64,000 nt of DNA from Enchytraeus crypticus (Eukaryota > Annelida > Clitellata > Enchytraeida > Enchytraeidae), in NCBI GenBank assembly GCA_905160935.1, contig CAJHZI010000441.1, positions 124,001 to 188,000 on the forward strand, read 5' to 3'. The translations under genes and the position numbers were made by a program. Of the stretch, positions 1-64,000 are shown one piece after another (positions within the stretch are counted from its first letter, which is position 1; every line of letters begins with the position of its first letter). The notes under the pieces were generated by a model. The model did not search any database, was not told where the DNA came from, and was given only the letters and a program-made list of their open reading frames with translations.

Positions 1-309
1 CCGGTGAACAGAAAAAAGGTAAAAACTGTGAAAAATCCGGAAAACCAGTTCAAAGATAATCGTAAGCATTAATCAAATTCTTACCAGTCGTAAGTGTAAT
101 ATAAATACTATAAAATAGTCTTTAGCATGTATGAATGAGGTATAAGTCTTTTCTAGACGTTTTTATTTATTTATTTCACCAAATCAATGGTAGACAAGTA
201 CAAAAGACAACATTGCAAAGCTATCAAGTGAGCAACTAACATGTAAATTGTCAATATTGTTAAATGACAAAAAGTGAATAGCAATAGTTTTTTATCTCAC
301 TTTTTTTAG
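1..309 (+). other. Intron sequence before the first visible exon
   Basis: AT-rich sequence without a supported coding frame. It ends in a T-rich tract and an AG at 308-309, the acceptor of the first Bcl-3-like exon seen here. The start codon and earlier exons of that gene must lie before the window. Confidence 0.6.
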
Positions 310-421
310 CAATTCCATGCAGCGGAAAAGAAGAAGAAAGTAGAAATGAAGATCAGTCTGCTAACGAGGTCACACGTGAGAGTATTCTGTCTGCAGTCAG
401 ACCAGATGTTCATGGTGATCT
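310..421 (+). CDS. BCL3-like: Bcl-3-like I-kappa-B protein, exon A (leader to ankyrin repeat 1)
   Basis: Bounded by a T-rich acceptor (AG 308-309) and a consensus GTAAGT donor at 422. In the open frame it gives a polar, charged linker followed by VRPDVHGDL. Joined to the next exon this becomes HGDLPLHIAVV, the start of the first ankyrin repeat; vertebrate Bcl-3 has the very similar GDTPLHIAVV at that place. The exon ends two bases into a codon, matching the next exon. Proteins of this family bind NF-kappa-B dimers: classical I-kappa-Bs hold them in the cytoplasm, while Bcl-3 acts in the nucleus as a co-regulator on p50/p52 homodimers. Which of these applies here is not visible. Confidence 0.75.
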
Positions 422-1940
422 GTAAGTACTATTTCTGTAATTTTTTAATATTTTATTTTTGATATTATTTTTAATTCACTCAATTTCCGAATCGTTTATC
501 AAATATTCTGTGCTATCTAGATTTCTCAACTTTCTCGTCCACTTTTATAAACGAGTCTGAATATTCTTCTCTTATAGAATCCTACATCTCGTACTATAAA
601 AGTCATTGTGGAATTTCCAAAAAGACGTTAGACGGTTATTATGAAATAGGTTAGCATGGTTAACATGTCAGTTTAGATTTGCGCATCACTGCAGTGTTTT
701 CGCTTTGTATGAAAAGTATCTTCGTGTGTGTTGAATAAACAGTATTCACTGAACGGGTTTTAGTGAAGACATGAGTAGGATGTATGTGTACCAACTTAGT
801 TTTATAATTCTGCGAACCTCATGGCTGATTGTAGCTAACTGACCTTGTAGCTAGCACGTGTGTGTTTGGGACTGTACAAAACCACTCGTGCTAAAAACCT
901 GCTGTAAAAGTCTCTTAAGATACTTTACAACAGTCTAGTACAGTTTCTGTTCAATTTCTTGTCACACGTGACGGTATAAAACATTTGTTCAACTGAATGC
1001 TTTTCTATTGATTTATTTACTATAGACTTGTTGCTATAAAATAGATGAAGTCATATCATTGGGATTTTAATTTTGTGGCTCTATACAAATAAAAATTAAA
1101 TTTCGTAGAGTTTGGAATATTTTAATGAAAATATTCTATTAAATAAGTTAATTCGCTTTATTAAAGTGGTGGCTTTATTTCTAGTTAATAGTTATATAGC
1201 TTAGAGAATATTTTAGTGTTTTCGGGCATTTGTGTCCCACCACACTTTCTCTCATGTTTATTTTGTGTACGATTGAATTCTTCCTGAAGTTTTTAAATGA
1301 CTCTGATCCTTAATGTTAATACATTTTTGGTTCATTTTGCGCATTACTTAGAGTTTTAAAATGAGTTGACTTCAATAAAAACAAATTTGCATTCAATTTC
1401 TATAAAATATTGGATAAGCTGGTTAACTAAAAAAACCTGAATTAAATCATTTGTTAACTAAACCTATGGCATTTAAAAACTCTATTGTCATCCTTCAGTT
1501 ACGTATTCAGTTAATAGAGTTGTAATTTTTTCAAAGAATTCTTTAATGTTTAATTTTCCGTTGATTTGTCACCTGTTTAATGACAATGTAACAATGCTAT
1601 GATTTAGCAGCTACTTTGTACTTTCCTTTGTGTGGTCTTGTTAGTCATCCTTGGATGTCTGCTATGCAAACTATGGAATGCAAAAAATCAATTTTAATCG
1701 CATATAGTATTCAAATAAGATTAAATCAGAAGAAAACCAAAATTAAATCAAACGAAACCCATTAACGCCTGGAAACAGCTAAATTATTACTAGGCAACAT
1801 TTGCATTAGGAATTCAGAATTTATTATCGTCCAAGGCTCCTCGTAATTGTAGGTCCAATGCACAGTTTAAATGTTTGTAAAATGTATTTTAGTTAATTAA
1901 CTGACTGGCTTATTGATTGATTAATTGATTGATTGGTCAG

Positions 1941-2049
1941 GCCACTACATATTGCAGTAGTAAGAGGTATGGTGTCAGTGGTGGAGCGATTGGCAACGCT
2001 AATGCTTAAACTCAACATTCCCATTGATACGTGCAACAACCTCAAGCAG
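1941..2049 (+). CDS. BCL3-like: Bcl-3-like I-kappa-B protein, exon B (ankyrin repeat 1)
   Basis: Acceptor AG at 1939-1940 after a short run of GATT repeats; donor GTAATT at 2050. It encodes PLHIAVVRGMVSVVERL, then IDTCNNLKQ. NNLKQ followed by TALHLAV in the next exon matches NNLRQTPLHLAV of Bcl-3, the strongest reason for choosing Bcl-3 over NF-kappa-B p105 or I-kappa-B alpha. The exon ends in phase 0. The next certain exon is 6.6 kb away. Confidence 0.85.
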
Positions 2050-2856
2050 GTAATTGATTAATTTGTATTAATTATAAATTTGTAATTAACTTAATTTTCA
2101 ATAGATTTAAATATTTACTGTTTAATTATAAACGTTGTATAAGCAGATACTGAGTGCAAGGGGCGACTAATGCAGCATTGATGTTTAGCAATACAATTTA
2201 ATCGCATTCCACGCGTGAATGTTTTATAAAGTCAATTTATTGATACTTTTGTAGGCTGACGTCCCCTGAAATTTGGATATATTAAAATTTGCTTGTTGTA
2301 CTAACTAATGCTGTTATTAAATTAAATCAATATACTGTATAGTAATGAATTTAAGATTATTTGAATCAAGTGTCAATATTTGAGGTGTAGATTTCTGCTT
2401 ATCAGTTCACGGGAACAACAGTTCCTGTTACTCGCCTGTGTCATATTTTACGTACTGGGCATCTGTAGTTATAAATGACAGTTGAGTATATACGAAAAAT
2501 CAAAATCTCTCTGTATATGTGTGCTCAGTTTCCCTATAGGTTCAATATATGTGTCTTTCTTGCGTGTTCTTGTGTGCTTTCTATTTGACTCAGTATGGAC
2601 TGATTTTATTGAGTATGTTTGTATAAAATATTATATTATGTTAAATATTTAAAGCAAGTTAAATTGTTGTAATTTTCTGTTGTAAGTTGTTGTAATTCTG
2701 TTGTTGTAATTGCTGTAATTTATGTTTTGATTTTTATTCAACCTCGCTCTCACTATCTCCGTCTCTCACTTTCTTTCCATATTTCTCTCGCTTTCTCTCT
2801 TTATCTCGCTCAATCTCTTCTCTGCTTTTTCTTGATTCTACTGTTCTCTGGAATAG

Positions 2857-3365
2857 CAGACCAAATTCAAATTCCTACTCACGAGGAAGGTAGCTTTCTT
2901 GTTGATCGCTTACTTCATGGTTCAACAAATTTACCTGAAATAAATAACATGTCTTTGTCAGAACTTGGTATAGAATTTGATTCGAGTGAATTCGATTTCT
3001 TGACTGGGTAGGAAATGTCAGATTTAGGTTCTCTGATCTATGCTCGTCTGTTAATTAATTAAAAGCCGTCGAGTGATTTTCAAAATATCTGTTGGGACAG
3101 TGTTTAAATTCTAAATACTGAGAGAAAATTGACCGTACAAGTTTGGATTTACGAAACCCATCACACTAATAACAGCGCATTGTTTTCAACTGACTACAAT
3201 ACACAAATTACATTAGTACCTTTAACCTTTTTCAATTCAACTTGCCCTCTGCAGCTTTCTACGTTGTCAGCAAACAATACTGTCTGGTCGAGAAGGGAAC
3301 AATTAGAATCATCTCCGAGCGGGTTATTTAATTCTGTACCGAGAAACAGTAGCGAGGTTTTGTGA
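2857..3365 (+). other. Candidate alternative terminal exons in the Bcl-3-like intron
   Basis: Two short open stretches follow strong pyrimidine tracts. The first (AG at 2855-2856, stop 3009-3011) encodes about 51 residues ending in SLSELGIEFDSSEFDFLTG, an acidic and aromatic tail that resembles an activation segment. It needs a preceding exon ending in phase 1, and none is known. The second (AG at 3253-3254, stop ending 3365) encodes about 36 residues in phase 0, so it could follow exon B directly and give a truncated one-repeat protein. Both are short enough to be chance open frames. Transcript data would decide. Confidence 0.25.
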
Positions 3366-3915
3366 TTCATTTAGACCAATGGTCAGGTTCAGAAACTATA
3401 ACTGCGTACAGTCAGTGATCACAATGTATTCTCTCCCGCATCGATAGCAAGCAGTATTTGTTGTAATATTCCTTATCAGATGTAGGTCTGCTTGAATTAG
3501 AGGATATCCCCTTAGCAGGCCTAATCACGCAATCTTCATTAATGATATGTAGCTAAATTCACTGTTCTGTTGTAAAGGCCTAAATAGTTTGCTTTGAAAG
3601 AATTTAATGCTGTACAAAGTTTGTCAGTATTATAAGTAATAGCATTTCAAAATTCAGCATTTGGCAATATTAAAGGTACTGAAAGCTAATATTTGAAAGT
3701 ATCAAATGCTGTAGCTAGTTACTGTTGCTATAAATTAACAACTTGATGTCTTTGAAATATATGAAATAATTTCTTATTCCTATATCTTTCTGTAACAAAA
3801 TTTTGATTTCAAAAATTTAAAGACTTTTTAAGAATTCGGCGAAAGTTTATCGTCTTAGGAGGCCAGACTGCCAATGTTAGGCCTACTATCCTAAAGACCA
3901 CACTTTAAAAAAATT

Positions 3916-4037
3916 ACGTGATACAATGGTTTAAATTAATTACTATTTAATGGACGCTTAAAATAAATGACGTGATTTTATGGTTTAAATTAATGACTTT
4001 ATTTAGTGGCTTAAATACAGGACGTGATTTATTAATG
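3916..4037. repeat. Short AT-rich tandem repeat, about 53-bp unit
   Basis: The motif ACGTGAT followed by ATGGTTTAAATTAAT recurs at 3916 and 3970, with a partial third copy at 4022. It lies inside the long intron of the Bcl-3-like gene. No other function is visible. Confidence 0.6.
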
Positions 4038-5049
4038 GCTATTATTAATTTCTTGAGTTCCTTATCTGAGACTAATGGAATATCACCGGTGAACCATGCG
4101 TGACACGATAAGGCCTCCTGTACGGTTAATAATCACATCGCTGTTGTTTGTGGACCTGCGTGGTTCTAAAAAAATTCCCGCCTCACTACAGTGTGCTGTT
4201 AGTAGGCCACTCTAGTTCACTTTCTACTATGTTAATAACAACCTTGACGCCTTGATGGTCCTTGAATGCTCTTATCGGGTTTCTTCAATGACTTAGCAAA
4301 ATTGAAGATTGCTTGATCTAATCGGAAAACACCCAGTCACTGAAGTTTGTAAGATGCAGACGGTTTTATCGTATACGGAAATTCAAAATTGGTGATCGCC
4401 TTTAAACCCTGTTGTTCACAAAATCAGTAAGCTGAAACACAAGTGTTGGCCGAACGATTTTTCCTTCTGATTCAGTTCTTGATTTCTGTTTTGTGAACCA
4501 GCAAGTCTCTCTTCGCCACAGTCGTATGGGTCTCTTTCTTCGCCGGTAGTTGGCTTTCGTTACTGGGTTCTTGGCTAAATAATACCTCTAATTTTACCGT
4601 AACATTCGACATAGAACGGTGCTTTATGAATATACTTTTTTGCTGGATTTATTAGAAATTTACAAACTTTTGCAGCATTTTATTTAAGAGGTTAGTTCTA
4701 AAATTTTTAGAAAGAAAAATACCCTTTTTAATGTTATTCATATCCTGTTCTGAAGAACGGGTTAGCGGCGTTGTTGTTGCGCAATCATTTGTTGGGGCAT
4801 ATGTGGCTGATCCGTGCAGAGGTTTTTGTTTATAAACATGAACACGCCGTTTAGTCAGGCGGTCGTGTCTTTCTTGCAGCCAATGACTGGGTCGTGACTG
4901 ACGAATTTAACGTAATTACGAGTTCAAGTGCAAAACAATAGCAACAATGCATCGAAAATGTTTGGTTTAAAGTTCAGAATAATATTCTAGTTATTTACGG
5001 TCCCGAAATATGTGGCAGCTTTATTTAGTCCTTTAAATTTCCTTTAATA

Positions 5050-5258
5050 GTTTAGGTGATAAAGAAACCAACAAACCAACGTCAGAAAGGGCATTCGGTT
5101 GGTGTGCGCCTAGGTTCCAGAAATTGTTACAATTCATTTCTAAAACGAGTGAAAGAGATTTTGATATGATGTGAGACAGAGTGGTGAAGGTCCATTCTCA
5201 TCCAAACCCTAGTTAAACTGAAAGAAATTAAAGGGAAGATGATGATAATGATGGATGA
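5050..5258 (+). mobile_element. LINE-tailed SINE-like repeat, 3' portion
   Basis: This matches the reverse complement of 12120-12330 and 13118-13430: a block around CATTCGGTTGGTG and AGGTTCCAGAAATT, then CCCTAGTTAAACTG, ending in a GATGAT-type microsatellite. The last roughly 100 bp also match the 3' end of the LINE at 32505-32937. It is a diverged retroposon copy in an intron. Confidence 0.6.
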
Positions 5259-5779
5259 ATTAAAGTGATAAATAATTCCACGTCCTTAAATAGTTTTGTC
5301 CTGTAGGTAAATAAAATAACAGCGATCAATAATGTCATCAATAGTTGCGGATAAGTTTGAGCTTTGAATACATATCCTAAATTCAGGATTCGATTTCATG
5401 GAAGGTGTATTCTTCTAGATGTCCTTGGTCCAAATAAAACACGCTCTTAAAATCGTGGGAATTTCTTTCTGTCTTTGATTGAGATGTTGTACGTACTATT
5501 TGCTCTGTGCTTGCTATGAAACCTTAAAGTAAAAGATTTAAGGGTATAAAAATAGATTCCATGGAAAGTTCAGATACTTTCAAGAAATTTTTAGTGCTTT
5601 CTTATTATACCAGACCCTCTGTTTTATCAGATTTGGGACTGTATCTAGGGACATAGAACTATATTAATAACCATTGATTGCTTCTAGAGCAAAGATCGCT
5701 GAGTGATAAATGTAACTACAGTATATAGGCCTATCTATACGTGGAGCTTTTCTGATCTATTTTAGCTATTTATTATATC

Positions 5780-5849
5780 GGTTGGATGGCCGAGATCTAA
5801 TACGTTTGCTGGATAAACCAAAGGTGTGGGTTCATATCCTGACGAACCT
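5780..5849 (+). other. tRNA-like fossil (pseudo-tRNA or SINE head)
   Basis: GGTTGGATGGCCGAG resembles the 5' end and A box of class II tRNAs, and GTGGGTTCATATCC resembles a T arm and B box. The ends GGTT and AACC could pair. The middle does not form a clear anticodon stem, so this is a degenerate tRNA-derived sequence rather than a working gene. Confidence 0.4.
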
Positions 5850-6348
5850 ACTTAAACATTTTTCTTCTACCGCAGAAACAGACTTGAAAATTATACTTTC
5901 AATTTGTCTTATTTTCAATCTTCTTGGGTCAGAAGTCAATCTGTGATTCCCTGAAATATTACGTTTCTTTTCCTGAGAAAAATGATTCTGTTTTGAAATA
6001 TTTTGAGGGTGTTAACTCTAACACCGTTGTATGAACCAGGGACTACTGACACGGTTAGAATGATTTACGATGGAAGATTAACGAGTAACGTAGAATACAT
6101 AAAACCATTACATGCAGATGTGCACGACATCGCAGTACATTCTGTACCAAAGTTGAGTTGAGTAACTCACGTAGAAATATACTAAAACTCTATAACCAAT
6201 TGATCTATTGTTACGCACTCATTGCACTAAAATTATTCAGCAAAACGCTCTAGATAAACGTTTTAATTTACTTATAGGCCTACGTGTAGTATAAAAAAAC
6301 TAATCCATTTACACTTATTATATTATATTACACTAAAGTAAAAGTAAA

Positions 6349-6579
6349 CACGCATTATAGTGAATAATCAACTACGTTGATATCTATCACTTTTTAAAAC
6401 CACATGTTTAATCCGTTCGGCAATTTAGACCATTTTCCGTATAACCAGTCCAGTGAATGTCCAAGATTTTACTCCCAGATCAGCGCGGCCGGGATTCGAA
6501 CCCACGAGGTTTCAATTCACCTCTGGCTTTGTCATTTAAAATTTCATGACGTTACCCCTACGCTATTTAGACATTCATG
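6349..6579 (-). mobile_element. tRNA-derived SINE, family B
   Basis: Read on the minus strand it has a B box GGTTCGAATCC followed by a long tail with ATCTGGGAGTAAAATCT and GATATCAACGTAGTTGAT, shared with the copies at 13.5, 19.7, 34.2, 54.8 and 63.7 kb. The A-box part is diverged. It lies in the Bcl-3-like intron. Confidence 0.8.
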
Positions 6580-8385
6580 TACCTAGCACTTATTGTATTA
6601 TACTCATATATTTCTGTGTAATAGTTCATTTTGGTTTTTTTAATATGAAAGTATGCTAGGATTTTATTTTTATAGTTATAGGCCTAGTATTGCTATTTCA
6701 TTTTATATATTAAAATGGTAAATCTAATATTATAATACATATATTCCATATAAAAGATAATATTCGTGTACAGTGTAAGTTGTACGCCTCTAGTCTGTAA
6801 ATACGTGGTCATGATAATATTTGTTATTTATTATAAAAACAATTTTTATTATGGACTTAATTTATTTAAGTACGATAAAACAGTTGCCTGAATTTTATAA
6901 TATTGTTAAATATATATATAAGTAGACCAAATACTGCAATAAAAAGTGAAACAGAACGCGTATCTAAATCTCTTAGAATGATGACTAGAAAACAATCTGA
7001 AATCGTTGCGTCATACAGACGAATTCTTGAAGGCTGCGTGAAGAGGTCGTGCATTCACGTATGGGCGTTGTTCTCGATGGTCTACTAGGTACATGTCGAT
7101 CAAAATATCTACAAGGTCACAAGTAGGGTTGATTAATTAGACCGCACTATCCTGAATAGGATCCACAACCGAGAAGCCAAGCATATTTCCCGTTCCCGCG
7201 GTCATCGTCTTGAAATAAATTAAAACCAAGAGGATCGAAGGATAGAAGTAACCGAGTACGTGAAACAGGCGCCTCTTCGAAAGAAAAATCGATTTGTAAC
7301 AAGTGGACCAATATTAAGGGCCTCGTCTTTTCTTGATTGATTTTATTGTGATTATTTCTATATTTGCTACTGTCCTTGCATAAATATTAGCGTCTTGGTA
7401 ACTCAATTTATCTGACGTCGTTAACGTTTCGCATTTCAACTTTTGTGAGATTTATCACGTCGCTACTTTTACACCACAGGCCTACACTGTGCTTTAATAT
7501 CATGCACCGAGTGTGCCACTATCATGCTAATTCTACAACTGTACAATTCAGGTCCAACCCTTGTTCTAGTTTTTAACTCTTCGATTGACATTTCACTCCC
7601 GCCTTTATTCCTTAGCTCGACGAAGTGTTTAGACAGTTGATAAGAGATGTTTCGTGAAATAAAATACCGGTTTTTGATTGCAATCTACTGCTATATGGAG
7701 GCCCGTAATTAATTTTCAGTTTGTCGACAATTGTTTGCCGTAAAAATGATTTAATTGTTGGCAGGCTATATCGGCTCAAGGTCATTCCCTAGATCTTAAA
7801 TACTTTATCAGTGTGCTTGCTCGAGACGAATTGGCCTACTAAGATTATGTAGTCTTGAGTAACTGGTTTCAAAAATATTTTATCTGAGAGTGCCCACACA
7901 CTGGAGACGAGGTTCTATTAGAGAATGATGTCGCAGAATATACATGTACATATATATTATGTACTATACTTGTACGATGTACTTAAGTACAAGTAAACCT
8001 ATAAATTTTGTTGAACAGCACTATATAGGGCCCCTCCTCTGTCTTTCCTTTCGCTCTCCCTCTTTCTCTTCTTTCCGTTCAGTTTTCTGTTACACCACTT
8101 GTTTCTTGTCCAAGGAACATATTCTCTTTATGAAAACAGATATGTTATATACGTGGTTGATTAGAATTGTGTTGTGTAATTACATCAGTATTTGAAAACA
8201 ACGCTAAATATTTAAGTGTGTATAGCGTAGCGTATTGTACTGTGTAGTATTTTATTTGTGGTTGTTCTATTATATTACATTTTATGTCCATCGCTAAATG
8301 CTGTGATAAATTCCAGTAGTGCTTGTATATCTCTAATAAATACTGCCAATGCTCTATAATATTGCATCATTCTATTGAATTTTAA

Positions 8386-8700
8386 GTATGTCTCTTAACT
8401 GTGATAAGGTATAGTATTCTATTTAACTGTATTTTAAGCATATCTCTATCTGTGCTGTATAGTAATCTATTTAATTGTATTCTAAGTCTAAACTGTCTCT
8501 AACTGTGATAAGTATACTTTTTAATAGTATTTTAAGCATATCTTTAACTATGATACGGTATAGTATTCTATTTAATTGTATTCTAAGTCTAACTCTCTCT
8601 ATTTCTCGTGCATTCTGTTGAATTGCATTCTAAGTCTAATTGTGATGTATAGTATTCTATTGAATTCTATTCTAAATCTAACCTGTCTCTCTATTTCTCG
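8386..8700 (+). repeat. Tandem repeat abutting the exon C acceptor
   Basis: Diverged units of about 60-90 bp carry TAGTATTCTATT and GTATTCTAAGTCTAA motifs. The last two units each contain a pyrimidine tract followed by ATTTCTCGTGCA. In the final unit this is the real acceptor (AG 8704-8705). In the copy 92 bp upstream (8591-8612) the AG is replaced by TT, so it is a dead duplicate of the splice site. Confidence 0.7.
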
Positions 8701-8705
8701 TGCAG

Positions 8706-8931
8706 ACTGCCCTACACCTAGCGGTCATGACGGACCAGCCTGGTGCCCTCGACACCCTGCTCGACTCCGGGTCTTCCCCTGCTCTCAGGGACTACCAGGG
8801 GGATCAGGCCTGTCACCTCGCCGTCAGGCACAACAGCCCTGCCTGCCTCAGGGTCCTGCTGGACCGCTGTCACCCCTCCGCCTCTCCCAGCCAGGCGTCC
8901 CACCTCGACCTCGAGGCAGTCAACTATGAAG
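8706..8931 (+). CDS. BCL3-like: Bcl-3-like I-kappa-B protein, exon C (ankyrin repeats 2-3)
   Basis: Acceptor AG 8704-8705, donor GTATTT at 8932. Phase 0 in, phase 1 out. It encodes TALHLAVMTDQPGALDTLL (repeat 2), then DQACHLAVRHNSPACLRVLLDRC (repeat 3), then a Ser/Pro insert and LDLEAVNYEG. The order SPACLRVLLD, insert, LDLEAVNYEG parallels SPTCLRALLD ... LDLEARNYDG of Bcl-3. The exon is clearly richer in G+C than its introns, which supports it being coding. Confidence 0.92.
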
Positions 8932-9359
8932 GTATTTTATTTCTTTTAATTTTTAGTGATTTCTTATTTATACAAATATTAACTAAATAAAAATAATTAA
9001 CTTAAATTCTAAAAATTTAAGTTAATAGTTAACGATCGATTAAATTAATCCGATCCCATTTTCCGATTTTTATTTTTTATTTTCGATCCCATTTTTTACA
9101 TTTTTAAATTCTTTATTAGCATCCATTGTATTTTTAATGGTTTGTTTATTTATTAAAATGTATTTATATTTCATTGTCCTACATTGAGCGATAGATATTT
9201 AACGCATATTGTTTGACAGTGACGATTTTGTCTGTGACAGTGTAAATCAACTTCTGTAACTGTAGTTTAATAAATGTTGAAAGAAACGTATGTGATAGTT
9301 ATTAAGGTGATATATTTGTCAAAAAAGGTCAATTTCAACTCTTACCTTTTTTAAACTAA

Positions 9360-9535
9360 TGTACAATTTTTATTGTATTATTAAAATCATAGTATTAGGT
9401 GTAATTAGAAATATTGTACTATTAAACTAAGTGTAAAATTTATTGTATTATTAGATTTATTTATTGAATTTACTCTATATATTGTACTATTAGATTTATT
9501 TATTTAATTTACTCTATTATTAAATTAGACAATGC
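9360..9535. repeat. AT-rich tandem repeat in intron
   Basis: Diverged units of about 50 bp with ATTGTATTATTA and ATTTATTTATT motifs lie just before the exon D acceptor. Low information; slippage or short tandem duplication is likely. Confidence 0.5.
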
Positions 9536-9549
9536 TTGTTTTTCTGCAG

Positions 9550-9836
9550 GTATGACACCGCTTCACCTGGCTGTACAACTGGGTCACTATGACCTCATTA
9601 GACTGCTGCTAAGGGGTGGGGCCGCTGTGGACACTAGGGACGCCATCAAGGGCCGCACTGCCCTGTTTCTAGCCCTTGAGCTCGAGGACCACAGGGCAGC
9701 TACGCTCCTCATGGAGCACGGGGCCGATCCCACTGTCCTTACCAAGAGCGGAAGCTCCCCAGTTAGACTGGCGTCGGAAAGGTATCGGGCGGATATCGAA
9801 GAGTCTGCTGGAAATAAGGTTGTGTTCGCGCAGTGA
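9550..9836 (+). CDS. BCL3-like: Bcl-3-like I-kappa-B protein, terminal exon D (ankyrin repeats 4-6)
   Basis: Acceptor TTTCTGCAG (AG 9548-9549); the exon completes a Gly codon and runs to a TGA at 9834-9836. It encodes GMTPLHLAVQLGHYDLIRLLL (repeat 4), KGRTALFLALELEDHRAATLL with HGADPTVL (repeat 5), and a shortened repeat 6 beginning KSGSSPVRLAS. The protein stops about 30 residues into repeat 6, so it lacks the seventh repeat and the long Pro/Ser tail of vertebrate Bcl-3. That could be lineage-specific or reflect an alternative terminal exon. No PEST tail is visible after the repeats. Confidence 0.92.
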
Positions 9837-11280
9837 TTTCATCTGGAAAAAAGGGAAAAAAGTGTCATCTGGAATTTTCTCTCGTTATTAATCGTGTCAT
9901 CTCTCAGATATGATCAGCTGGACTTTCAATACTCTGCTGGGAAAATAACGTTGTGCCCCATTATAATGAAGGGGTTCTATAAATAGCTTATGGAAAACCA
10001 AGAGTGATGATGGGTTATCATCTGAAGCTATAATTAGACTTCTGAAAATTTTCCATAATCTGAAACTTTCTCCAACAGAATGTAGATCTCTGAGTATTTA
10101 TGTTCTTTTTGTCAACCGTATGATGCGTATAAGGTTCTATTTGTTTCCGCAGCTCAGTTGTATCAGGTACGTCTCTAACAATACAGAATCGCATCGTAAT
10201 ACTTCTTATGCAAACCTGGAAAGTAGCCATGCGTTCAAAGCAATGTTCAGATGCGGGTTAACTGGAAATATGCAAACAATTCTCTGCAAGTTTTAAAGGC
10301 TGTTCCTGTTCATCCTGATTATCTCTGCCTGAAGGCATATACTGCAGAACGATCTGTGATGATTGCTTAGCTATTGTGCAAAATTGTAAATTGACAGGCT
10401 GTGAATTTGCAAGATTAAATTTGATTAGTTCTGACTGTTTGGTTCATTCAAAATGGTAATCAATTAATATCGGAATTAAAATAGCAGATTTTATGATCTG
10501 AGCTAATTAGTAATAAAGATATTTTTGACGCTACCCAGGTCGTTACGATTAAATCTGCAATTTAATTTAAATTAATTGCAATTTATTGATAATTGATTTA
10601 CTAATAGTCATCAATTTAGATTTAATTTAAGATTTAGATTTCATTTGGTTGTGATCTGTCCCATCTCTTAACTCTCTAAAGGACTCTTAATTCATAAATC
10701 TGATTAATTTGGTGTAAGAATGGACCCGGTGAAGTTTTTAATGTTAAGTTTCCGAGAATGAGTCATACAGTAGGACATAGGTAGGCCTACCTGAATGTAT
10801 ACTATGAACACTGAGTAGCAATACTGTATACATGTATTCATAACGAGTATTAAAAAGATACGTTGGCCTAAATAGGTATTAATAGACTATATGTATTCCT
10901 GTACGAGTGGAAATATATTATGTGTGCTTTGAAAGTTTTTAGTAATTTATTTCTGTAAAGATATTAGTTAAGCGTTTGATGATGTCTTGCCAATCATTAG
11001 AGATTCCATTGTTTATACGGTGCCCTTTTTATTCGGTTTTGTAGAGTAAGACTGGACCAACTAACTTGATGGTGGGGTTATTTTTGTTGTATTGTGGAAG
11101 TTGGCAATATGTAGTATTTTCAAGTAGATTTTGCACGTAAATTCCGGTGCATTTTGCATTTGTAATCTAAAATTTTTCATTGAATTTTATGTTTTGTGCA
11201 TATCTGCAGTATTTAAATGCTTTAACGACGTCACGTATTGTATAATTAGTGTGTATGCAATGAGTGTAATTAATTAAACC
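9837..11280 (+). other. Probable 3' UTR, then sequence without a recognised gene
   Basis: The first part presumably contains the 3' UTR of the Bcl-3-like gene. An AATAAA at 10512-10517 is a possible poly(A) signal about 680 bp after the stop, chosen only on position. Beyond it I see AT-rich sequence with no supported coding frame. Confidence 0.35.
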
Positions 11281-11281
11281 T

Positions 11282-11283
<2 letters not shown>

Positions 11284-11320
<37 letters not shown>

Positions 11321-12119
11321 GCAGTATATGTGTAGTATCTATTTCAAACTGCATGCGCATGTGTGTGCACTCAAAATTGCGTATTCCAACGCGCATATAC
11401 ACACTTCTGTGTACTTCACACATATTTTGTAAATGCTCTTGTTGAAATATCAAAATTGAAATTTGTAACATAATCAAGTTTGTGTAGACGTTACTTTTTT
11501 GTGTAGTTTTAAAACATTATTGTCAGTTACGAACTTTGTAGGCCAAGTGAAACCGGTGAGAATTTGGAAAGAAACTTTGCGTTGTTCTGATTGATTTATT
11601 TATTTAATTACATTAAGATTGAGTTATGTCTTTCCATAAATAGCAGGGTGGTTGCTATTTTATGTCCAGGACTGTATCGAATTATAGGGTAAAACTTCAA
11701 ACAGTTCTTGAGTAACAATTAAGTATGGAGTACCAATTAAGTATGGATAAAACGTGTTTCGTGTAGTTCTCAATTGCTGGATAAGGAGGTGTGGAACTTT
11801 GTGACTGTTGTATTAAAATAATTATCAGGGTACTTTCTTTGTGCGGATAAAGTACGAATATGCAACAGATGTGTAAATACTACTGACTGAATTCGCTATT
11901 TTGTGCGTATAAATGTTGTTAATTTTTAATAAAACTATATCACTAATGCAGTTTTCTTGTGTTCTTTTATAATAAAATTACTATACACTGTAGAACCATT
12001 AAATCAATTAGACTGATGTCGAGAAAATGTTACATGTTGGGGTACTGTACACTGTGCAAGTACAGAATCGCAAATTTCACATCTTTACGTTATCTTAACA
12101 TTATCTAAACCTTATTTCC
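11284..12119. other. TA microsatellite, then unassigned sequence
   Basis: A (TA)n tract occupies about 11285-11319. The rest is AT-rich and shows no recognisable gene or repeat family. Confidence 0.5.
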
Positions 12120-12126
12120 ACATTCC

Positions 12127-12330
12127 TCATCATCATCATCTTCCTTTGAATCCAAGTTTAACTAGGGACAGGATTAGAAAATGTTGTAGCAACTTCTGGA
12201 GCCGTTCACCAACCGAATGTCCTTTCTGGCATTAGTTTGCATTTTAGAGATTTATAGACTTTTAAAATACGTGCAGTCCACGGTTGATCAATTCTTCAGC
12301 AAGACGGATACGACATCTTATTTTCACATT
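12127..12330 (-). mobile_element. LINE-tailed SINE-like repeat, internally deleted
   Basis: On the minus strand it ends in GATGATGATGA preceded by the AGTTAAACTTGGATTCAAAGGAAG motif region. Compared with the 13.1 kb copy it lacks about 85 bp between the shared tail and the GGCTCCAGAAGTT block. It shares the body motif CATTCGGTTGGTGA with the 5.0 and 13.1 kb copies. Confidence 0.65.
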
Positions 12331-12507
12331 ATTTTGACATTAAAGTCACATATGCATGTTATTTTCAACCTAACCTATATTTTATGAGGAACTAGTACAC
12401 TTCAATGGTATTCTATGCAGTGTTTACGAATTCTTGTCCACTGTTTACATTTGGTGTCCCCGATGTTCTATTTATAGCTATTACCGAAAAGATCAATTGA
12501 TTTAACA

Positions 12508-12690
12508 ATGTGTCACATTACCGGCACATTCAACCATCTATCGATTAAAGTTAATTAAATTTAATTAATAGTCAGACACTTTACCTGTAGACGCTGCCCA
12601 CTGTTCTATATTGTCAGACACATTAGCAGTACCTTCTGCCATCTGTCGAGTAAAGCGTATTAAATTTATATAAAATCAGACATATTACCG
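12508..12690. repeat. Imperfect direct duplication of about 110 bp
   Basis: CATTACCGGCACATTCAACC ... GATTAAAGTTAATTAAATTTA is echoed by CATTAGCAGTACCTTCTGCC ... GAGTAAAGCGTATTAAATTTA. Strongly diverged; no further function seen. Confidence 0.4.
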
Positions 12691-12719
12691 ATGTTAAGCT
12701 CGATGTACACAATTATATA

Positions 12720-12721
12720 AC

Positions 12722-12764
<43 letters not shown>

Positions 12765-12880
12765 TAATTAGTTAGACGTTCGCTGAATATATGAGACTAT
12801 CTCCTGACGTTAAACTTGGCGTTAGCTGTACATAATAATAATAATAATAATAATAATACAAATAATAACGATAATAATTA
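12720..12880. repeat. AAT microsatellites
   Basis: Two (AAT)n tracts at about 12720-12762 and 12831-12878 are separated by about 70 bp of unique sequence. They immediately precede a family A SINE. Confidence 0.8.
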
Positions 12881-12886
12881 ACAAAA

Positions 12887-13000
12887 GCTAGTGTTAATGT
12901 CAGTTTCCTCACTCGAAAGCAATGTCAGTGATGGGAGAGCCCAGGATTTGAACCCGGCACATAGGCCTACTGACCAGCGGTCGAATATGTTACCGCCGAT
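12887..13000 (-). mobile_element. tRNA-derived SINE, family A
   Basis: The minus strand carries the B box GGTTCAAATCCTGGGCTC and the distal core GAGTGAGGAAACTGACATTAA. The A-box side is decayed. It belongs to the same family as the better copies at 42.8 and 60.4 kb. Confidence 0.75.
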
Positions 13001-13117
13001 AACAACAAAAAACAATAGTAATAATAGTACCAATACTACTATAACTATACTTACTTCACCAATACTTTTTTACTGCGACAATAATAACAACAATAGCAAT
13101 AATAGTACCAATACTAT
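13001..13117. other. ATA/ACT-type low-complexity sequence
   Basis: Irregular AATA, AGTACC and ACTATT runs separate two retroposons. Long frames through it are chance products of the trinucleotide repeats. Confidence 0.5.
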
Positions 13118-13430
13118 TACTCATCATCATCATCATCATCTTCCTCCCTTGAATCCCAGTTTAACCAGGGTCGCGATACGAATAGACTGTCTCAAATCCT
13201 CTCTGTCCTACATCATATCATCCACTAGCCAATACCCCATTCGAGACTTTTCCACTCGTTAAATTTTTTGTAGTAATTTCTGGAGCCTAGGCGCTCACCA
13301 ACCGAATGCCCTTTCTGACGTTGGTATGGATCCTAGTGCTTTAGTCAACTTCTACGACATGTGCAGTCACCGGTTGGTCAATTTTTTAAGCAACCCGGAC
13401 ACAACACTGGGAGTACCTATACTGGTAATA
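13118..13430 (-). mobile_element. LINE-tailed SINE-like repeat, longest copy
   Basis: On the minus strand the element runs from about 13430 to a (GAT)n tail at 13118-13139. Its body contains GACCAACCGGTGACTGCAC, GCATTCGGTTGGTGAGCGCC and CCAGAAATTACTAC. Its last roughly 110 bp (GTAGGACAGAGAGGATTTGAG, CCTGGTTAAACTGGGATTC, GGAAGATGAT) match the end of the LINE at 32505-32937. No ORF is visible in the body, so it looks like a non-autonomous partner of that LINE. Confidence 0.65.
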
Positions 13431-13536
13431 CGCTCCTGTAACACTTTCCAGCCCACCTTCAACTGGTCACAATGAAGGTAGAGAACAGCATTACGACTGG
13501 CCCAAACTAGGCAATGCACATTCACAAGGTCCATAC

Positions 13537-13793
13537 TAATAATAATAGTAACAACACACGTTATAGTGAATTGATCACCTACGTTGATATCTATCACTTT
13601 TAATACCACCTATTAAATCCGTTAGGCAATTAAGTCCATGTTCCTTGTAACCAATCCAGTGAATGTCCCAGATTTTACTCTCAGAGCAGCGCGGCTGGGA
13701 TTCGAACCCACAAGAGTTCACCTCAGGGTCTGTCACTTAAAACTTCATAACGTTTTCTGTACCTCTAACCATTGCGCTAGTGAGACATTCAGT
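13537..13793 (-). mobile_element. tRNA-derived SINE, family B
   Basis: On the minus strand the A-box region CTAGCGCAATGGTTAGAGG and the B box GGGTTCGAATCCCAGCC are both present, separated by about 65 bp. The tail continues to ATATCAACGTAGGTGATC and ends beside an AAT-type tract. Confidence 0.85.
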
Positions 13794-13989
13794 ATTAATT
13801 ACTGCTGCGGGGTGGGAGCTGATAATGTGTTTGATTGGGGCGTCCTGAAGCACACTATTTAACTTACATCTACGCCCGTATAACTCAGGCTTCAATCATT
13901 CACGGCACGCCTGATCAGAGAGAATTAGAGGCAGAACCTCAGATACAGCAGGAGATCATCTCTGGGTACCACGCCTCCTCCTCCTTCAG

Positions 13990-14860
13990 AGATTGGTCGA
14001 AGACTACAGGGTCTGCGTATGTAATAGTAATAGTAGTAATTAATAGAAATAGTAGTAATCGCAGTAATAACAGTAGTAGTAATATCACTAGTAATAGTAA
14101 CAGTAATAATAGTAGTAGTAATAGAAATAGTGTTAATGACAGTTACAATAGTAGTAGTAGTAATAGCAACATTACTGATAACAGTAATAATAGTAGTCGT
14201 AATAGTAATAGTATTTGTAACACTAATAGTAAGTAGTAATATTAATAATAGTAGTAATAGCAGTAGCAGTATTAGTAATAGTAGTAATAGCAGTAGCAGT
14301 AATAGTAGTAACAATAGTAACAGCAGTAGTAGTAATAGTAATAATGGTAGTAACAGCAGTAGTAATAACAGTAATAAGACATAGTAATTAGTAATATTAA
14401 TAATGGTAGTCATAATAATTAGTAATAGTAGTAGTAATAGTTATTATTAATTATTAGTAGGCATAGTAATTAGTAATTAATAATTCGTTGTAGTTATAGT
14501 AATAAGTAATTAGTAGTAGTCATAGTAATTAGTATAGTAATAGTAGTAAGTAAGTAGTAGTAGTACTAGTAGTCATAGTAATTAGTAATTAGTAATAAGC
14601 AGTAATCATAGTAATTTGCAATAGTAGGAGCAGTCATAGTTACTACATGGAGCCATAGTAATTAGTAATATTAATATAATAGTAATATTAATATAGTAAT
14701 ATTAGTAGTAATAGTAGTAATAGTTGTCATAGTAATCAGTAATCAGTACTAGTAATAGTAATTAGTAGCAGTAGTAATCATTTAGTAATCTGTATTAGTA
14801 GTAGTTATAGTAATTAGTCATTAGTAATAAGTATTAGTTATATTAATGAGTAAGTAGTAG
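13990..14860. repeat. TAG/TAA trinucleotide-type satellite
   Basis: Irregular mixture of AGT, AAT and AAC triplets, loosely built from AGTAATAGT and AGTAATTAGT. The long Ser/Asn and Leu/Ile frames through this block are translations of the repeat, not genes. Confidence 0.9.
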
Positions 14861-14861
14861 T

Positions 14862-15150
14862 ACCAGTTGAACGAAGTTAAGCTCCATCGCGCCGGTTAGT
14901 ACTTTGTGGGCGACCACCTTGGAAGACTGAGTGTTGACAGCTTTGAAAGAAAAAAAAATCCCGAGGGTGTTGGAAGGTTATTCTTAAATCCGCGCCGGCA
15001 GCAATTGATGCGCCAACAAAAGGCAACCATTACTAATAACCATGGAGAGGAATGGAGGAAATACTGAAAACTACAAAAACAGAAACCAAGAAAGGAAACC
15101 ATGTAGCACATGCGGTATGTCATGTGTGTAACTAAAGGAACAAAAAAACC
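14862..15150 (+). mobile_element. 5S rRNA-derived SINE (SINE3 type)
   Basis: The head GAACGAAGTTAAGCTCC, GGTTAGTACTTTGTGGGCGACCACC and GTGTTGACAGCTTTG follows the 3' half of 5S rRNA, including its internal promoter elements. The unrelated body continues with GGTGTTGGAAGGTTATTCTT, GCCGGCAGCAATTGATGCGCC, and ACTAATAACCATGGAGAGG. Partners lie at 20.5, 35.1 and 48.8 kb. Promoters derived from 5S rRNA define the SINE3 class. Confidence 0.85.
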
Positions 15151-15159
15151 AGCACTTAT

Positions 15160-15480
15160 AATTATTAGTAATCACAACAATTAGAAATTTGTAGCAATTG
15201 TAGTTATAGTAATTAGAAATTAGTAGCAATTGTAGTTATAGTAATTAGAGATTAGTAGCAGTTGTAGTTATAGTAATTACTAATTAGTAGCAGTTGTAAT
15301 TATAGTAATTAGTAAGTAGTAGTAGTAGTCATAGTAATTAGTGATAGTAGTATTAGTCATAGTTAATGGTAGTCGTATTAATTAGCAGTAGAAATGGTCA
15401 TAGTAATAAATAATTTGTAGTCGTAGTAGTCTTAGTAATTAAGAGTTTATCGGAGTCATAATATTTAGTAATTGGTAATA
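15160..15480. repeat. 36-bp tandem repeat grading into TAG/TAA satellite
   Basis: Four copies of a unit like AGCAATTGTAGTTATAGTAATTAGAAATTAGT lie at about 15185-15315. They are followed by irregular AGT/AAT sequence. Confidence 0.75.
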
Positions 15481-15990
15481 GTAGTAGTCATGGTATTTGT
15501 AGTTAGTAATAGTAGTAGTCATAGTAATCATAGTTGTAGTCATAGTAGTCATAGTAGTAGTCATGGTAATCATAGTAGTAGTCATAGTAATCAAAGTAGT
15601 AGTCATAGTAATCATAGTAGTAGTCATAGTAATCATAGTAGTAGTCATGGTAATCATAGTAGTAGTCATGGTAATCATAGTAGTAGTCATGGTAATCATA
15701 GTAGTAGTCATAGTAATCATAGTAGTAGTCATGGTAATCAAAGTAGTAGTCATAGTAATCATAGTTGTAGTCATAGTAATCATAGTAATCATAGTAGTAG
15801 TCATAGTAATCATAGTAGTAGTTATAGTAATCATAGTAGTAGTCATAGTAATCATAGTAGTAGTCATAGTAATCATAGTAGTAGTCATAGTAATCATAGT
15901 AGTAGTCATAGTAATCATAGTAGTAGTCATAGTAATCATAGTAGTAGTCATAGTAATCATAGTAGTAGTCATAGTAATCATAGTAGTCAT
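15481..15990. repeat. 21-bp minisatellite (about 24 copies)
   Basis: The unit is CATAGTAGTAGTCATAGTAAT with a few CATGG, CAAAG and GTTGTAG variants. Because 21 is a multiple of three, all frames stay open, which explains long spurious frames on both strands. Confidence 0.95.
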
Positions 15991-15991
15991 C

Positions 15992-16133
15992 GACACTGGC
16001 TGGAGCCAGTGGCGATATCGGTAAGACATTCGACCGTGGATCAGTATGTGCAGGGTTCAAATCCTGGGCTTGCCCGTCACCGACATCGCTTTCGAGTGAG
16101 GAAACTGATGTTAACATTAGCTTTACCAGCTTT
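15992..16133 (+). mobile_element. tRNA-derived SINE, family A, near full length
   Basis: TGGCTGGAGCCAGTGGCGATATCGG carries the A box, GGTTCAAATCCTGGGCTTG the B box, and GAGTGAGGAAACTGATGTTAA the core; it ends in AGCTTTACCAGC. It sits exactly between two satellites with different units. Confidence 0.9.
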
Positions 16134-17130
16134 TAGTAATTAGTAATTAGTAGTAGTAGTAATTAGTAATTAGTAGTAGTGAGTAGTATAGTAATTAGTA
16201 ATTAGTAGTAGTAGTAAGTAGTATAGTAATTAGTAATTAGTAGTAGTAAGTAGTATAGTAATTAGTAATTAGTAGTAGTAGTGAGTAGTATAGTAATTAG
16301 TAATTAGTAGTAGTAGTGAGTAGTATAGTAATTAGTAATTAGTAGTAGTAGTGAGTAGTATAGTAATTAGTAATTAGTAGTAGTAGTAAGTAGTATAGTA
16401 ATTAGTAATTAGTAGTAGTAAGTAGTATAGTAATTAGTAATTAGTAGTAGTGAGTAGTATAGTAATTAGTAATTAGTAGTAGTAGTAAGTGGTATGGTAA
16501 TTAGTAATTAGTGGTAGTAAGTAGTATAGTAATTAGTAATTAGTAGTAGTAGTGAGTAGTATAGTAATTAGTAGTAGTAGTAAGTAGTATAGTAATTAGT
16601 AATTAGTGGTAGTAAGTAGTATAGTAATTAGTAATTAGTAGTAGTGAGTAGTATAGTAATTAGTAATTAGTAGTAGTAGTAAGTAGTATAGTAATTAGTA
16701 ATTAGTGGTAGTAAGTAGTATAGTAATTAGTAATTAGTGGTAGTAAGTGGTATAGTAATTAGTAATTAGTAGTAGTAGTGAGTAGTATAGTAATTAGTAA
16801 TTAGTAGTAGTAGTAGTAGTATAGTAATTAGTAATTAGTAGTAGTAGTAAGTAGTATAGTAATTAGTAATTAGTGGTAGTAAGTAGTATAGTAATTAGTA
16901 ATTAGTAGTAGTAGTATAGTAATTAATTAGTAAGTAGTAGTATAGTAGTATAGTAGTAGTATAGTAATAGTAGTAGTAGTAGTAGTAGTATAGTAATTAT
17001 TAGTAGTAGTAATTAGTAATTAGTAGTAGTAAGTAGTATAGTAATTAGTAGTAGTAGTAGTAGTAGTATAGTATTAGTAATATAGTAAGTTAGTGGTAGT
17101 AGTAGTAGTAGTAGTATAGTAGTAGTAGTA

Positions 17131-17162
<32 letters not shown>

Positions 17163-17510
17163 TTGTAGTAGTATAGTAATTAGTAGTAGTAGTAGTATAG
17201 TAGTAATTAGTAATTAGTAGTAGTAGTGAGTAGTATAGTAATTAGTAATTAGTAGTAGTAGTAAGTGGTATAGTAATTAGTAATTAGTGGTAGTAAGTAG
17301 TATAGTAATTAGTAATTAGTAGTAGTAGTGAGTAGTATAGTAATTAGTAATTAGTAGTAGTAGTGAGTAGTATAGTAATTAGTAATTAGTAGTAGTAGTG
17401 AGTAGTATAGTAATTAGTAATTAGTAGTAGTAGTAAGTGGTATAGTAATTAGTAATTAGTAGTAGCAATAAGTAGTATAGTAGGTAGTAAGTAGTAGTAG
17501 TAGTCATAAT
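16134..17510. repeat. About 35-bp minisatellite (AGTAATTAGTAATTAGTAGT...)
   Basis: Units of 32-38 bp are built from AGTAATTAGTAATTAGTAG, a variable (TAG)2-4 run, and TGAGTAGTAT or TAAGTAGTAT; there are roughly 35-40 copies. The stretch at 16920-17200 is disordered (TAG)n. It shares the triplet vocabulary of the 21-bp array but not its unit. Confidence 0.9.
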
Positions 17511-17685
17511 AAATAAAAAGTAACTACTAACGGTAGCCAGGATATAAATTATTGCACGCTTATCTTTATTGCGGCTATAGGTCAACAGAACACACAAGTC
17601 ACAGCACAGCACAAAGATAGCACCATACAGACCTGAGCTAATGACACGACCACTGCACATATATCTTACCACAGAATGTCTTCTC

Positions 17686-17815
17686 ACGTTCATCATAGCA
17701 TTCCAGGTTGTAGCCTATCCATTGCACCGGAATTACGTCCATCATAGCATTCCAGTTATCCATTGCACCGGAGTCACGTCCATCATTGCATTCCGGATAT
17801 CCATTGCACCGGACT
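17686..17815. repeat. Three-copy tandem repeat of about 45 bp
   Basis: CATCATAGCATTCCAG ... ATCCATTGCACCGGA recurs three times with small changes at the ends. The flanking frames through it are not convincing genes. Confidence 0.7.
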
Positions 17816-17929
17816 CGAGCCTCTCCACTGGATTTGATCAGGACTTCAGAATTATGGCTGCACTCAGAGGATGGCTGCCACAATTTCGCTGATTTGTCGT
17901 GGCTAAAAACTTAGTGTAAGAGTTGTATA

Positions 17930-18125
17930 AGAGTATAAAATATGCTAGTATAAAAAATAGCATAATTATATATAATAATATAATAAATTATAAATAAAAT
18001 ATAGTAAATTATATATAATAATTATATAATATTATATATAATAATTATATATAATAGTATATAAATATTAAATTAAATTAAATATAATAAATTATATATA
18101 TATATAATTATATATAATAGTATAG
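17930..18125. repeat. TATA/ATTATATAT low-complexity tract
   Basis: Sequence made almost only of A and T with imperfect ATATATAATTATATAAT motifs. No coding or promoter claim is justified. Confidence 0.8.
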
Positions 18126-18252
18126 GAGAGTAACATTTTATTTTGACTAAAATATTGCACAACACCACAAGCATCTGTCGCCATGCTATAGATACCCGCC
18201 ACTGGCGATCCGCAGATTTACATATCTAGAAAACTGCTACTCTTACACATAT

Positions 18253-18335
18253 AAAAGCTGGTGAAGCTAAGGTTAACGTCAGTTTCCTCACTCGAAAGCG
18301 ATGTCAGCGACGGGCGAGCCCAGGATTTGAACCCC
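18253..18335 (-). mobile_element. tRNA-derived SINE, family A, truncated
   Basis: The minus strand keeps the B box GGTTCAAATCCTGGGCTCG and the core to AGCTTCACCAGC. It is cut off before the A box. Confidence 0.8.
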
Positions 18336-18636
18336 AAGCAAGTAATTAATCTAGTAATTAATTAATTAGTATTTTATTAGTTAATCCTATCATTTATTAT
18401 CCTTTTAGACGTGAAACATCCTATTAATTTCGAAACACATTCTAAATCCATATAATTGGCATATGAACGAGTGTATAATACTTCAAATGCTCTCGATCCT
18501 TAACTGTCGCAGGAGTAATTTGTAGAAGTTGTTGACCTCTACCGCAGAAAAATTTATCCATCTCACCATCTTGACACCGGTTACAACCGAATGGAGCGTC
18601 GAGTACCTTCGAGGCTGTTTTGTGGAGAATTTCTAG

Positions 18637-18872
18637 CCATCATCATCATCATCATTATCATTATCATCACCTTCATCATCATCATCATCAGCAGCAGCAG
18701 CTATGACAATTCTTATGAAGAACCTCTCGATTCACTCATCGACTTAATCGATAGTGAACCTGCTGTAAAATTTGTTATTGCATACAGAAGCGTTAAACTC
18801 AAACTATAACTGTAATTCGGCAGAACAGGAGAGACTGAGAGAGAGAGAGAGAGAGAGGAATAGGAGAGACTG

Positions 18873-18918
<46 letters not shown>

Positions 18919-18925
18919 TGACTAA
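18637..18925. repeat. CAT and GA microsatellites
   Basis: A (CAT)n/(CAG)n tract lies at 18637-18701, and a (GA)n-rich tract at 18833-18925. The sequence between them is unassigned. Confidence 0.8.
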
Positions 18926-19199
18926 GAGAGAGAGTAACAGAGTGTCTTCAAATGTAATCAAGTATAATGAGATGTATTCAAATAAAATAAAATCAAATCA
19001 AATTGATTCCGATCCACCATTGAGTTTTTATCACCATTGATTGATAATCAAGAGGTCACGAGTTCAAAAATCAGTCGGGATGTCTTACACCTTCATTGCA
19101 ATACGTTATTGAAAGCTATAACAAACCTTTATCTTATAGCTCACTCATTCTAACCCCATCCATGTTGAATGAATCAAATGCACAGTTGATACAGATGAT

Positions 19200-19425
19200 G
19201 CAGTACTGTTAGATGATAAGTATTACGCGGTACTGTCAGGTGATGCAGTACTGCCAGGTGATGCAGTACTGTCAGGTGATGCCGTACTGTCAGGTGATGC
19301 CGTACTGTCAGGTGATGCAGTACTGTCAGGTGATGCAGTACTGTCAGGTGATGCAGTACTGTCAGGTGATGCAGTACTGTCAGGTGATGCAGTACTGTCA
19401 GGTGATGCAATACTGTTAAGTGATG
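19200..19425. repeat. 18-bp minisatellite (about 12 copies)
   Basis: The unit is GATGCAGTACTGTCAGGT with rare CAGTAC to CCGTAC and GTCAGG to GCCAGG changes. Copies are nearly identical, which suggests recent expansion. It contains no unique spacers, so it is not CRISPR-like. Confidence 0.95.
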
Positions 19426-19707
19426 CATCTGCTGCTTCTGGTTTTGTTGTTGTTTCTGCTCTCTGACTGCTCTGGCAGTTTAAACCTCGTCATCTTCGTG
19501 AAGCTGAAAGAATTATCTGAACAGCAAATAAAATATATAAAATATTTAAAAGTAAAACTGGCACTTTATACCATTTAAACCAGTCACTAGTAGATGATCA
19601 TTTGAAAGGAAATCTGTCGAAATCCTGGACTAAGAGGGAACATTATGACAACTTACTCTAGAAGTTTGTCTATTTCCAGTATTAAGACATCAAAAGTCTC
19701 AAGAGAC

Positions 19708-20064
19708 TGATAAAGCTAAGGTTAACGTCAGTTAATAATAATAACACATATTATAGTGAAGTTATCAACTTTGTTGATATCTATAACTTTTAATACCACA
19801 TGTTAAATCCGTTAGGCAATTTTGTCCATTTTCCGTATAGCCAGTCCAGTGAATGCCCGAGATTTTACTCTCAGCTCAGCGCGGCTGGGATTCGAACCTA
19901 CGAGGGTTCAATTCACCCAAGGGTCTGTCATTTAAAACTTCATGACGTTATCTACACCTCTAACCATTGCGCTATTGAGACATTCAATACAAATTCTTTA
20001 TTAAATTTCGAGTTTCCTCACTCGAAAGCGCTGTCAGTGACGGGCGAGCCCAGGATTTGAACGC
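19708..20064 (-). mobile_element. Nested SINEs: family B inserted into family A
   Basis: A family A copy is split. Its core ends at about 19733 (AAGGTTAACGTCAGTT) and resumes at about 20010 (GTTTCCTCACTCGAAAGCG) through the B-box part. Between them, 19734-20009, lies a family B copy (A box ATAGCGCAATGGTTAGAGG and B box GGTTCGAATCCCAGCC on the minus strand). GTT at the junction may be a short target duplication. The order shows that B was active after A. Confidence 0.85.
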
Positions 20065-20504
20065 TCACCTCTGTACCCCAGATTGAATCATATTGTCATA
20101 GAATATGAGAAGTGAAGCAAAGTGCGAGAGAAGAGAAATGTAATTGGGATAATCAGAGAGAACACACTCCGAAATAAAACCGAAAGCAAATTGAAACAGT
20201 AGAAATTGAGTTGAAATTTAATAAAGAAGCCGACTATTTACAAATTCCGTTGGTTGAACACACAACATACGTGCTGCAGAGGTTGCTTGTTGTGCTGTTG
20301 TGTAGATGTTAGGGAAGATGTGTATCGTCTTCCCTGACGGCCGTCGTTCTGGTGTTTATAAACTGTTTGACACACTGTGTTCCTGGGAATTTTTTAAACT
20401 TTATTTCATTTAAATGTTTATTTCTGTTTGCATTTGTCAGTGATTTGGTGTTGATGCTGAAATAAACACATATATCTCTCTCCCTCTGTTGTTGTAGCTT
20501 TCTT
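20065..20504. other. Unassigned sequence
   Basis: No supported gene or repeat family. The mixed-composition stretch near 20330-20400 has no open frame worth calling. Confidence 0.5.
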
Positions 20505-20765
20505 TATTTTCCTCCCTCACTCCGTGGTTATTAGTAGTCGTTGTTCTTAGTAGTCGTTGTTCTTGATGGCTAATCGACTGCTATTAGAGCGAATCAAGAA
20601 TAACCTTCCAACACCCTTAGGGATTGTATTTAGTTCTGTCAACACTCAGTCTTTGACTCAATCTTTGAAGGCGTTCGACTATCCAAGTACTAGCCGGGCC
20701 CAATGACGCCTAACTTCGTTTATAGAGCGCTCACTCTTGCTAGCGCTTTAAACCCCGACCTGAAA
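20505..20765 (-). mobile_element. 5S rRNA-derived SINE
   Basis: The minus strand reads GAAGTTAGGCGTCATTGGGC, CCCGGCTAGTACTTGGATAG, then GTGTTGACAG and the family body GGTGTTGGAAGGTTATTCTTG. The 5S-like head matches 5S rRNA from the GAAGTTAGGC position onward. A small duplication of TAGTCGTTGTTCT lies in its tail. Confidence 0.8.
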
Positions 20766-20956
20766 TATACTAGAAAAGCAAAGTGAAATTTAAAATACAA
20801 ATTCAAGTACATTTACATCAGAAGACAGACTGAAATTTACTATTAATACATACATGAAATTAAGATTTAAATTAATACAGACATATGAGTACAAAGTGAG
20901 GCTTGATTTGAGGAAGGCAAAGGGAAACTACCTCAGAAGCCATACTTTTCCACAAA

Positions 20957-21013
20957 GTCTATGCCTTATCCATACCTTATGTAGCCTTACGTAAGGTTTG
21001 GATAAGACATAGA
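20957..21013. repeat. Imperfect inverted repeat (hairpin)
   Basis: AAAGTCTATGCCTTATCCAT at the left and its near-complement ending GGATAAGACATAGACTTT at the right form a stem of about 27 bp with about three mismatches and a very short loop. It may be a foldback remnant of the repeat seen at 50.3 kb (CTTATCCACACATTTATGTAG). Confidence 0.6.
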
Positions 21014-21579
21014 CTTTACGTAGAGATTAACTTGTTGATCTAAGGAGTGCTCTTTTGGAGTGCGAAAGCAGACTTTGAGTATGAATATGTACCTTGAACC
21101 TGCTACTTGGCAGTGCACTGAAGAAGACACGTGATTAGAACCTAAAATTATTTGAGCATTATAATAATCACAGGTAGATTCAGATTTGACTTTATTACCT
21201 TTACAAAATTACAGTCAAATATTTCAGAGCTAAGCAGTAAACAAAAATATACTGACATCAGTAATTCTCATTGGGAGGTGGAGGGAGGTTAAAGTATATT
21301 ATCGCCCCCCCCCCCTCAGCCTCATCTCTAATCTTAATTAAAACCAGATCATGTAAACTCATGTAGATCATCATCATCATCATCAGTTCCTTGCGTTCTG
21401 AACAGAACATAGGGCGGCAGCATTCCACCACTCGCATAGATATATGCTGTCCACTCGTCTACTCGTTCTCTCGACAGGTGGCGAAACTTTCTTCTGCACT
21501 GAACACGACAACTGGCTCAATAGCCAACTCAACGTCTCCTTATCAGTCTACTAGATACAATATCAATCAATCAATCAAT

Positions 21580-21645
21580 ACAATTTAACGTCCAGTTCCT
21601 CGCTATAAGGTGATGTCAGGGACGTCCCTTGCAGACTCTACACAA
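21580..21645 (-). repeat. Short dispersed repeat (GACGTCCCTGACATCA type)
   Basis: On the minus strand GGGACGTCCCTGACATCACC is followed by ...GAGGAACTGGACGTTAAA and a (GATT)n tail. Related segments lie at 41473, 44062 and 58833. The 3' motif resembles the family A SINE core, suggesting a shared 3' end. Confidence 0.55.
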
Positions 21646-21759
21646 ACAGGCGCCAAAGCACCACAAGATGACGACTGAGTACACAGAGAACACAAGAGAA
21701 AGCGAGATCAAAACAGTGCAAGTCTAAGATCCAAGGCAAGCGGGTCATAATTTAGACCT

Positions 21760-22200
21760 ATGGCAGAAAGAGATGGGTTTTTAGCTTGCCAAGCTTCTTG
21801 CGCTGCTGCTGGTGCTGCAGCAGAGGCCGCGGCTAATAGGAAAACTCTGAAGTATGCCGAAATCTCTGGTAACTATATCTTCATGCCCATTGCCTTTGAG
21901 ACCCTGGGGCCCATCAACTCTCTCGCATCAGACTTTATTGACGAAATAGGCAGGAGGACCAGCGCCATTACTGGTGATAAGCGCGAAAAATCTTTTCTGT
22001 GGCAGCGACTGTCTATTGCTCTCCAGCGATTCAATGCAGTCTGCTTCAGTGGCACTTTGGCTAAAGCGGCTTCCCAGAGTGCAGAGGAATTATTTTAATC
22101 GCTTCTTTTTTAAAAAAACTTTTAATTAAATAAAGTTTCTTTTATCTTATTTTTTAGCCCAGGGCCCTTTACAGCCCAGGGCATTAAAAAAAAAATATAA
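21760..22200 (+). mobile_element. Retroelement fossil: C-terminal ORF segment with A-rich tail
   Basis: An open frame to a TAA at 22096-22098 encodes an Ala-rich stretch, then IFMPIAFETLGPINSLASDF and FLWQRLSIALQRFNAVCFSG. I recall closely similar C-terminal segments from reverse-transcribing elements in invertebrate genomes, but cannot name the clade without a search. It is followed by a short untranslated segment and a run of A, as at a retroposon 3' end. Only the 3' end is present. Confidence 0.55.
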
Positions 22201-22390
22201 AAAAAATAAATAAAAAATAATAATAATAATAATTATTATTATAATAAATTTAGTATTATTATTACTATTAATGTTCTGTAAAAGTAGGCCTACATATCTA
22301 ACTTTTATTTTATTTTCTGTGATTTCATGACTAGGCCTATAATAATAATAATAATAATAATTAAATAAATAAATAATAATACTACTAATA

Positions 22391-22482
22391 CAGCTGGTAA
22401 AGCTACAAAGCGATGTCAGTGACGGGCGAGCCCAGGATTTGAACCCCGCAAATACTGATCCGCGGTCGAGTATTTTACCGAC
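22391..22482 (-). mobile_element. tRNA-derived SINE, family A, internally deleted
   Basis: B box GGTTCAAATCCTGGGCTCG and a partial A-box side are present on the minus strand. The GAGGAAACTGACGTTAACC core is missing between CATCGCTTTG and TAGCTTTACCAGC. Confidence 0.75.
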
Positions 22483-22489
22483 TAAAAAC

Positions 22490-23255
22490 TAAATATTAGA
22501 TAATAATAATAATAATAGAAAAGTCATAATAATAGACAAGTTGAAATGCATGCTACATTTAACTACAAAGCGATGCTACAATTTCGTTATACGTGTACAA
22601 ACACAAGATACAATCCAACTGCAAGTAAAACGTTATACTACAATTTAGCTACAAGTACAAATCTATGCTGAAATTTACCTATAGTTACAAATCTACAATA
22701 AAGTTTAAATGAACGAAAAATATCTACAATCTGCAGAAAACATACGACAGTACGCTATTCTATTTAGAAATAGTTTAAACATGTACATTATTGGATGATA
22801 GTTTTAAATATTTTATCACACGTACTGGAGTTACAATTTATAGATTATTCGACACTAAAGTCTTTAATACTATATAGCACTACTTTAGTTTTATAATATG
22901 TGGGATGAGAGAGTGAAGAGCGCTGTCTGGAGACGTTAGGGTTGGTTAAGGTAGGGTAAGACATGATAGTTTATGAGAGTCTTTTGAATAAGGAAGTGTT
23001 GGAAAGGACTAGTTATATTAATTTAGCTGATTAATTTAATTGAAATGATTAATTTAGCTCAATCTATGGGAGGCTGAAATTAATAAATTTTGGTAACACT
23101 GCGACTGAATGACGGCAGCTTGGGTAAGGCAGAATTGATAGGGTTAGCAAATTAAGATAAAAGTAGGACAAATTTAAGATTGACTGAGTTGAGTTGAATG
23201 GGTTTGTACAAATAGGGTCAAGTTGGGTTTAATGATTAGGGCAAAGTTTAACGAG
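22490..23255. other. Unassigned AT-rich sequence
   Basis: Between the SINE and the first minisatellite I see no supported gene. The line of TTAATTGAAATGATTAATTTAGC near 23030 is a short direct duplication only. Confidence 0.45.
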
Positions 23256-23259
23256 TTGG

Positions 23260-23815
23260 GATTGATTGGATAGGGTACAGATGGGTGGAAATGGGTAGGG
23301 TACAGATGGGTGGAAATGTGTAGGGTACAAATGGGTAGGGTACAGATGGGTGGAAATGGGTAGGGTACAAATGGGTAGGGTACAGATGGGTGTAAATGGG
23401 TAGGGTACAAATGGGTAGGGTACAGATGGGTGTAAATGGGTAGGGTACAAATGGGTAGGGTACAGATGGGTGGAAATGAGTAGGGTACAGATGGGTGGAA
23501 ATAGATAGGGTACAGAATTGGTGGAAATGGGTAGGGTACAACTGGTTGGAACTGGGTAGGGTACATATGGAGTGGAATAGGTAAGGTACAGAATTGGTGG
23601 AAATGTGTAGGGTACTGATGAGTGGAAATGGGTAGGTTACAGAAGGGTTGAAATGGGTAGGGTACAGATGGGTGGAAATGGGTAGGTTACAGAAGGGTTG
23701 AAATGGGTAGGGTACAGATGGGTGGAAATAGGTAGGTTACAGAAGGGTTGAAAGGAGTAGGGTACAGATGGGTAGAAATGGGTAGGGTATAGATGGGTTG
23801 AAATGGATAGCTGTG
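23260..23815. repeat. Minisatellite a: 25-bp G-rich unit
   Basis: The unit is GGGTAGGGTACAGATGGGTGGAAAT, with interspersed 15-bp units GGGTAGGGTACAAAT that give a 40-bp higher-order period at about 23325-23470. The + strand has dense GGG runs every few bases. Confidence 0.92.
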
Positions 23816-24330
23816 AAAGGAAAAAGAGACTAGGGTTGATATAAGATTATTAATATATGGCAGGATTGAAAAAGCAACAACTATCGTTTTGTAATCTAAA
23901 TTGTTTATCAAATCAGCCTATCAGGATCTGTTAGTCAACTGTCTATAGGAGTTTTAAGCTGTCGCAATAGAATTAGACTATTAAAATTTTTACACCGGCC
24001 TCGATTTCATATGCAGAATTCAAAGAAGCACGCTTACAGATCGAGCTCATTGCATCACATGGCAAGAGCTCTTCGAGCTGCGTAGTAGAATAAGTAACTA
24101 CCTAAATAATAGAATTTAAATTTGGAAGATGAACCGAGATCACAACAATAAGCAAGCCAGTATTTGTCCACGCGCTCTTGCCGTCTGAAGGAAAATATAC
24201 TGTTTGATATTTATACAAGATATTTGCCAGGTAAGGAAACCGTTGTTCTTATTGTTACAATATTTGAGGAAATGCAAAACAGACAAAAAGATTTTAAAGT
24301 GGTCAGTGAGATATGTTGTGCACTATTAAG
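23816..24330. other. Unassigned spacer between minisatellites
   Basis: No coding frame or repeat family is recognised. It separates arrays a and b. Confidence 0.5.
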
Positions 24331-24334
24331 TGTT

Positions 24335-24992
24335 GCGTGATGTGCTGTAGTATGCTGCGTGATATGATGTGTTATGTGATATGATGTGTTGTATGATATG
24401 ATGTGTTGTGTGATATGATCTGTTGTGTGATATGATGTGTTGTATGACATGATGTGTTGTATGATGTGTTGTATGATATGATGTGTTGTGTGATACGATG
24501 TGTTGTGTGATATGATGTGTTGTGTGATATGATGTGTTGTGTGATACGATGTGATGTGAGATACGATGTGTTGTATGATATGATGTGTTGTATGATATGA
24601 TGTGTTGTATGATATGATGTGTTGTATGATATGATGTGTTGTATGATATGATGTGTTGTATGATATGATGTATTGTTTGATATGATGTATTGTTTGATAC
24701 GACGTGCTGTATGATATGATATGTTGTATGTTATGATGTGTTGTATGATATGATGTGTTGTATGATATGATGTGTTGTGTGATATGATGTGTTGTGTGAT
24801 ATGATGTGTTGTGCGATATGATGTGTTGTGCGATATGATGTGTTGTGCGATATGATGTGTTGTGTGATACGATGTGTTGTGTGATATGATGTATTGTGTG
24901 ATATGATGTGTTGTGTGATATGATGTGTTGTGTGATATGATGTGTTGTGTGATATGATGTATTGTGTGATACGACGTGTTGTGTGATATGAT
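24335..24992. repeat. Minisatellite b: 17-bp unit
   Basis: The unit is GATATGATGTGTTGTGT, with GATACGATG and TTGTAT variants in local runs; there are about 38 copies. Three units make 51 bp, so one frame stays open for 277 codons on the minus strand. That frame is not a gene. Confidence 0.95.
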
Positions 24993-25019
24993 AATTATTG
25001 TGAGAGATGTAATTGAAGA

Positions 25020-26340
25020 GATACGGGTTAGACCACTTTTGCAAGATATTGCAAGATATGAGTTACACCACCTATTTTTAGGGGAGATGAGGATTAGACC
25101 ACTGAATTGTGGGGAATATTTTGGGATAGCCTACTGATATCTTAGGGCCAGTGGGAGAGACAACTTAATTCTTGGGGAATGTGGGTTAGAATATTAAATA
25201 TTTGCGTGAAATACGGGTTAGACCACTTAACTGTCGGAGAGATATGAGTTAGATTACTTAATTTTTAGGGCGGATATGATATGGGACCACTTTATTATTC
25301 GAGAGATTTAAACTACACCACTTAATTTGTTGATGAGACATGGGTTAAACCACTTAATTGTTGGGGAGATTTTAGCTATACTACTGCATTTATTTAGGGG
25401 ACACGAGTTAAACCACTTAATTGTTGGGGAAATTTTATCTATACTACTGCATTTATTTAGGGGATATGGGTTAAACCACTTAATTCTTGGGGAGATATAG
25501 ATTAGACCACTAAGTTTGTTTAGGGGACATATGTGTTAGACCACTTAATTGTTGGGAAGATTTGGGTTAGACCACTTAATTTGCGTAGGGGATATGGAAT
25601 AGGCCACTTAACTAATGAAGAGATACGGATTAGATAGCTCAATTTTTGGGGAGATAAGAGATATAAAACTTTGTCGTTAGTCATTTGAATTTAGAACACT
25701 TAATTGTTGATGGAGATATGGGTTGGACCATTTAATCGTTTGAGAGAATATGTTTAGACAACTTAATTGTTTCAGAGGATATGGGTTAGACCATTTAATT
25801 CTCTGAGAGGATATGGGTTAGACCATTTAAAAGTTTCAAAGGATATGGGTTAGACCATTTAATTGTTTCAGAGGATATGGGTTAGAACACTCAATTGTTT
25901 GAGAGGACTTGCGTTAGAACACTTAATTGCAGGGCGAGACATTCATTACACCTTAATTGTTGGGGGATATTTTGGTTATATTTCTTAATCCCTGGAGAGA
26001 TTAGAGTTAGACTACTTAATACTTGATGATATGTAGGGGAGACCACTTAATTTCTCGACAATTTGATTTCTACTAGTGTTAATACAACTATAGTATTAAT
26101 ACAAATTTGTTGCGGGATATATGGGTTAAACCGCTCAATATTTGGGGAGAAATGGGTTAGACCATTTAACTGTTGGACAGATATGGTTTGGACAACTTAA
26201 TCGTAGGCAAAATTTTGGTTAGATCACCAATTGTTCGAGGAGATACGCGTTGGACCAAGAAATTGTTGGGAATATGTTGAGTTATACCATTTAAATTTTG
26301 CGTCGTTATGGGATAGGCCACAAAATATAGAGGGAAGTTG
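25020..26340. repeat. Minisatellite c: degenerate unit of about 30-33 bp
   Basis: Motifs such as GATATGGGTTAGACCACTTA, then ATTGTTGGGGA recur throughout with much divergence. A two-unit higher-order repeat (TATACTACTGCATTTATTTA) lies at about 25370-25460. It is much older or less homogenised than array b. Confidence 0.85.
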
Positions 26341-26589
26341 AACAATAGACTGCAATGTTGCTTATGTTAACTAATTCTCTTCCTCAGTTATTACAGATAG
26401 AGCAGATCATTGGGTAAATACAGAAGTTTCTTAATCTTGGGACATTGCGAGACCGATTAGGAGGTCGCCAAGTGGAAGACATGCAGTGCCATTGTGCCAA
26501 TCATTAGTGTTGATAAACAGCTCCGTTTATTGTGTCTATTTATGAAGTGTTGTCAAATATGGCACCATATATTGTCCTAATCTTAGTGT

Positions 26590-27835
26590 TCACGCATTAA
26601 AACACCATTGATTGTGCCTATACTTTTTGTTGATGAAGTGCACACAGTACCATTGATTGTGCCTATGTTTAGTGTTGGAGAAGCACAAAGCGTCAATGAT
26701 TGTTCCTATCTTTAGAATTGCATAAGTACACCAATGATTCGCCTATCTGTAGTGTTGGAGAAGCACACAAAGCACCAATGATTTCGCCTATCTGTAGTTT
26801 TGGAGAAGCACATAGCACCAATGATTGTTCCTATCTTTAGTTTTGGAGAAGCATTCACATCACCTTTGGTTGTACATATATCTGGTGCAGGTAAAGTACA
26901 CTCAACACCAATGATTGTGCATTCTCTAGAATTGCACAAGTACACACAGCACTAATGATTGTGCCTTTCTTTAATGTTTGAGAAGCACACAAGGCACCAA
27001 TGATTGTTCCTATCTAATTAAAGATTGAGAAGCACACAAAGCACCATTGATTGTGTCTATCTCTGGTGCTGGAGAAGCACTCAAAGCACCAATGGTGGTG
27101 CCTATCTTTAGTGTTTGAGAAGCATTCACAGCACTAATGATTGTGCCTTTCTTTAGTGTTCGAGAAGTACACAAAGCACCAATGATTGTTCCTATCTTTT
27201 TAATGTTAGAGAAGCACACAGAGCACCATTGATCGTGTCTATCTCTGGTGTTGGAGAAGCCCTCAAAGCACCAATGATTATTTCTATCTCTGGTGTTGGA
27301 TATGTACACTCAGCATCAATGATTGCGCCTATCTTCAGTAATGCAAAGGAACACAAAGCACCAATGATTGTGAATAGCTCTAGTGTTGCTGAAGTACACA
27401 AAGCACCAATGATTGTGCCTTTCTCTGGTGTTGCTTAAATACAAACAACATCATTGATTTTGCCTATACATAGTGTTGATGAAGTAAACACAGCACCATA
27501 GATTGTGCCTATCTTTAGTGTTGGATATGTAATAAGCATACAAAGCACCAATGATTGTGCCAATCTTTAATGTTGGAGAAGCATTGAAAGCGTCATTGAT
27601 GGTGCCCATCTTTGGTGTTTTGTAAGTACACAAAGAACCAATGATTCTGCCTATCTCTAGTGTTGATGAAGTACACACAGCACCATAGATTGGGCCCATC
27701 TCTAGTGTTGATGAAGTACATAGAGCACCATTACATACAATGTAATGTACATACAATGAAGTACATACAATGATTGTGCCTATCTTTAGTGTTAGAGAAG
27801 TACACACAGCACCATTCATTGCCAATCTTTGGTCT
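26590..27835. repeat. Minisatellite d: about 45-bp unit
   Basis: The unit contains CACCAATGATTGTGCCTATC then TTTAGTGTTGGAGAAGCACA; about 27 diverged copies. The frames of 70-120 codons on the minus strand come from this repeat (45 is a multiple of three). Confidence 0.9.
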
Positions 27836-28480
27836 TTTGATAAGTTGGAAAAATAAGCACAGCATCAATTCATCATGGAAAGGAGTAATGCTGCAGCAGA
27901 GTAAATAGATGATGGTTGTTCTATTGCGATGTCTCATTTCAAGTTCTTCAGAGACAGCCGAGTCTATATGAACACATCATAGGTTGCTATGCAAATGATG
28001 TTCAGGACTTTCATAATTCTGTATCGTCACTAATTTACTTTTGCTTGCGGCAGTGAAATGGAATTTTTTCTAATTCCTATGGTAGAGAATTTCTTTGAGA
28101 ACTGCGTAGAGCAACTGCTAGTCTAGAGCAATAGCATTAGCATAACGGCTCTGTCAGGATATCAAATGAAGGAATCCAGTCATCTTTAACAAGTCCCTAT
28201 GGAGTGGACCAAAATTACAGTATGAAGCTAGATTATATGTATTGGATTATGCTTTAGTAGCCATTGCAGGGTGTTATATTTTATAGTATTGCGAGTACTG
28301 TGTGGTATTTTATATTATTGTTACGCTACAGAGTGAAGCTCACTATTTCTAGTATAACCCCCGCGATTAACGCTCAGTATGACCTGACCCGGGCTCACAT
28401 CACGGAAGTACACTGGACCGGTAAAACGGATAATAGGCGTGAGGCTTTCCTTAAAGTCCTGCGGTGTTTGCTACGCTAAA
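27836..28480. other. Unassigned sequence, possibly part of a retroelement fossil
   Basis: A 71-codon frame (28264-28479) ends with TRAHITEVHWTGKTDNRREAFLKVL-like sequence, interrupted upstream by unrelated residues. I do not recognise it. It lies directly before an RNase H-like fragment and may belong to the same element. Confidence 0.3.
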
Positions 28481-28790
28481 CCGTTTTATTCAATTTAATA
28501 TCAGGTGCCTAAAACAGTTCAGCGTGTGGAAAAGAAGGTTCAGTCAAGATGTCTCAAAAGATCAATCCCTAATTTATGGGAGTCCAAATATCCTGGATCC
28601 CATTGTCCGATCAATAGATTCCGGAACCGGATTTACTAATGGCAGCAAAAGGAGTGAAATTTCGGACACTCACACAATAGTCAAATGGACTATGGACCAA
28701 TATCTCTGTTAAACACGCTGAATTGACAGCGATAGACAATTACATTAACATTACAGAGCGGCCATTGTAGAATATTGATAATTACAGGTA
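28480..28790 (+). mobile_element. LINE-like fragment with RNase H-like residues
   Basis: One frame gives DSGTGFTNGSKRSE, resembling the FTDGSK start of RNase H domains; another frame 100 bp later gives KHAELTAIDNYI, resembling the AELxAI motif. The two lie in different frames with a stop between, so this is a decayed fragment. RNase H occurs in LINEs of the I/R1 group. Similarity is short and needs a profile search. Confidence 0.4.
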
Positions 28791-28869
28791 ACTGATAATC
28801 TCCGAGTGGATAATCTCACAGCTGATAATCTCTGAGCTGCGTCAAACGGATTGGCAATTGTGGTTTTCT

Positions 28870-31185
28870 CTAGAGTGAGGGTATTTTTGATCTATGGGGG
28901 ATCAATTGTTGTATTAACCAGAGCGGGGATTATTTTGATTTACCGGGGGCAACTGTGGTCTCAACTAGAGTGGGGGAAATTTAAATCTACCGGGGGACAA
29001 TTGTGCTCTTTTCTAGTGAGGGAATAATTTGGTCTAGTGGGGGGGGGGGGCAATTGTAGTCTTACCTAGCGCGTGGGTAATTTTAATCGAATTAGGACGA
29101 GGGATCTGTGCTGTTATCTAGTGATTGATAAATTTGGATTTACTGGGGGGGGGGCAATGGCTGTCTAATCTATTGATCTTAGCAGCATATCATGGCAGAG
29201 AACCGTATTCAACACTTCAACCAGAAATGGGAGAGACATGACTAGGCTAGAAGACAAACACGTGGAATCTACGTCTTGGAGATGGATTCACAGCACAATC
29301 CATATCGTTCGAAAAGCTGCGCTCACCTCTGTTTGACTACAGAAGCCTCTTGGTGTCTAAACTGTAGTTTACAAAGTTTACGCAACTGTTGATATTTAAC
29401 CAGTTGATTTTCTCACTAGTTAATACTGCTATTAGCATCTTGTCGATCACTACTAACACCATCGTTCATCGTTCAATGAGAGGTATTGTCCAGTTTAGAG
29501 TGAGGGTAACTTTTATCTACTAGGGGGGAGGCAATTGTGCTCGTACATGTATATGGCGACAAAGAAAGTTTTATCTACTGGAGGGGGCAATTGCAGTTTT
29601 ATCTCGAGCGGAGGATAATTTTTATATACCAGGGGCAACTGTTGTCTTACCTATAGCAGTAAAATTTCAATCGATTTGGGGTGGGGCAATATTGCTACCT
29701 CATCTAGAGTGGGGATAATTTTGATCTATAGCAGTAGGACAATTTTGGTAATATCTAGAGTGGCGGTAATTACTTTCTATTGGAGCGAAAGGGGGGGGGG
29801 GGCAATTGTAGCTTTGTTTACATAGAGTGGGTGTTAATGTTTATCTACTTGTGAAATTGTGGTCTCAATTAGACGGGGAAATTGTCGATATATTAGGGGT
29901 GGGGCAATTGCTACCTTATCTATAGTGGGGGTAATTTTGATCCATAGTGGGAGTAATTGCAACCTTATCTAGAGTGCGGGTAATTTTGATCTATAGTGGG
30001 AGCAATTGTTACCTTATCTGGAGCGGGGGTAATTTTGATCTATAGTGGGAACAATTGTTACCTTATCTAGAGTGGGGGTAATTTTGATATATAGTGGGAG
30101 CAATTGTTACCTTATCTGGAGTGGGGGTTATTTTGATCTATAGTGGGAGCAATTGTTGTCTTAACCAGAGCGGGGGTTATTTTGCTCTACCGAGCGCAAC
30201 CGTGGTCTCAAATAGAGTGGGGAAATTAAAATCTACTGGTTTGTGGCAATTACTATTTTATCTAGAGTAGGGATACTTCTGATGCACTAGGAGAGTGCAA
30301 TTGTTGTCTTATCTAGAGTGGGTGTAACTTTACTTAGGGGGGGAAATTGTTGTCTATTGTCTAGAGTGGGTGTAATTTTACTTGGGGGGCAATTGTGGTC
30401 TTATTTAGAGTGGGTGTAACTTTACTTGGGAGGGGGGCAATTGTTGTCTATTGTCTAGAGTGGGTGTAACTTTACTTGGGGGGGGTAATTGTTGTCTTTA
30501 ATTGTGGTCTTATCTAGGTTGGTTGTAACTTTTACGGGGGGGGGGGGGGCAATTGTTGTCTTATCTAGAGTGGGTGTAATATTTTACTGAGGTGGGGAAA
30601 TTGTGGGATAATCTAGAGTGGGTTAATTTTACTTAGGGGGGGAATTGTGGTCTTATCTAGCGTGGAGGTAATTTTGATCTACCTGGGGGGCAATTGTGGT
30701 CTTATCTAGAGTGGGTGTAATATTGGTCTACTGAGGTGGGGAAATTGTGGGATAATCTAGAGTGGGTTAATTTTACTTAGGGGGGGAATTGTGGTCTTAT
30801 CTAGCGTGGAGGTAATTTTGATCTACCTGGGGGGCAATTGTGGCCTTATCTAGAGTGGGTGTAATATTGGTCTACTGAGGTGGGGGCGATTGTGGTCCTA
30901 TCTAGTATGAGGTTAAATTTGATCTAATGGGGGGTTCAATTGTTATCTTTTGTAGTGTGTAGATAATTTAGGTCTACAGGGAGGGGGGAACTGCGGTCTT
31001 ATCTAGTGAGGGGGAAGTTTCGATGTACTGGGGGTGAGGCAATTGCTGTTTTATTTAGAGTGGGGCAACTTTGATCTAACGGGGAGGGGCAATTGATTGC
31101 TATCTAGAGAATGATAATCTTGATCTACTAACGGAGGGGGGGGGGGTGGACAATAGTGATCCTAGGGTCCTAGCTAGGGTCCTAG
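28870..31185. repeat. Minisatellite e: about 50-bp unit with poly-G
   Basis: The unit is GCAATTGTGGTCTTATCTAG then AGTGGGGGTAATTTTGATCT and a G-run of 4-13 bases; about 40 diverged copies. It is interrupted at about 29165-29490 by unique sequence. The G-runs vary in length from copy to copy, as expected from slippage. Confidence 0.9.
29165..29490. other. Non-repetitive block inside minisatellite e
   Basis: About 325 bp without the unit motif. It begins after GGGGGGGGGCAATGGCTGTC and ends before GTCCAGTTTAGAGTG, where the unit resumes. It may be an insertion. I find no terminal repeats or ORF. Confidence 0.55.
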
Positions 31186-31740
31186 TTAGAGGAAAATTAT
31201 GGCCCGAGAGCGAATCAAAATTTAACATTTTGAACTAACTTAAAAGAACTGCCAAGATATTTCAATACTGTAAAAACTTCCACAAGACATTTAAAAACCA
31301 TTTACAACAACAACAATTAGAGCGCTACTGTCGCCTGTGACAACATTGAGTACAAAAACTCGTCGGGAACTAATGCTCGGTTATAGGACTTCGATAGACG
31401 TTTCCGATTACTAGTTATGGAAAGGGTACTTGTTGCCTAGAATAGTTAATATTCGCTAAGAGGATCTGTCGAGAGCCAGCAGGCATTTGCTACACAAGTG
31501 CGCAGTAGATTAGATTCTATGCCTGCACGAGGGCGTCGACACGACGTTAATCTAGCGACTGAAGCTGAAAGGGCGTTATTCTCAGGCGCGACAGAGGCAT
31601 GTTAAATACAAGCGGTCCCGATTAGAAGAAAAACCTTCTTCGTTTCAGTTTCAGGTGATTTTGAATCGGTTAAATTAACTAATTCGATAATTAACCCATG
31701 CAGGGTATAAACGTATACATCCATATCCCATAATAGTAGC
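31186..31740. other. Unassigned sequence with one dispersed repeat
   Basis: A segment at 31297-31352 (AACAACAACAATTAGAGCGC, then TGTGACAACATTGAGTAC) is matched at 37373-37428. The rest is unassigned. Confidence 0.5.
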
Positions 31741-31940
31741 TATACGCCGAGAGAGAAAGAGAGTGTGAGAGGGGGAGAGGGAGAGAGAGAGGGAGAGAGT
31801 GAGAGTAAGCGGGTAAGAGAGGTGATAGAACGGAGAAAGAGTGAGAGTGAGAGAGAGTAAAAGGGTAGAGGTGATATAACAGAGAGTGTGTGAGAGAGAA
31901 AGAGATAGTGAGAATGAGATTGAGGGTGAGAGAGTGCGAT

Positions 31941-31978
<38 letters not shown>

Positions 31979-32105
31979 AGAGTGAGAAAGAGAAATAGAT
32001 ACGGAGAAATTGGTAAAGAGAGATTACAGAGGGAAAGAAATTCAGAGTGAAAGAGAAATAAGAGTAAGAGTGAAGAAAAAGAGCACCAGAATAATAAAAA
32101 GAGAA

Positions 32106-32156
<51 letters not shown>

Positions 32157-32165
32157 GAAAGACAG
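31741..32165. repeat. GA-rich satellite
   Basis: Irregular GAGAGA sequence with pure (GA)n tracts at about 31945-31975 and 32108-32152. The 167-codon Ser/Leu-rich frame on the minus strand is a translation of this tract. Confidence 0.9.
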
Positions 32166-32504
32166 TAGTAAACTTAGTAGCGATAACAAAACAAAAAGTA
32201 AGTAATTACTTTTTTGATACGCACATTGCTTGTACATTGGCATGGAATTCCTAAAACTAATTAAACCATATGAAAGTTGTTGTTGCCAGTGAAGGTTAAT
32301 CTTGTTTCAGAGCTTGCTGTGACTGTTACAACGATTGGAAGTTGATTAGAGTAAGCATAGGTTTTATTGGGTTGAGCTTAGTGTGATTTGGTATGACAAG
32401 GTGGTATACATATTATATAGGGTAGGGATTGGTATATTAGGTATGACGTGGTAGGCAAAGATTTTATAGCTAAGGATGGGTGGGTTCGGGTATGGGGAAT
32501 GGGA

Positions 32505-32937
32505 AATGATGTATGGTTCGGAGTATTGGGCACTGTAAAGGGAGCATAGGCCTATACAGAGACTGCATGTGGCAGAAATGAGAATCGTACGTCTAATATG
32601 TGGAAAAACTAGGAAGGACAGAAGGGAAAATGAATATGTAAGAATGCATTTGAATGTTGAGGGGATTAGGGATAGGTTGGCTCAGTCGAGATTGAGATGG
32701 TATGGGCATATTGTGAGAAAGGCAGATGAGGATGTAGTAAAGAGAATTTGGAGGGTAGAACTGGATGTTAAGCTTGGAAGAGGTAGACCACAACTGACGT
32801 GGGATGCGGCGATTTAAAAGGACATGAAAAATAGGGAATTGACAGATGATATGGTGTGGGACAGAGAGGATTGAGGTCTAGTCGTATCCCGATCCTAGTT
32901 AAACATTGATGTAAAGGAAGATGATGATGATGATGCT
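32505..32937 (+). mobile_element. LINE fragment: C-terminal end of the RT ORF and 3' tail
   Basis: The frame reads MYGSEYWAL, a stop, then VAEMRIVRLICGKTRKDRREN, then RLAQSRLRWYGHIVRKADEDVVKRI and GRGRPQLTWDAAI, a stop, and KDMKNREL. YGSExWALK, AEMRMLRWICG, RLRWYGHVxR and GRGRPKKTW are the standard C-terminal landmarks of RTE/Craft-like LINE polyproteins. Two or three stop codons break the frame. The 3' end is a (GAT)n tail at 32919-32937. The copy is 5'-truncated, as is usual for LINEs. Confidence 0.9.
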
Positions 32938-32939
32938 GT

Positions 32940-33420
32940 ATTAGTACACATATTATATCATAACATAAAATTACTGCATAAATCAATCAATCCTACGTTG
33001 CTTCGAATACACAAAAATTCGATTATATTACAACATGTAACTTATATAAATAGCAAATTATAGCATAATATTACACATTATTACATACAAATTATAGCAT
33101 ATATTACACTAAGATAAAGTACCATTTTAAAATAAAAATCAAATACAATGAAAAATTTATACTCAAATTGTTTCACGATCCCTACGCTTTGCTTATACAT
33201 TATACATAATGTACAATGTATGTATATATCTACTTCTTTATTCGTCAACATTTGACAGGAAGAAAAGCAACAGTAAACAAATCAAACAGCATAAACATAA
33301 AAAGTAGGATCAAAAATAAACCACCACCAATTACACAGTTATAGAGGTTCCGCAAATATTTTATCTTTTATTTATTGCACATTATTTATCTGCAAATCAT
33401 TTCAACCTTTTGATAACTCA
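32940..33420. other. Unassigned AT-rich sequence
   Basis: Short motifs such as TTATAGCATAATATTACAC are loosely repeated, but there is no coding or family assignment. Confidence 0.5.
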
Positions 33421-33427
33421 TCATGTA

Positions 33428-33556
33428 TGAGTTCCTCATGGGAACTTTCCTCATAGGAACTTCCCTCATGGAAACTTCTCTCGTGGGAACTTCCCTCGTG
33501 GGAACTTCCCTCGTGGGAACTTCCCTCATGGGAACCTCCCTCATGGGAACTTCCGC
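33428..33556. repeat. 15-bp minisatellite (about 9 copies)
   Basis: The unit is GGAACTTCCCTCATG or GGAACTTCCCTCGTG. As a multiple of three it keeps frames open on both strands; these are not genes. Confidence 0.9.
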
Positions 33557-33704
33557 TATTCCAGTCCACTGGCTCGAGACTCTAACGACGTTAAATATCA
33601 GGCCAGTACACATTATGACACCCGAAACAATTAAAATTTATAAGAAAAATCTGACCTCAATCTGGAAATATCTTAACAGCACAATTGACCAGATTCCTGA
33701 CAAC

Positions 33705-33830
33705 ATCTCACCTGACTAACACATCTCACCTGACTGACACATCTCACCTGACTGACATCTCACCTGACTGACACATCTCACCTGACTGACACATCTAACC
33801 TGACTGACACATCTCACCTGACTGACCAGA
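33705..33830. repeat. 18-bp minisatellite (about 7 copies)
   Basis: The unit is CATCTCACCTGACTGACA, with one copy shortened and one with TAACC for CACC. It lies within 150 bp of the 15-bp array but is unrelated to it. Confidence 0.9.
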
Positions 33831-34190
33831 TTGATCGGCTGACAATTGGCTCATTGGCTACATCAATAATCAATCAATTACTAAATCAATCAATTTATAA
33901 ATCAATCAATCTTATAATCACACAACTAATGCATCAGTGTAAGACCGTATATATGGTATAAGACATCAGTAACAGTATAAGTTAATAATATGCATATCTA
34001 TGGAGATCCTCTCTATGCAGCATGACACACAAACGACGAGCGGGCAATTAACAGTCATGTACCCTGTTGGTACAGGACCACAATCGGTGTAGAGACTAGT
34101 CCACAGCAAGTCTGGAATGTCAAATATTAATTAGTCTAAAGCACAGAAATCATTTTTACATGACTATACGTTTCTCTACTGTCATAGAAA

Positions 34191-34424
34191 CACACACATT
34201 ATAGTAAAATGATCAACTATGTTGATACCTATAATTTTTTAAACCACATTTTTAAATCTTTAGCAAATTTTCCGTATAACCAGTCCAGTGAATGTCCGAG
34301 ATTTTACTCTCAGATCAGTGTGGCCGGGAATCGAACCCACGAGAGTTCAATTTACCTCAGAATCAGTCATTAGAAACTTTATGACATTACCTGACGTCTC
34401 TTACCACTGTGTTATGGAGATACG
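34191..34424 (-). mobile_element. tRNA-derived SINE, family B
   Basis: B box GGTTCGATTCCCGGCC and tail GATCTGAGAGTAAAATCTCG on the minus strand. The A-box side is diverged (CATAACACAGTGGTAAGAG). Confidence 0.8.
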
Positions 34425-35082
34425 CATCTGCGTATCGAGTTACTTAACAAACTTAACATAATTATAATGGTTAAGGAAGTCACAAAAACCTGTAACACCA
34501 ATCTTGAATGTCAAATATTAATTGTTACATCTGTGTTGGAAGCCTCCTATGATCAAGTGCAGTTGTACGTAGGTTCAATTCTCAAATTTTAACTCACTGT
34601 TGTCTCCAAATATAACTTTAAAACTTTAATTACAATAGCAATTTAGCACTATAAAAGAGAAGATGCAGATTACTAAACGAGAATGTTGTAATATTGTTGT
34701 TCAAAATGAAATCCAGATGTGCAACATGTGAGAAAATATGACTCGTAGGCTTTAAATATCACAAACAGCACCTCTTTCAATTTAGTGAAATTTACTATAT
34801 TGTAGTTATTAGGGGCCTACATTATTACAATCATCAGACATCAATAATCATAAACACGCGTACCTCACAACTAAAGCTGTACAATTTAATATAATAGCAG
34901 GGTAGCTTACTGATATTACTCAGCAACGAGTCGGCAAAACCTAAAAATAAAATAAAGTAATTGAAGCTACTCACTTCCGATATGGTAAAAAAGAAGGGAA
35001 AAAAAGAAGTAAGGAAAGAAGTAAAAGAGAAGAAGAGCTACGGTTGGCCATCTGGTGATGGGTCTTAACAAATATCGGATTA
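34425..35082. other. Unassigned sequence
   Basis: No gene or repeat family is recognised. An A/G-rich tract at 34985-35035 is low complexity. Confidence 0.5.
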
Positions 35083-35365
35083 GTACATAACATAACGGCA
35101 CACTTCGTTAGGAAGCACATATGCTTGTTTTTAAGACCCATTTCCTCCTTCCTCTCCATTGGTATTAGTAATCGTTGCCTTTTGGTGGCGCATCAATTGC
35201 AGCCGGCGCGGATTTAAGAATAACCTTCCATTGCCCTGGGATTTTTTCATTCAAAGCTGTCAACACGCGGTCTTCCAATGTGGTCACCCAACCATGTACT
35301 ATCCGAGCCCGACTTAGCTTAACTTCGATTATTGACGAGCAACTAAGCCAATTGCGCTAAATCCC
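35083..35365 (-). mobile_element. 5S rRNA-derived SINE, best copy
   Basis: The minus strand starts with CTCGTC, GAAGTTAAGCTAAGTCGGGC, TAGTACATGGTTGGGTGACC, then GTGTTGACAGC. This follows 5S rRNA from its CTCGTC segment to near its 3' end. The family body follows (GAAGGTTATTCTTAAATCCG, GGCAACGATTACTAATACC) and then a tail AAGCATATGTGCTTCCTAACG. It is the most complete copy here and lacks the 5' third of 5S rRNA. Confidence 0.88.
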
Positions 35366-35654
35366 GCCGTCGTAGTATAGGCTACGACAGCAATGTGACA
35401 ACGCTAAAAACGTGAGAAATGGTGAAATTAAAGAACAAAAAGACAATACTTACGAACACGTCTCTCCAGCAAAGCTTTCACCACGGCATCGTTCCACTTG
35501 GCACGTGTTAATGTTCTAGAATCGTCTTACACGTGCCGTCACAGGCTGCTAAACGTTTGCCTAATGACCATCAGCCAATCAAGTGACCAGCTACCCACTC
35601 CCCTCTCCTCACAGACGATGTTACACTTCCGTCTTCTAAAAGCCGGTGGCTTGT

Positions 35655-35770
35655 TGGCAGATTGTTCGACAGCAGACCAGTAAGTGCAGGATTCAAATCC
35701 AGTGCTCTACCCGTGATTGACATGCTATTCGAGCAGAAAACTAACGTTAACTTTGGCTTTAACAGCAAAC
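35655..35770 (+). mobile_element. tRNA-derived SINE, family A variant
   Basis: GTTCGACAGCAGACCAGTAA, GGATTCAAATCCAGTGCTC and AAACTAACGTTAACTTTGGC correspond to the family A tRNA-like part, B box and core. It differs in having TTGGCTTTAACAGC at the end. Confidence 0.7.
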
Positions 35771-36215
35771 TTTAGAACCATGGCTTCATATTGACGCCTC
35801 TCATTGTTGTGGAATGGATTGACCGCATGCTGTCACCCCTCGCAGGTGGGATGATCCACTGAGTGGACTTTGCTCTCTGCCGCAGCCTACCTCTGGCAAT
35901 CCGTAACAAGGCCTGTAGGCCTACCCTGCTGGCTATTCGTTGAAGGCCTATTATTATAGGCCTACACTGCTGGCTATCTTACAAGTCATGCAGGGTCCAC
36001 GGATGAGTGATCAGCTACATCTTGCCTGCGGCAGCTAATGTAGCCGATCAAACCTAATACTAGCGATTGTGTGAAGTTAATTATTTCTGGATCGTTCTAT
36101 CTACAACAAGCATATTGCATTGGAAGTGCACGCCAACGTAAATGCCAAAAATTAACACCATACTACAATTAAATAATCGTCCATGATGAAATCTAGCAAT
36201 CTCTGTCCGCGATAC
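35771..36215. other. Unassigned sequence
   Basis: Includes two TAGGCCTA words and a nearby repeat CCTACACTGCTGGCTAT / CCTACCCTGCTGGCTAT at 35921 and 35959. No gene is seen. Confidence 0.45.
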
Positions 36216-36218
36216 TCC

Positions 36219-36252
36219 CTCTCTCTCTCTTTCTCTTTCTCTCTCTCTCTTA

Positions 36253-36304
<52 letters not shown>

Positions 36305-36316
36305 TAAGATATGCTT

Positions 36317-36349
<33 letters not shown>

Positions 36350-36356
36350 GTATATA

Positions 36357-36403
<47 letters not shown>

Positions 36404-36430
36404 GATATATAATATATATATATATATAGG
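36219..36430. repeat. CT and TA microsatellites
   Basis: (CT)n at 36219-36250, then (TA)n with ATGTATATAT interruptions to 36428. Frames through it are artefacts. Confidence 0.9.
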
Positions 36431-37372
36431 TGGAGACTGGGTAGGTTGTAACACGGGGATGGTTGTAACTTGCCAATATGTTCACTAAATAAAAGAGGAA
36501 TGCAAAAACTTATCTCCTGCTATTGTTCATTGTTTCATTATTCATAATCAAGCCTAATCTTAAAGCAATCGTTCAAACAGGTGAGGTGCTATTTCAATTT
36601 GTATGTTTTTTGCTATCAAAAGTAAATTTTTGCCATTTGATGTTTCATTTTGACTAGACGAGTCAGTTTAAGGTTTTAACAAGTAAGACTTTGGTGTAAG
36701 GTATACCGTGCTAATGTCTTTAGAAATATTTATTTTGAAGTTGACTAAGAAAACTCATTTTGGCTACGTAATCATTTTATACACTCACTCTATTCCGGTG
36801 CAGGTTGTAGCATTTGACGCAGGGAAGGTTGTAACGCAATTATATCTTGCCCTGTGCAAGTGAGGCTGCTTGATGCAGTAGTTTATTGTTATATAGTCCT
36901 ATACTACGTTATAGGCTCCTACTTGAATGCATAATCGTAAGTTAAGCCTGCATTTGATTACTAATTGTTAGTAAAATAATATACACTATAATTAATATAA
37001 TAATATATAAATAATAATAATAATAATTTATATATATAATATAAATAATATATAATTAAAATAACATGTAATTTATAAAGTAAAATAATATGTATGTAGG
37101 CTATGTAGCCTAGCTATGCCTATGATTTTTAGAATGAGGAATTCTAAGAGGAAATCTACGCGTTGTAGCGTTTCAAAGGATGTCATGGAAAGTGCAGTTG
37201 AAAGAGTGCTAGATAGTGGACAATCCTTTAGAGCCACTGCAGTAGAAATGGGAATCTGTTACGTTACTTTATTTCGTTACATCAAGCAAGTCAAAGCAAG
37301 GCGTGCAGCCGGGGATATTAACTCAACTGGCATAATTATTTTATTCATTATTTTTCTGTCTCCTATATTGTG
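36428..37372 (+). mobile_element. pogo/Tigger-like DNA transposon remnant, 5' part
   Basis: After the TA tract, GGTGGAGACTGGGTAGGTTG then TAACACGGGGATGGTTGTAA looks like a transposon terminus, and a related pair of GGTTGTAAC-type motifs recurs at 36806-36835. At 37134-37300 an open frame gives KRKSTRCSVSKDVMESAVER, then FRATAVEMGICYVTLFRYIK, a Psq-type helix-turn-helix as found at the N terminus of pogo-class transposases. The catalytic DDE domain is absent. I see no matching 3' terminus, so the copy is truncated. Confidence 0.65.
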
Positions 37373-37930
37373 AAACAACAACAACAAAATTAGAGTGCTA
37401 CTGTCATCAGTGACAACATTGAGCACTGTGATATCAAATTAATCCAATGAGCAGAGTGTGGGGTCCAAAAACGGTGCGATCCAAAATCCGGGAGTTCAGT
37501 CCGAGGAAGGGTACTACTGCAATGGAGGTTTACGTGTTGGTCTCACTTCATGTGCACTGGTTGGATATGAGTGGTCAAAAAGAAGAGCCTTCAACCGTCT
37601 ATGAAACTGTTTATATAAAAGGAAAGGATGATCAGCAGAAGATGAGGGGTGCGTAAAGTGGAAGGAAGAGAATTCCAGATCTGAGGAGCAGTGTGCTGGA
37701 AGGAGCGCTTGGAGAGCTTACTGCGAGAAGGGATGCTGGGTCGCTCTAAAGTGATTAGCTTAGAACGATTGATTAACCCTATAGCAACAACAAGAATCTT
37801 GAGAAATGGGTTCAGTTTGTAAACTGCAAGATGTGGTCACATGAGTAATATACAATTCTTGAATTTCCTTATCTGAGCCATAACTGTGACTCAGATTAGA
37901 CTCGGCAAATGGATATTCTTAAACAGTGAA
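37373..37930 (+). repeat. Dispersed repeat of unknown class
   Basis: The beginning (AACAACAACAAAATTAGAGTGC, then GTGACAACATTGAGCAC) is shared with 31297-31352, including the CAA run. The remaining sequence has short open frames (for example encoding EFQI..GAVCWKERLESLLREGMLG) that hint at a decayed protein, but I do not recognise it. Confidence 0.45.
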
Positions 37931-40325
37931 AAATGACTTAAACTTTAATATAAACATGATATAAATCAAGGCATATTTTTTTAGAGATCATTTTTTAAAA
38001 TTTTATTAATTATTATTTTAATAATTGTTAAATTAATGACATAGCATGATTAATGATTACACATTTTCTACTTCAGTGCAATAAAAGAAAAGAAAACAAC
38101 GCCTTTAGCCTTGAACAAATGTCTATAAAGCGACACATTCATGTTGAATATCAAATAATTCTCTAATATAAGACTTACAAATATATTCTATTCTAGATAT
38201 TTTAGAAACCCACACTTGTAGAAATTGGAATATAATGAGAATAAGAGCATGATCGAAATTCTCTAAAGAATACTTTATGGTAGCCAATGATTACTGTACC
38301 CTTTACTTTGGATTGAATTTCTGGATTTTGGAATTTGCACCGTTTTTGGACCTTCTTTTTTGATCGCCGGCTTGATTTTGTCTCAATAGTGCTCGATGTT
38401 GTCATTGATGACTGTAGTACTCTAATTGTTATTATTATTGTTATTATTAAATTATAAATATGACGAGATTTACAAATATTTCTGGTGTGACTAGTGAGTA
38501 CATAATCCTGAAAGAGGAGACATCAGAGAAATACTAATTCAATATAATTATACTATTTGTACACATAATTACACTATAAGTTTACATAAATATACAAAAT
38601 TATACAATAATGACTATAATATCACCCAATATAGCGGGTACTACACCGTAACAGCTTCAAAATTATATAAAACAATGCAAACCTCCCTCTCAGGCTTTCA
38701 AACCATTTATCGTTAAAATTTTAAGCTTTAGAACCAATTAATGTGTAGAACACGCCATATTGTGTATAATTTTACTTATTATTGCGTAATCATGGATAAT
38801 TATTGTATAATTATGCGTAAGTATAATTAGGATTTCTCATATCTCTGCTCCTTTATGATTATGTACAAAGATAATCGTGCGACATGAGACGATCAGCTGT
38901 GCAGGGTCAAGGTCGTATACAGCCGGTAAGTTTTGTTGATATTTTAATTACTTAACGTAATTGTTTTTAATTTCTTTTAATTTAATTAATGATTTTTACC
39001 ACAAAGGTAAATAAATTCTTACTTTCAATTACAGTATAGCATCGATTAAACAACTTTCATTAATCTATTTACTTAATGTAACTATTATTCATTTATAATT
39101 TTATAATTCACGTGAAGCTTGCGTGCCTAACTTGTGTTTATGTCTGTTGGTTTATTTAAATATTCTCATTTAACTGTATGTTCTCGTACTAGACTAAGCA
39201 TCGCGCCACTATAACGTAATGTGGAAAATTACCCTTGGTTAATTTTCCGTTTAATATGATTTGAAACTTGTATTTAAATTACTATTCCTATTACTATTTT
39301 AAAACTAGGAGTTTAATTAATTAATATTCCTATGAATATTATGAAAATAACTCAACTGTGTGGAGCGTCAGGTTAAGTGATTCTGTTTGACATGACCGTT
39401 GACGAGCTGATAAAAATGAAATGTGGATTTAAAAAATTAAAATGATATTTGCCTGCCTAATTTAAACGCTTAAAAGTGATAGATTTATGATCATAGTAAT
39501 CATTTCAGTATAGCATGCAGTTAATGTCGTTTTATGTATTTATTTATTACCTATACTTGTTTGGCTATTTGCATTCGAAACAACATTCAAAACAACATTT
39601 ATTTGAGTAGTTATACTTTGTCTCTAATGACATTTTCATAGTAAGTATATTTCGAATATTCAGAACTAACTTTAGCCAAAGCCAAATTTAGCTTCAGTTT
39701 CCTTTCAGTAACATGACTAGAAATATTTTTGCAAGTGACATAAAATTTAATCCTGGTTGTACTGATCTGTATTTTTAGAATTTGGGGATCAGTTAAAGTT
39801 TATATCAAGTTTATATTTCTTTTTAGCTTAAGTTGAGGGGTGGAGGTGATAAGCCTAATTAAACGTCTTAGCAATTTTATAATTTTATAACCAATAGTAC
39901 AAAAATTCACAAAGATTATATTAAAAATGATAAACTTGTGCCAATATAATATATTCTCATTACTAATATATTTCAATCAAACTACAAATGACAAAGACAT
40001 CTTTTCCTACTAACATATTTCACTATCCTTGAATGAAAAGAATAGAAAAAATAATTGGTCTCTTTCTTTCAAAATTTAAACACTAACCACCCATAACTGC
40101 TAAGCATTTCTAACAAAACCTGGTAAGAATATTCAGACATACTTCTTCCATTTAAACACTGAAAATTAACGCAGCATACGAAGCGATTCAAGAATGTTCT
40201 CATTATTAAATCGGGTCAAATCAGTTCTCTATTTAATGACTTCAAGCACTATACTAATTAACGATATATATATATTGCTATCGTGTATAGATACGTAAAC
40301 AATTGTATATGCATGTTTACATTAA
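37931..40325. other. Unassigned AT-rich sequence
   Basis: About 2.4 kb without a convincing gene or retroposon on either strand. A few short TATA and ATT runs only. Confidence 0.5.
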
Positions 40326-40329
40326 CCCC

Positions 40330-40465
40330 CCCACATCCATTCAACAAGACTCCTTAACTGGTGGTAGGAGAAGTCGATGGTTTTTTCAGCCAAAATGGGG
40401 GATTGAACCCCCAACTCCTGATAATCAAATCCTGTGTAGTCAGACACCTCTTGGTACCTAGGGTT
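40330..40465 (-). mobile_element. Possible third tRNA-derived repeat
   Basis: On the minus strand GGTACCAAGAGGTGTCTGAC is followed by TTGGGGGTTCAATCCCCCA, a perfect T-arm-like hairpin with B box GGTTCAATCC. No second copy is present in this window, so the family cannot be confirmed; a lone pseudo-tRNA is the alternative. Confidence 0.4.
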
Positions 40466-41470
40466 CATTCAACAGCCAAAATTTCAGATCTCGTTCCCTA
40501 TCGCTCTTTAGATTTTCAGTTTTGATTACTTTAATGCAAATTCTATCGTTAGAATTATGAAAGGCGTGTTCTAATTTTACGAATGTTATGCTAGTCTGAC
40601 TTTATTCTAAGTTTGCTCAAAAGACAAGCATTGTTTTTGTATGTAATTTCTTTTGGTATTTTGTTGGTGCAATGATTAAATTAAATGTACACATCAATCA
40701 TAGGTTTGCAAGCTGCACTCTAATGTAACTTCCCTTGTTGAATTTGGCAGCAGAGACATTATATTTTGTCCTCTATTGTTGTTGTTGATAGTTTGTTTAA
40801 CGTCCTGGTCAGAAGCCTGTGGCTTCTCTTCAAGTCGTTTTTGACGTCTTGACCTCTATTGACAATTTGTCCTGTTATATATACATGTAGATGGATCATG
40901 TAAATCTTATTCTGTATTCTTTATCCTCAACCCTGATCGTGCCTTAGGGCTATTAGCTCTTCTTGTTGTGTAGAGAAAATCCAAAAAATATGTTCAAAAT
41001 ATATAAAAAGCAATAATATAATAATATCGTATAAGAGAAATATAATAAAATAATAAGAGTAATGAAAAACTATGTAAAAGTTATTGCAGTTAAATATAAA
41101 TGATATGTCGATCTGTTGGAATCCTTCAATAGGTGTACTGTAAAAGTACCATTACTTCTGGATTCAGATACTGTTTACGTGATATTTGAAAGATATTTGA
41201 AAGCGTTCTAGAACTGTGCTGTATTTTGTTGTGTGTTCAACTGGTAAGATTAGTTTATGAACTCTAGATATAATAAGTCGTGATGATTGCATACTGGCAC
41301 TTGTCTGTGAATTAGACACTGTCTTGCATTAGGATCATGTGAGACAAGTGGGAAATGTCTGAGGGGAAATCCCCAGTTCCCAGCCCTGAGCAGCTGTTCT
41401 CAAGCTGTAGCTGCAGTATAGATATTCTGCTGTGTAAAGTCTTGATGCTCTTATACATTGATGGGAGCTG
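40466..41470. other. Unassigned sequence
   Basis: Contains a short TTGTTGTTGATAGTTTGTTT-ACGTC segment near 40785-40815 that resembles the end of the dispersed GACGTCC repeat. Nothing else is supported. Confidence 0.45.
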
Positions 41471-41472
41471 TG

Positions 41473-41525
41473 GGGACGTCCCTGGCATCCTACTTGAATG
41501 AGGCAATAGACATTAAACTGACTAC
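41473..41525 (+). repeat. Short dispersed repeat (GACGTCCCTGGCATCC type)
   Basis: GGGGACGTCCCTGGCATCCT, then GAATGAGGCAATAGACATTAAAC matches 58833-58895 and the reverse of 21580-21645. Confidence 0.6.
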
Positions 41526-41639
41526 TGCTATTATTTGATTTTTATTTTTTGCTGAAACGAAGTTGGATGAAAAATACGAAACCAAATGAATGTGCTGAAC
41601 ATGTATGCTATTATTTTCATTATTATTATTATTGCTGTT

Positions 41640-41678
<39 letters not shown>

Positions 41679-41825
41679 GTGTTCTGCCAAGTGTCAGGTC
41701 CATGATGTATATTCATACTCTTTGCTTTCTTGCTTCATAGGCGAATAAGTTAATCCCTTCACAAAAAACGGTGCAATACTCCTACCCCTATGTAGTCTAT
41801 AGCTTGGGAAAATGAGTATTAATAG
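41640..41825 (-). mobile_element. LINE 3'-end relative with (GA)n tail
   Basis: On the minus strand the sequence ends in ATGGACCTGACACTTGGCAG, AACACTAGAGAGAGAG. A second member at 50190-50360 shares the flanking 180 bp (GTTACTC/GTTAATC, CTTCACAAA, TATGTAGACTATAG). It resembles the 49.3 kb LINE end but is a different subfamily. Confidence 0.5.
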
Positions 41826-42750
41826 TACTGAAATCTAAAGGGTCTCAAAATTTTACTAATTGCTGGTCTTGAACTACTTTCTTGCAAATGTGACCTGTTT
41901 GAATATCTATATATTTCATTAAAATTGTTTTGCTGGTAACTGGCGACCTTGCTGTCAATGATGAGTCTTAAGCCTATATAGAAGATTATATTTATAGATT
42001 CCTTCCAGATGATTCTTCGATCTATGTTGTTACATCTGTATAAACATGTCTGTATTGATCCATCAGACCTCTGCAATGAATATTACTATTTATTCATCTC
42101 TTTTGAACTATTTTGTTTATTTACCATTCATTTTTCTTTTAGGTTTTAGTATTTATTGTGTAAAGGTTGATAACTAGACCTGCAGGAGTGATAGATAATT
42201 GGTTGAGATAGGAGTGATAGAGGTTAGGTTAGGAACTGGTTCACGAGGTGCTTCAAGGTAATCTGTTAATAGCATCAGCTGATCAATGTTGTTATGTCTC
42301 TATAACTGTTTGCAGTATTCGTCACGCTAACATTATATAGTGTGATCAATCTAAACAACGCTGATGTTGATATGGTGTAGTTTTCTTATAGTATTTTATT
42401 CTAAAAAGTTCAATATTTACTATAATCTTCAGAGTACTGTAAGAGAGATGGTAGTGTGGGATTGTGTGTGTATTGTGTTGATTTCTACATTGTGTTATTG
42501 GAGGAAATATGGCAGTGTATTAGAACAAATTAATTTTTAGTTATGTAAATTAGTATCTAGCTAAGTTAATATAAAGTCTCTGCTTTCATCTTATAATTTA
42601 TTAAAGTGCTGTTTTATCAGTAACTTCATTTATCTACTGAAGAAAAATTTGAAACTTTATAAATTATGTAACATTTTTAAAAATTAGTATTAGTTATAAG
42701 TGAATAATTAAACTATAGTATATTTTCTTTTTTATTTAAAAGCTAAAGAA

Positions 42751-42883
42751 GCTGGTAAAGCTAAGATTAACGTCAGTTTCCTCACTCAAAAGCAATGTCA
42801 GTGACGTGCAAGCCCAGGATTTGAACCCGCATCTACTGATCCGCGGTCGAGTATCTTACTGACTTCGCTACTGGCTCCAGCCA
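42751..42883 (-). mobile_element. tRNA-derived SINE, family A, near full length
   Basis: On the minus strand GGAGCCAGTAGCGAAGTCAG (A box), GGGTTCAAATCCTGGGC (B box), then GAGGAAACTGACGTTAATC and AGCTTTACCAGC. This and 60370-60504 are the clearest copies. It lies about 320 bp upstream of the desaturase start. Confidence 0.9.
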
Positions 42884-43120
42884 ATTGTAATACATGTATT
42901 AACATATACATGTATATTCTATATGCTGATGAAGAAAAATCCAAAATTCACTTATACTCTTCCTGAAAAATGATGTTTTTCGTTAGTAAGATTAATTTAA
43001 TTTTTATACTGATATGAATTAGTTTATTGTAGGTTTAATTGAAAATATGGCTGTGATGTTAACTACATCACTCTAATCATAATCTATTGTAGATGTTTTT
43101 CGTGATTCTTCAATTTCAGA

Positions 43121-43202
43121 TTCAGCTGCCGTGAACACCGTTATAACGATACTATTAGTTAGACATTAACCAGTTTTACTTCATTCCGCCTAGTCAGTCA
43201 TC
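43121..43202 (+). other. Probable 5' UTR of the desaturase gene
   Basis: TTCAATTTCAG at 43110-43120 looks like an acceptor, so the coding exon may begin with about 82 bases of 5' UTR after a non-coding first exon that I cannot place. Unspliced transcription from nearby is the alternative. Confidence 0.4.
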
Positions 43203-43412
43203 ATGGTGTTCTCATTCTGCAGCGAAGTCGTGCTGTCTACCATACAGTTCTGTAAGTCCGTCGTGAGTGCAACGGCAATCTACTTCAACGAAGACCACGC
43301 ACCCCCCGCCAGCAAACTGAAGGGTGTTGGACTGAGCACCCCCCTCTCCGCTAATCTCCCGTCCATTATTGACGTCAAAAAAGCTCTGCCAAAACAATGC
43401 TTTCAGCCAAAG
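43203..43412 (+). CDS. Methyl-end (omega) fatty acid desaturase, exon 1
   Basis: Starts at ATG 43203, after an in-context CATC, and encodes the cytosolic N terminus: MVFSFCSEVV, YFNEDHAPPASKLK, LPSIIDVKKALPKQCFQPK. The sequence around IDVKKALPKQCF matches the usual (L)K(D/E)ALPxHCF region before the first membrane span. Donor GTACTG at 43413; phase 0. There is no cytochrome b5 domain, as expected of methyl-end desaturases, which use separate cytochrome b5 in the ER membrane. The family adds a double bond between an existing one and the methyl end (delta-12/omega-6 or omega-3 activity). Which of these this enzyme has cannot be read from sequence. Confidence 0.93.
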
Positions 43413-43849
43413 GTACTGTTAGCTTCTGTCTGTTACATTGCTAGAAACTCTACCAGTTGGCTGATATTTATCATTGTTGTCTGATATTTTAGATAATCGG
43501 CATTATGTTCTGTATCGTTTGATGGTCCATGGAATTGTTTCTGTATTGTTTGAAGTTTTAAATGTGCAGGTCTGGTGATCTTAAAGCCTGAGATTATATT
43601 AGCGCAAGTCAATTGGATAGACGTTAATGATATCTGAATTTATGATTTAATGGGATGATAAATCAAATCTAAAACCTTATACATTGTTAATGATGAGAGA
43701 AATTTCTAGCTGCCTTTATATGTTGCACAAATATTTCTGAGGTTAACCGCTTGATACTGTCTTGATACAAGCTTCTGATGTCTACTGACATTACTACTGT
43801 ATAGACTGTAGTGTATCCTGTTATACTCATTTTGCATTTAATTGTGCAG

Positions 43850-44021
43850 GTATCTACTTCGATGTACTATGCCATCAAGGATCTCGTGGTGATTGCCGTT
43901 GTCTTCGCGCTGTTCTACAGTCTCGACACTCTCGTGAAGGACTACAACTTCCTGAGAGCTGGAGTGCACGTCCTATACTGGGCCATACAGGGCACGCTCT
44001 TCACTGCCGTCTTTGTCATCG
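43850..44021 (+). CDS. Methyl-end fatty acid desaturase, exon 2
   Basis: Acceptor GTGCAG (AG 43848-43849), donor GTACGT at 44022. It encodes SMYYAIKDLVVIAVVFALFY (first membrane span), then AGVHVLYWAIQGTLFTAVFVI (second span). It ends one base into the Gly codon that opens the first histidine box, so that box is encoded entirely by exon 3. Confidence 0.93.
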
Positions 44022-44061
44022 GTACGTCGAAATGTAGTACATGATTAGACTGTTATCTGTC

Positions 44062-44125
44062 AGCAATGATTTAACATCCAGTTCCTTATCCGAGGATGAT
44101 GTTTGTAACGTCTTGCCAGTGATGT
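44062..44125 (-). repeat. Short dispersed repeat in desaturase intron 2
   Basis: TTTAACATCCAGTTCCTTAT, then GAGGATGATGTTTGTAACGTC resembles the reverse of the GACGTCCCTGACATCA repeat at 58.8 kb. It leads directly into the CRE-like array. Confidence 0.45.
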
Positions 44126-44245
44126 TGTGCTAGTGACATCATGCTAGTGACATCATGCCAATGACATCAAGATAGTATCGTCATAATTGTGACGTCATGC
44201 TTGGGACGTCATGCTAGTGACGTCACGCTAGCATGACGTCACTAA
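44105..44245. promoter_or_regulatory. CRE-like array (TGACGTCA) in desaturase intron 2
   Basis: About nine tandem copies of a 14-15 bp motif, TGACATCATGCTAG or TGACGTCATGCTAG. Three are perfect TGACGTCA palindromes (44190-44197, 44218-44225, 44234-44241), the consensus site of CREB/ATF bZIP factors. The end of the array forms a near-perfect palindrome of about 30 nt around 44216-44240. It may be an enhancer or simply a minisatellite; no expression evidence is available. Confidence 0.55.
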
Positions 44246-44414
44246 GGGCCCATATCCTCCTCAAGATCATTGACCCTTTCAAGTAATGAATTTAATGCTA
44301 TGTTTAACCTGGTTAGACTTTCAGCTAAATTCCTAGAAATTGTGCATTGAAACTGGACCGGCTACTTTTTATACCGGCCTAGTGGGCGTAGTGTGATTTG
44401 GCTATTTATCAGTG

Positions 44415-45198
44415 GGCATTGATTGATTGATTTCTCTTGCAGGTCATGACTGTGGTGACGGGTCTTTCACAGACTACTCTCTATTCGATTGATTGATTGA
44501 TTGATTACTCTTGCAGGACATGACTGCAGTCACCTATATTTCTCGGACTATTCTCTACTCGATTGATTGATTGATTTCTCTTGCAGGTCATGACTGCTGT
44601 AGACTACTCTCTACTCGATTGATTGATTGATTTCTCTTGCAGGACATGACTTCTGTAGACTACTCTCTACTCGATTGATTGATTGATTTCTCTTGCAGGT
44701 CATGACTTATCTAGACTATTCTCTACTCGATTGATTGATTGATCTCTCTTGCAGGTCATGACTTCTCTAGACTACTCTCTACTCGATTGATTGATTGATT
44801 TCTCTTGCAGGACATGACTGCTGTAGTCTATTCTCTACTCCATTGATTGATTGATTTCTCTTACATGTCATGACTTCTGTAGACTACTCTCTACTCGATT
44901 GATTGATTTATTTCTCTTACATGTCATGACTTCTGTAGACTACTTTCTACTCGATTGATTGATTTATTTCTCTTGCAGGACATGACTGTGGCCACAGATC
45001 TCGGACTAATCTCTACTCGATTGATTGATTTCTCTTGTAGGACATGACTCTATTGTTTGATTTATTTCTCTTGCAGGACACGACTGTGGTCACGGATCTT
45101 TCTCTGACTACTCTCTACATGATTGATTGATTGATTTCTCTTGCAGGATATGACTTCTGTAGACTACTCTCTACTCGATTGATTGATTTCTCTTGTAG
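44415..45198 (+). repeat. Tandem array of 3' splice site plus histidine-box coding start
   Basis: Fourteen copies of a unit made of GATTGATTGATTTCTCTTGCAG (or its variants) followed by a version of the first 40 bases of exon 3. AG ends lie at 44442, 44516, 44586, 44642, 44698, 44754, 44810, 44978, 45040, 45076, 45146 and 45198; two copies (44866, 44922) have AT instead. Seven consecutive spacings are exactly 56 bp; outer units are up to 74 bp and keep 14 more bases of the H-box coding. The last unit is the true acceptor. From each upstream AG the frame meets a stop, mostly in the GATTGA run. Confidence 0.95.
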
Positions 45199-45674
45199 GT
45201 CATGACTGTGGTCACGGGTCTTTCTCGGACTATTCTCTACTCAACGACACCGTGGGAACCATCATGCACGGCTTCATCCTCTGTCCCTACTACATGTGGA
45301 AGCTCACGCATCGTCATCATCACAAGTTTAACGCCAACTTCGACAAGGACGAAGTCTTCTTTCCCGTCAAAGAGTCAGAACCATGTGCCAAGAATAAGGT
45401 TCTGCCCGGGTTTGGTTTGGGCGTGGGTTGGTTCGGTTATCTGGCTAAGGGTTACAACCCTCGCCCGGTCTGTCACTACGACCCTAGAGAGGCGATGTTT
45501 GCCGGTCACCTGGTGGGATTTTCTTTCTCGATGGCAGCGCTGGGTGCGATGTCGTACGTGCTCTACAAGTTCTACCTGGCTTGTGGTCTGCTGGCGGTCG
45601 TGTCGTTCTACTTCATTCCTCTCTTCGTCTTCGCCTGCTACATGGTCGTCATCACCTTCCTGCATCATCATGAG
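45199..45674 (+). CDS. Methyl-end fatty acid desaturase, exon 3 (histidine boxes 1 and 2)
   Basis: Acceptor CTTGTAG (AG 45197-45198), donor GTGTGT at 45675, phase 0 out. It begins by completing the Gly of GHDCGHGSFSDYSLLND: histidine box 1 is HDCGH. Histidine box 2 is HRHHH in WKLTHRHHHKFNANFDKDE. Then follow a soluble loop ending KGYNPRPVCHYDPREA, two hydrophobic spans (MFAGHLVGFSFSMAALGAMS and LLAVVSFYFIPLFVFACYMV) and TFLHHHE at the exon end. The histidine boxes hold the di-iron centre. The upstream neighbour of the exon is the acceptor array. Confidence 0.95.
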
Positions 45675-45679
45675 GTGTG

Positions 45680-45710
45680 TTTTAAAAATAATAATAATAA
45701 TAATAATAAT

Positions 45711-45741
<31 letters not shown>

Positions 45742-45812
45742 GTAATAATAACATTTAATAATATCATCATCATCATCTACCCTTAAATCCCAGTTTAACT
45801 AGGGTCGGGGTA
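45680..45812. repeat. AAT microsatellite and LINE-type tail in desaturase intron 3
   Basis: (AAT)n at 45684-45750. At 45760-45812 the minus strand reads CCCTAGTTAAACTGGGATTT, then GATGATGATGATG, the 3' tail shared by the LINE at 32.5 kb and the SINE-like copies at 12-13 kb. Confidence 0.75.
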
Positions 45813-45964
45813 GTTATATAGATATATTAATTAAAGTGATTGTACATTAAATTTAGTTATTTCTCACTGCGATTAAGATTTTTAAAAGTATATAATAATT
45901 AAAATGGCCATGTGTTGAAATGAATTATCATTAAAGAGAAAGTCAATAAAGCTAAAACCTAAAA

Positions 45965-46092
45965 AAGCTAAGGTTAACGTCAGTTTCCTCGCTCGAAAGC
46001 TACGTCAGTGACGGGCGATCCCAGGATTTGTACCCCGCACATACTGATCCGCGGTCGACTATCTTACCAACTTAGCCTCTGGCTCCAGCCAG
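45965..46092 (-). mobile_element. tRNA-derived SINE, family A, in desaturase intron 3
   Basis: On the minus strand A-box side GGAGCCAGAGGCTAAGTTGG, B box region GGTACAAATCCTGGG (one change from consensus), core GAGGAAACTGACGTTAACC. AATAAAG flanks both sides (45951-45957 and 46095-46101), a likely target duplication. Confidence 0.85.
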
Positions 46093-46275
46093 AAATAAAG
46101 TATAATCCGCTATTTGTTATTTGTGAAATGAATTAACATTAAACAGAGAGTAGATAAAGTATAATCCGCTATTTGTTATTGCCATTTGTTATTGCCATTT
46201 GTTATTTTTTCTTTAAATGAATTAGCACTAAACAGAGAGTCGATAAAGTCTAATCCGCTGTTTTTTATGTGTTTG
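46093..46275 (+). repeat. Tandem duplication abutting the exon 4 acceptor
   Basis: ATAAAGTATAATCCGCTATT or its variant ATAAAGTCTAATCCGCTGTT occurs at about 46096, 46156 and 46243, with AACATTAAACAGAGAGT between. A further, older copy at 45930-45957 is cut off by the SINE. The last copy ends about 20 bases before the acceptor. Confidence 0.75.
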
Positions 46276-46281
46276 GCGCAG

Positions 46282-46587
46282 GTGAACATCCCGTGGTACG
46301 CCGACGGGCAGTGGGACTTTGTGCGTGGTCAGCTCTCTACCGTGGACCGGCACTACGGCATCGTCCACTCGCTCATCCACAATATCGGCACCCATCAGAT
46401 GCACCACATGTTCACCAAGATCCCGCACTACCGGCTCGAGGAGGCCACGGTCGCCTTCAGAGCGGCGTTCCCCGAGCTCGTGCGCAAGTGCGAGGAACCG
46501 ATAATGACGTCCTATGCCAGGATGTTCAAGAAGTACGAGGAGCAGTGTGTCATCAAGGACGACACGCAGATTCACTACTATCAGTAG
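46282..46587 (+). CDS. Methyl-end fatty acid desaturase, terminal exon 4 (histidine box 3)
   Basis: Acceptor GGCGCAG (AG 46280-46281); stop TAG 46585-46587. It encodes VNIPWYADGQWDFVRGQLST, then VHSLIHNIGTHQMHHMFTKI with histidine box 3 HQMHH, then PHYRLEEATVAFRAAFPELV. It ends in DDTQIHYYQ with no dilysine ER-retrieval tail. Total coding length from four exons is 1164 bp, 387 residues, normal for the family. All joins are in phase and all eight catalytic histidines of the boxes are kept, so the gene looks functional. Confidence 0.95.
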   Translation: MNIPWYADGQWDFVRGQLSTVDRHYGIVHSLIHNIGTHQMHHMFTKIPHYRLEEATVAFRAAFPELVRKCEEPIMTSYARMFKKYEEQCVIKDDTQIHYYQ

Positions 46588-46886
46588 GGCTGCCTGTTGT
46601 CATGGACGACGTTTGGACTCGCTGCTTTCGTTAGGCGCTGTGATGTGAGTAGTTAGGGGTAGCGTAAGATTGAGTGTCTGTATAGCGAATGATTTGACTT
46701 CATTCGAGGTACGGTTAGTTAGGTGTCTGTTTACTGTATAATTATTATTGAAATCATTGTTTTGTTTAACAGATTTATGAATATTATTTTAGTTAATGAA
46801 CTATTATTTCAAATTAGGTAATGTTTATTGTATTAGTAAATTGTGATCTAGAAGACACGTGCATGAAAGTTAATACAGGTATTAGT

Positions 46887-46892
46887 AATAAA
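46887..46892 (+). terminator. Candidate poly(A) signal of the desaturase gene
   Basis: AATAAA 300 bp after the stop codon, the first one downstream. Chosen on position and consensus only. Confidence 0.45.
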
Positions 46893-48842
46893 AATATTTT
46901 TTGTTTATACAAAAATTGTTATTGTAGCTTGGTTGTGCTAAGTCAAGTTAGCTCGTCTGTGCAAAACTTATTTCAAATGGTTTAATGGAATATGTATTGA
47001 TAGTTGGGCTACTCCAGATCCATTATAACAACTGCCAAAGCACCTTTCATTGCATAATTCAAATACGATTGTTCATATTTTGAAGGTTATTTTCTCTACA
47101 GTACTTAACGTATTGAAACTTAGTATTAGATACTATCATATTTGTGTCCTTACGGCGCTGTACAAGTATATATAATTTCAATGCTCTATGTTAGACAAAA
47201 TTGAAATTTTAGTACATGTATATTATTACTGACAGTTTTTATTTAATAATATTTTCATCTCTTCAGATTTGCCAGTTTCTTGTTTATAATACAACTACTC
47301 TGATCAATAGTGTTTTGCACTAGTATAATGTTTGTACTCTACTACTATCATTAGTCAATTATTGCATAACATTGTGCTGTAGTATGGCATTGCTTCCCGG
47401 TGTATACGAGAACTTTGTAGGTATTATAAACTTGATCGATTGAGATATGTGAGAGTCTGATTATGACTGAGCCAGCAGGGAGCCAGCAATCATGAGCTGT
47501 TTGTGCTTTTCCTGTTCTATGGTAAGAAATGAGACGTCATGCATTGCTCGCTGCTCATGGTGTTTTTAGGAAATTTTTAGAATGAGCTTTGAACTTATTC
47601 CTTTTTGAATTCTTGATTGTAATTTTTAAAGAATACGTCGAATATTGATTGATGAAAATTAATAAAATTCAACAGTATTTGAGGTAGTGTAAGCTGTTTC
47701 TAGATGATTGATTGATTTAAAGCAATCAAATTCAACCGTATTTGAGAAGTGTAAGTTAATTCTAGCTGCTAAATTAACTGAATTAGATATGGTCATTTAA
47801 GTTTTGAGAAGTTTGAAGGCAGAAATTGTTAAGAATGCCTGTTGTGATTCTTGCACGAAGCCTCTAATCTCTGCCACTGATTTGTCTATCTCTTCACTGA
47901 TTTATCTCCATGGTTTCAAGGAGACCTATCTAATTCTTACTGCTAAATGACTGAATATAATTTCTGAATATTATTTATCACATTTAGAAAATGATATACT
48001 GTGTGCTGCCAACATTGCTATTCATATTGACTGCAAATGTAATGGATTCTTATAGGAAATGCTGAAGCCTAATGTCACAGTTCTGTCTCGACAGTCTGTA
48101 GAGTACATACAGTATATAGTTAAGCATTTCTATTCATTTGCTTGGAAAGTCTGATGCCATTATTATATTAGATCCTCAAGACCGATTCGTTATTACTGTC
48201 AATTTCATTAGGACTTCGAACTCTTGTGATATTAACAAAGATAGTTTGTTATCGCTACTCAATGGTATCAGATTCAAAGCAGACTGTTGTGATTTTGCTG
48301 TCGCACGATATAGTTGAATGTGAAATGGTCACATTGCCAAGATATGCCCAGTGATTTTGTTTTATATCTTTGATGCCAAAGAGCTGAGGATAGATTTGTT
48401 AGATATTATTTAATGCCCGTTTGTTAATCTCAAATATAATTGGCTCCAAAAGCGAAACAAGCTATTTTGTAGAATTGCGTTTAATGTTTTGTTGACGACT
48501 AAATTCCAAACATCTTTTATTCAAGTTTGAGTTTCTTGTAGAAAATGTTGCGTATTGTGCATTTATATAACTTCACTGTTGTAATACCGGTGATCTGCTT
48601 CAGCTATTGCATACGTTCATAAATATCCGAATATTAAACTGTGACTGTGCTTTGAGTTTTAGGAAACGATTGACCATTTGAGAGTAGAGTTGTGGAGATG
48701 ATTTTTGAGTGATTCGAGATTTGATTTGTTGAAATGATTAGCTAAATAAAATACAGTTATGTCCACCCATTGATTTATGTTGTAGTTTATAATTATTTAC
48801 AGATGAGCATGAAACACTCGATTTAATATATAGTAGGTCTCA
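46893..48842. other. Unassigned sequence downstream of the desaturase
   Basis: About 1.9 kb without a supported frame or repeat family. It could include a longer 3' UTR, as another AATAAA lies near 48744. Confidence 0.45.
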
Positions 48843-48943
48843 TTACATACATAACGGCACACTGGGTCAGGAAGCACATATGCTTGTTTAAGACCCATTT
48901 CCTCCTTCCTCTCCATGGTTATTAGTAATCGTTGCCTTTTGCG
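48843..48943 (-). mobile_element. Tail of a 5S-SINE family member
   Basis: TACATAACGGCACACTGGGT, AAGCACATATGCTTGTTTAA, ATGGTTATTAGTAATCGTTG matches the tail of the 35.1 kb element almost base for base, but the 5S-derived head is missing. Confidence 0.8.
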
Positions 48944-49317
48944 TAATAATTAATTAATTATTAGGCATTTATCATAACATTCAGTAATGATTGAGATTTG
49001 AGTTGTATCGAGATTTATATTGTATAATGAATTGATATCGCTACTTACATTAAATTGTCTAATGGTTTATTATTTCTCTGTACCTCTGCATACGATTGAC
49101 GTCTTAATGAGTGTATTACCTGTTACCCAGGGAAAAGTTCAACCAACTACCTTTTTATCGTATCAATATAGGGCGCGCCGTACTTCCAACTAACCCATTC
49201 ACTAATTAATCTTTACGAGTTAATTACTGTGTAAAATTAATTTCGTCATATGCATACAAAAGCTGGATATATGATTTAATTTTTAAATTGATACTAATAT
49301 AATATTATATTGGGGAA
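48944..49317. other. Unassigned sequence
   Basis: AT-rich, no gene or repeat recognised. Confidence 0.5.
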
Positions 49318-49448
49318 TCTCTCTCTCTCTCTCTCTCTCAGTGCGCTGCCTACTGGCAGGTCCATGGTATATAACGCCTCCACTCTTCTCTGTCTTCCAT
49401 TTTCATCTTCATGTCCACATACGAGTGGATCTTTAAATCATCTAACAT
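49318..49448 (-). mobile_element. LINE 3' end, (GA)n-tailed family
   Basis: On the minus strand a frame reads MLDDLKIHSYVDMKMKMEDR, then EEWRRYIPWTCQ and TAG, followed at once by GCAGCGCACTGAGAGAGA. The DREEWRR motif resembles the extreme C terminus of RTE-like LINE ORFs. The same sequence occurs at 59766-59911 and inside the coding exon at 56861-56995. Confidence 0.7.
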
Positions 49449-50189
49449 TTCTTTTGATATATAGCATTATTCTTGGGAATCTGCATATGACGAGGTAAGC
49501 CCTCTATGCCTTCTTCAGCTTCGACTTACATTTACTGGGCAGGGGCGTCATTCCCTGATAACACTATACTGTTGACCCATTATTGGGGAATATAAGATAT
49601 ATTTTTCGTCACTATCGGTAGTATATCTGTGTTGGTGGCCACATAGGAAACGTTTGACTATCGATAAAAATTTTTGAACCCAACATCTACATATGTGAAT
49701 AGTGTATTAGCTGTTATCAGCAGCGTAGGCTCCTAGTCAATCGTTGATTGTTTACAGGCCCCAAGTAAGTGTTAGGTTTGTATAGAGATGGAGATCCTAC
49801 GCTTGTTGTAAGGCTCTGTAGGACTCTGCTATAGATGGTTTGTTGATAAACTTCAATTGTTCTGTAAACCACTGATTGATCCTAAAAGCTGTGAGAACAA
49901 GCTCTCTATGTGCCACACAACCTTCAACTTAGATTTCTTTACTAATCAACTCGTGATGCTCTGTTCATTAGGCACTCCGAGATTTAAATTCCTGTTTATA
50001 TTCTGCTATATCGCTTTTCTGCGCTTGAAGACAATCATTCAAATAGTGGACAGATGTAGGCCAAAGTTGAAGAAGACTCTTTCAGGATATTTTTAGGACT
50101 CTATTCTTCAAGTGCTCTACCTGAAATCCTAACTCTAAGACATACATTTCAAGCATTTCTCTCTAGTTTGTCTCTTTTTTGTTTTTTAG
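49449..50189. other. Unassigned sequence
   Basis: A 79-codon frame at 49857-50096 has no recognisable motif and no clear splice context, so I do not call it. Confidence 0.45.
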
Positions 50190-50360
50190 TCTCTTTTTCT
50201 CTCTAGTGTTGAGCCAAGCGGCAGGTCCAAGGTACATAATCCTACTCACTGATTTCACGCTCCATTAAGAGCACACCATCGATTAACGAGTTACTCTCTT
50301 CACAAATGGATGCCTTATCCACACATTTATGTAGACTATAGCCTATTAAGATACATATTA
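50190..50360 (-). mobile_element. LINE 3'-end relative, second member
   Basis: Shares GGACCTGCCGCTTGGCTCAA, CACTAGAGAG and the flanking ATGTAGACTATAG with 41640-41825. The GA tail is decayed. Confidence 0.5.
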
Positions 50361-52598
50361 CTCTTTTTTACTGCGAATTACAAGGGTGTCTTCAAAACAT
50401 CGTTCACTGTGTAAAAACTAATGAGAAATATAGACCTATCATCACCATTATCATTATCATCATCATCATCATCACTTGTTTATTTCAGACTTAAGTCCAT
50501 AAAATAGTGCATGTACAGCAACTGTATCGTACAACAATACGGACTTTGATTATTCTTAATTCACGCATCACTATGCAGATATGCCTGCGAAATATGAAAC
50601 TGCGAGATAAAATATTAGCTCTACGACAGTTATTACACAGCAGTATCATTATCTGCTCATGCCAATGTTAAATTTGACTAAAACCAGTTTGCTCATAATT
50701 ATTTATGGATCTAACAGCCCGCTTTTGCGCAGTAGGAGCACAGCTAAAACTTTACGTAATTGCTGAGTTCTAACACAAACTGCAACAAGAGCGGACTATC
50801 TAATGGTCTGAGCCTTATCTAAGCTCACGAGTTCGGCTGATTAGAGCATTTGGCCAGTCGCCACGTTCTATATTGAGGAGTATAAACAGTGTGTAGCGCT
50901 ATGTTGGGATTTAAGTTTTCGTTGTAAGACGTTTTTAAAAGAAATAGCAATTATAGAAATTGAATAAAAAAATTCAAATTTAGAAATTTAACTAACAATT
51001 CTACATTATAGAGAATGTGTTTGGGACCAACTAGTTTCTAGTAGGCTACATTTAAAATTTAAACAATGAATTACAATTATTAAGTTTAGCATCTTAAAAA
51101 TATTGGTTTATATCACTATGTCTGTACGATTTCTATCAGTTAATCATTTTAATATTAAACTAGTCAACAAACTACAATTAGCAGAATATATCTAGATGGA
51201 TGTGGCTATATAGCAACAAAAATCGATGTGTAATTAGGCCTAGAATTATTTGTAATTAGTATAAGTATTAATGAAATGTAAAAATGTCATAATAATTTAA
51301 ATAAATATATAAACACAACACAGAATCGGGCCCTGAGATACAAAAAATATACTAGTAATATTTATTATTATTAATATTATTATTATAATTATTATCACTA
51401 TTATTATTATTGTTGTCGTTATTATTATTTTGAATGCTAATATTTTTATTATCATTATTATTAGTATAGCTATTATACGATTAACTATATAAATATTATA
51501 TATTTACATTATATATAATAATTATAATAATACTTATTATAAAATAATTTAAATAATATTATTAATTAACTTTAAAAATCTAACCATTAAAGATGCTGCA
51601 TTTGCCTCGTCTGCCTTGCCTGACGACAAATGGCAGGTCCCTGAAGGTTGCAGCTTAACCAGTTTAACACAGTGTATCACTCGAGAGCGCCTGATCCATC
51701 ATTTGTAGGCTCGAAACGTAATTACGCTGCATAATTCTGCATAATGATTCTTGGTACTATAAAATAAGCAATTCTGCAGTGAAAACCCCGGGCTATCCTA
51801 TAGGTTACACGAGTAATTCGTAAATCTGGTGGTACTTTTAGTATAAAATCGCTCATGTTTGACGAATGCTAATATGCTAATGAATGACTGCATATAGGAC
51901 TAGATGGAATTTATTTAGTTGTTAACTTAAAGAACAGTTAATGCATCGCAGTTTTAGATTTTGTTAGAATTCTGCGGGCAATATTTGTAAAGAATTTAAA
52001 TTGAAGTTTATTAATAGTTACACATAGTAGAATTTCGCACAGGTCTAATAGGAAATTCTAGACAAGGAGTTTCAAAGCGAAATTCAAGAGAAGCGAAGTA
52101 AACGATAAATTATTATACATTATTTGAACTTAAGAGAAGTAATTGATCGTCATTACTAAATCATAATTGAGACTCAGGGACTAATTCAACTTTTTTGATA
52201 TCATAATAGTAAATGTGTATATATATTACGGAATATTACAGAAGCTCTAGAGCATTATACCTGCGTGCAATACTAGGCCTTTATGATTGCATTATCACAG
52301 TTTTATAAAAGTTACAATATTCTCATTAGTGCATACTTGCATTACATTATTACAGTACTGATGTGATTATAATATTGCAAGCAGTATTTAATATTTGATC
52401 ATTACATTCTTACATTATAGCTATAGAATTAAAAGATTTGATTATTACAAATTTCGAAACACTACGATACTAGGTGTTACTTTCAGTGATGTTTGAGTTT
52501 GACTCAAGCATAAGTAAAAGCCAAGCCGAAAGGTTTATATGACTCGAAGACTTGAAGTAAAATCAAAAGTAAAAGTGAAAAGAACTAGGCTACATGTA
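50361..52598. other. Unassigned AT-rich sequence
   Basis: Holds a (CAT)n tract at 50440-50476 and a TTATTA-rich block at 51350-51560. I see no gene. The segment 52599-52644 is the source-like copy of a 46-nt duplication found inside the hAT element. Confidence 0.5.
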
Positions 52599-52696
52599 AA
52601 GTGTTTTCTACTTGGCATAGTACCGTAGAACGGGTTTTAGCGTTCAATCCAAAAGTCGTTCGAGACTCTTAAACTGATGCAGCAGTGACTGCTAAC

Positions 52697-52938
52697 TAGA
52701 GACCTGCGCGGGGTGAAAATTTTAACCCAACCCCGCCCCGCGGGGTGAGACATGATTCCATCCCCACCCTGTCCAGAAAAAATTGTTTCCGTCCCCACCC
52801 CGCCTCGCAAGCATTGATTCCAAACCCCGCCCCGCACCCGTGTAACTTATTCCTGACCCCGCTCCACCCCGCAATGAAATATTTTAGCATGCATTTCAAG
52901 ATAATACACTTTATTATTCTTATACATGTAACAAGTAC

Positions 52939-52994
<56 letters not shown>

Positions 52995-53060
52995 TGTTTT
53001 CTACTTGGCATAGTACCGTAAAACGGGTTTTAGCGTTATATAATATTATATATATATATA

Positions 53061-53115
<55 letters not shown>

Positions 53116-54562
53116 ACACATGTGCAGAGGTTAAAGAGTGAATTGATATTTATGGGAACGGTCACAATTTTTAGGCCAACCCGTAATGTATTTACAGGTT
53201 TCCAATTATCTAATATGGGCCCCTCTCGGGGGATAGCGCCTCAGAAAAAATGAGAGCCAGGGGAATGCTGTTCTTTATGCTCCCTCCCAATTTAACCACT
53301 GTGTATGTGGGTGTGTGTGTGTATTTGAATGTGGATTAGTACAATACTCAAATTTTAACGAATATTTAGAATTAGGAATCCACTAAACCGATACTTAAAG
53401 CCAATATTTCTGAACTAACTGTGATTTTATGAAACTGATCAAGCATAAACTTAAAAGTGCTAAGCACTGTAATTTTTGCAACAACAATAAATCTGTTATA
53501 TAATTTAGGGAAATGGTTTCTTAATTTATGAGCTATTATACCTTGTAAAATATTACTAAAAACATTACAAACCTTTCTTAGAATTTCTTATTGTAGCATC
53601 TTCGAAGACACGCGGATGTTTAGTTAAGAATATAGATCAAATATCCCTGATCCAGATAAGTCTATTTTGTTGTTTTATTAAATTTTCAAGTATTCTGTAT
53701 GAAATATATAAGAGATATCAAATTCACTCTTAATCACACAAAAATACTAGAAATAGCGACACTTTAACTAACTCTTTAGACTAATATCTAAATCTAAGTA
53801 TTTAATTATAAACATCATGTTTTCAATTTTTCTAAACACGTTGTTTCGAACTTCAATATAAAGCATCTAAATGGCTCGTTTTCTTTTGAAACTTGGAATT
53901 TTATATGCTCAATTTTAAACAGTATTTTCTATTAATAGCTTTGTACTATATTTATATACTTATTCATTATATTTATGGCTATATTTATAATATTTTTACA
54001 GTATTTTATTTTATAGAATGACAATAAATAGATAAATCAACAAATCAACAAAACTTAAAACGTGACTGTTTTTAAAATGTATAACCATTATCTGATTGAG
54101 TTAATCATCCCTTAAATTTTTAATTTATTAAGTGCTGCTATACTTTTTGATTAAACAAGCTGAAAAAATGAAATGACTGGACAAGAAAAAAGCTCATAAA
54201 GATTAGAATCTCAATGAATGAGATTTCTGACAGTGGCGAGATATAAAAGAAATAACAAAGAATCCCGCTGAAAATGAAGGGCTTCCGATAAAAAATATAT
54301 TAATGTTGACACGACAACAACAACAGAATGTTAGTGCTAGTATTCGCAAGGTAAGCAAATAAGCGAAAAACATAAAATTCACAATATTTAAATCAAATAT
54401 TAAGTTGCTGCTTTACCTAGTAAACCCGCGGGGGCACCGTAAATCCAGCCCCAGACCCCGCGGGGGCCCCGAAAACCCAGCCCCCGACCCCGCGGGGGCC
54501 CCGTTCGAAATCATTCCAACCCCGCGGGGGCCCCGCGGATGGGGGCCCCGCGCCTGTCTCTA
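52697..54562. mobile_element. Non-autonomous hAT-like DNA transposon, 1866 bp
   Basis: Flanked by CTGCTAAC at 52689-52696 and 54563-54570, an exact 8-bp target duplication. The ends are inverted: TAGAGACCTGCGCGGGG at the left and TAGAGACAGGCGCGGGG on the reverse strand at the right (15 of 17 identical), starting with the YARNG form of hAT termini. Both subterminal regions (about 180 and 140 bp) are built of GC-rich repeats such as ACCCCGCCCCGC and CCCCGCGGGGGCCCCG, in contrast to an AT-rich centre. No transposase frame is present, so mobilisation would have needed an autonomous relative. Confidence 0.85.
52930..53112. repeat. TA microsatellite inside the hAT element, with a 46-nt insert
   Basis: (TA)n on both sides of 52992-53037, a 46-nt segment that matches 52599-52644 with one mismatch (AAGTGTTTTCTACTTGGCAT ... 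GGGTTTTAGCGTT). The insert is not part of the TA repeat. Confidence 0.9.
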
Positions 54563-54689
54563 CTGCTAACGTCTAATATTTCGTTTAAATCGGCCGCTGA
54601 CACGTGCATTTGTTGCTTTATAATTAGTTCAAAATTAAAGCTCTTGGCATGCTGTCTCTAAGCATGCAGTCTGTAGGCATTTGGTAGAA

Positions 54690-54692
54690 CAA

Positions 54693-54759
<67 letters not shown>

Positions 54760-54766
54760 AGTTAGG
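54690..54766. repeat. TA microsatellite
   Basis: (TA)n tract directly before a family B SINE; a second (TA)n follows that SINE at 55000-55052. Confidence 0.9.
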
Positions 54767-55135
<369 letters not shown>

Positions 55136-55490
55136 AAGACTGTTGGAAAGTATGATTTTTATCCTGTGTGCGTGTGCACAGGTGTATAAGCATCAATTTT
55201 GATAGCATCTGAAAGGTTTTTGACAATCCAAAAACATAAATAGGAAATATTTATTTTTAGGACTACATCTAGATGTTGATAAATGTTGAACTATAATTAA
55301 CATTTAGATCTCAGATAGTCTTTCGATGGATATTTGACATTTGAGATACGTTCTGAAAGTCCCAATGGACCTGTATTTGAACCTCTCCGTATTACTACAT
55401 TTTTAAAGACTCCATAGATTTACTTCGCGTCACTTATTCTGTGGTAGAGCCGATAGCACGTTGCAAGGTTGTCCAAATGTGGATCAATAG
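55136..55490. other. Unassigned sequence upstream of the third gene
   Basis: No gene or promoter element is supported. Confidence 0.45.
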
Positions 55491-55494
55491 GCGT

Positions 55495-55575
55495 AGCGTT
55501 TAAATTTAGTACTCGCATCGTCCCTGACATGCTATCGAGCAGGAAACTGACGTTAAACTTTGGGTTTGACGTTTG
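55495..55575 (+). mobile_element. tRNA-derived SINE, family A, 3' part
   Basis: TCCCTGACATGCTATCGAGC, then AGGAAACTGACGTTAAACTT and TGGGTTTGAC match the SINE core and tail. It lies only about 60 bp before the start codon used below, so the transcription start or a 5' splice site may lie within retroposon sequence. Confidence 0.6.
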
Positions 55576-55636
55576 GTGTACTCTCAGTATTATTTGAACT
55601 CCATATGCCTGAGACCCCACGTCAGCGTCACTTGAA

Positions 55637-58261
55637 ATGAGTGCGATAAATGCACTAATGATCGAGACAGTAAATAGCGATACAAAGTCCCTCATGCAAC
55701 AACAAGAGATTAGAGGTAAAGAAGAGTCTGAAGAACAAACGTCTGACTCTAAGCCGAACTATTCCCGTGCTCTGACAAACGATCCTGTGTGTGGTTTGCC
55801 AGAAGAGTTTTATTCTTCTATTAAAGAAATAGAAAATAATGGTGTTTTATACAATCCATTGCCGAAAGAATCTCTGGTAGAAACTTGTCAGTGCTGTTGT
55901 AAGCTTAGACTAAGTACAAAATCAGAATTCGAAATTTGCAGATCAAATACAGAAAATCCTCATTTCAGTTTGACCTCTGACCTCGTGAAGCTCCAGATGG
56001 ATAAATCAGGAAAGGATTCATCAGAAGCTATCCATACAACTTGTGCAAATTATTCTCCGCCTGCGAACATGACCAAGAACACCTCTGCCACAAAACCGGA
56101 TCAGTTTGAAAACAGTCTCCAGTTAGATGGAAGAAATTCATCGATGGAACATACTTACACTCCGGCAGAACTGGAACCTCTGCCACCTAGTGATAATGGG
56201 ACTCTGGAAGAAGTTTCAGAGGAAAGGCTGAGGATGATGTACGAGAGATCGGTAGCTGAGAGGTTACAAGAAGAACTTGATGCCAGAGTAGAGATGAGAC
56301 GGCACGTCGAGATACTGACCATGTGCTCAAAATTTAGTCTTAACTTAGACAGTCCAGCGTTGAGCCAGAGACAGATTAAAGAAAATAAACCGCTAGGAGA
56401 AAGAGAATCAAGTGACTCGATTCAAAATGCCACAAATCCTTACGAGGCAAATATAGGCGAACAACCGGAAATAGAAACAAGTGACCCTGTGCAAAACACT
56501 CGCAAAATGGAGAAGACTAATTCTATATCTCTCTCTTCAGTGGTTAGACATTCAACTGATTGCTTTGATCAAACCTTATCAGTTGATGTTAGCGACGAGT
56601 GGATTCCACTCAAAGATGACAACTTGATTTCCTCTGAGAGGACACAACTGTCTAATCAGAAATCAGCTTCATATGATAACCGTGCCAAACTCGAAGGCTT
56701 CCAGAGCCTTCTCAAAAGAGTCCATACACCCGGATCACGTCCGGCAGAGGATAGGACTGATCCTGGCTACATGTTGAGATCGAGATCTACTGAAGAGATA
56801 TATGGGAGAAACTATCAGCATGATTCTCTTCCTGCCTCAGTTGATCCCAGGACTAAATGCTTAGATGATAGATTAATAATTCGTAGTTTAACAATTATAT
56901 GTGGAAATGAAGAGGAAAGCGGAAGACAGAGAAGAGTGGGGGCGTTATATACCATGGACCTGCCAGTAGGCAATGCACTAAGAGATAAAGAGAGTTTAAA
57001 AATCTTGCCCGGAGGTCACAGTGTCGAACCTCGCTGCGAGTGTCTCAATGAATGGACTAATAACTGTGATTTGCTTGAAGATTTCGGTGCTTCTCAGCCA
57101 GATTCTGATGAAAGTCGTAAAACGACAGGTTCTAAACAACTTTGCAACAGCAACAAAGCAACAGATTCTGAGCAACTTAACAGCAAAAAATTAACAGATT
57201 ATGAGAAACTAAGCAACAATAACAAAACAATAGATTATGAGCAACTTAACAGCAACAAAGCAACAGATTATGAGCAACTGATCAACAGCTGCGAAACAAC
57301 AACTTCCGTGCAAATTAACAATTTCAAGAAAGAAACAAATTCCGGGTTAATTAGTCTCAGCTACAACGCAATCGGTTCTGTGAAGATTAACAACAGCTAT
57401 AGGACAACAGATTTAGGACAACCGGACAACAACAACTACGACAGTAAGGATTATAGCTGCTCTCGTGGTTTGCTCGAGGTAACTGAACGATCTGACAGTG
57501 CTCAACAATCTGTTGCTACAGTTTCATCAGATAATTCTGATTTAGACCTTCGCGTCTTCTCAACTCTTCCCGATAATTTCTTAGAGTTCCGTCGCGACAT
57601 GGATTCCACTTCCAGATCTCCTAATCCAAGCGAAATCGACGATTCCGCAAAGATTTCCGGTTTAGATATTCAGCCTGTGAGTTTAGGTGGGAAATCTTCA
57701 TGTAATTTAGAATCAGTGCATGAAAGTGGCTACTCAAGTACGGAGAGTTCAACCAGGTTCAGTCACCTTAAGTCCATAAGAGCTCGCTCGGCTGTGGCTC
57801 GGTTCTGTTCACCCCTCTATAGCGAGACTGACGAAAACGACGACGAAGTGTTTGTTGCTATGCCAGATGATGCGATAAATCTTTATAGCTGTGATAATTT
57901 GCTGAGCGTCACCAATAATCGCAATGAAGTGAAGAAAAGAAAGAAGGATTTCGATGACGACGAAGTATTTGTATCAGATGAACTTTCAAAGGTTCGTCAG
58001 AACAACGGCTTAGAGGAAGGGCAAGGTAAGAAGGTGGCATCAGATAGCATGAAGAGAGACGAAAGCAACGGAAAACTGCCAGATTTAGTGTCACTCACAG
58101 TTCGTTCATCGAGCCTCCAAGCCTGCACGAAAGCAATGCGACCTATAACATTAGAGTGCAGACAACAACAACAACAAAATCGTAAATTTAAACCATTGCC
58201 TCTAGCTACCGACCTCCAGCTTTCAACTTCCGGCATCAGGCAGAAAGCGCTAACCTACGAG
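55637..58261 (+). CDS. Unrecognised large protein, exon 1 (875 codons)
   Basis: Open from ATG 55637 to a consensus GTAAGA donor at 58262, phase 0. The previous in-frame stop is at 55610; an AG at 55623-55624 leaves room for an upstream exon. The protein is polar and Ser/Asn/Glu-rich, mostly likely disordered. Visible parts: a Cys cluster ETCQCCCKLRLS (about residues 80-91); a charged helix SEERLRMMYERSVAERLQEE ... MRRHVEILTMCS (about 195-235); nine degenerate repeats of 11-13 residues with TDYEQLNSNKA consensus (about 494-600); and two acidic DDEVFV motifs (about 735 and 775). Residues about 409-453 derive from a LINE 3' end. I do not recognise the family; a cytoskeletal scaffold is only a guess. 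Confidence 0.8.
56861..56995 (+). mobile_element. LINE 3' end incorporated in a coding exon
   Basis: From TTAGATGAT through TATGTGGAAATGAAGAGGAA, GAAGACAGAGAAGAGTGG and CCATGGACCTGCCAGTAGGC to a degenerate AGAGATAAAGAGAG tail, the sequence matches the (GA)n-tailed LINE end at 49318-49448 (reverse strand); over the best 84 bases I count 8 mismatches. The host frame here reads ICGNEEESGRQRRVGALYTM, whereas the LINE frame would read VEMKRKAEDREEWGRYIPW and stop. The insert therefore contributes coding sequence in a foreign frame. Confidence 0.85.
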
Positions 58262-59018
58262 GTAAGAACGAGTTTACTTTATAATATTTTGCATTGTTTA
58301 TGTGATTTAGAGACTACAGTCTCTGAATTAACCTCTTTCTGTTAAATGATCAATACGTTTGCAAACTAGCGTAAACTTTAGGAATAATTGTAGTGATTGA
58401 TTGTTTGATAGCTTGAACCATTGAGCACTAGACGACCTTCTAACTACCACTAACAGTCAACGAGCAGTGAATTTGTTACAATTACTAGTATTTAAGTCCA
58501 AACATAAGCAAAGCTTAGAGGCTCATGATTGAAGAATACCTTGAACATAAATAAACTACAGGTGCTGGGGAGACTTTGGTATTTACACAAAGATGTTTTT
58601 GTATCTACAATTGGTTCGTGCTTGAATTATTTCACTTTAAAGCAATCAATACTGGCGTAAATTAATGAGTCAATTAATTCTGGGGTAACTTAATTAGTCA
58701 ATCAATGCTGGCTTAATTCCGATATAACTTATTAGTTAATCAATAGTGGTTTAGTGTTATTGTATTCGCTTTGCAATTGTCGATCATCAATGATGCTTAG
58801 AATTAACAATTGAGAAGACTAAGACAAAAATTGTTGCGGGGACGTCCCTGACATCATCCTTGGATGAGGAAACGGTCGTTAAACCTTTATTATCATTATT
58901 ACTATTAAAATAAATTCAAATATAATATGTAAAAATTCTTAAAGGAATATCGAAACAGTCAGATATTAATACCCATAGACAACGCAACAATGCTACTTTC
59001 TATTAATTTATTCTTCAG
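58262..59018 (+). other. Intron 1 of the third gene
   Basis: From the GTAAGA donor to the acceptor TTATTCTTCAG. It holds a dispersed repeat copy at 58833-58895 (GGGGACGTCCCTGACATCAT, GGATGAGGAAACGGTCGTTA). Nothing else is seen. Confidence 0.7.
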
Positions 59019-59150
59019 AATATGGAGATGGATTGGAAATCAACATCAGTGGAATGGACTGGAGAGGATGACCTGGAGGAGAGGCAACTGGAAGATATCA
59101 GACGTCGACAGGTGGATCTGCTTCTAAGAGCGATCAAAGACAGAAGAAGG
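59019..59150 (+). CDS. Unrecognised large protein, exon 2 (coiled coil)
   Basis: Acceptor AG 59017-59018, donor GTTTGT at 59151, 44 codons, phase 0 at both ends. It encodes MDWKSTSVEWTGEDDLEERQ, then LEDIRRRQVDLLLRAIKDRR, a charged helix. The phase match with the exons on both sides is the main support. The reading runs on into a CT tract if the donor is ignored. Confidence 0.75.
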
Positions 59151-59160
59151 GTTTGTTGTT

Positions 59161-59163
59161 TCA

Positions 59164-59217
<54 letters not shown>

Positions 59218-59370
59218 GTCCCTCTCTCCTCTCTGTCTCTCTCTCTCTGTCTATCTCTCTCTTTGTCTCTCTCTCTGTGTCTTTCTATGTCTCTCTCTCT
59301 CTCTGTCTCTTTTTCTCTCTCTCTCTCTGTCTCTCTCTCTCTCTCTCTTTCTCTCTATTGTTTTTCACGC
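59161..59370. repeat. CT-rich tract in intron 2
   Basis: (CT)n with TGTCTC interruptions. The long Ser/Leu frames through it are artefacts. Confidence 0.9.
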
Positions 59371-59764
59371 AATCAATCAACAAACCTCAGGCAATGCAAT
59401 GTTTACACTTAATGTAGCATTTATTTTGGGAAAACATTGGTCCAGGGGGATTCTCTATGTATTCCTTCGTAGTTCTTACGATACGCGCAGTTTACGGTTG
59501 ATTTATTTTTCAATGGCCCAGAAAATTGGCGTATATATGAGAGACACTGCATCTCTCCTACAAGTTACGTTGCTAGTTACGTTGTTGTTGTTGTTTGCTC
59601 TCATGATTTGAGTGCAGCCAATGAAGAGAGTTTGTTCATTCCTGTCGAATTCGCACTATAAAGTCCTCTAGAGACAATATCCTTTATTTGAACAACTGTC
59701 TTCATCTTTCTCTTCTAATGTCGACATATTACAATTTTGTCTTCGACTACAATGAAGAGTTCAC

Positions 59765-59765
<1 letters not shown>

Positions 59766-59803
<38 letters not shown>

Positions 59804-59911
59804 GTGAACTGCCTACTGGCAGGTCCATGGTTTATAACGGCTCAACTTTTCCCTGTCTTCCGCTTTCCTCTTCATTTCCACATACGCGTGGGTCTTTAAA
59901 TCATCTAACAT
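59766..59911 (-). mobile_element. LINE 3' end, (GA)n-tailed family
   Basis: On the minus strand MLDDLKTHAYVEMKRKAEDR, then KPWTCQ and TAG, then GCAGTTCACTAAGAGAGA. This is the copy closest in its 5' half to the piece inside the coding exon at 56.9 kb, and it lies in an intron of the same gene. Confidence 0.75.
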
Positions 59912-60323
59912 AACTAAATCACTTCCTCTATGCTTCTATCTATGCATTGTATTAAAAGCATTTAACTGGAGTGTTTTGTTTTTCTGATTTACAAAGAAAT
60001 TCAAAGCTATAACCAGAGCACCCTGCAAGCCATACAGAACTCGGTTCTGTTCTCTGGAAAATCCACTAATTGCCGACACGTGTTTTAGCTGGGCCAGTAT
60101 TCGAGCATGCAATACTTGGCTTTGATAAAGCAAATGTACAACGCTATCTCGAGTGGCACTGTTTCTCTCTCGTTCAGATTTGATAAGCTTGGTCGATGAT
60201 TTTTGACGTTAGTTCTGCGTGATATCGTAGCGGGTTTTTTAAATCAGTAGTTCTCTCTCCCCCCTCTCTCTCTCACACTCACTTACTCATCCTCTCTCTA
60301 TTATACATGTATATGTATATACA

Positions 60324-60326
<3 letters not shown>
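59912..60326. other. Unassigned intron sequence
   Basis: Contains a short CTCTCCC-type tract at 60251-60300. No supported exon. Confidence 0.5.
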
Positions 60327-60370
<44 letters not shown>

Positions 60371-60506
60371 CTGGTAAAGCTAATGTTAGCGTCAGTTTCC
60401 TCACTCGAAAGCGATGTCAGTGACTGGCGAGCCCAGGATTTGAACCCCGCACATACTGATCCACGGTCGAGTATCTTACCGACTTCGCTACTGGCTCCAG
60501 CCAGTT

Positions 60507-60544
<38 letters not shown>

Positions 60545-60650
60545 TATGTGTATATATATATATATATGGGTTATATATATATACATGTATATATATATAT
60601 TCACTATATATATATGTATATATATATATATATTAATATATAGTCATATA
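60327..60650. repeat. TA-rich microsatellite hosting a SINE
   Basis: (TA)n at 60327-60369 and irregular ATATACAT/TATATATG sequence at 60505-60650 flank the family A SINE. Confidence 0.9.
60370..60504 (-). mobile_element. tRNA-derived SINE, family A, near full length
   Basis: The minus strand reads TGGCTGGAGCCAGTAGCGAA (A box TAGCGAAGTCGG), GGTTCAAATCCTGGGCTCG (B box), GAGTGAGGAAACTGACGCTA and AGCTTTACCAGC. It is embedded in a TA microsatellite. Confidence 0.92.
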
Positions 60651-60744
60651 TTTTATACACTCTACTACTCATATACAGTTATTTACAGTTTTATATTTAA
60701 CATATTTAACTTGTGAAAGTATTTACCTGACTCACTGGGTGTAG

Positions 60745-60939
60745 ACTCAGTTGGAGATAGCGAGAGAGAGGAGAGAGTTAGAGCTGAGAGAGAGACAGCA
60801 CTGTGAGACCCAGCAACTCTTGATCAGCAGTGGTTCCTCCTCAGAGGTGGCCGATCTTGTTGCTCTTCTTCATCAGGAGCGAGTGGCTCTAGATAACCAG
60901 TGGATACTCTTCAATGATCTCAAACTACATCTCTTGGAG
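60745..60939 (+). CDS. Unrecognised large protein, exon 3 (coiled coil)
   Basis: Begins after GTAG (AG 60743-60744) or, in the same frame, after CTCAG (start 60751); the pyrimidine tract is weak. Donor GTGAGA at 60940. It encodes LEIARERRELELRERQHCET, QQLLISSGSSSEVADLVALL and HQERVALDNQWILFNDLKLH. Two amphipathic helices are joined by a Ser-rich turn. Phase 0 at both ends. Confidence 0.75.
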
Positions 60940-61655
60940 GTGAGATAGAGAGAGAGATGTTTCATTTTCACAAAATTTCACAGAGTAATGAACAATTTGA
61001 ACAGGACGAAAAAATTCAATAATCAATATCAGAAACTCAATAGTAAGTGCATTAAGTCCTGCAACGGCAAAAAGGTGCACTAGTAATTGAAAAAAACTAG
61101 GCCATTAAGGAGGATGCAAGGCGTCTTATCTAGTTGAACACTCAGTTTTCATTCTAATATGATTCTAGTATAGTTTTCCATTAAAAGACTTTGAGAGAGC
61201 CTACATCGTTTACAAATTATTATACATAATCATTTTTATAGATAGACAAAATTTAAATTAACGATGAGGTGAGGAAAATGAAGAATAATAGCAATGTTAA
61301 TATTATTCAATAACAGAAGTCTAAATAAGATTTCATTTTAGTAAATAGTAACACTACAGTATATATAGTATAAAATAATATTAGTTATTAGTAATTTTGG
61401 AATATCTTAAACTACATTGGCCTAATATTTTTTTATCGTTAGTTAATATGTAAGAAAGAGTGTTTAATTTTTTAATTTAGACTAATGTATATTTAATACA
61501 GATTTAATATTTTGTTATTGTCTCTTGTTTTAATAGTTTCTAATTATCACATGCCATAAGATTGTGCCTTCATGCTTTACTATTTGTTTTTATCACGTGA
61601 TTTAATTATTTTTATCTTTTTTGACATTATATTGTTATTTCATGTTAACAATCAG
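60940..61655 (+). other. Intron 3 of the third gene
   Basis: AT-rich, without recognised repeats, ending in the acceptor TTAACAATCAG. Confidence 0.6.
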
Positions 61656-61733
61656 CTGGAGTCGAGAAGGTTCGAGGCTCAAGAATCTCAACAACTTTCT
61701 CTCTCTCATCAGTATGCGAGGCTTATGCTCAAA
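61656..61733 (+). CDS. Unrecognised large protein, exon 4
   Basis: Acceptor AG 61654-61655, donor GTTAGT at 61734, 26 codons, phase 0. It encodes LESRRFEAQESQQLSLSHQY and ARLMLK, continuing the helical segment of the previous exon. Confidence 0.7.
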
Positions 61734-61919
61734 GTTAGTTACTTGTATAACTTACTCTTTAGTTTTCTAATTAACTTTTATTAGTAAAAATATACTTTAT
61801 TAGCTTTATTTTAAATTTTTATAAATGATTTAAACCATGCACGTGTATTGAGATAGCTGGAAGACAGTGCAGCGGAAACATGCAATTAAAAGAAAAGAAA
61901 TATCAGCTACGAGATATCT

Positions 61920-61925
<6 letters not shown>

Positions 61926-61966
<41 letters not shown>

Positions 61967-62285
61967 TGATCATTTATTTGTAACTGAATGAAAATATACA
62001 CGAAGTGCATACAACTAGTGAGAAAACTGATCTTATTGCATGCTCCATCATATTGTAACAGCTTATTGTATGCACCAGCATATTATAGCAGCTTATTGTA
62101 TGCACCAACATACTGCAACAGCTAATTGTATGCACCAGCATACTGTAGCAGCTTATTGTATACACCAGCATATTGTAGCAGCTTATTGTATACACCAGCA
62201 TATTGTAGCAGCTTAATGTATACACCAGCATATTGTAACAGGTTATTGTATGCACCAACATATTGTAACAGCTTATTGTGTACAC
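61926..62285. repeat. GA tract and 30-bp minisatellite in intron 4
   Basis: (GA)n at 61926-61962. At 62039-62285 about eight copies of a 30-bp unit, AGCTTATTGTATGCACCAGC then ATATTGTAAC, with TATACACC and TATTATAGC variants. Frames of 60-100 codons through it are artefacts of the 30-bp period. Confidence 0.9.
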
Positions 62286-62371
62286 TAAAAGCTCCTAATG
62301 AGAGATATTTAAATTAAAGGAATGCATCACAGATGGTTCACTTGGAAAAGAGTAACTGTTCCATTGTTTAG

Positions 62372-62498
62372 GTACAGAAAGATCGAGACTTGGGAACCTC
62401 TCTACCGGATTCTTTTCAATCTGTTACACTAGAGCGTAATAAATCTGACAGTGCGTCTCGCGCAACATCAAGCTCTGATGCCAAGCGTCCTAGTCAGC
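62372..62498 (+). CDS. Unrecognised large protein, exon 5
   Basis: Acceptor TTGTTTAG (AG 62370-62371), consensus donor GTAAGT at 62499; phase 0 in, phase 1 out. It encodes VQKDRDLGTSLPDSFQSVTL, ERNKSDSASRATSSSDAKRP and SQ. The coiled coil ends and a Ser-rich linker begins. The gene continues beyond; no later exon is recognised before the window ends. Confidence 0.75.
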
Positions 62499-62654
62499 GT
62501 AAGTTTGGTATTTCTGTCTAATTTAGATGAAGAAGACGAAACCACAACGCGTGATTTCGACTGTTGCATGAATGTTAGAATCTCTATACAGACGAGGATT
62601 CTGTTTGATTTAAAATGTTATGATGGACTGAACCGGTGCCTTGTTGGTATGTTT

Positions 62655-62795
62655 CTAGACTGCGGATCAGTAGGTGCAGGGTACAACTCCAGAGCTAACT
62701 GCATATACTACTGATATACTGTCGAACATGACCCTGAAGTTAAAACATACAATCGAGCAAGAAACTGACGTTAAATTTGGCTTTAGCCCTTTGGT
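62655..62795 (+). mobile_element. tRNA-derived SINE, family A variant
   Basis: CTGCGGATCAGTAGGTGCAG, then a decayed B box GGTACAACTCC, and AGAAACTGACGTTAAATTTG with TGGCTTTAGC at the end. About 15 bp are inserted before the core relative to other copies. Confidence 0.65.
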
Positions 62796-63199
62796 TTAAA
62801 ATAACATTGAAAACAATTTTCGCGTGCCTCTTTTCCGTGAGACTATGAATAGATGAAGACAACGGGAAACTACTGCAGATGCACTTCTACTGTCTTTGAT
62901 TGTGTGAGTCACATAATTTATGAATCATGCTGGAAAAGAGCAATCAGTCGATACTTTCGGGTGATCACTAGAGGCTTAATAGTCTAGTGCGCTAAACAAT
63001 ATCTTCACAAAAATATATTGTGTAAAGTATACTGCAAACACTTTCATTCAATTAAAAGAATCGCAAACTATCATCACTGACTGAATGCTCACGCAGTCTG
63101 AAATTATTGGAAATATTTCCGGCGATATTTTGCTTGCTTGACAAACCTCTTGACTCATTAAACTGAAATTATCAATTATGGTTTATATCTATCACTCTA
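62796..63199. other. Unassigned intron sequence
   Basis: No supported exon or repeat. It separates a SINE from a LINE fragment. Confidence 0.5.
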
Positions 63200-63656
63200 T
63201 TGTATGATAAGGCTGGGAAACCAGTTCAAGAGGATTTTAAAATAGAAGAAGAGAATATCATTGAAGACGATGAAAGGGGCCCCGATTTAATGAAGGAGGA
63301 AATTTATTCTGCAATTAACAGTATGAAGAAGGGGAAGGCAGCCGGAATAGATGAAATCCCAGCAGAATTCTTGAAATTGTTGGAAGGAGATTGAATTAAC
63401 TCAAAAAGTTAATGGAGGTATGTATGGAAGTGTACAGTACAGGTATTTGGCCAGACGACTTCACCAAGTCAATGATGATTCCAATTCCCAAAAAGCCAAT
63501 GCTGTGGAGTGTTCGGATTACAGAACAATCAGCTTACAAGGTTGTAGCATTTCGTCGCTGCTGTTTAACATTTACGCTGAAGCAATGATGGAGGAAGCCA
63601 TGGAAGACTTTGAAGACGGAATAAAAGTAGGAGGGAATTTGTTACAAGATGTACGA
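63200..63656 (+). mobile_element. LINE fragment: N-terminal part of the reverse transcriptase domain
   Basis: The frame gives EEIYSAINSMKKGKAAGIDE then IPAEFLKLLEGD, a classic RT-upstream motif (KAxGxDxIPAE). It is broken by a stop at 63392-63394 and a frameshift; the continuation in another frame gives AVECSDYRTISLQG. It then jumps to GCSISSLLFNIYAEAMMEEA, the RT block normally found well over 100 residues later, so a large internal deletion has occurred. The catalytic YADD is not reached. Confidence 0.88.
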
Positions 63657-63866
63657 TCCATCACTCTTAAAAAATACCGAATGTTTATCCGTTAGGCAAT
63701 TTATTCAATTTCCCGTGAAAAATCCAGTGAATGTTCTAAATTTTACTCTCAGATCAGCGCTGCCGGGAATCGAACCCACGAGAGTTCAATTCACCTCAGG
63801 ATCTGTCATTAAACTTCAAGACGTTAGCTGACGCTTTTAACCATAAGGCTATTGTGACGTTCAATT
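63657..63866 (-). mobile_element. tRNA-derived SINE, family B, following the LINE fragment
   Basis: On the minus strand GTTCGATTCCCGGCAGCGCT (B box), GATCTGAGAGTAAAATTTAG and ATTGCCTAACGGATAAACAT. It begins where the LINE frame loses similarity, so it either inserted into the LINE or marks its broken edge. Confidence 0.8.
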
Positions 63867-64000
63867 CGCAAAATTAAATTCTCTAGGGAGGAATAACACG
63901 GGATAAGAGAAGCGCCTCACAGTTTAGTCCTCTGCTGATGGTGCCTTCGGAATTCTAATCTCCTCTAACAGTATCCACTAAGATTAACAGAATAGACTTT
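63867..64000. other. Unassigned sequence to the window end
   Basis: No gene or repeat family recognised in the last 134 bases. Confidence 0.5.

Follow-up and report, generated by a model that had tools for sequence, protein, structure and literature searches.

A desaturase gene in a repeat-rich window

The forward (+) strand of the window (the whole 64-kb stretch of DNA analysed) carries a gene of four coding exons, with GT/AG introns throughout and a product of 387 amino acids, all of whose codons are open. The coding part of exon 1 (43203..43412) is an open frame that ends at the donor gtactg and is covered by relatives aligning full-length. Exon 2 (43850..44021) lies between the acceptor tgtgcag and the donor GTACGT at 44022, and its final G belongs to the Gly codon that precedes the first His box. 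Exon 3 (45199..45674, 476 nt), as seen from its translation and a Pfam match, contains the first two His boxes, and the translation of exon 4 (46282..46587) contains the last His box and the stop codon.

The 387-amino-acid product matched FA_desaturase (PF00487, E 2.7e-24), and its translation contains the His-rich motifs HDCGH, HRHHH and HQMHH. With this domain, three His boxes and full-length similarity to relatives, the gene is, judging by its sequence, a methyl-end fatty acid desaturase of the family of annelid methyl-end (omega-x) desaturases; the preliminary description had likewise placed the array in intron 2 of a desaturase. Among the best 120 of 315 matches, the highest was to a jgi protein (77% identity over 83% of the query), and the first named organisms were annelids, among them Capitella teleta and Paralvinella palmiformis (57% each) and Hediste diversicolor, with 53% identity to its omega-x desaturase 1; the window thus probably comes from an annelid or a near relative of annelids. 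No relative of P0001 was confirmed in viral contigs. According to an extract of PMC11286186, methyl-end desaturases are found in several animal phyla and permit synthesis of polyunsaturated fatty acids. The junction of exons 2 and 3 aligns without a gap to relatives (P0001, for example, reads FVIGHDCGHGSFSD), and this gap-free crossing of the boundary by P0001 supports 44021/45199 as the functional junction.

The window contains 67 tandem-repeat loci (13,188 bases); the 26 of them that have three or more copies and a period of 10 or longer account for 9,908 bases of the 64 kb. Because the window is so rich in tandem repeats, an array that spans a splice junction is not surprising in it. Between 23267 and 31095 minisatellites with periods of 14-182 succeed one another densely for about 8 kb. 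A 910-codon open frame at 55613-58345, which has no Pfam match, includes the repetitive stretch NNNKTIDYEQLNSNKATDYEQL; since this stretch coincides with the tandem repeat at 57119-57320, coding sequence seems to contain a minisatellite there. Another gene is represented by stretches that code for ankyrin repeats (Pfam Ank) at 8682-8987 and 9468-9833, and at 37089-37370 a transposase helix-turn-helix (PF01527) matched weakly, with an E of 0.00064 that falls short of the Pfam cut-off. A SINE-like element that includes what reads as a tRNA-like stretch is dispersed in the window, with 12 matches, the query included, at 76-100% identity (45940-46095, 42739-42883, 60376-60504, 15996-16136, 12864-12994 and others); one copy lies within the third intron of the desaturase gene, another upstream of that gene. 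Searches of the window with ARAGORN and Rfam gave neither a tRNA nor an RNA family.

Anatomy of the array

Intron 2 of the desaturase gene ends in a minisatellite at 44417..45198 (+ strand; TRF, motif search and alignment), made up of the intronic part of copy 14 and, upstream of it, 13 copies of the intron–exon junction, of which 11 have AG. Its units run head to tail and fall within the size range of minisatellite units, about 10-100 bp. All 14 copies of the 3′ splice site with the start of exon 3 that had been described earlier were located, and the array was picked up independently by TRF (period 56 bp, 11.9 copies, score 741, with overlapping 74-bp and 98-bp rows), which puts it far beyond chance. 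The earlier bounds of the array were 44415..45198, but copy 14 belongs to it too and takes the last unit to about 45242.

A typical unit consists of a (GATT)n run, the pyrimidine tract TTTCTCTTG, CAG or TAG, and an exon-3-like start ending in CTCTACTC, any one of which may deviate in individual copies; each copy includes the first 10-44 nt of exon 3. The exon-like starts are at 44443, 44517, 44587, 44643, 44699, 44755 and 44811 (copies 1-7) and at 44867, 44923, 44979, 45041, 45077, 45147 and 45199 (copies 8-14). In array order the start-to-start spacings are 74, 70, 56 (seven times), 62, 36, 70 and 52 bp, a range of 36-74 bp, and the units are mostly of a short (56 bp) or a long (70-74 bp) type. 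The statement that the unit encodes GHDCGHGSFSDYS stands for copies 12 and 14, but copies 1 and 2 have amino acid replacements and most units are not full-length.

The AG is kept in 12 of the 14 copies, ten of which read TTGCAG; the other two, the functional copy 14 and copy 11, read TTGTAG. The preliminary description had likewise counted 12, with many copies reading TTGCAG and the true site TTGTAG. Its remark that upstream copies begin with GT or GA and complete the Gly codon is borne out over all 14 copies, seven of which start with GT and seven with GA, giving Gly either way after the terminal G of exon 2. At E 0.01, the only match to the unit elsewhere in the 64-kb window was one of 16 bases (21577-21562), and searches for the exact unit motif returned 0 hits in viral contigs and 0 in prokaryote genome contigs.

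A tandem-repeat scan revealed a second, unrelated array in the same intron (44108..44241, + strand), with a 14-bp unit in about nine copies. It holds GACGTCA four times and TGACGTCA, the CRE/ATF consensus, three times.

Divergence of the copies

To align the units, MAFFT output was adjusted by hand: the tails of copies 10 and 13 were put back in their own units, the surplus GATT in copy 1 and the six terminal bases of copy 14 were removed, and the four leading columns were gapped in copies 11 and 14, whose GATT run is one unit shorter. In this alignment, 14 bp of the exon part, in the HDCGHGS region, are missing from 8 of the 13 upstream copies (3-9 and 13), copy 11 retains only about 10 bp of that part, and copy 10 has a 4-base deletion, so that only copies 1, 2, 12 and 14 are free of gaps. 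Copy 1 (44417..44486, + strand), the first unit, with its AG just before 44443, has a full-length exon-like part with amino acid replacements. Copies 8 and 9 (44841..44952, + strand) are adjacent and, as found by motif search and alignment, have both lost the AG, each reading TTACAT. Copy 14 (45177..45198, + strand) contains the functional acceptor TTGTAG, which, from the translation and the gap-free junction in relatives, alone gives the full protein.

The copies differ pairwise by 13% on average (range 2% to 27%). Long tandem arrays are easily misassembled, and some pairs of copies are close enough (2-5%) to leave room for local error; since the copies are mostly distinct, however, false expansion of one unit is unlikely, and we regard it as highly unlikely that copy number or order is in part an artefact of assembly. 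Neighbouring copies were not clearly more alike than others (Mantel r 0.09, p 0.23), and the simplest history, slippage between neighbours, is thus not demonstrated by the array.

Copy 11 (45019..45050, + strand; exon part of about 10 nt) is the sole upstream copy that reads TTGTAG and has a shortened GATT run like the functional site. As copies 11 and 14 alone share these two features, the functional acceptor itself probably took part in exchange with the array.

Copy 12 differs from functional exon 3 in a different manner. Its exon-like part (45077..45117, + strand) has, in the alignment, five differences from exon 3 over 14 codons, the split Gly codon counted, and all five are synonymous; the other gap-free upstream copies, 1 and 2, contain amino acid replacements. 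The chance of five out of five synonymous changes is 0.0014 with one neutral branch and 0.014 if half the time is allowed on a coding branch, both values being uncorrected, for a copy picked after viewing the three gap-free upstream copies, and for a test that drops codon 15, which has two replacement differences where the copy meets the GATT run that follows. Some of the variants (the GGA start, TAC) recur in other copies, so the five are not all independent. The pattern suggests that copy 12 may derive from a coding version of exon 3, which could for example be a former exon start or belong to a paralogue or a different allele. A bolder reading is that the array looks as if it were a fossil record of exon 3, in which copy 12 would once have been a working coding version or would have been taken from one.

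Consequences of splicing to the upstream copies

Splicing of exon 2 to any of the 11 upstream copies with AG completes the Gly codon and then meets an in-frame stop, giving products of 133-146 amino acids; only copy 14, with its exon start at 45199, can encode the intact enzyme. The stop lies in the following GATT run for 9 of the 11, in keeping with the earlier claim of a stop after each upstream acceptor, mostly in that run. For copy 11 it lies in a degenerate run at 45058, and for copy 13 inside exon 3 at 45203. Because its period is four, the GATT run stops all three frames.

As a control, we followed the reading frame from every AG in the gene's three introns, and for 93 of the 94 it met a stop before the next exon was finished. 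The fractions were 17 of 18 for intron 1, 33 of 33 for intron 3 and, within intron 2, 22 of 22 for the array region and 21 of 21 for the remainder. Outside the array region, 71 of 72 AGs reached a stop. As nearly any intronic AG has this effect, we rejected the idea that the stops in the array evolved as poison elements.

We also searched the array region for donors that could delimit small cassette exons. Among its 24 GT dinucleotides, the best match to the donor consensus was at 6 of 9 positions; the five sites that reach this value, four CAGGTCATG and CTTGTAGGT at 45195, are all located at acceptors, so no separate good donor was found in the array. The three real donors of the gene match at 6, 6 and 7 positions. 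It could be imagined that copies starting with GT act as zero-length exons, the intron being removed stepwise by recursive splicing, as seven of the 14 copies start with GT and CAGGTCATG, at 6 of 9, equals two of the three real donors. The junction regenerated by such a step, TCGGTCATG, however, matches at only 4 of 9 positions against the 6, 6 and 7 of the real donors, and the reaction is impossible for the seven copies that start with GA. We find this explanation barely credible.

Variation at the splice signals

Variability was measured as the minority-base rate among the 13 upstream copies in 55 of the 70 alignment columns, the 15 columns around the deletion being excluded. The exon-like parts are, as a group, without coding constraint, since most copies have lost at least 14 bp there. 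The AG, which is indispensable to a used acceptor, is only average in variability (0.077, equal to the overall rate of 0.077 for the 55 columns). Within the unit, variability is lowest in the pyrimidine tract (0.022) and next lowest in the GATT run (0.037); the rate was 0.068 for the first nine exon bases, 0.096 for GCAG and 0.129 for the distal exon part. The 11-column acceptor block as a whole (0.049) was not unusually low (permutation p = 0.20), and 20 of the 35 contiguous 11-column windows, the block included, were as conserved or more so. Among the copies, then, the alternative sites are not conserved beyond their surroundings, although the tract alone is low, and we rejected selection in the form of extra acceptor conservation for the AG and for the whole block. 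Low variability of the tract and of the GATT run is also what use of the sites would predict.

The preliminary description had offered, as one of two possibilities, a splice-controlled dosage switch, in which the choice between 45199 and the upstream acceptors, followed by decay of the stop-bearing messages, would set the level of the desaturase. Retention of the AG, the tract and the branch-like motifs in 11 of the 13 upstream copies agrees with such a switch, as do the truncated product expected from each of these 11 acceptors (133-146 amino acids) and the position of the tract as the least variable segment. Against it, neither the AG columns nor the whole block show excess conservation, truncation is expected from almost any intronic AG, and two acceptors have been lost. 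No feature of regulated use was seen, the proposal gains no support from these analyses, the low tract aside, and we judge it improbable. An extension of it, in which the number and quality of intact decoys would set the share of transcripts that escape decay, so that array length would tune polyunsaturated fatty acid synthesis like a rheostat, appears to us improbable to the same degree.

Choice of the acceptor at 45199

We looked for a cue that could single out copy 14. Each exon-like start is preceded by branch-like adenines (yUnAy) at distances of 13, 17 and, in most copies, 21 nt; copy 14 has those at 13 and 17. No consistent advantage specific to copy 14 was found in sequence or predicted structure.

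The RNA of the array contains self-complementary GAUU runs (A-U and G-U pairs) and the palindrome GUCAUGAC, and pairing between units through these elements might hide the decoys and leave the last acceptor free. The predicted fold was more stable than those of all 20 dinucleotide shuffles (20/20, z = -3.76). Shuffling, however, destroys the periodicity through which any palindromic repeat pairs, and extra predicted structure is as expected for repeated palindromes. In the whole-region ensemble, the unpaired value of the copy 14 acceptor was narrowly the highest of the 12 AG copies (0.66, against 0.64 for copy 3), and in 450-base windows it was second (0.63, against 0.65 for copy 3). In 120- and 250-base windows, by contrast, copy 14 was ordinary (0.46 and 0.42), with several decoys more open, and its branch region was among the more paired (0.18 in the whole-region ensemble and 0.20 in 450-base windows). 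Masking of the decoys by RNA structure was rejected for want of a stable difference in accessibility, and we consider it most unlikely that inter-unit pairing determines the choice.

As neither the sequence nor the folding of the array gives a clear cue for copy 14, we infer that the choice is driven by exon 3, which, through its donor at 45675 (7 of 9 to the consensus) and exonic signals, would recruit the nearest acceptor.

A further possibility is that the decoys take a constant, unregulated share of the transcripts, the gene being weakened, in this allele or species, to an extent that is tolerated through paralogues or diet. A CAG acceptor is generally stronger than a TAG, and the functional site has TAG while ten upstream sites have CAG; moreover, splicing to the first decoy would shorten the intron from 1177 nt to 421 nt. 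The coding sequence, on the other hand, is open across 387 codons. We think such a load rather unlikely, yet it is easier to accept than the other alternatives, and, being an effect and not an origin, it can coexist with the explanation that we prefer.

Origin of the array

We consider it highly probable that the array is a minisatellite, neutral or at most mildly costly, that arose by tandem duplication of the intron–exon junction, the exon-proximal acceptor being the one used. Our verdict on its function draws on the variation among copies and on precedent. The other possibility raised in the preliminary description, a harmless minisatellite born from an exon-intron junction, agrees with this, and it fits the variation among copies, the generic stops and the repeat-rich window.

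Under the minisatellite explanation, a segment that starts with the TTGAT run of intron 2, includes the acceptor and extends to about codon 15 of exon 3 would have been duplicated in tandem, and slippage or unequal exchange would have expanded it to the 14 units of the minisatellite. The long (about 70 bp) and short (56 bp) units could afterwards have arisen by deletions and point changes, with the last unit alone carrying the coding exon. Exon 2 would ordinarily be joined to 45199, because that acceptor adjoins exon 3, which would be defined by its donor and exonic signals. The upstream acceptors would be ignored or little used, the resulting early-stop messages would be degraded, and the array itself would have no selected role.

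The two AG losses sit in adjacent copies with identical TTACAT, which speaks for the neutral explanation. Against it, 11 of the 13 upstream copies are still apparently competent acceptors, branch-like sites included. Much leaky splicing should have let selection damage the decoys; their survival implies either a strict choice of 45199 by some cue or a real tolerance of loss. The gene downstream of the array is intact. The array shows a route by which a minisatellite can grow into coding sequence and leave the gene unbroken. Should splicing to the upstream copies occur, the length of the array would offer a genetic dial for an enzyme involved in polyunsaturated fatty acid synthesis.

Comparison with known duplicated splice sites

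The array had initially been thought to have no described equivalent; human CBS 844ins68 and the IFI6 minisatellite, however, are close equivalents in kind. The duplicated sites of CBS are, reportedly, 3′ splice sites (by the title of Romano 2002), and G runs are said to silence 3′ splice sites in that gene (by the title of Romano 2010), whereas the worm stretch 44415-45198 has a single GGG. Like the worm array, whose unit joins the end of the intron, with its 3′ splice site, to the beginning of exon 3, 844ins68 (c.844_845ins68) repeats in tandem an intron end, a 3′ splice site and the first exon bases. An extract of PMC7490669 describes the duplication as 52 intron and 16 exon bases carrying the 3′ splice site; an extract of PMC2630376, which terms the duplicated sites donor sites, has the more distal of the two strongly favoured and the chromosome non-pathogenic. 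This preference for the distal site supports a choice driven by exon 3 in the worm gene. The human duplication is a polymorphism with one extra copy, whereas the worm array has 13 extra copies, which are diverged and carry internal deletions.

The minisatellite of human IFI6 (6-16, G1P3) sits at an exon–intron junction. By the title of Turri et al. 1995, it has multiple splice donor sites. Two downstream repeat units act as splice donors and three mRNA species arise, according to an extract of PMC4526556. Repeat units thus supply multiple splice sites in both cases, but those of IFI6 are on the donor side and alternative sites are reported to be used, whereas those of the worm array are on the acceptor side, where putative alternative use would truncate the protein. 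The 31-bp VNTR of CBS, which has consequences for splicing, is also on the donor side, unlike the worm array. Its coordinates, c.1444_1467+7, span the exon–intron boundary in an extract of PMC2630376. A published minisatellite that lies upstream of a gene, at the transcription start, was set aside as not equivalent to an acceptor array.

In the literature searched, which covered few subscription papers and so is weak evidence of absence, no multi-copy acceptor array was found; the kind to which the array belongs, duplicated splice junctions and splice-site minisatellites, is already known, and its multi-copy acceptor form may be what sets it apart. If RNA confirms near-exclusive use of 45199, the gene would provide a natural competition test, with eleven near-identical acceptors upstream in one transcript and a functional site that, with TAG in place of the stronger CAG, is not the strongest by sequence. 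It would set exon definition against choice of the first AG or of the shortest intron, a severer test than the two-copy human case.
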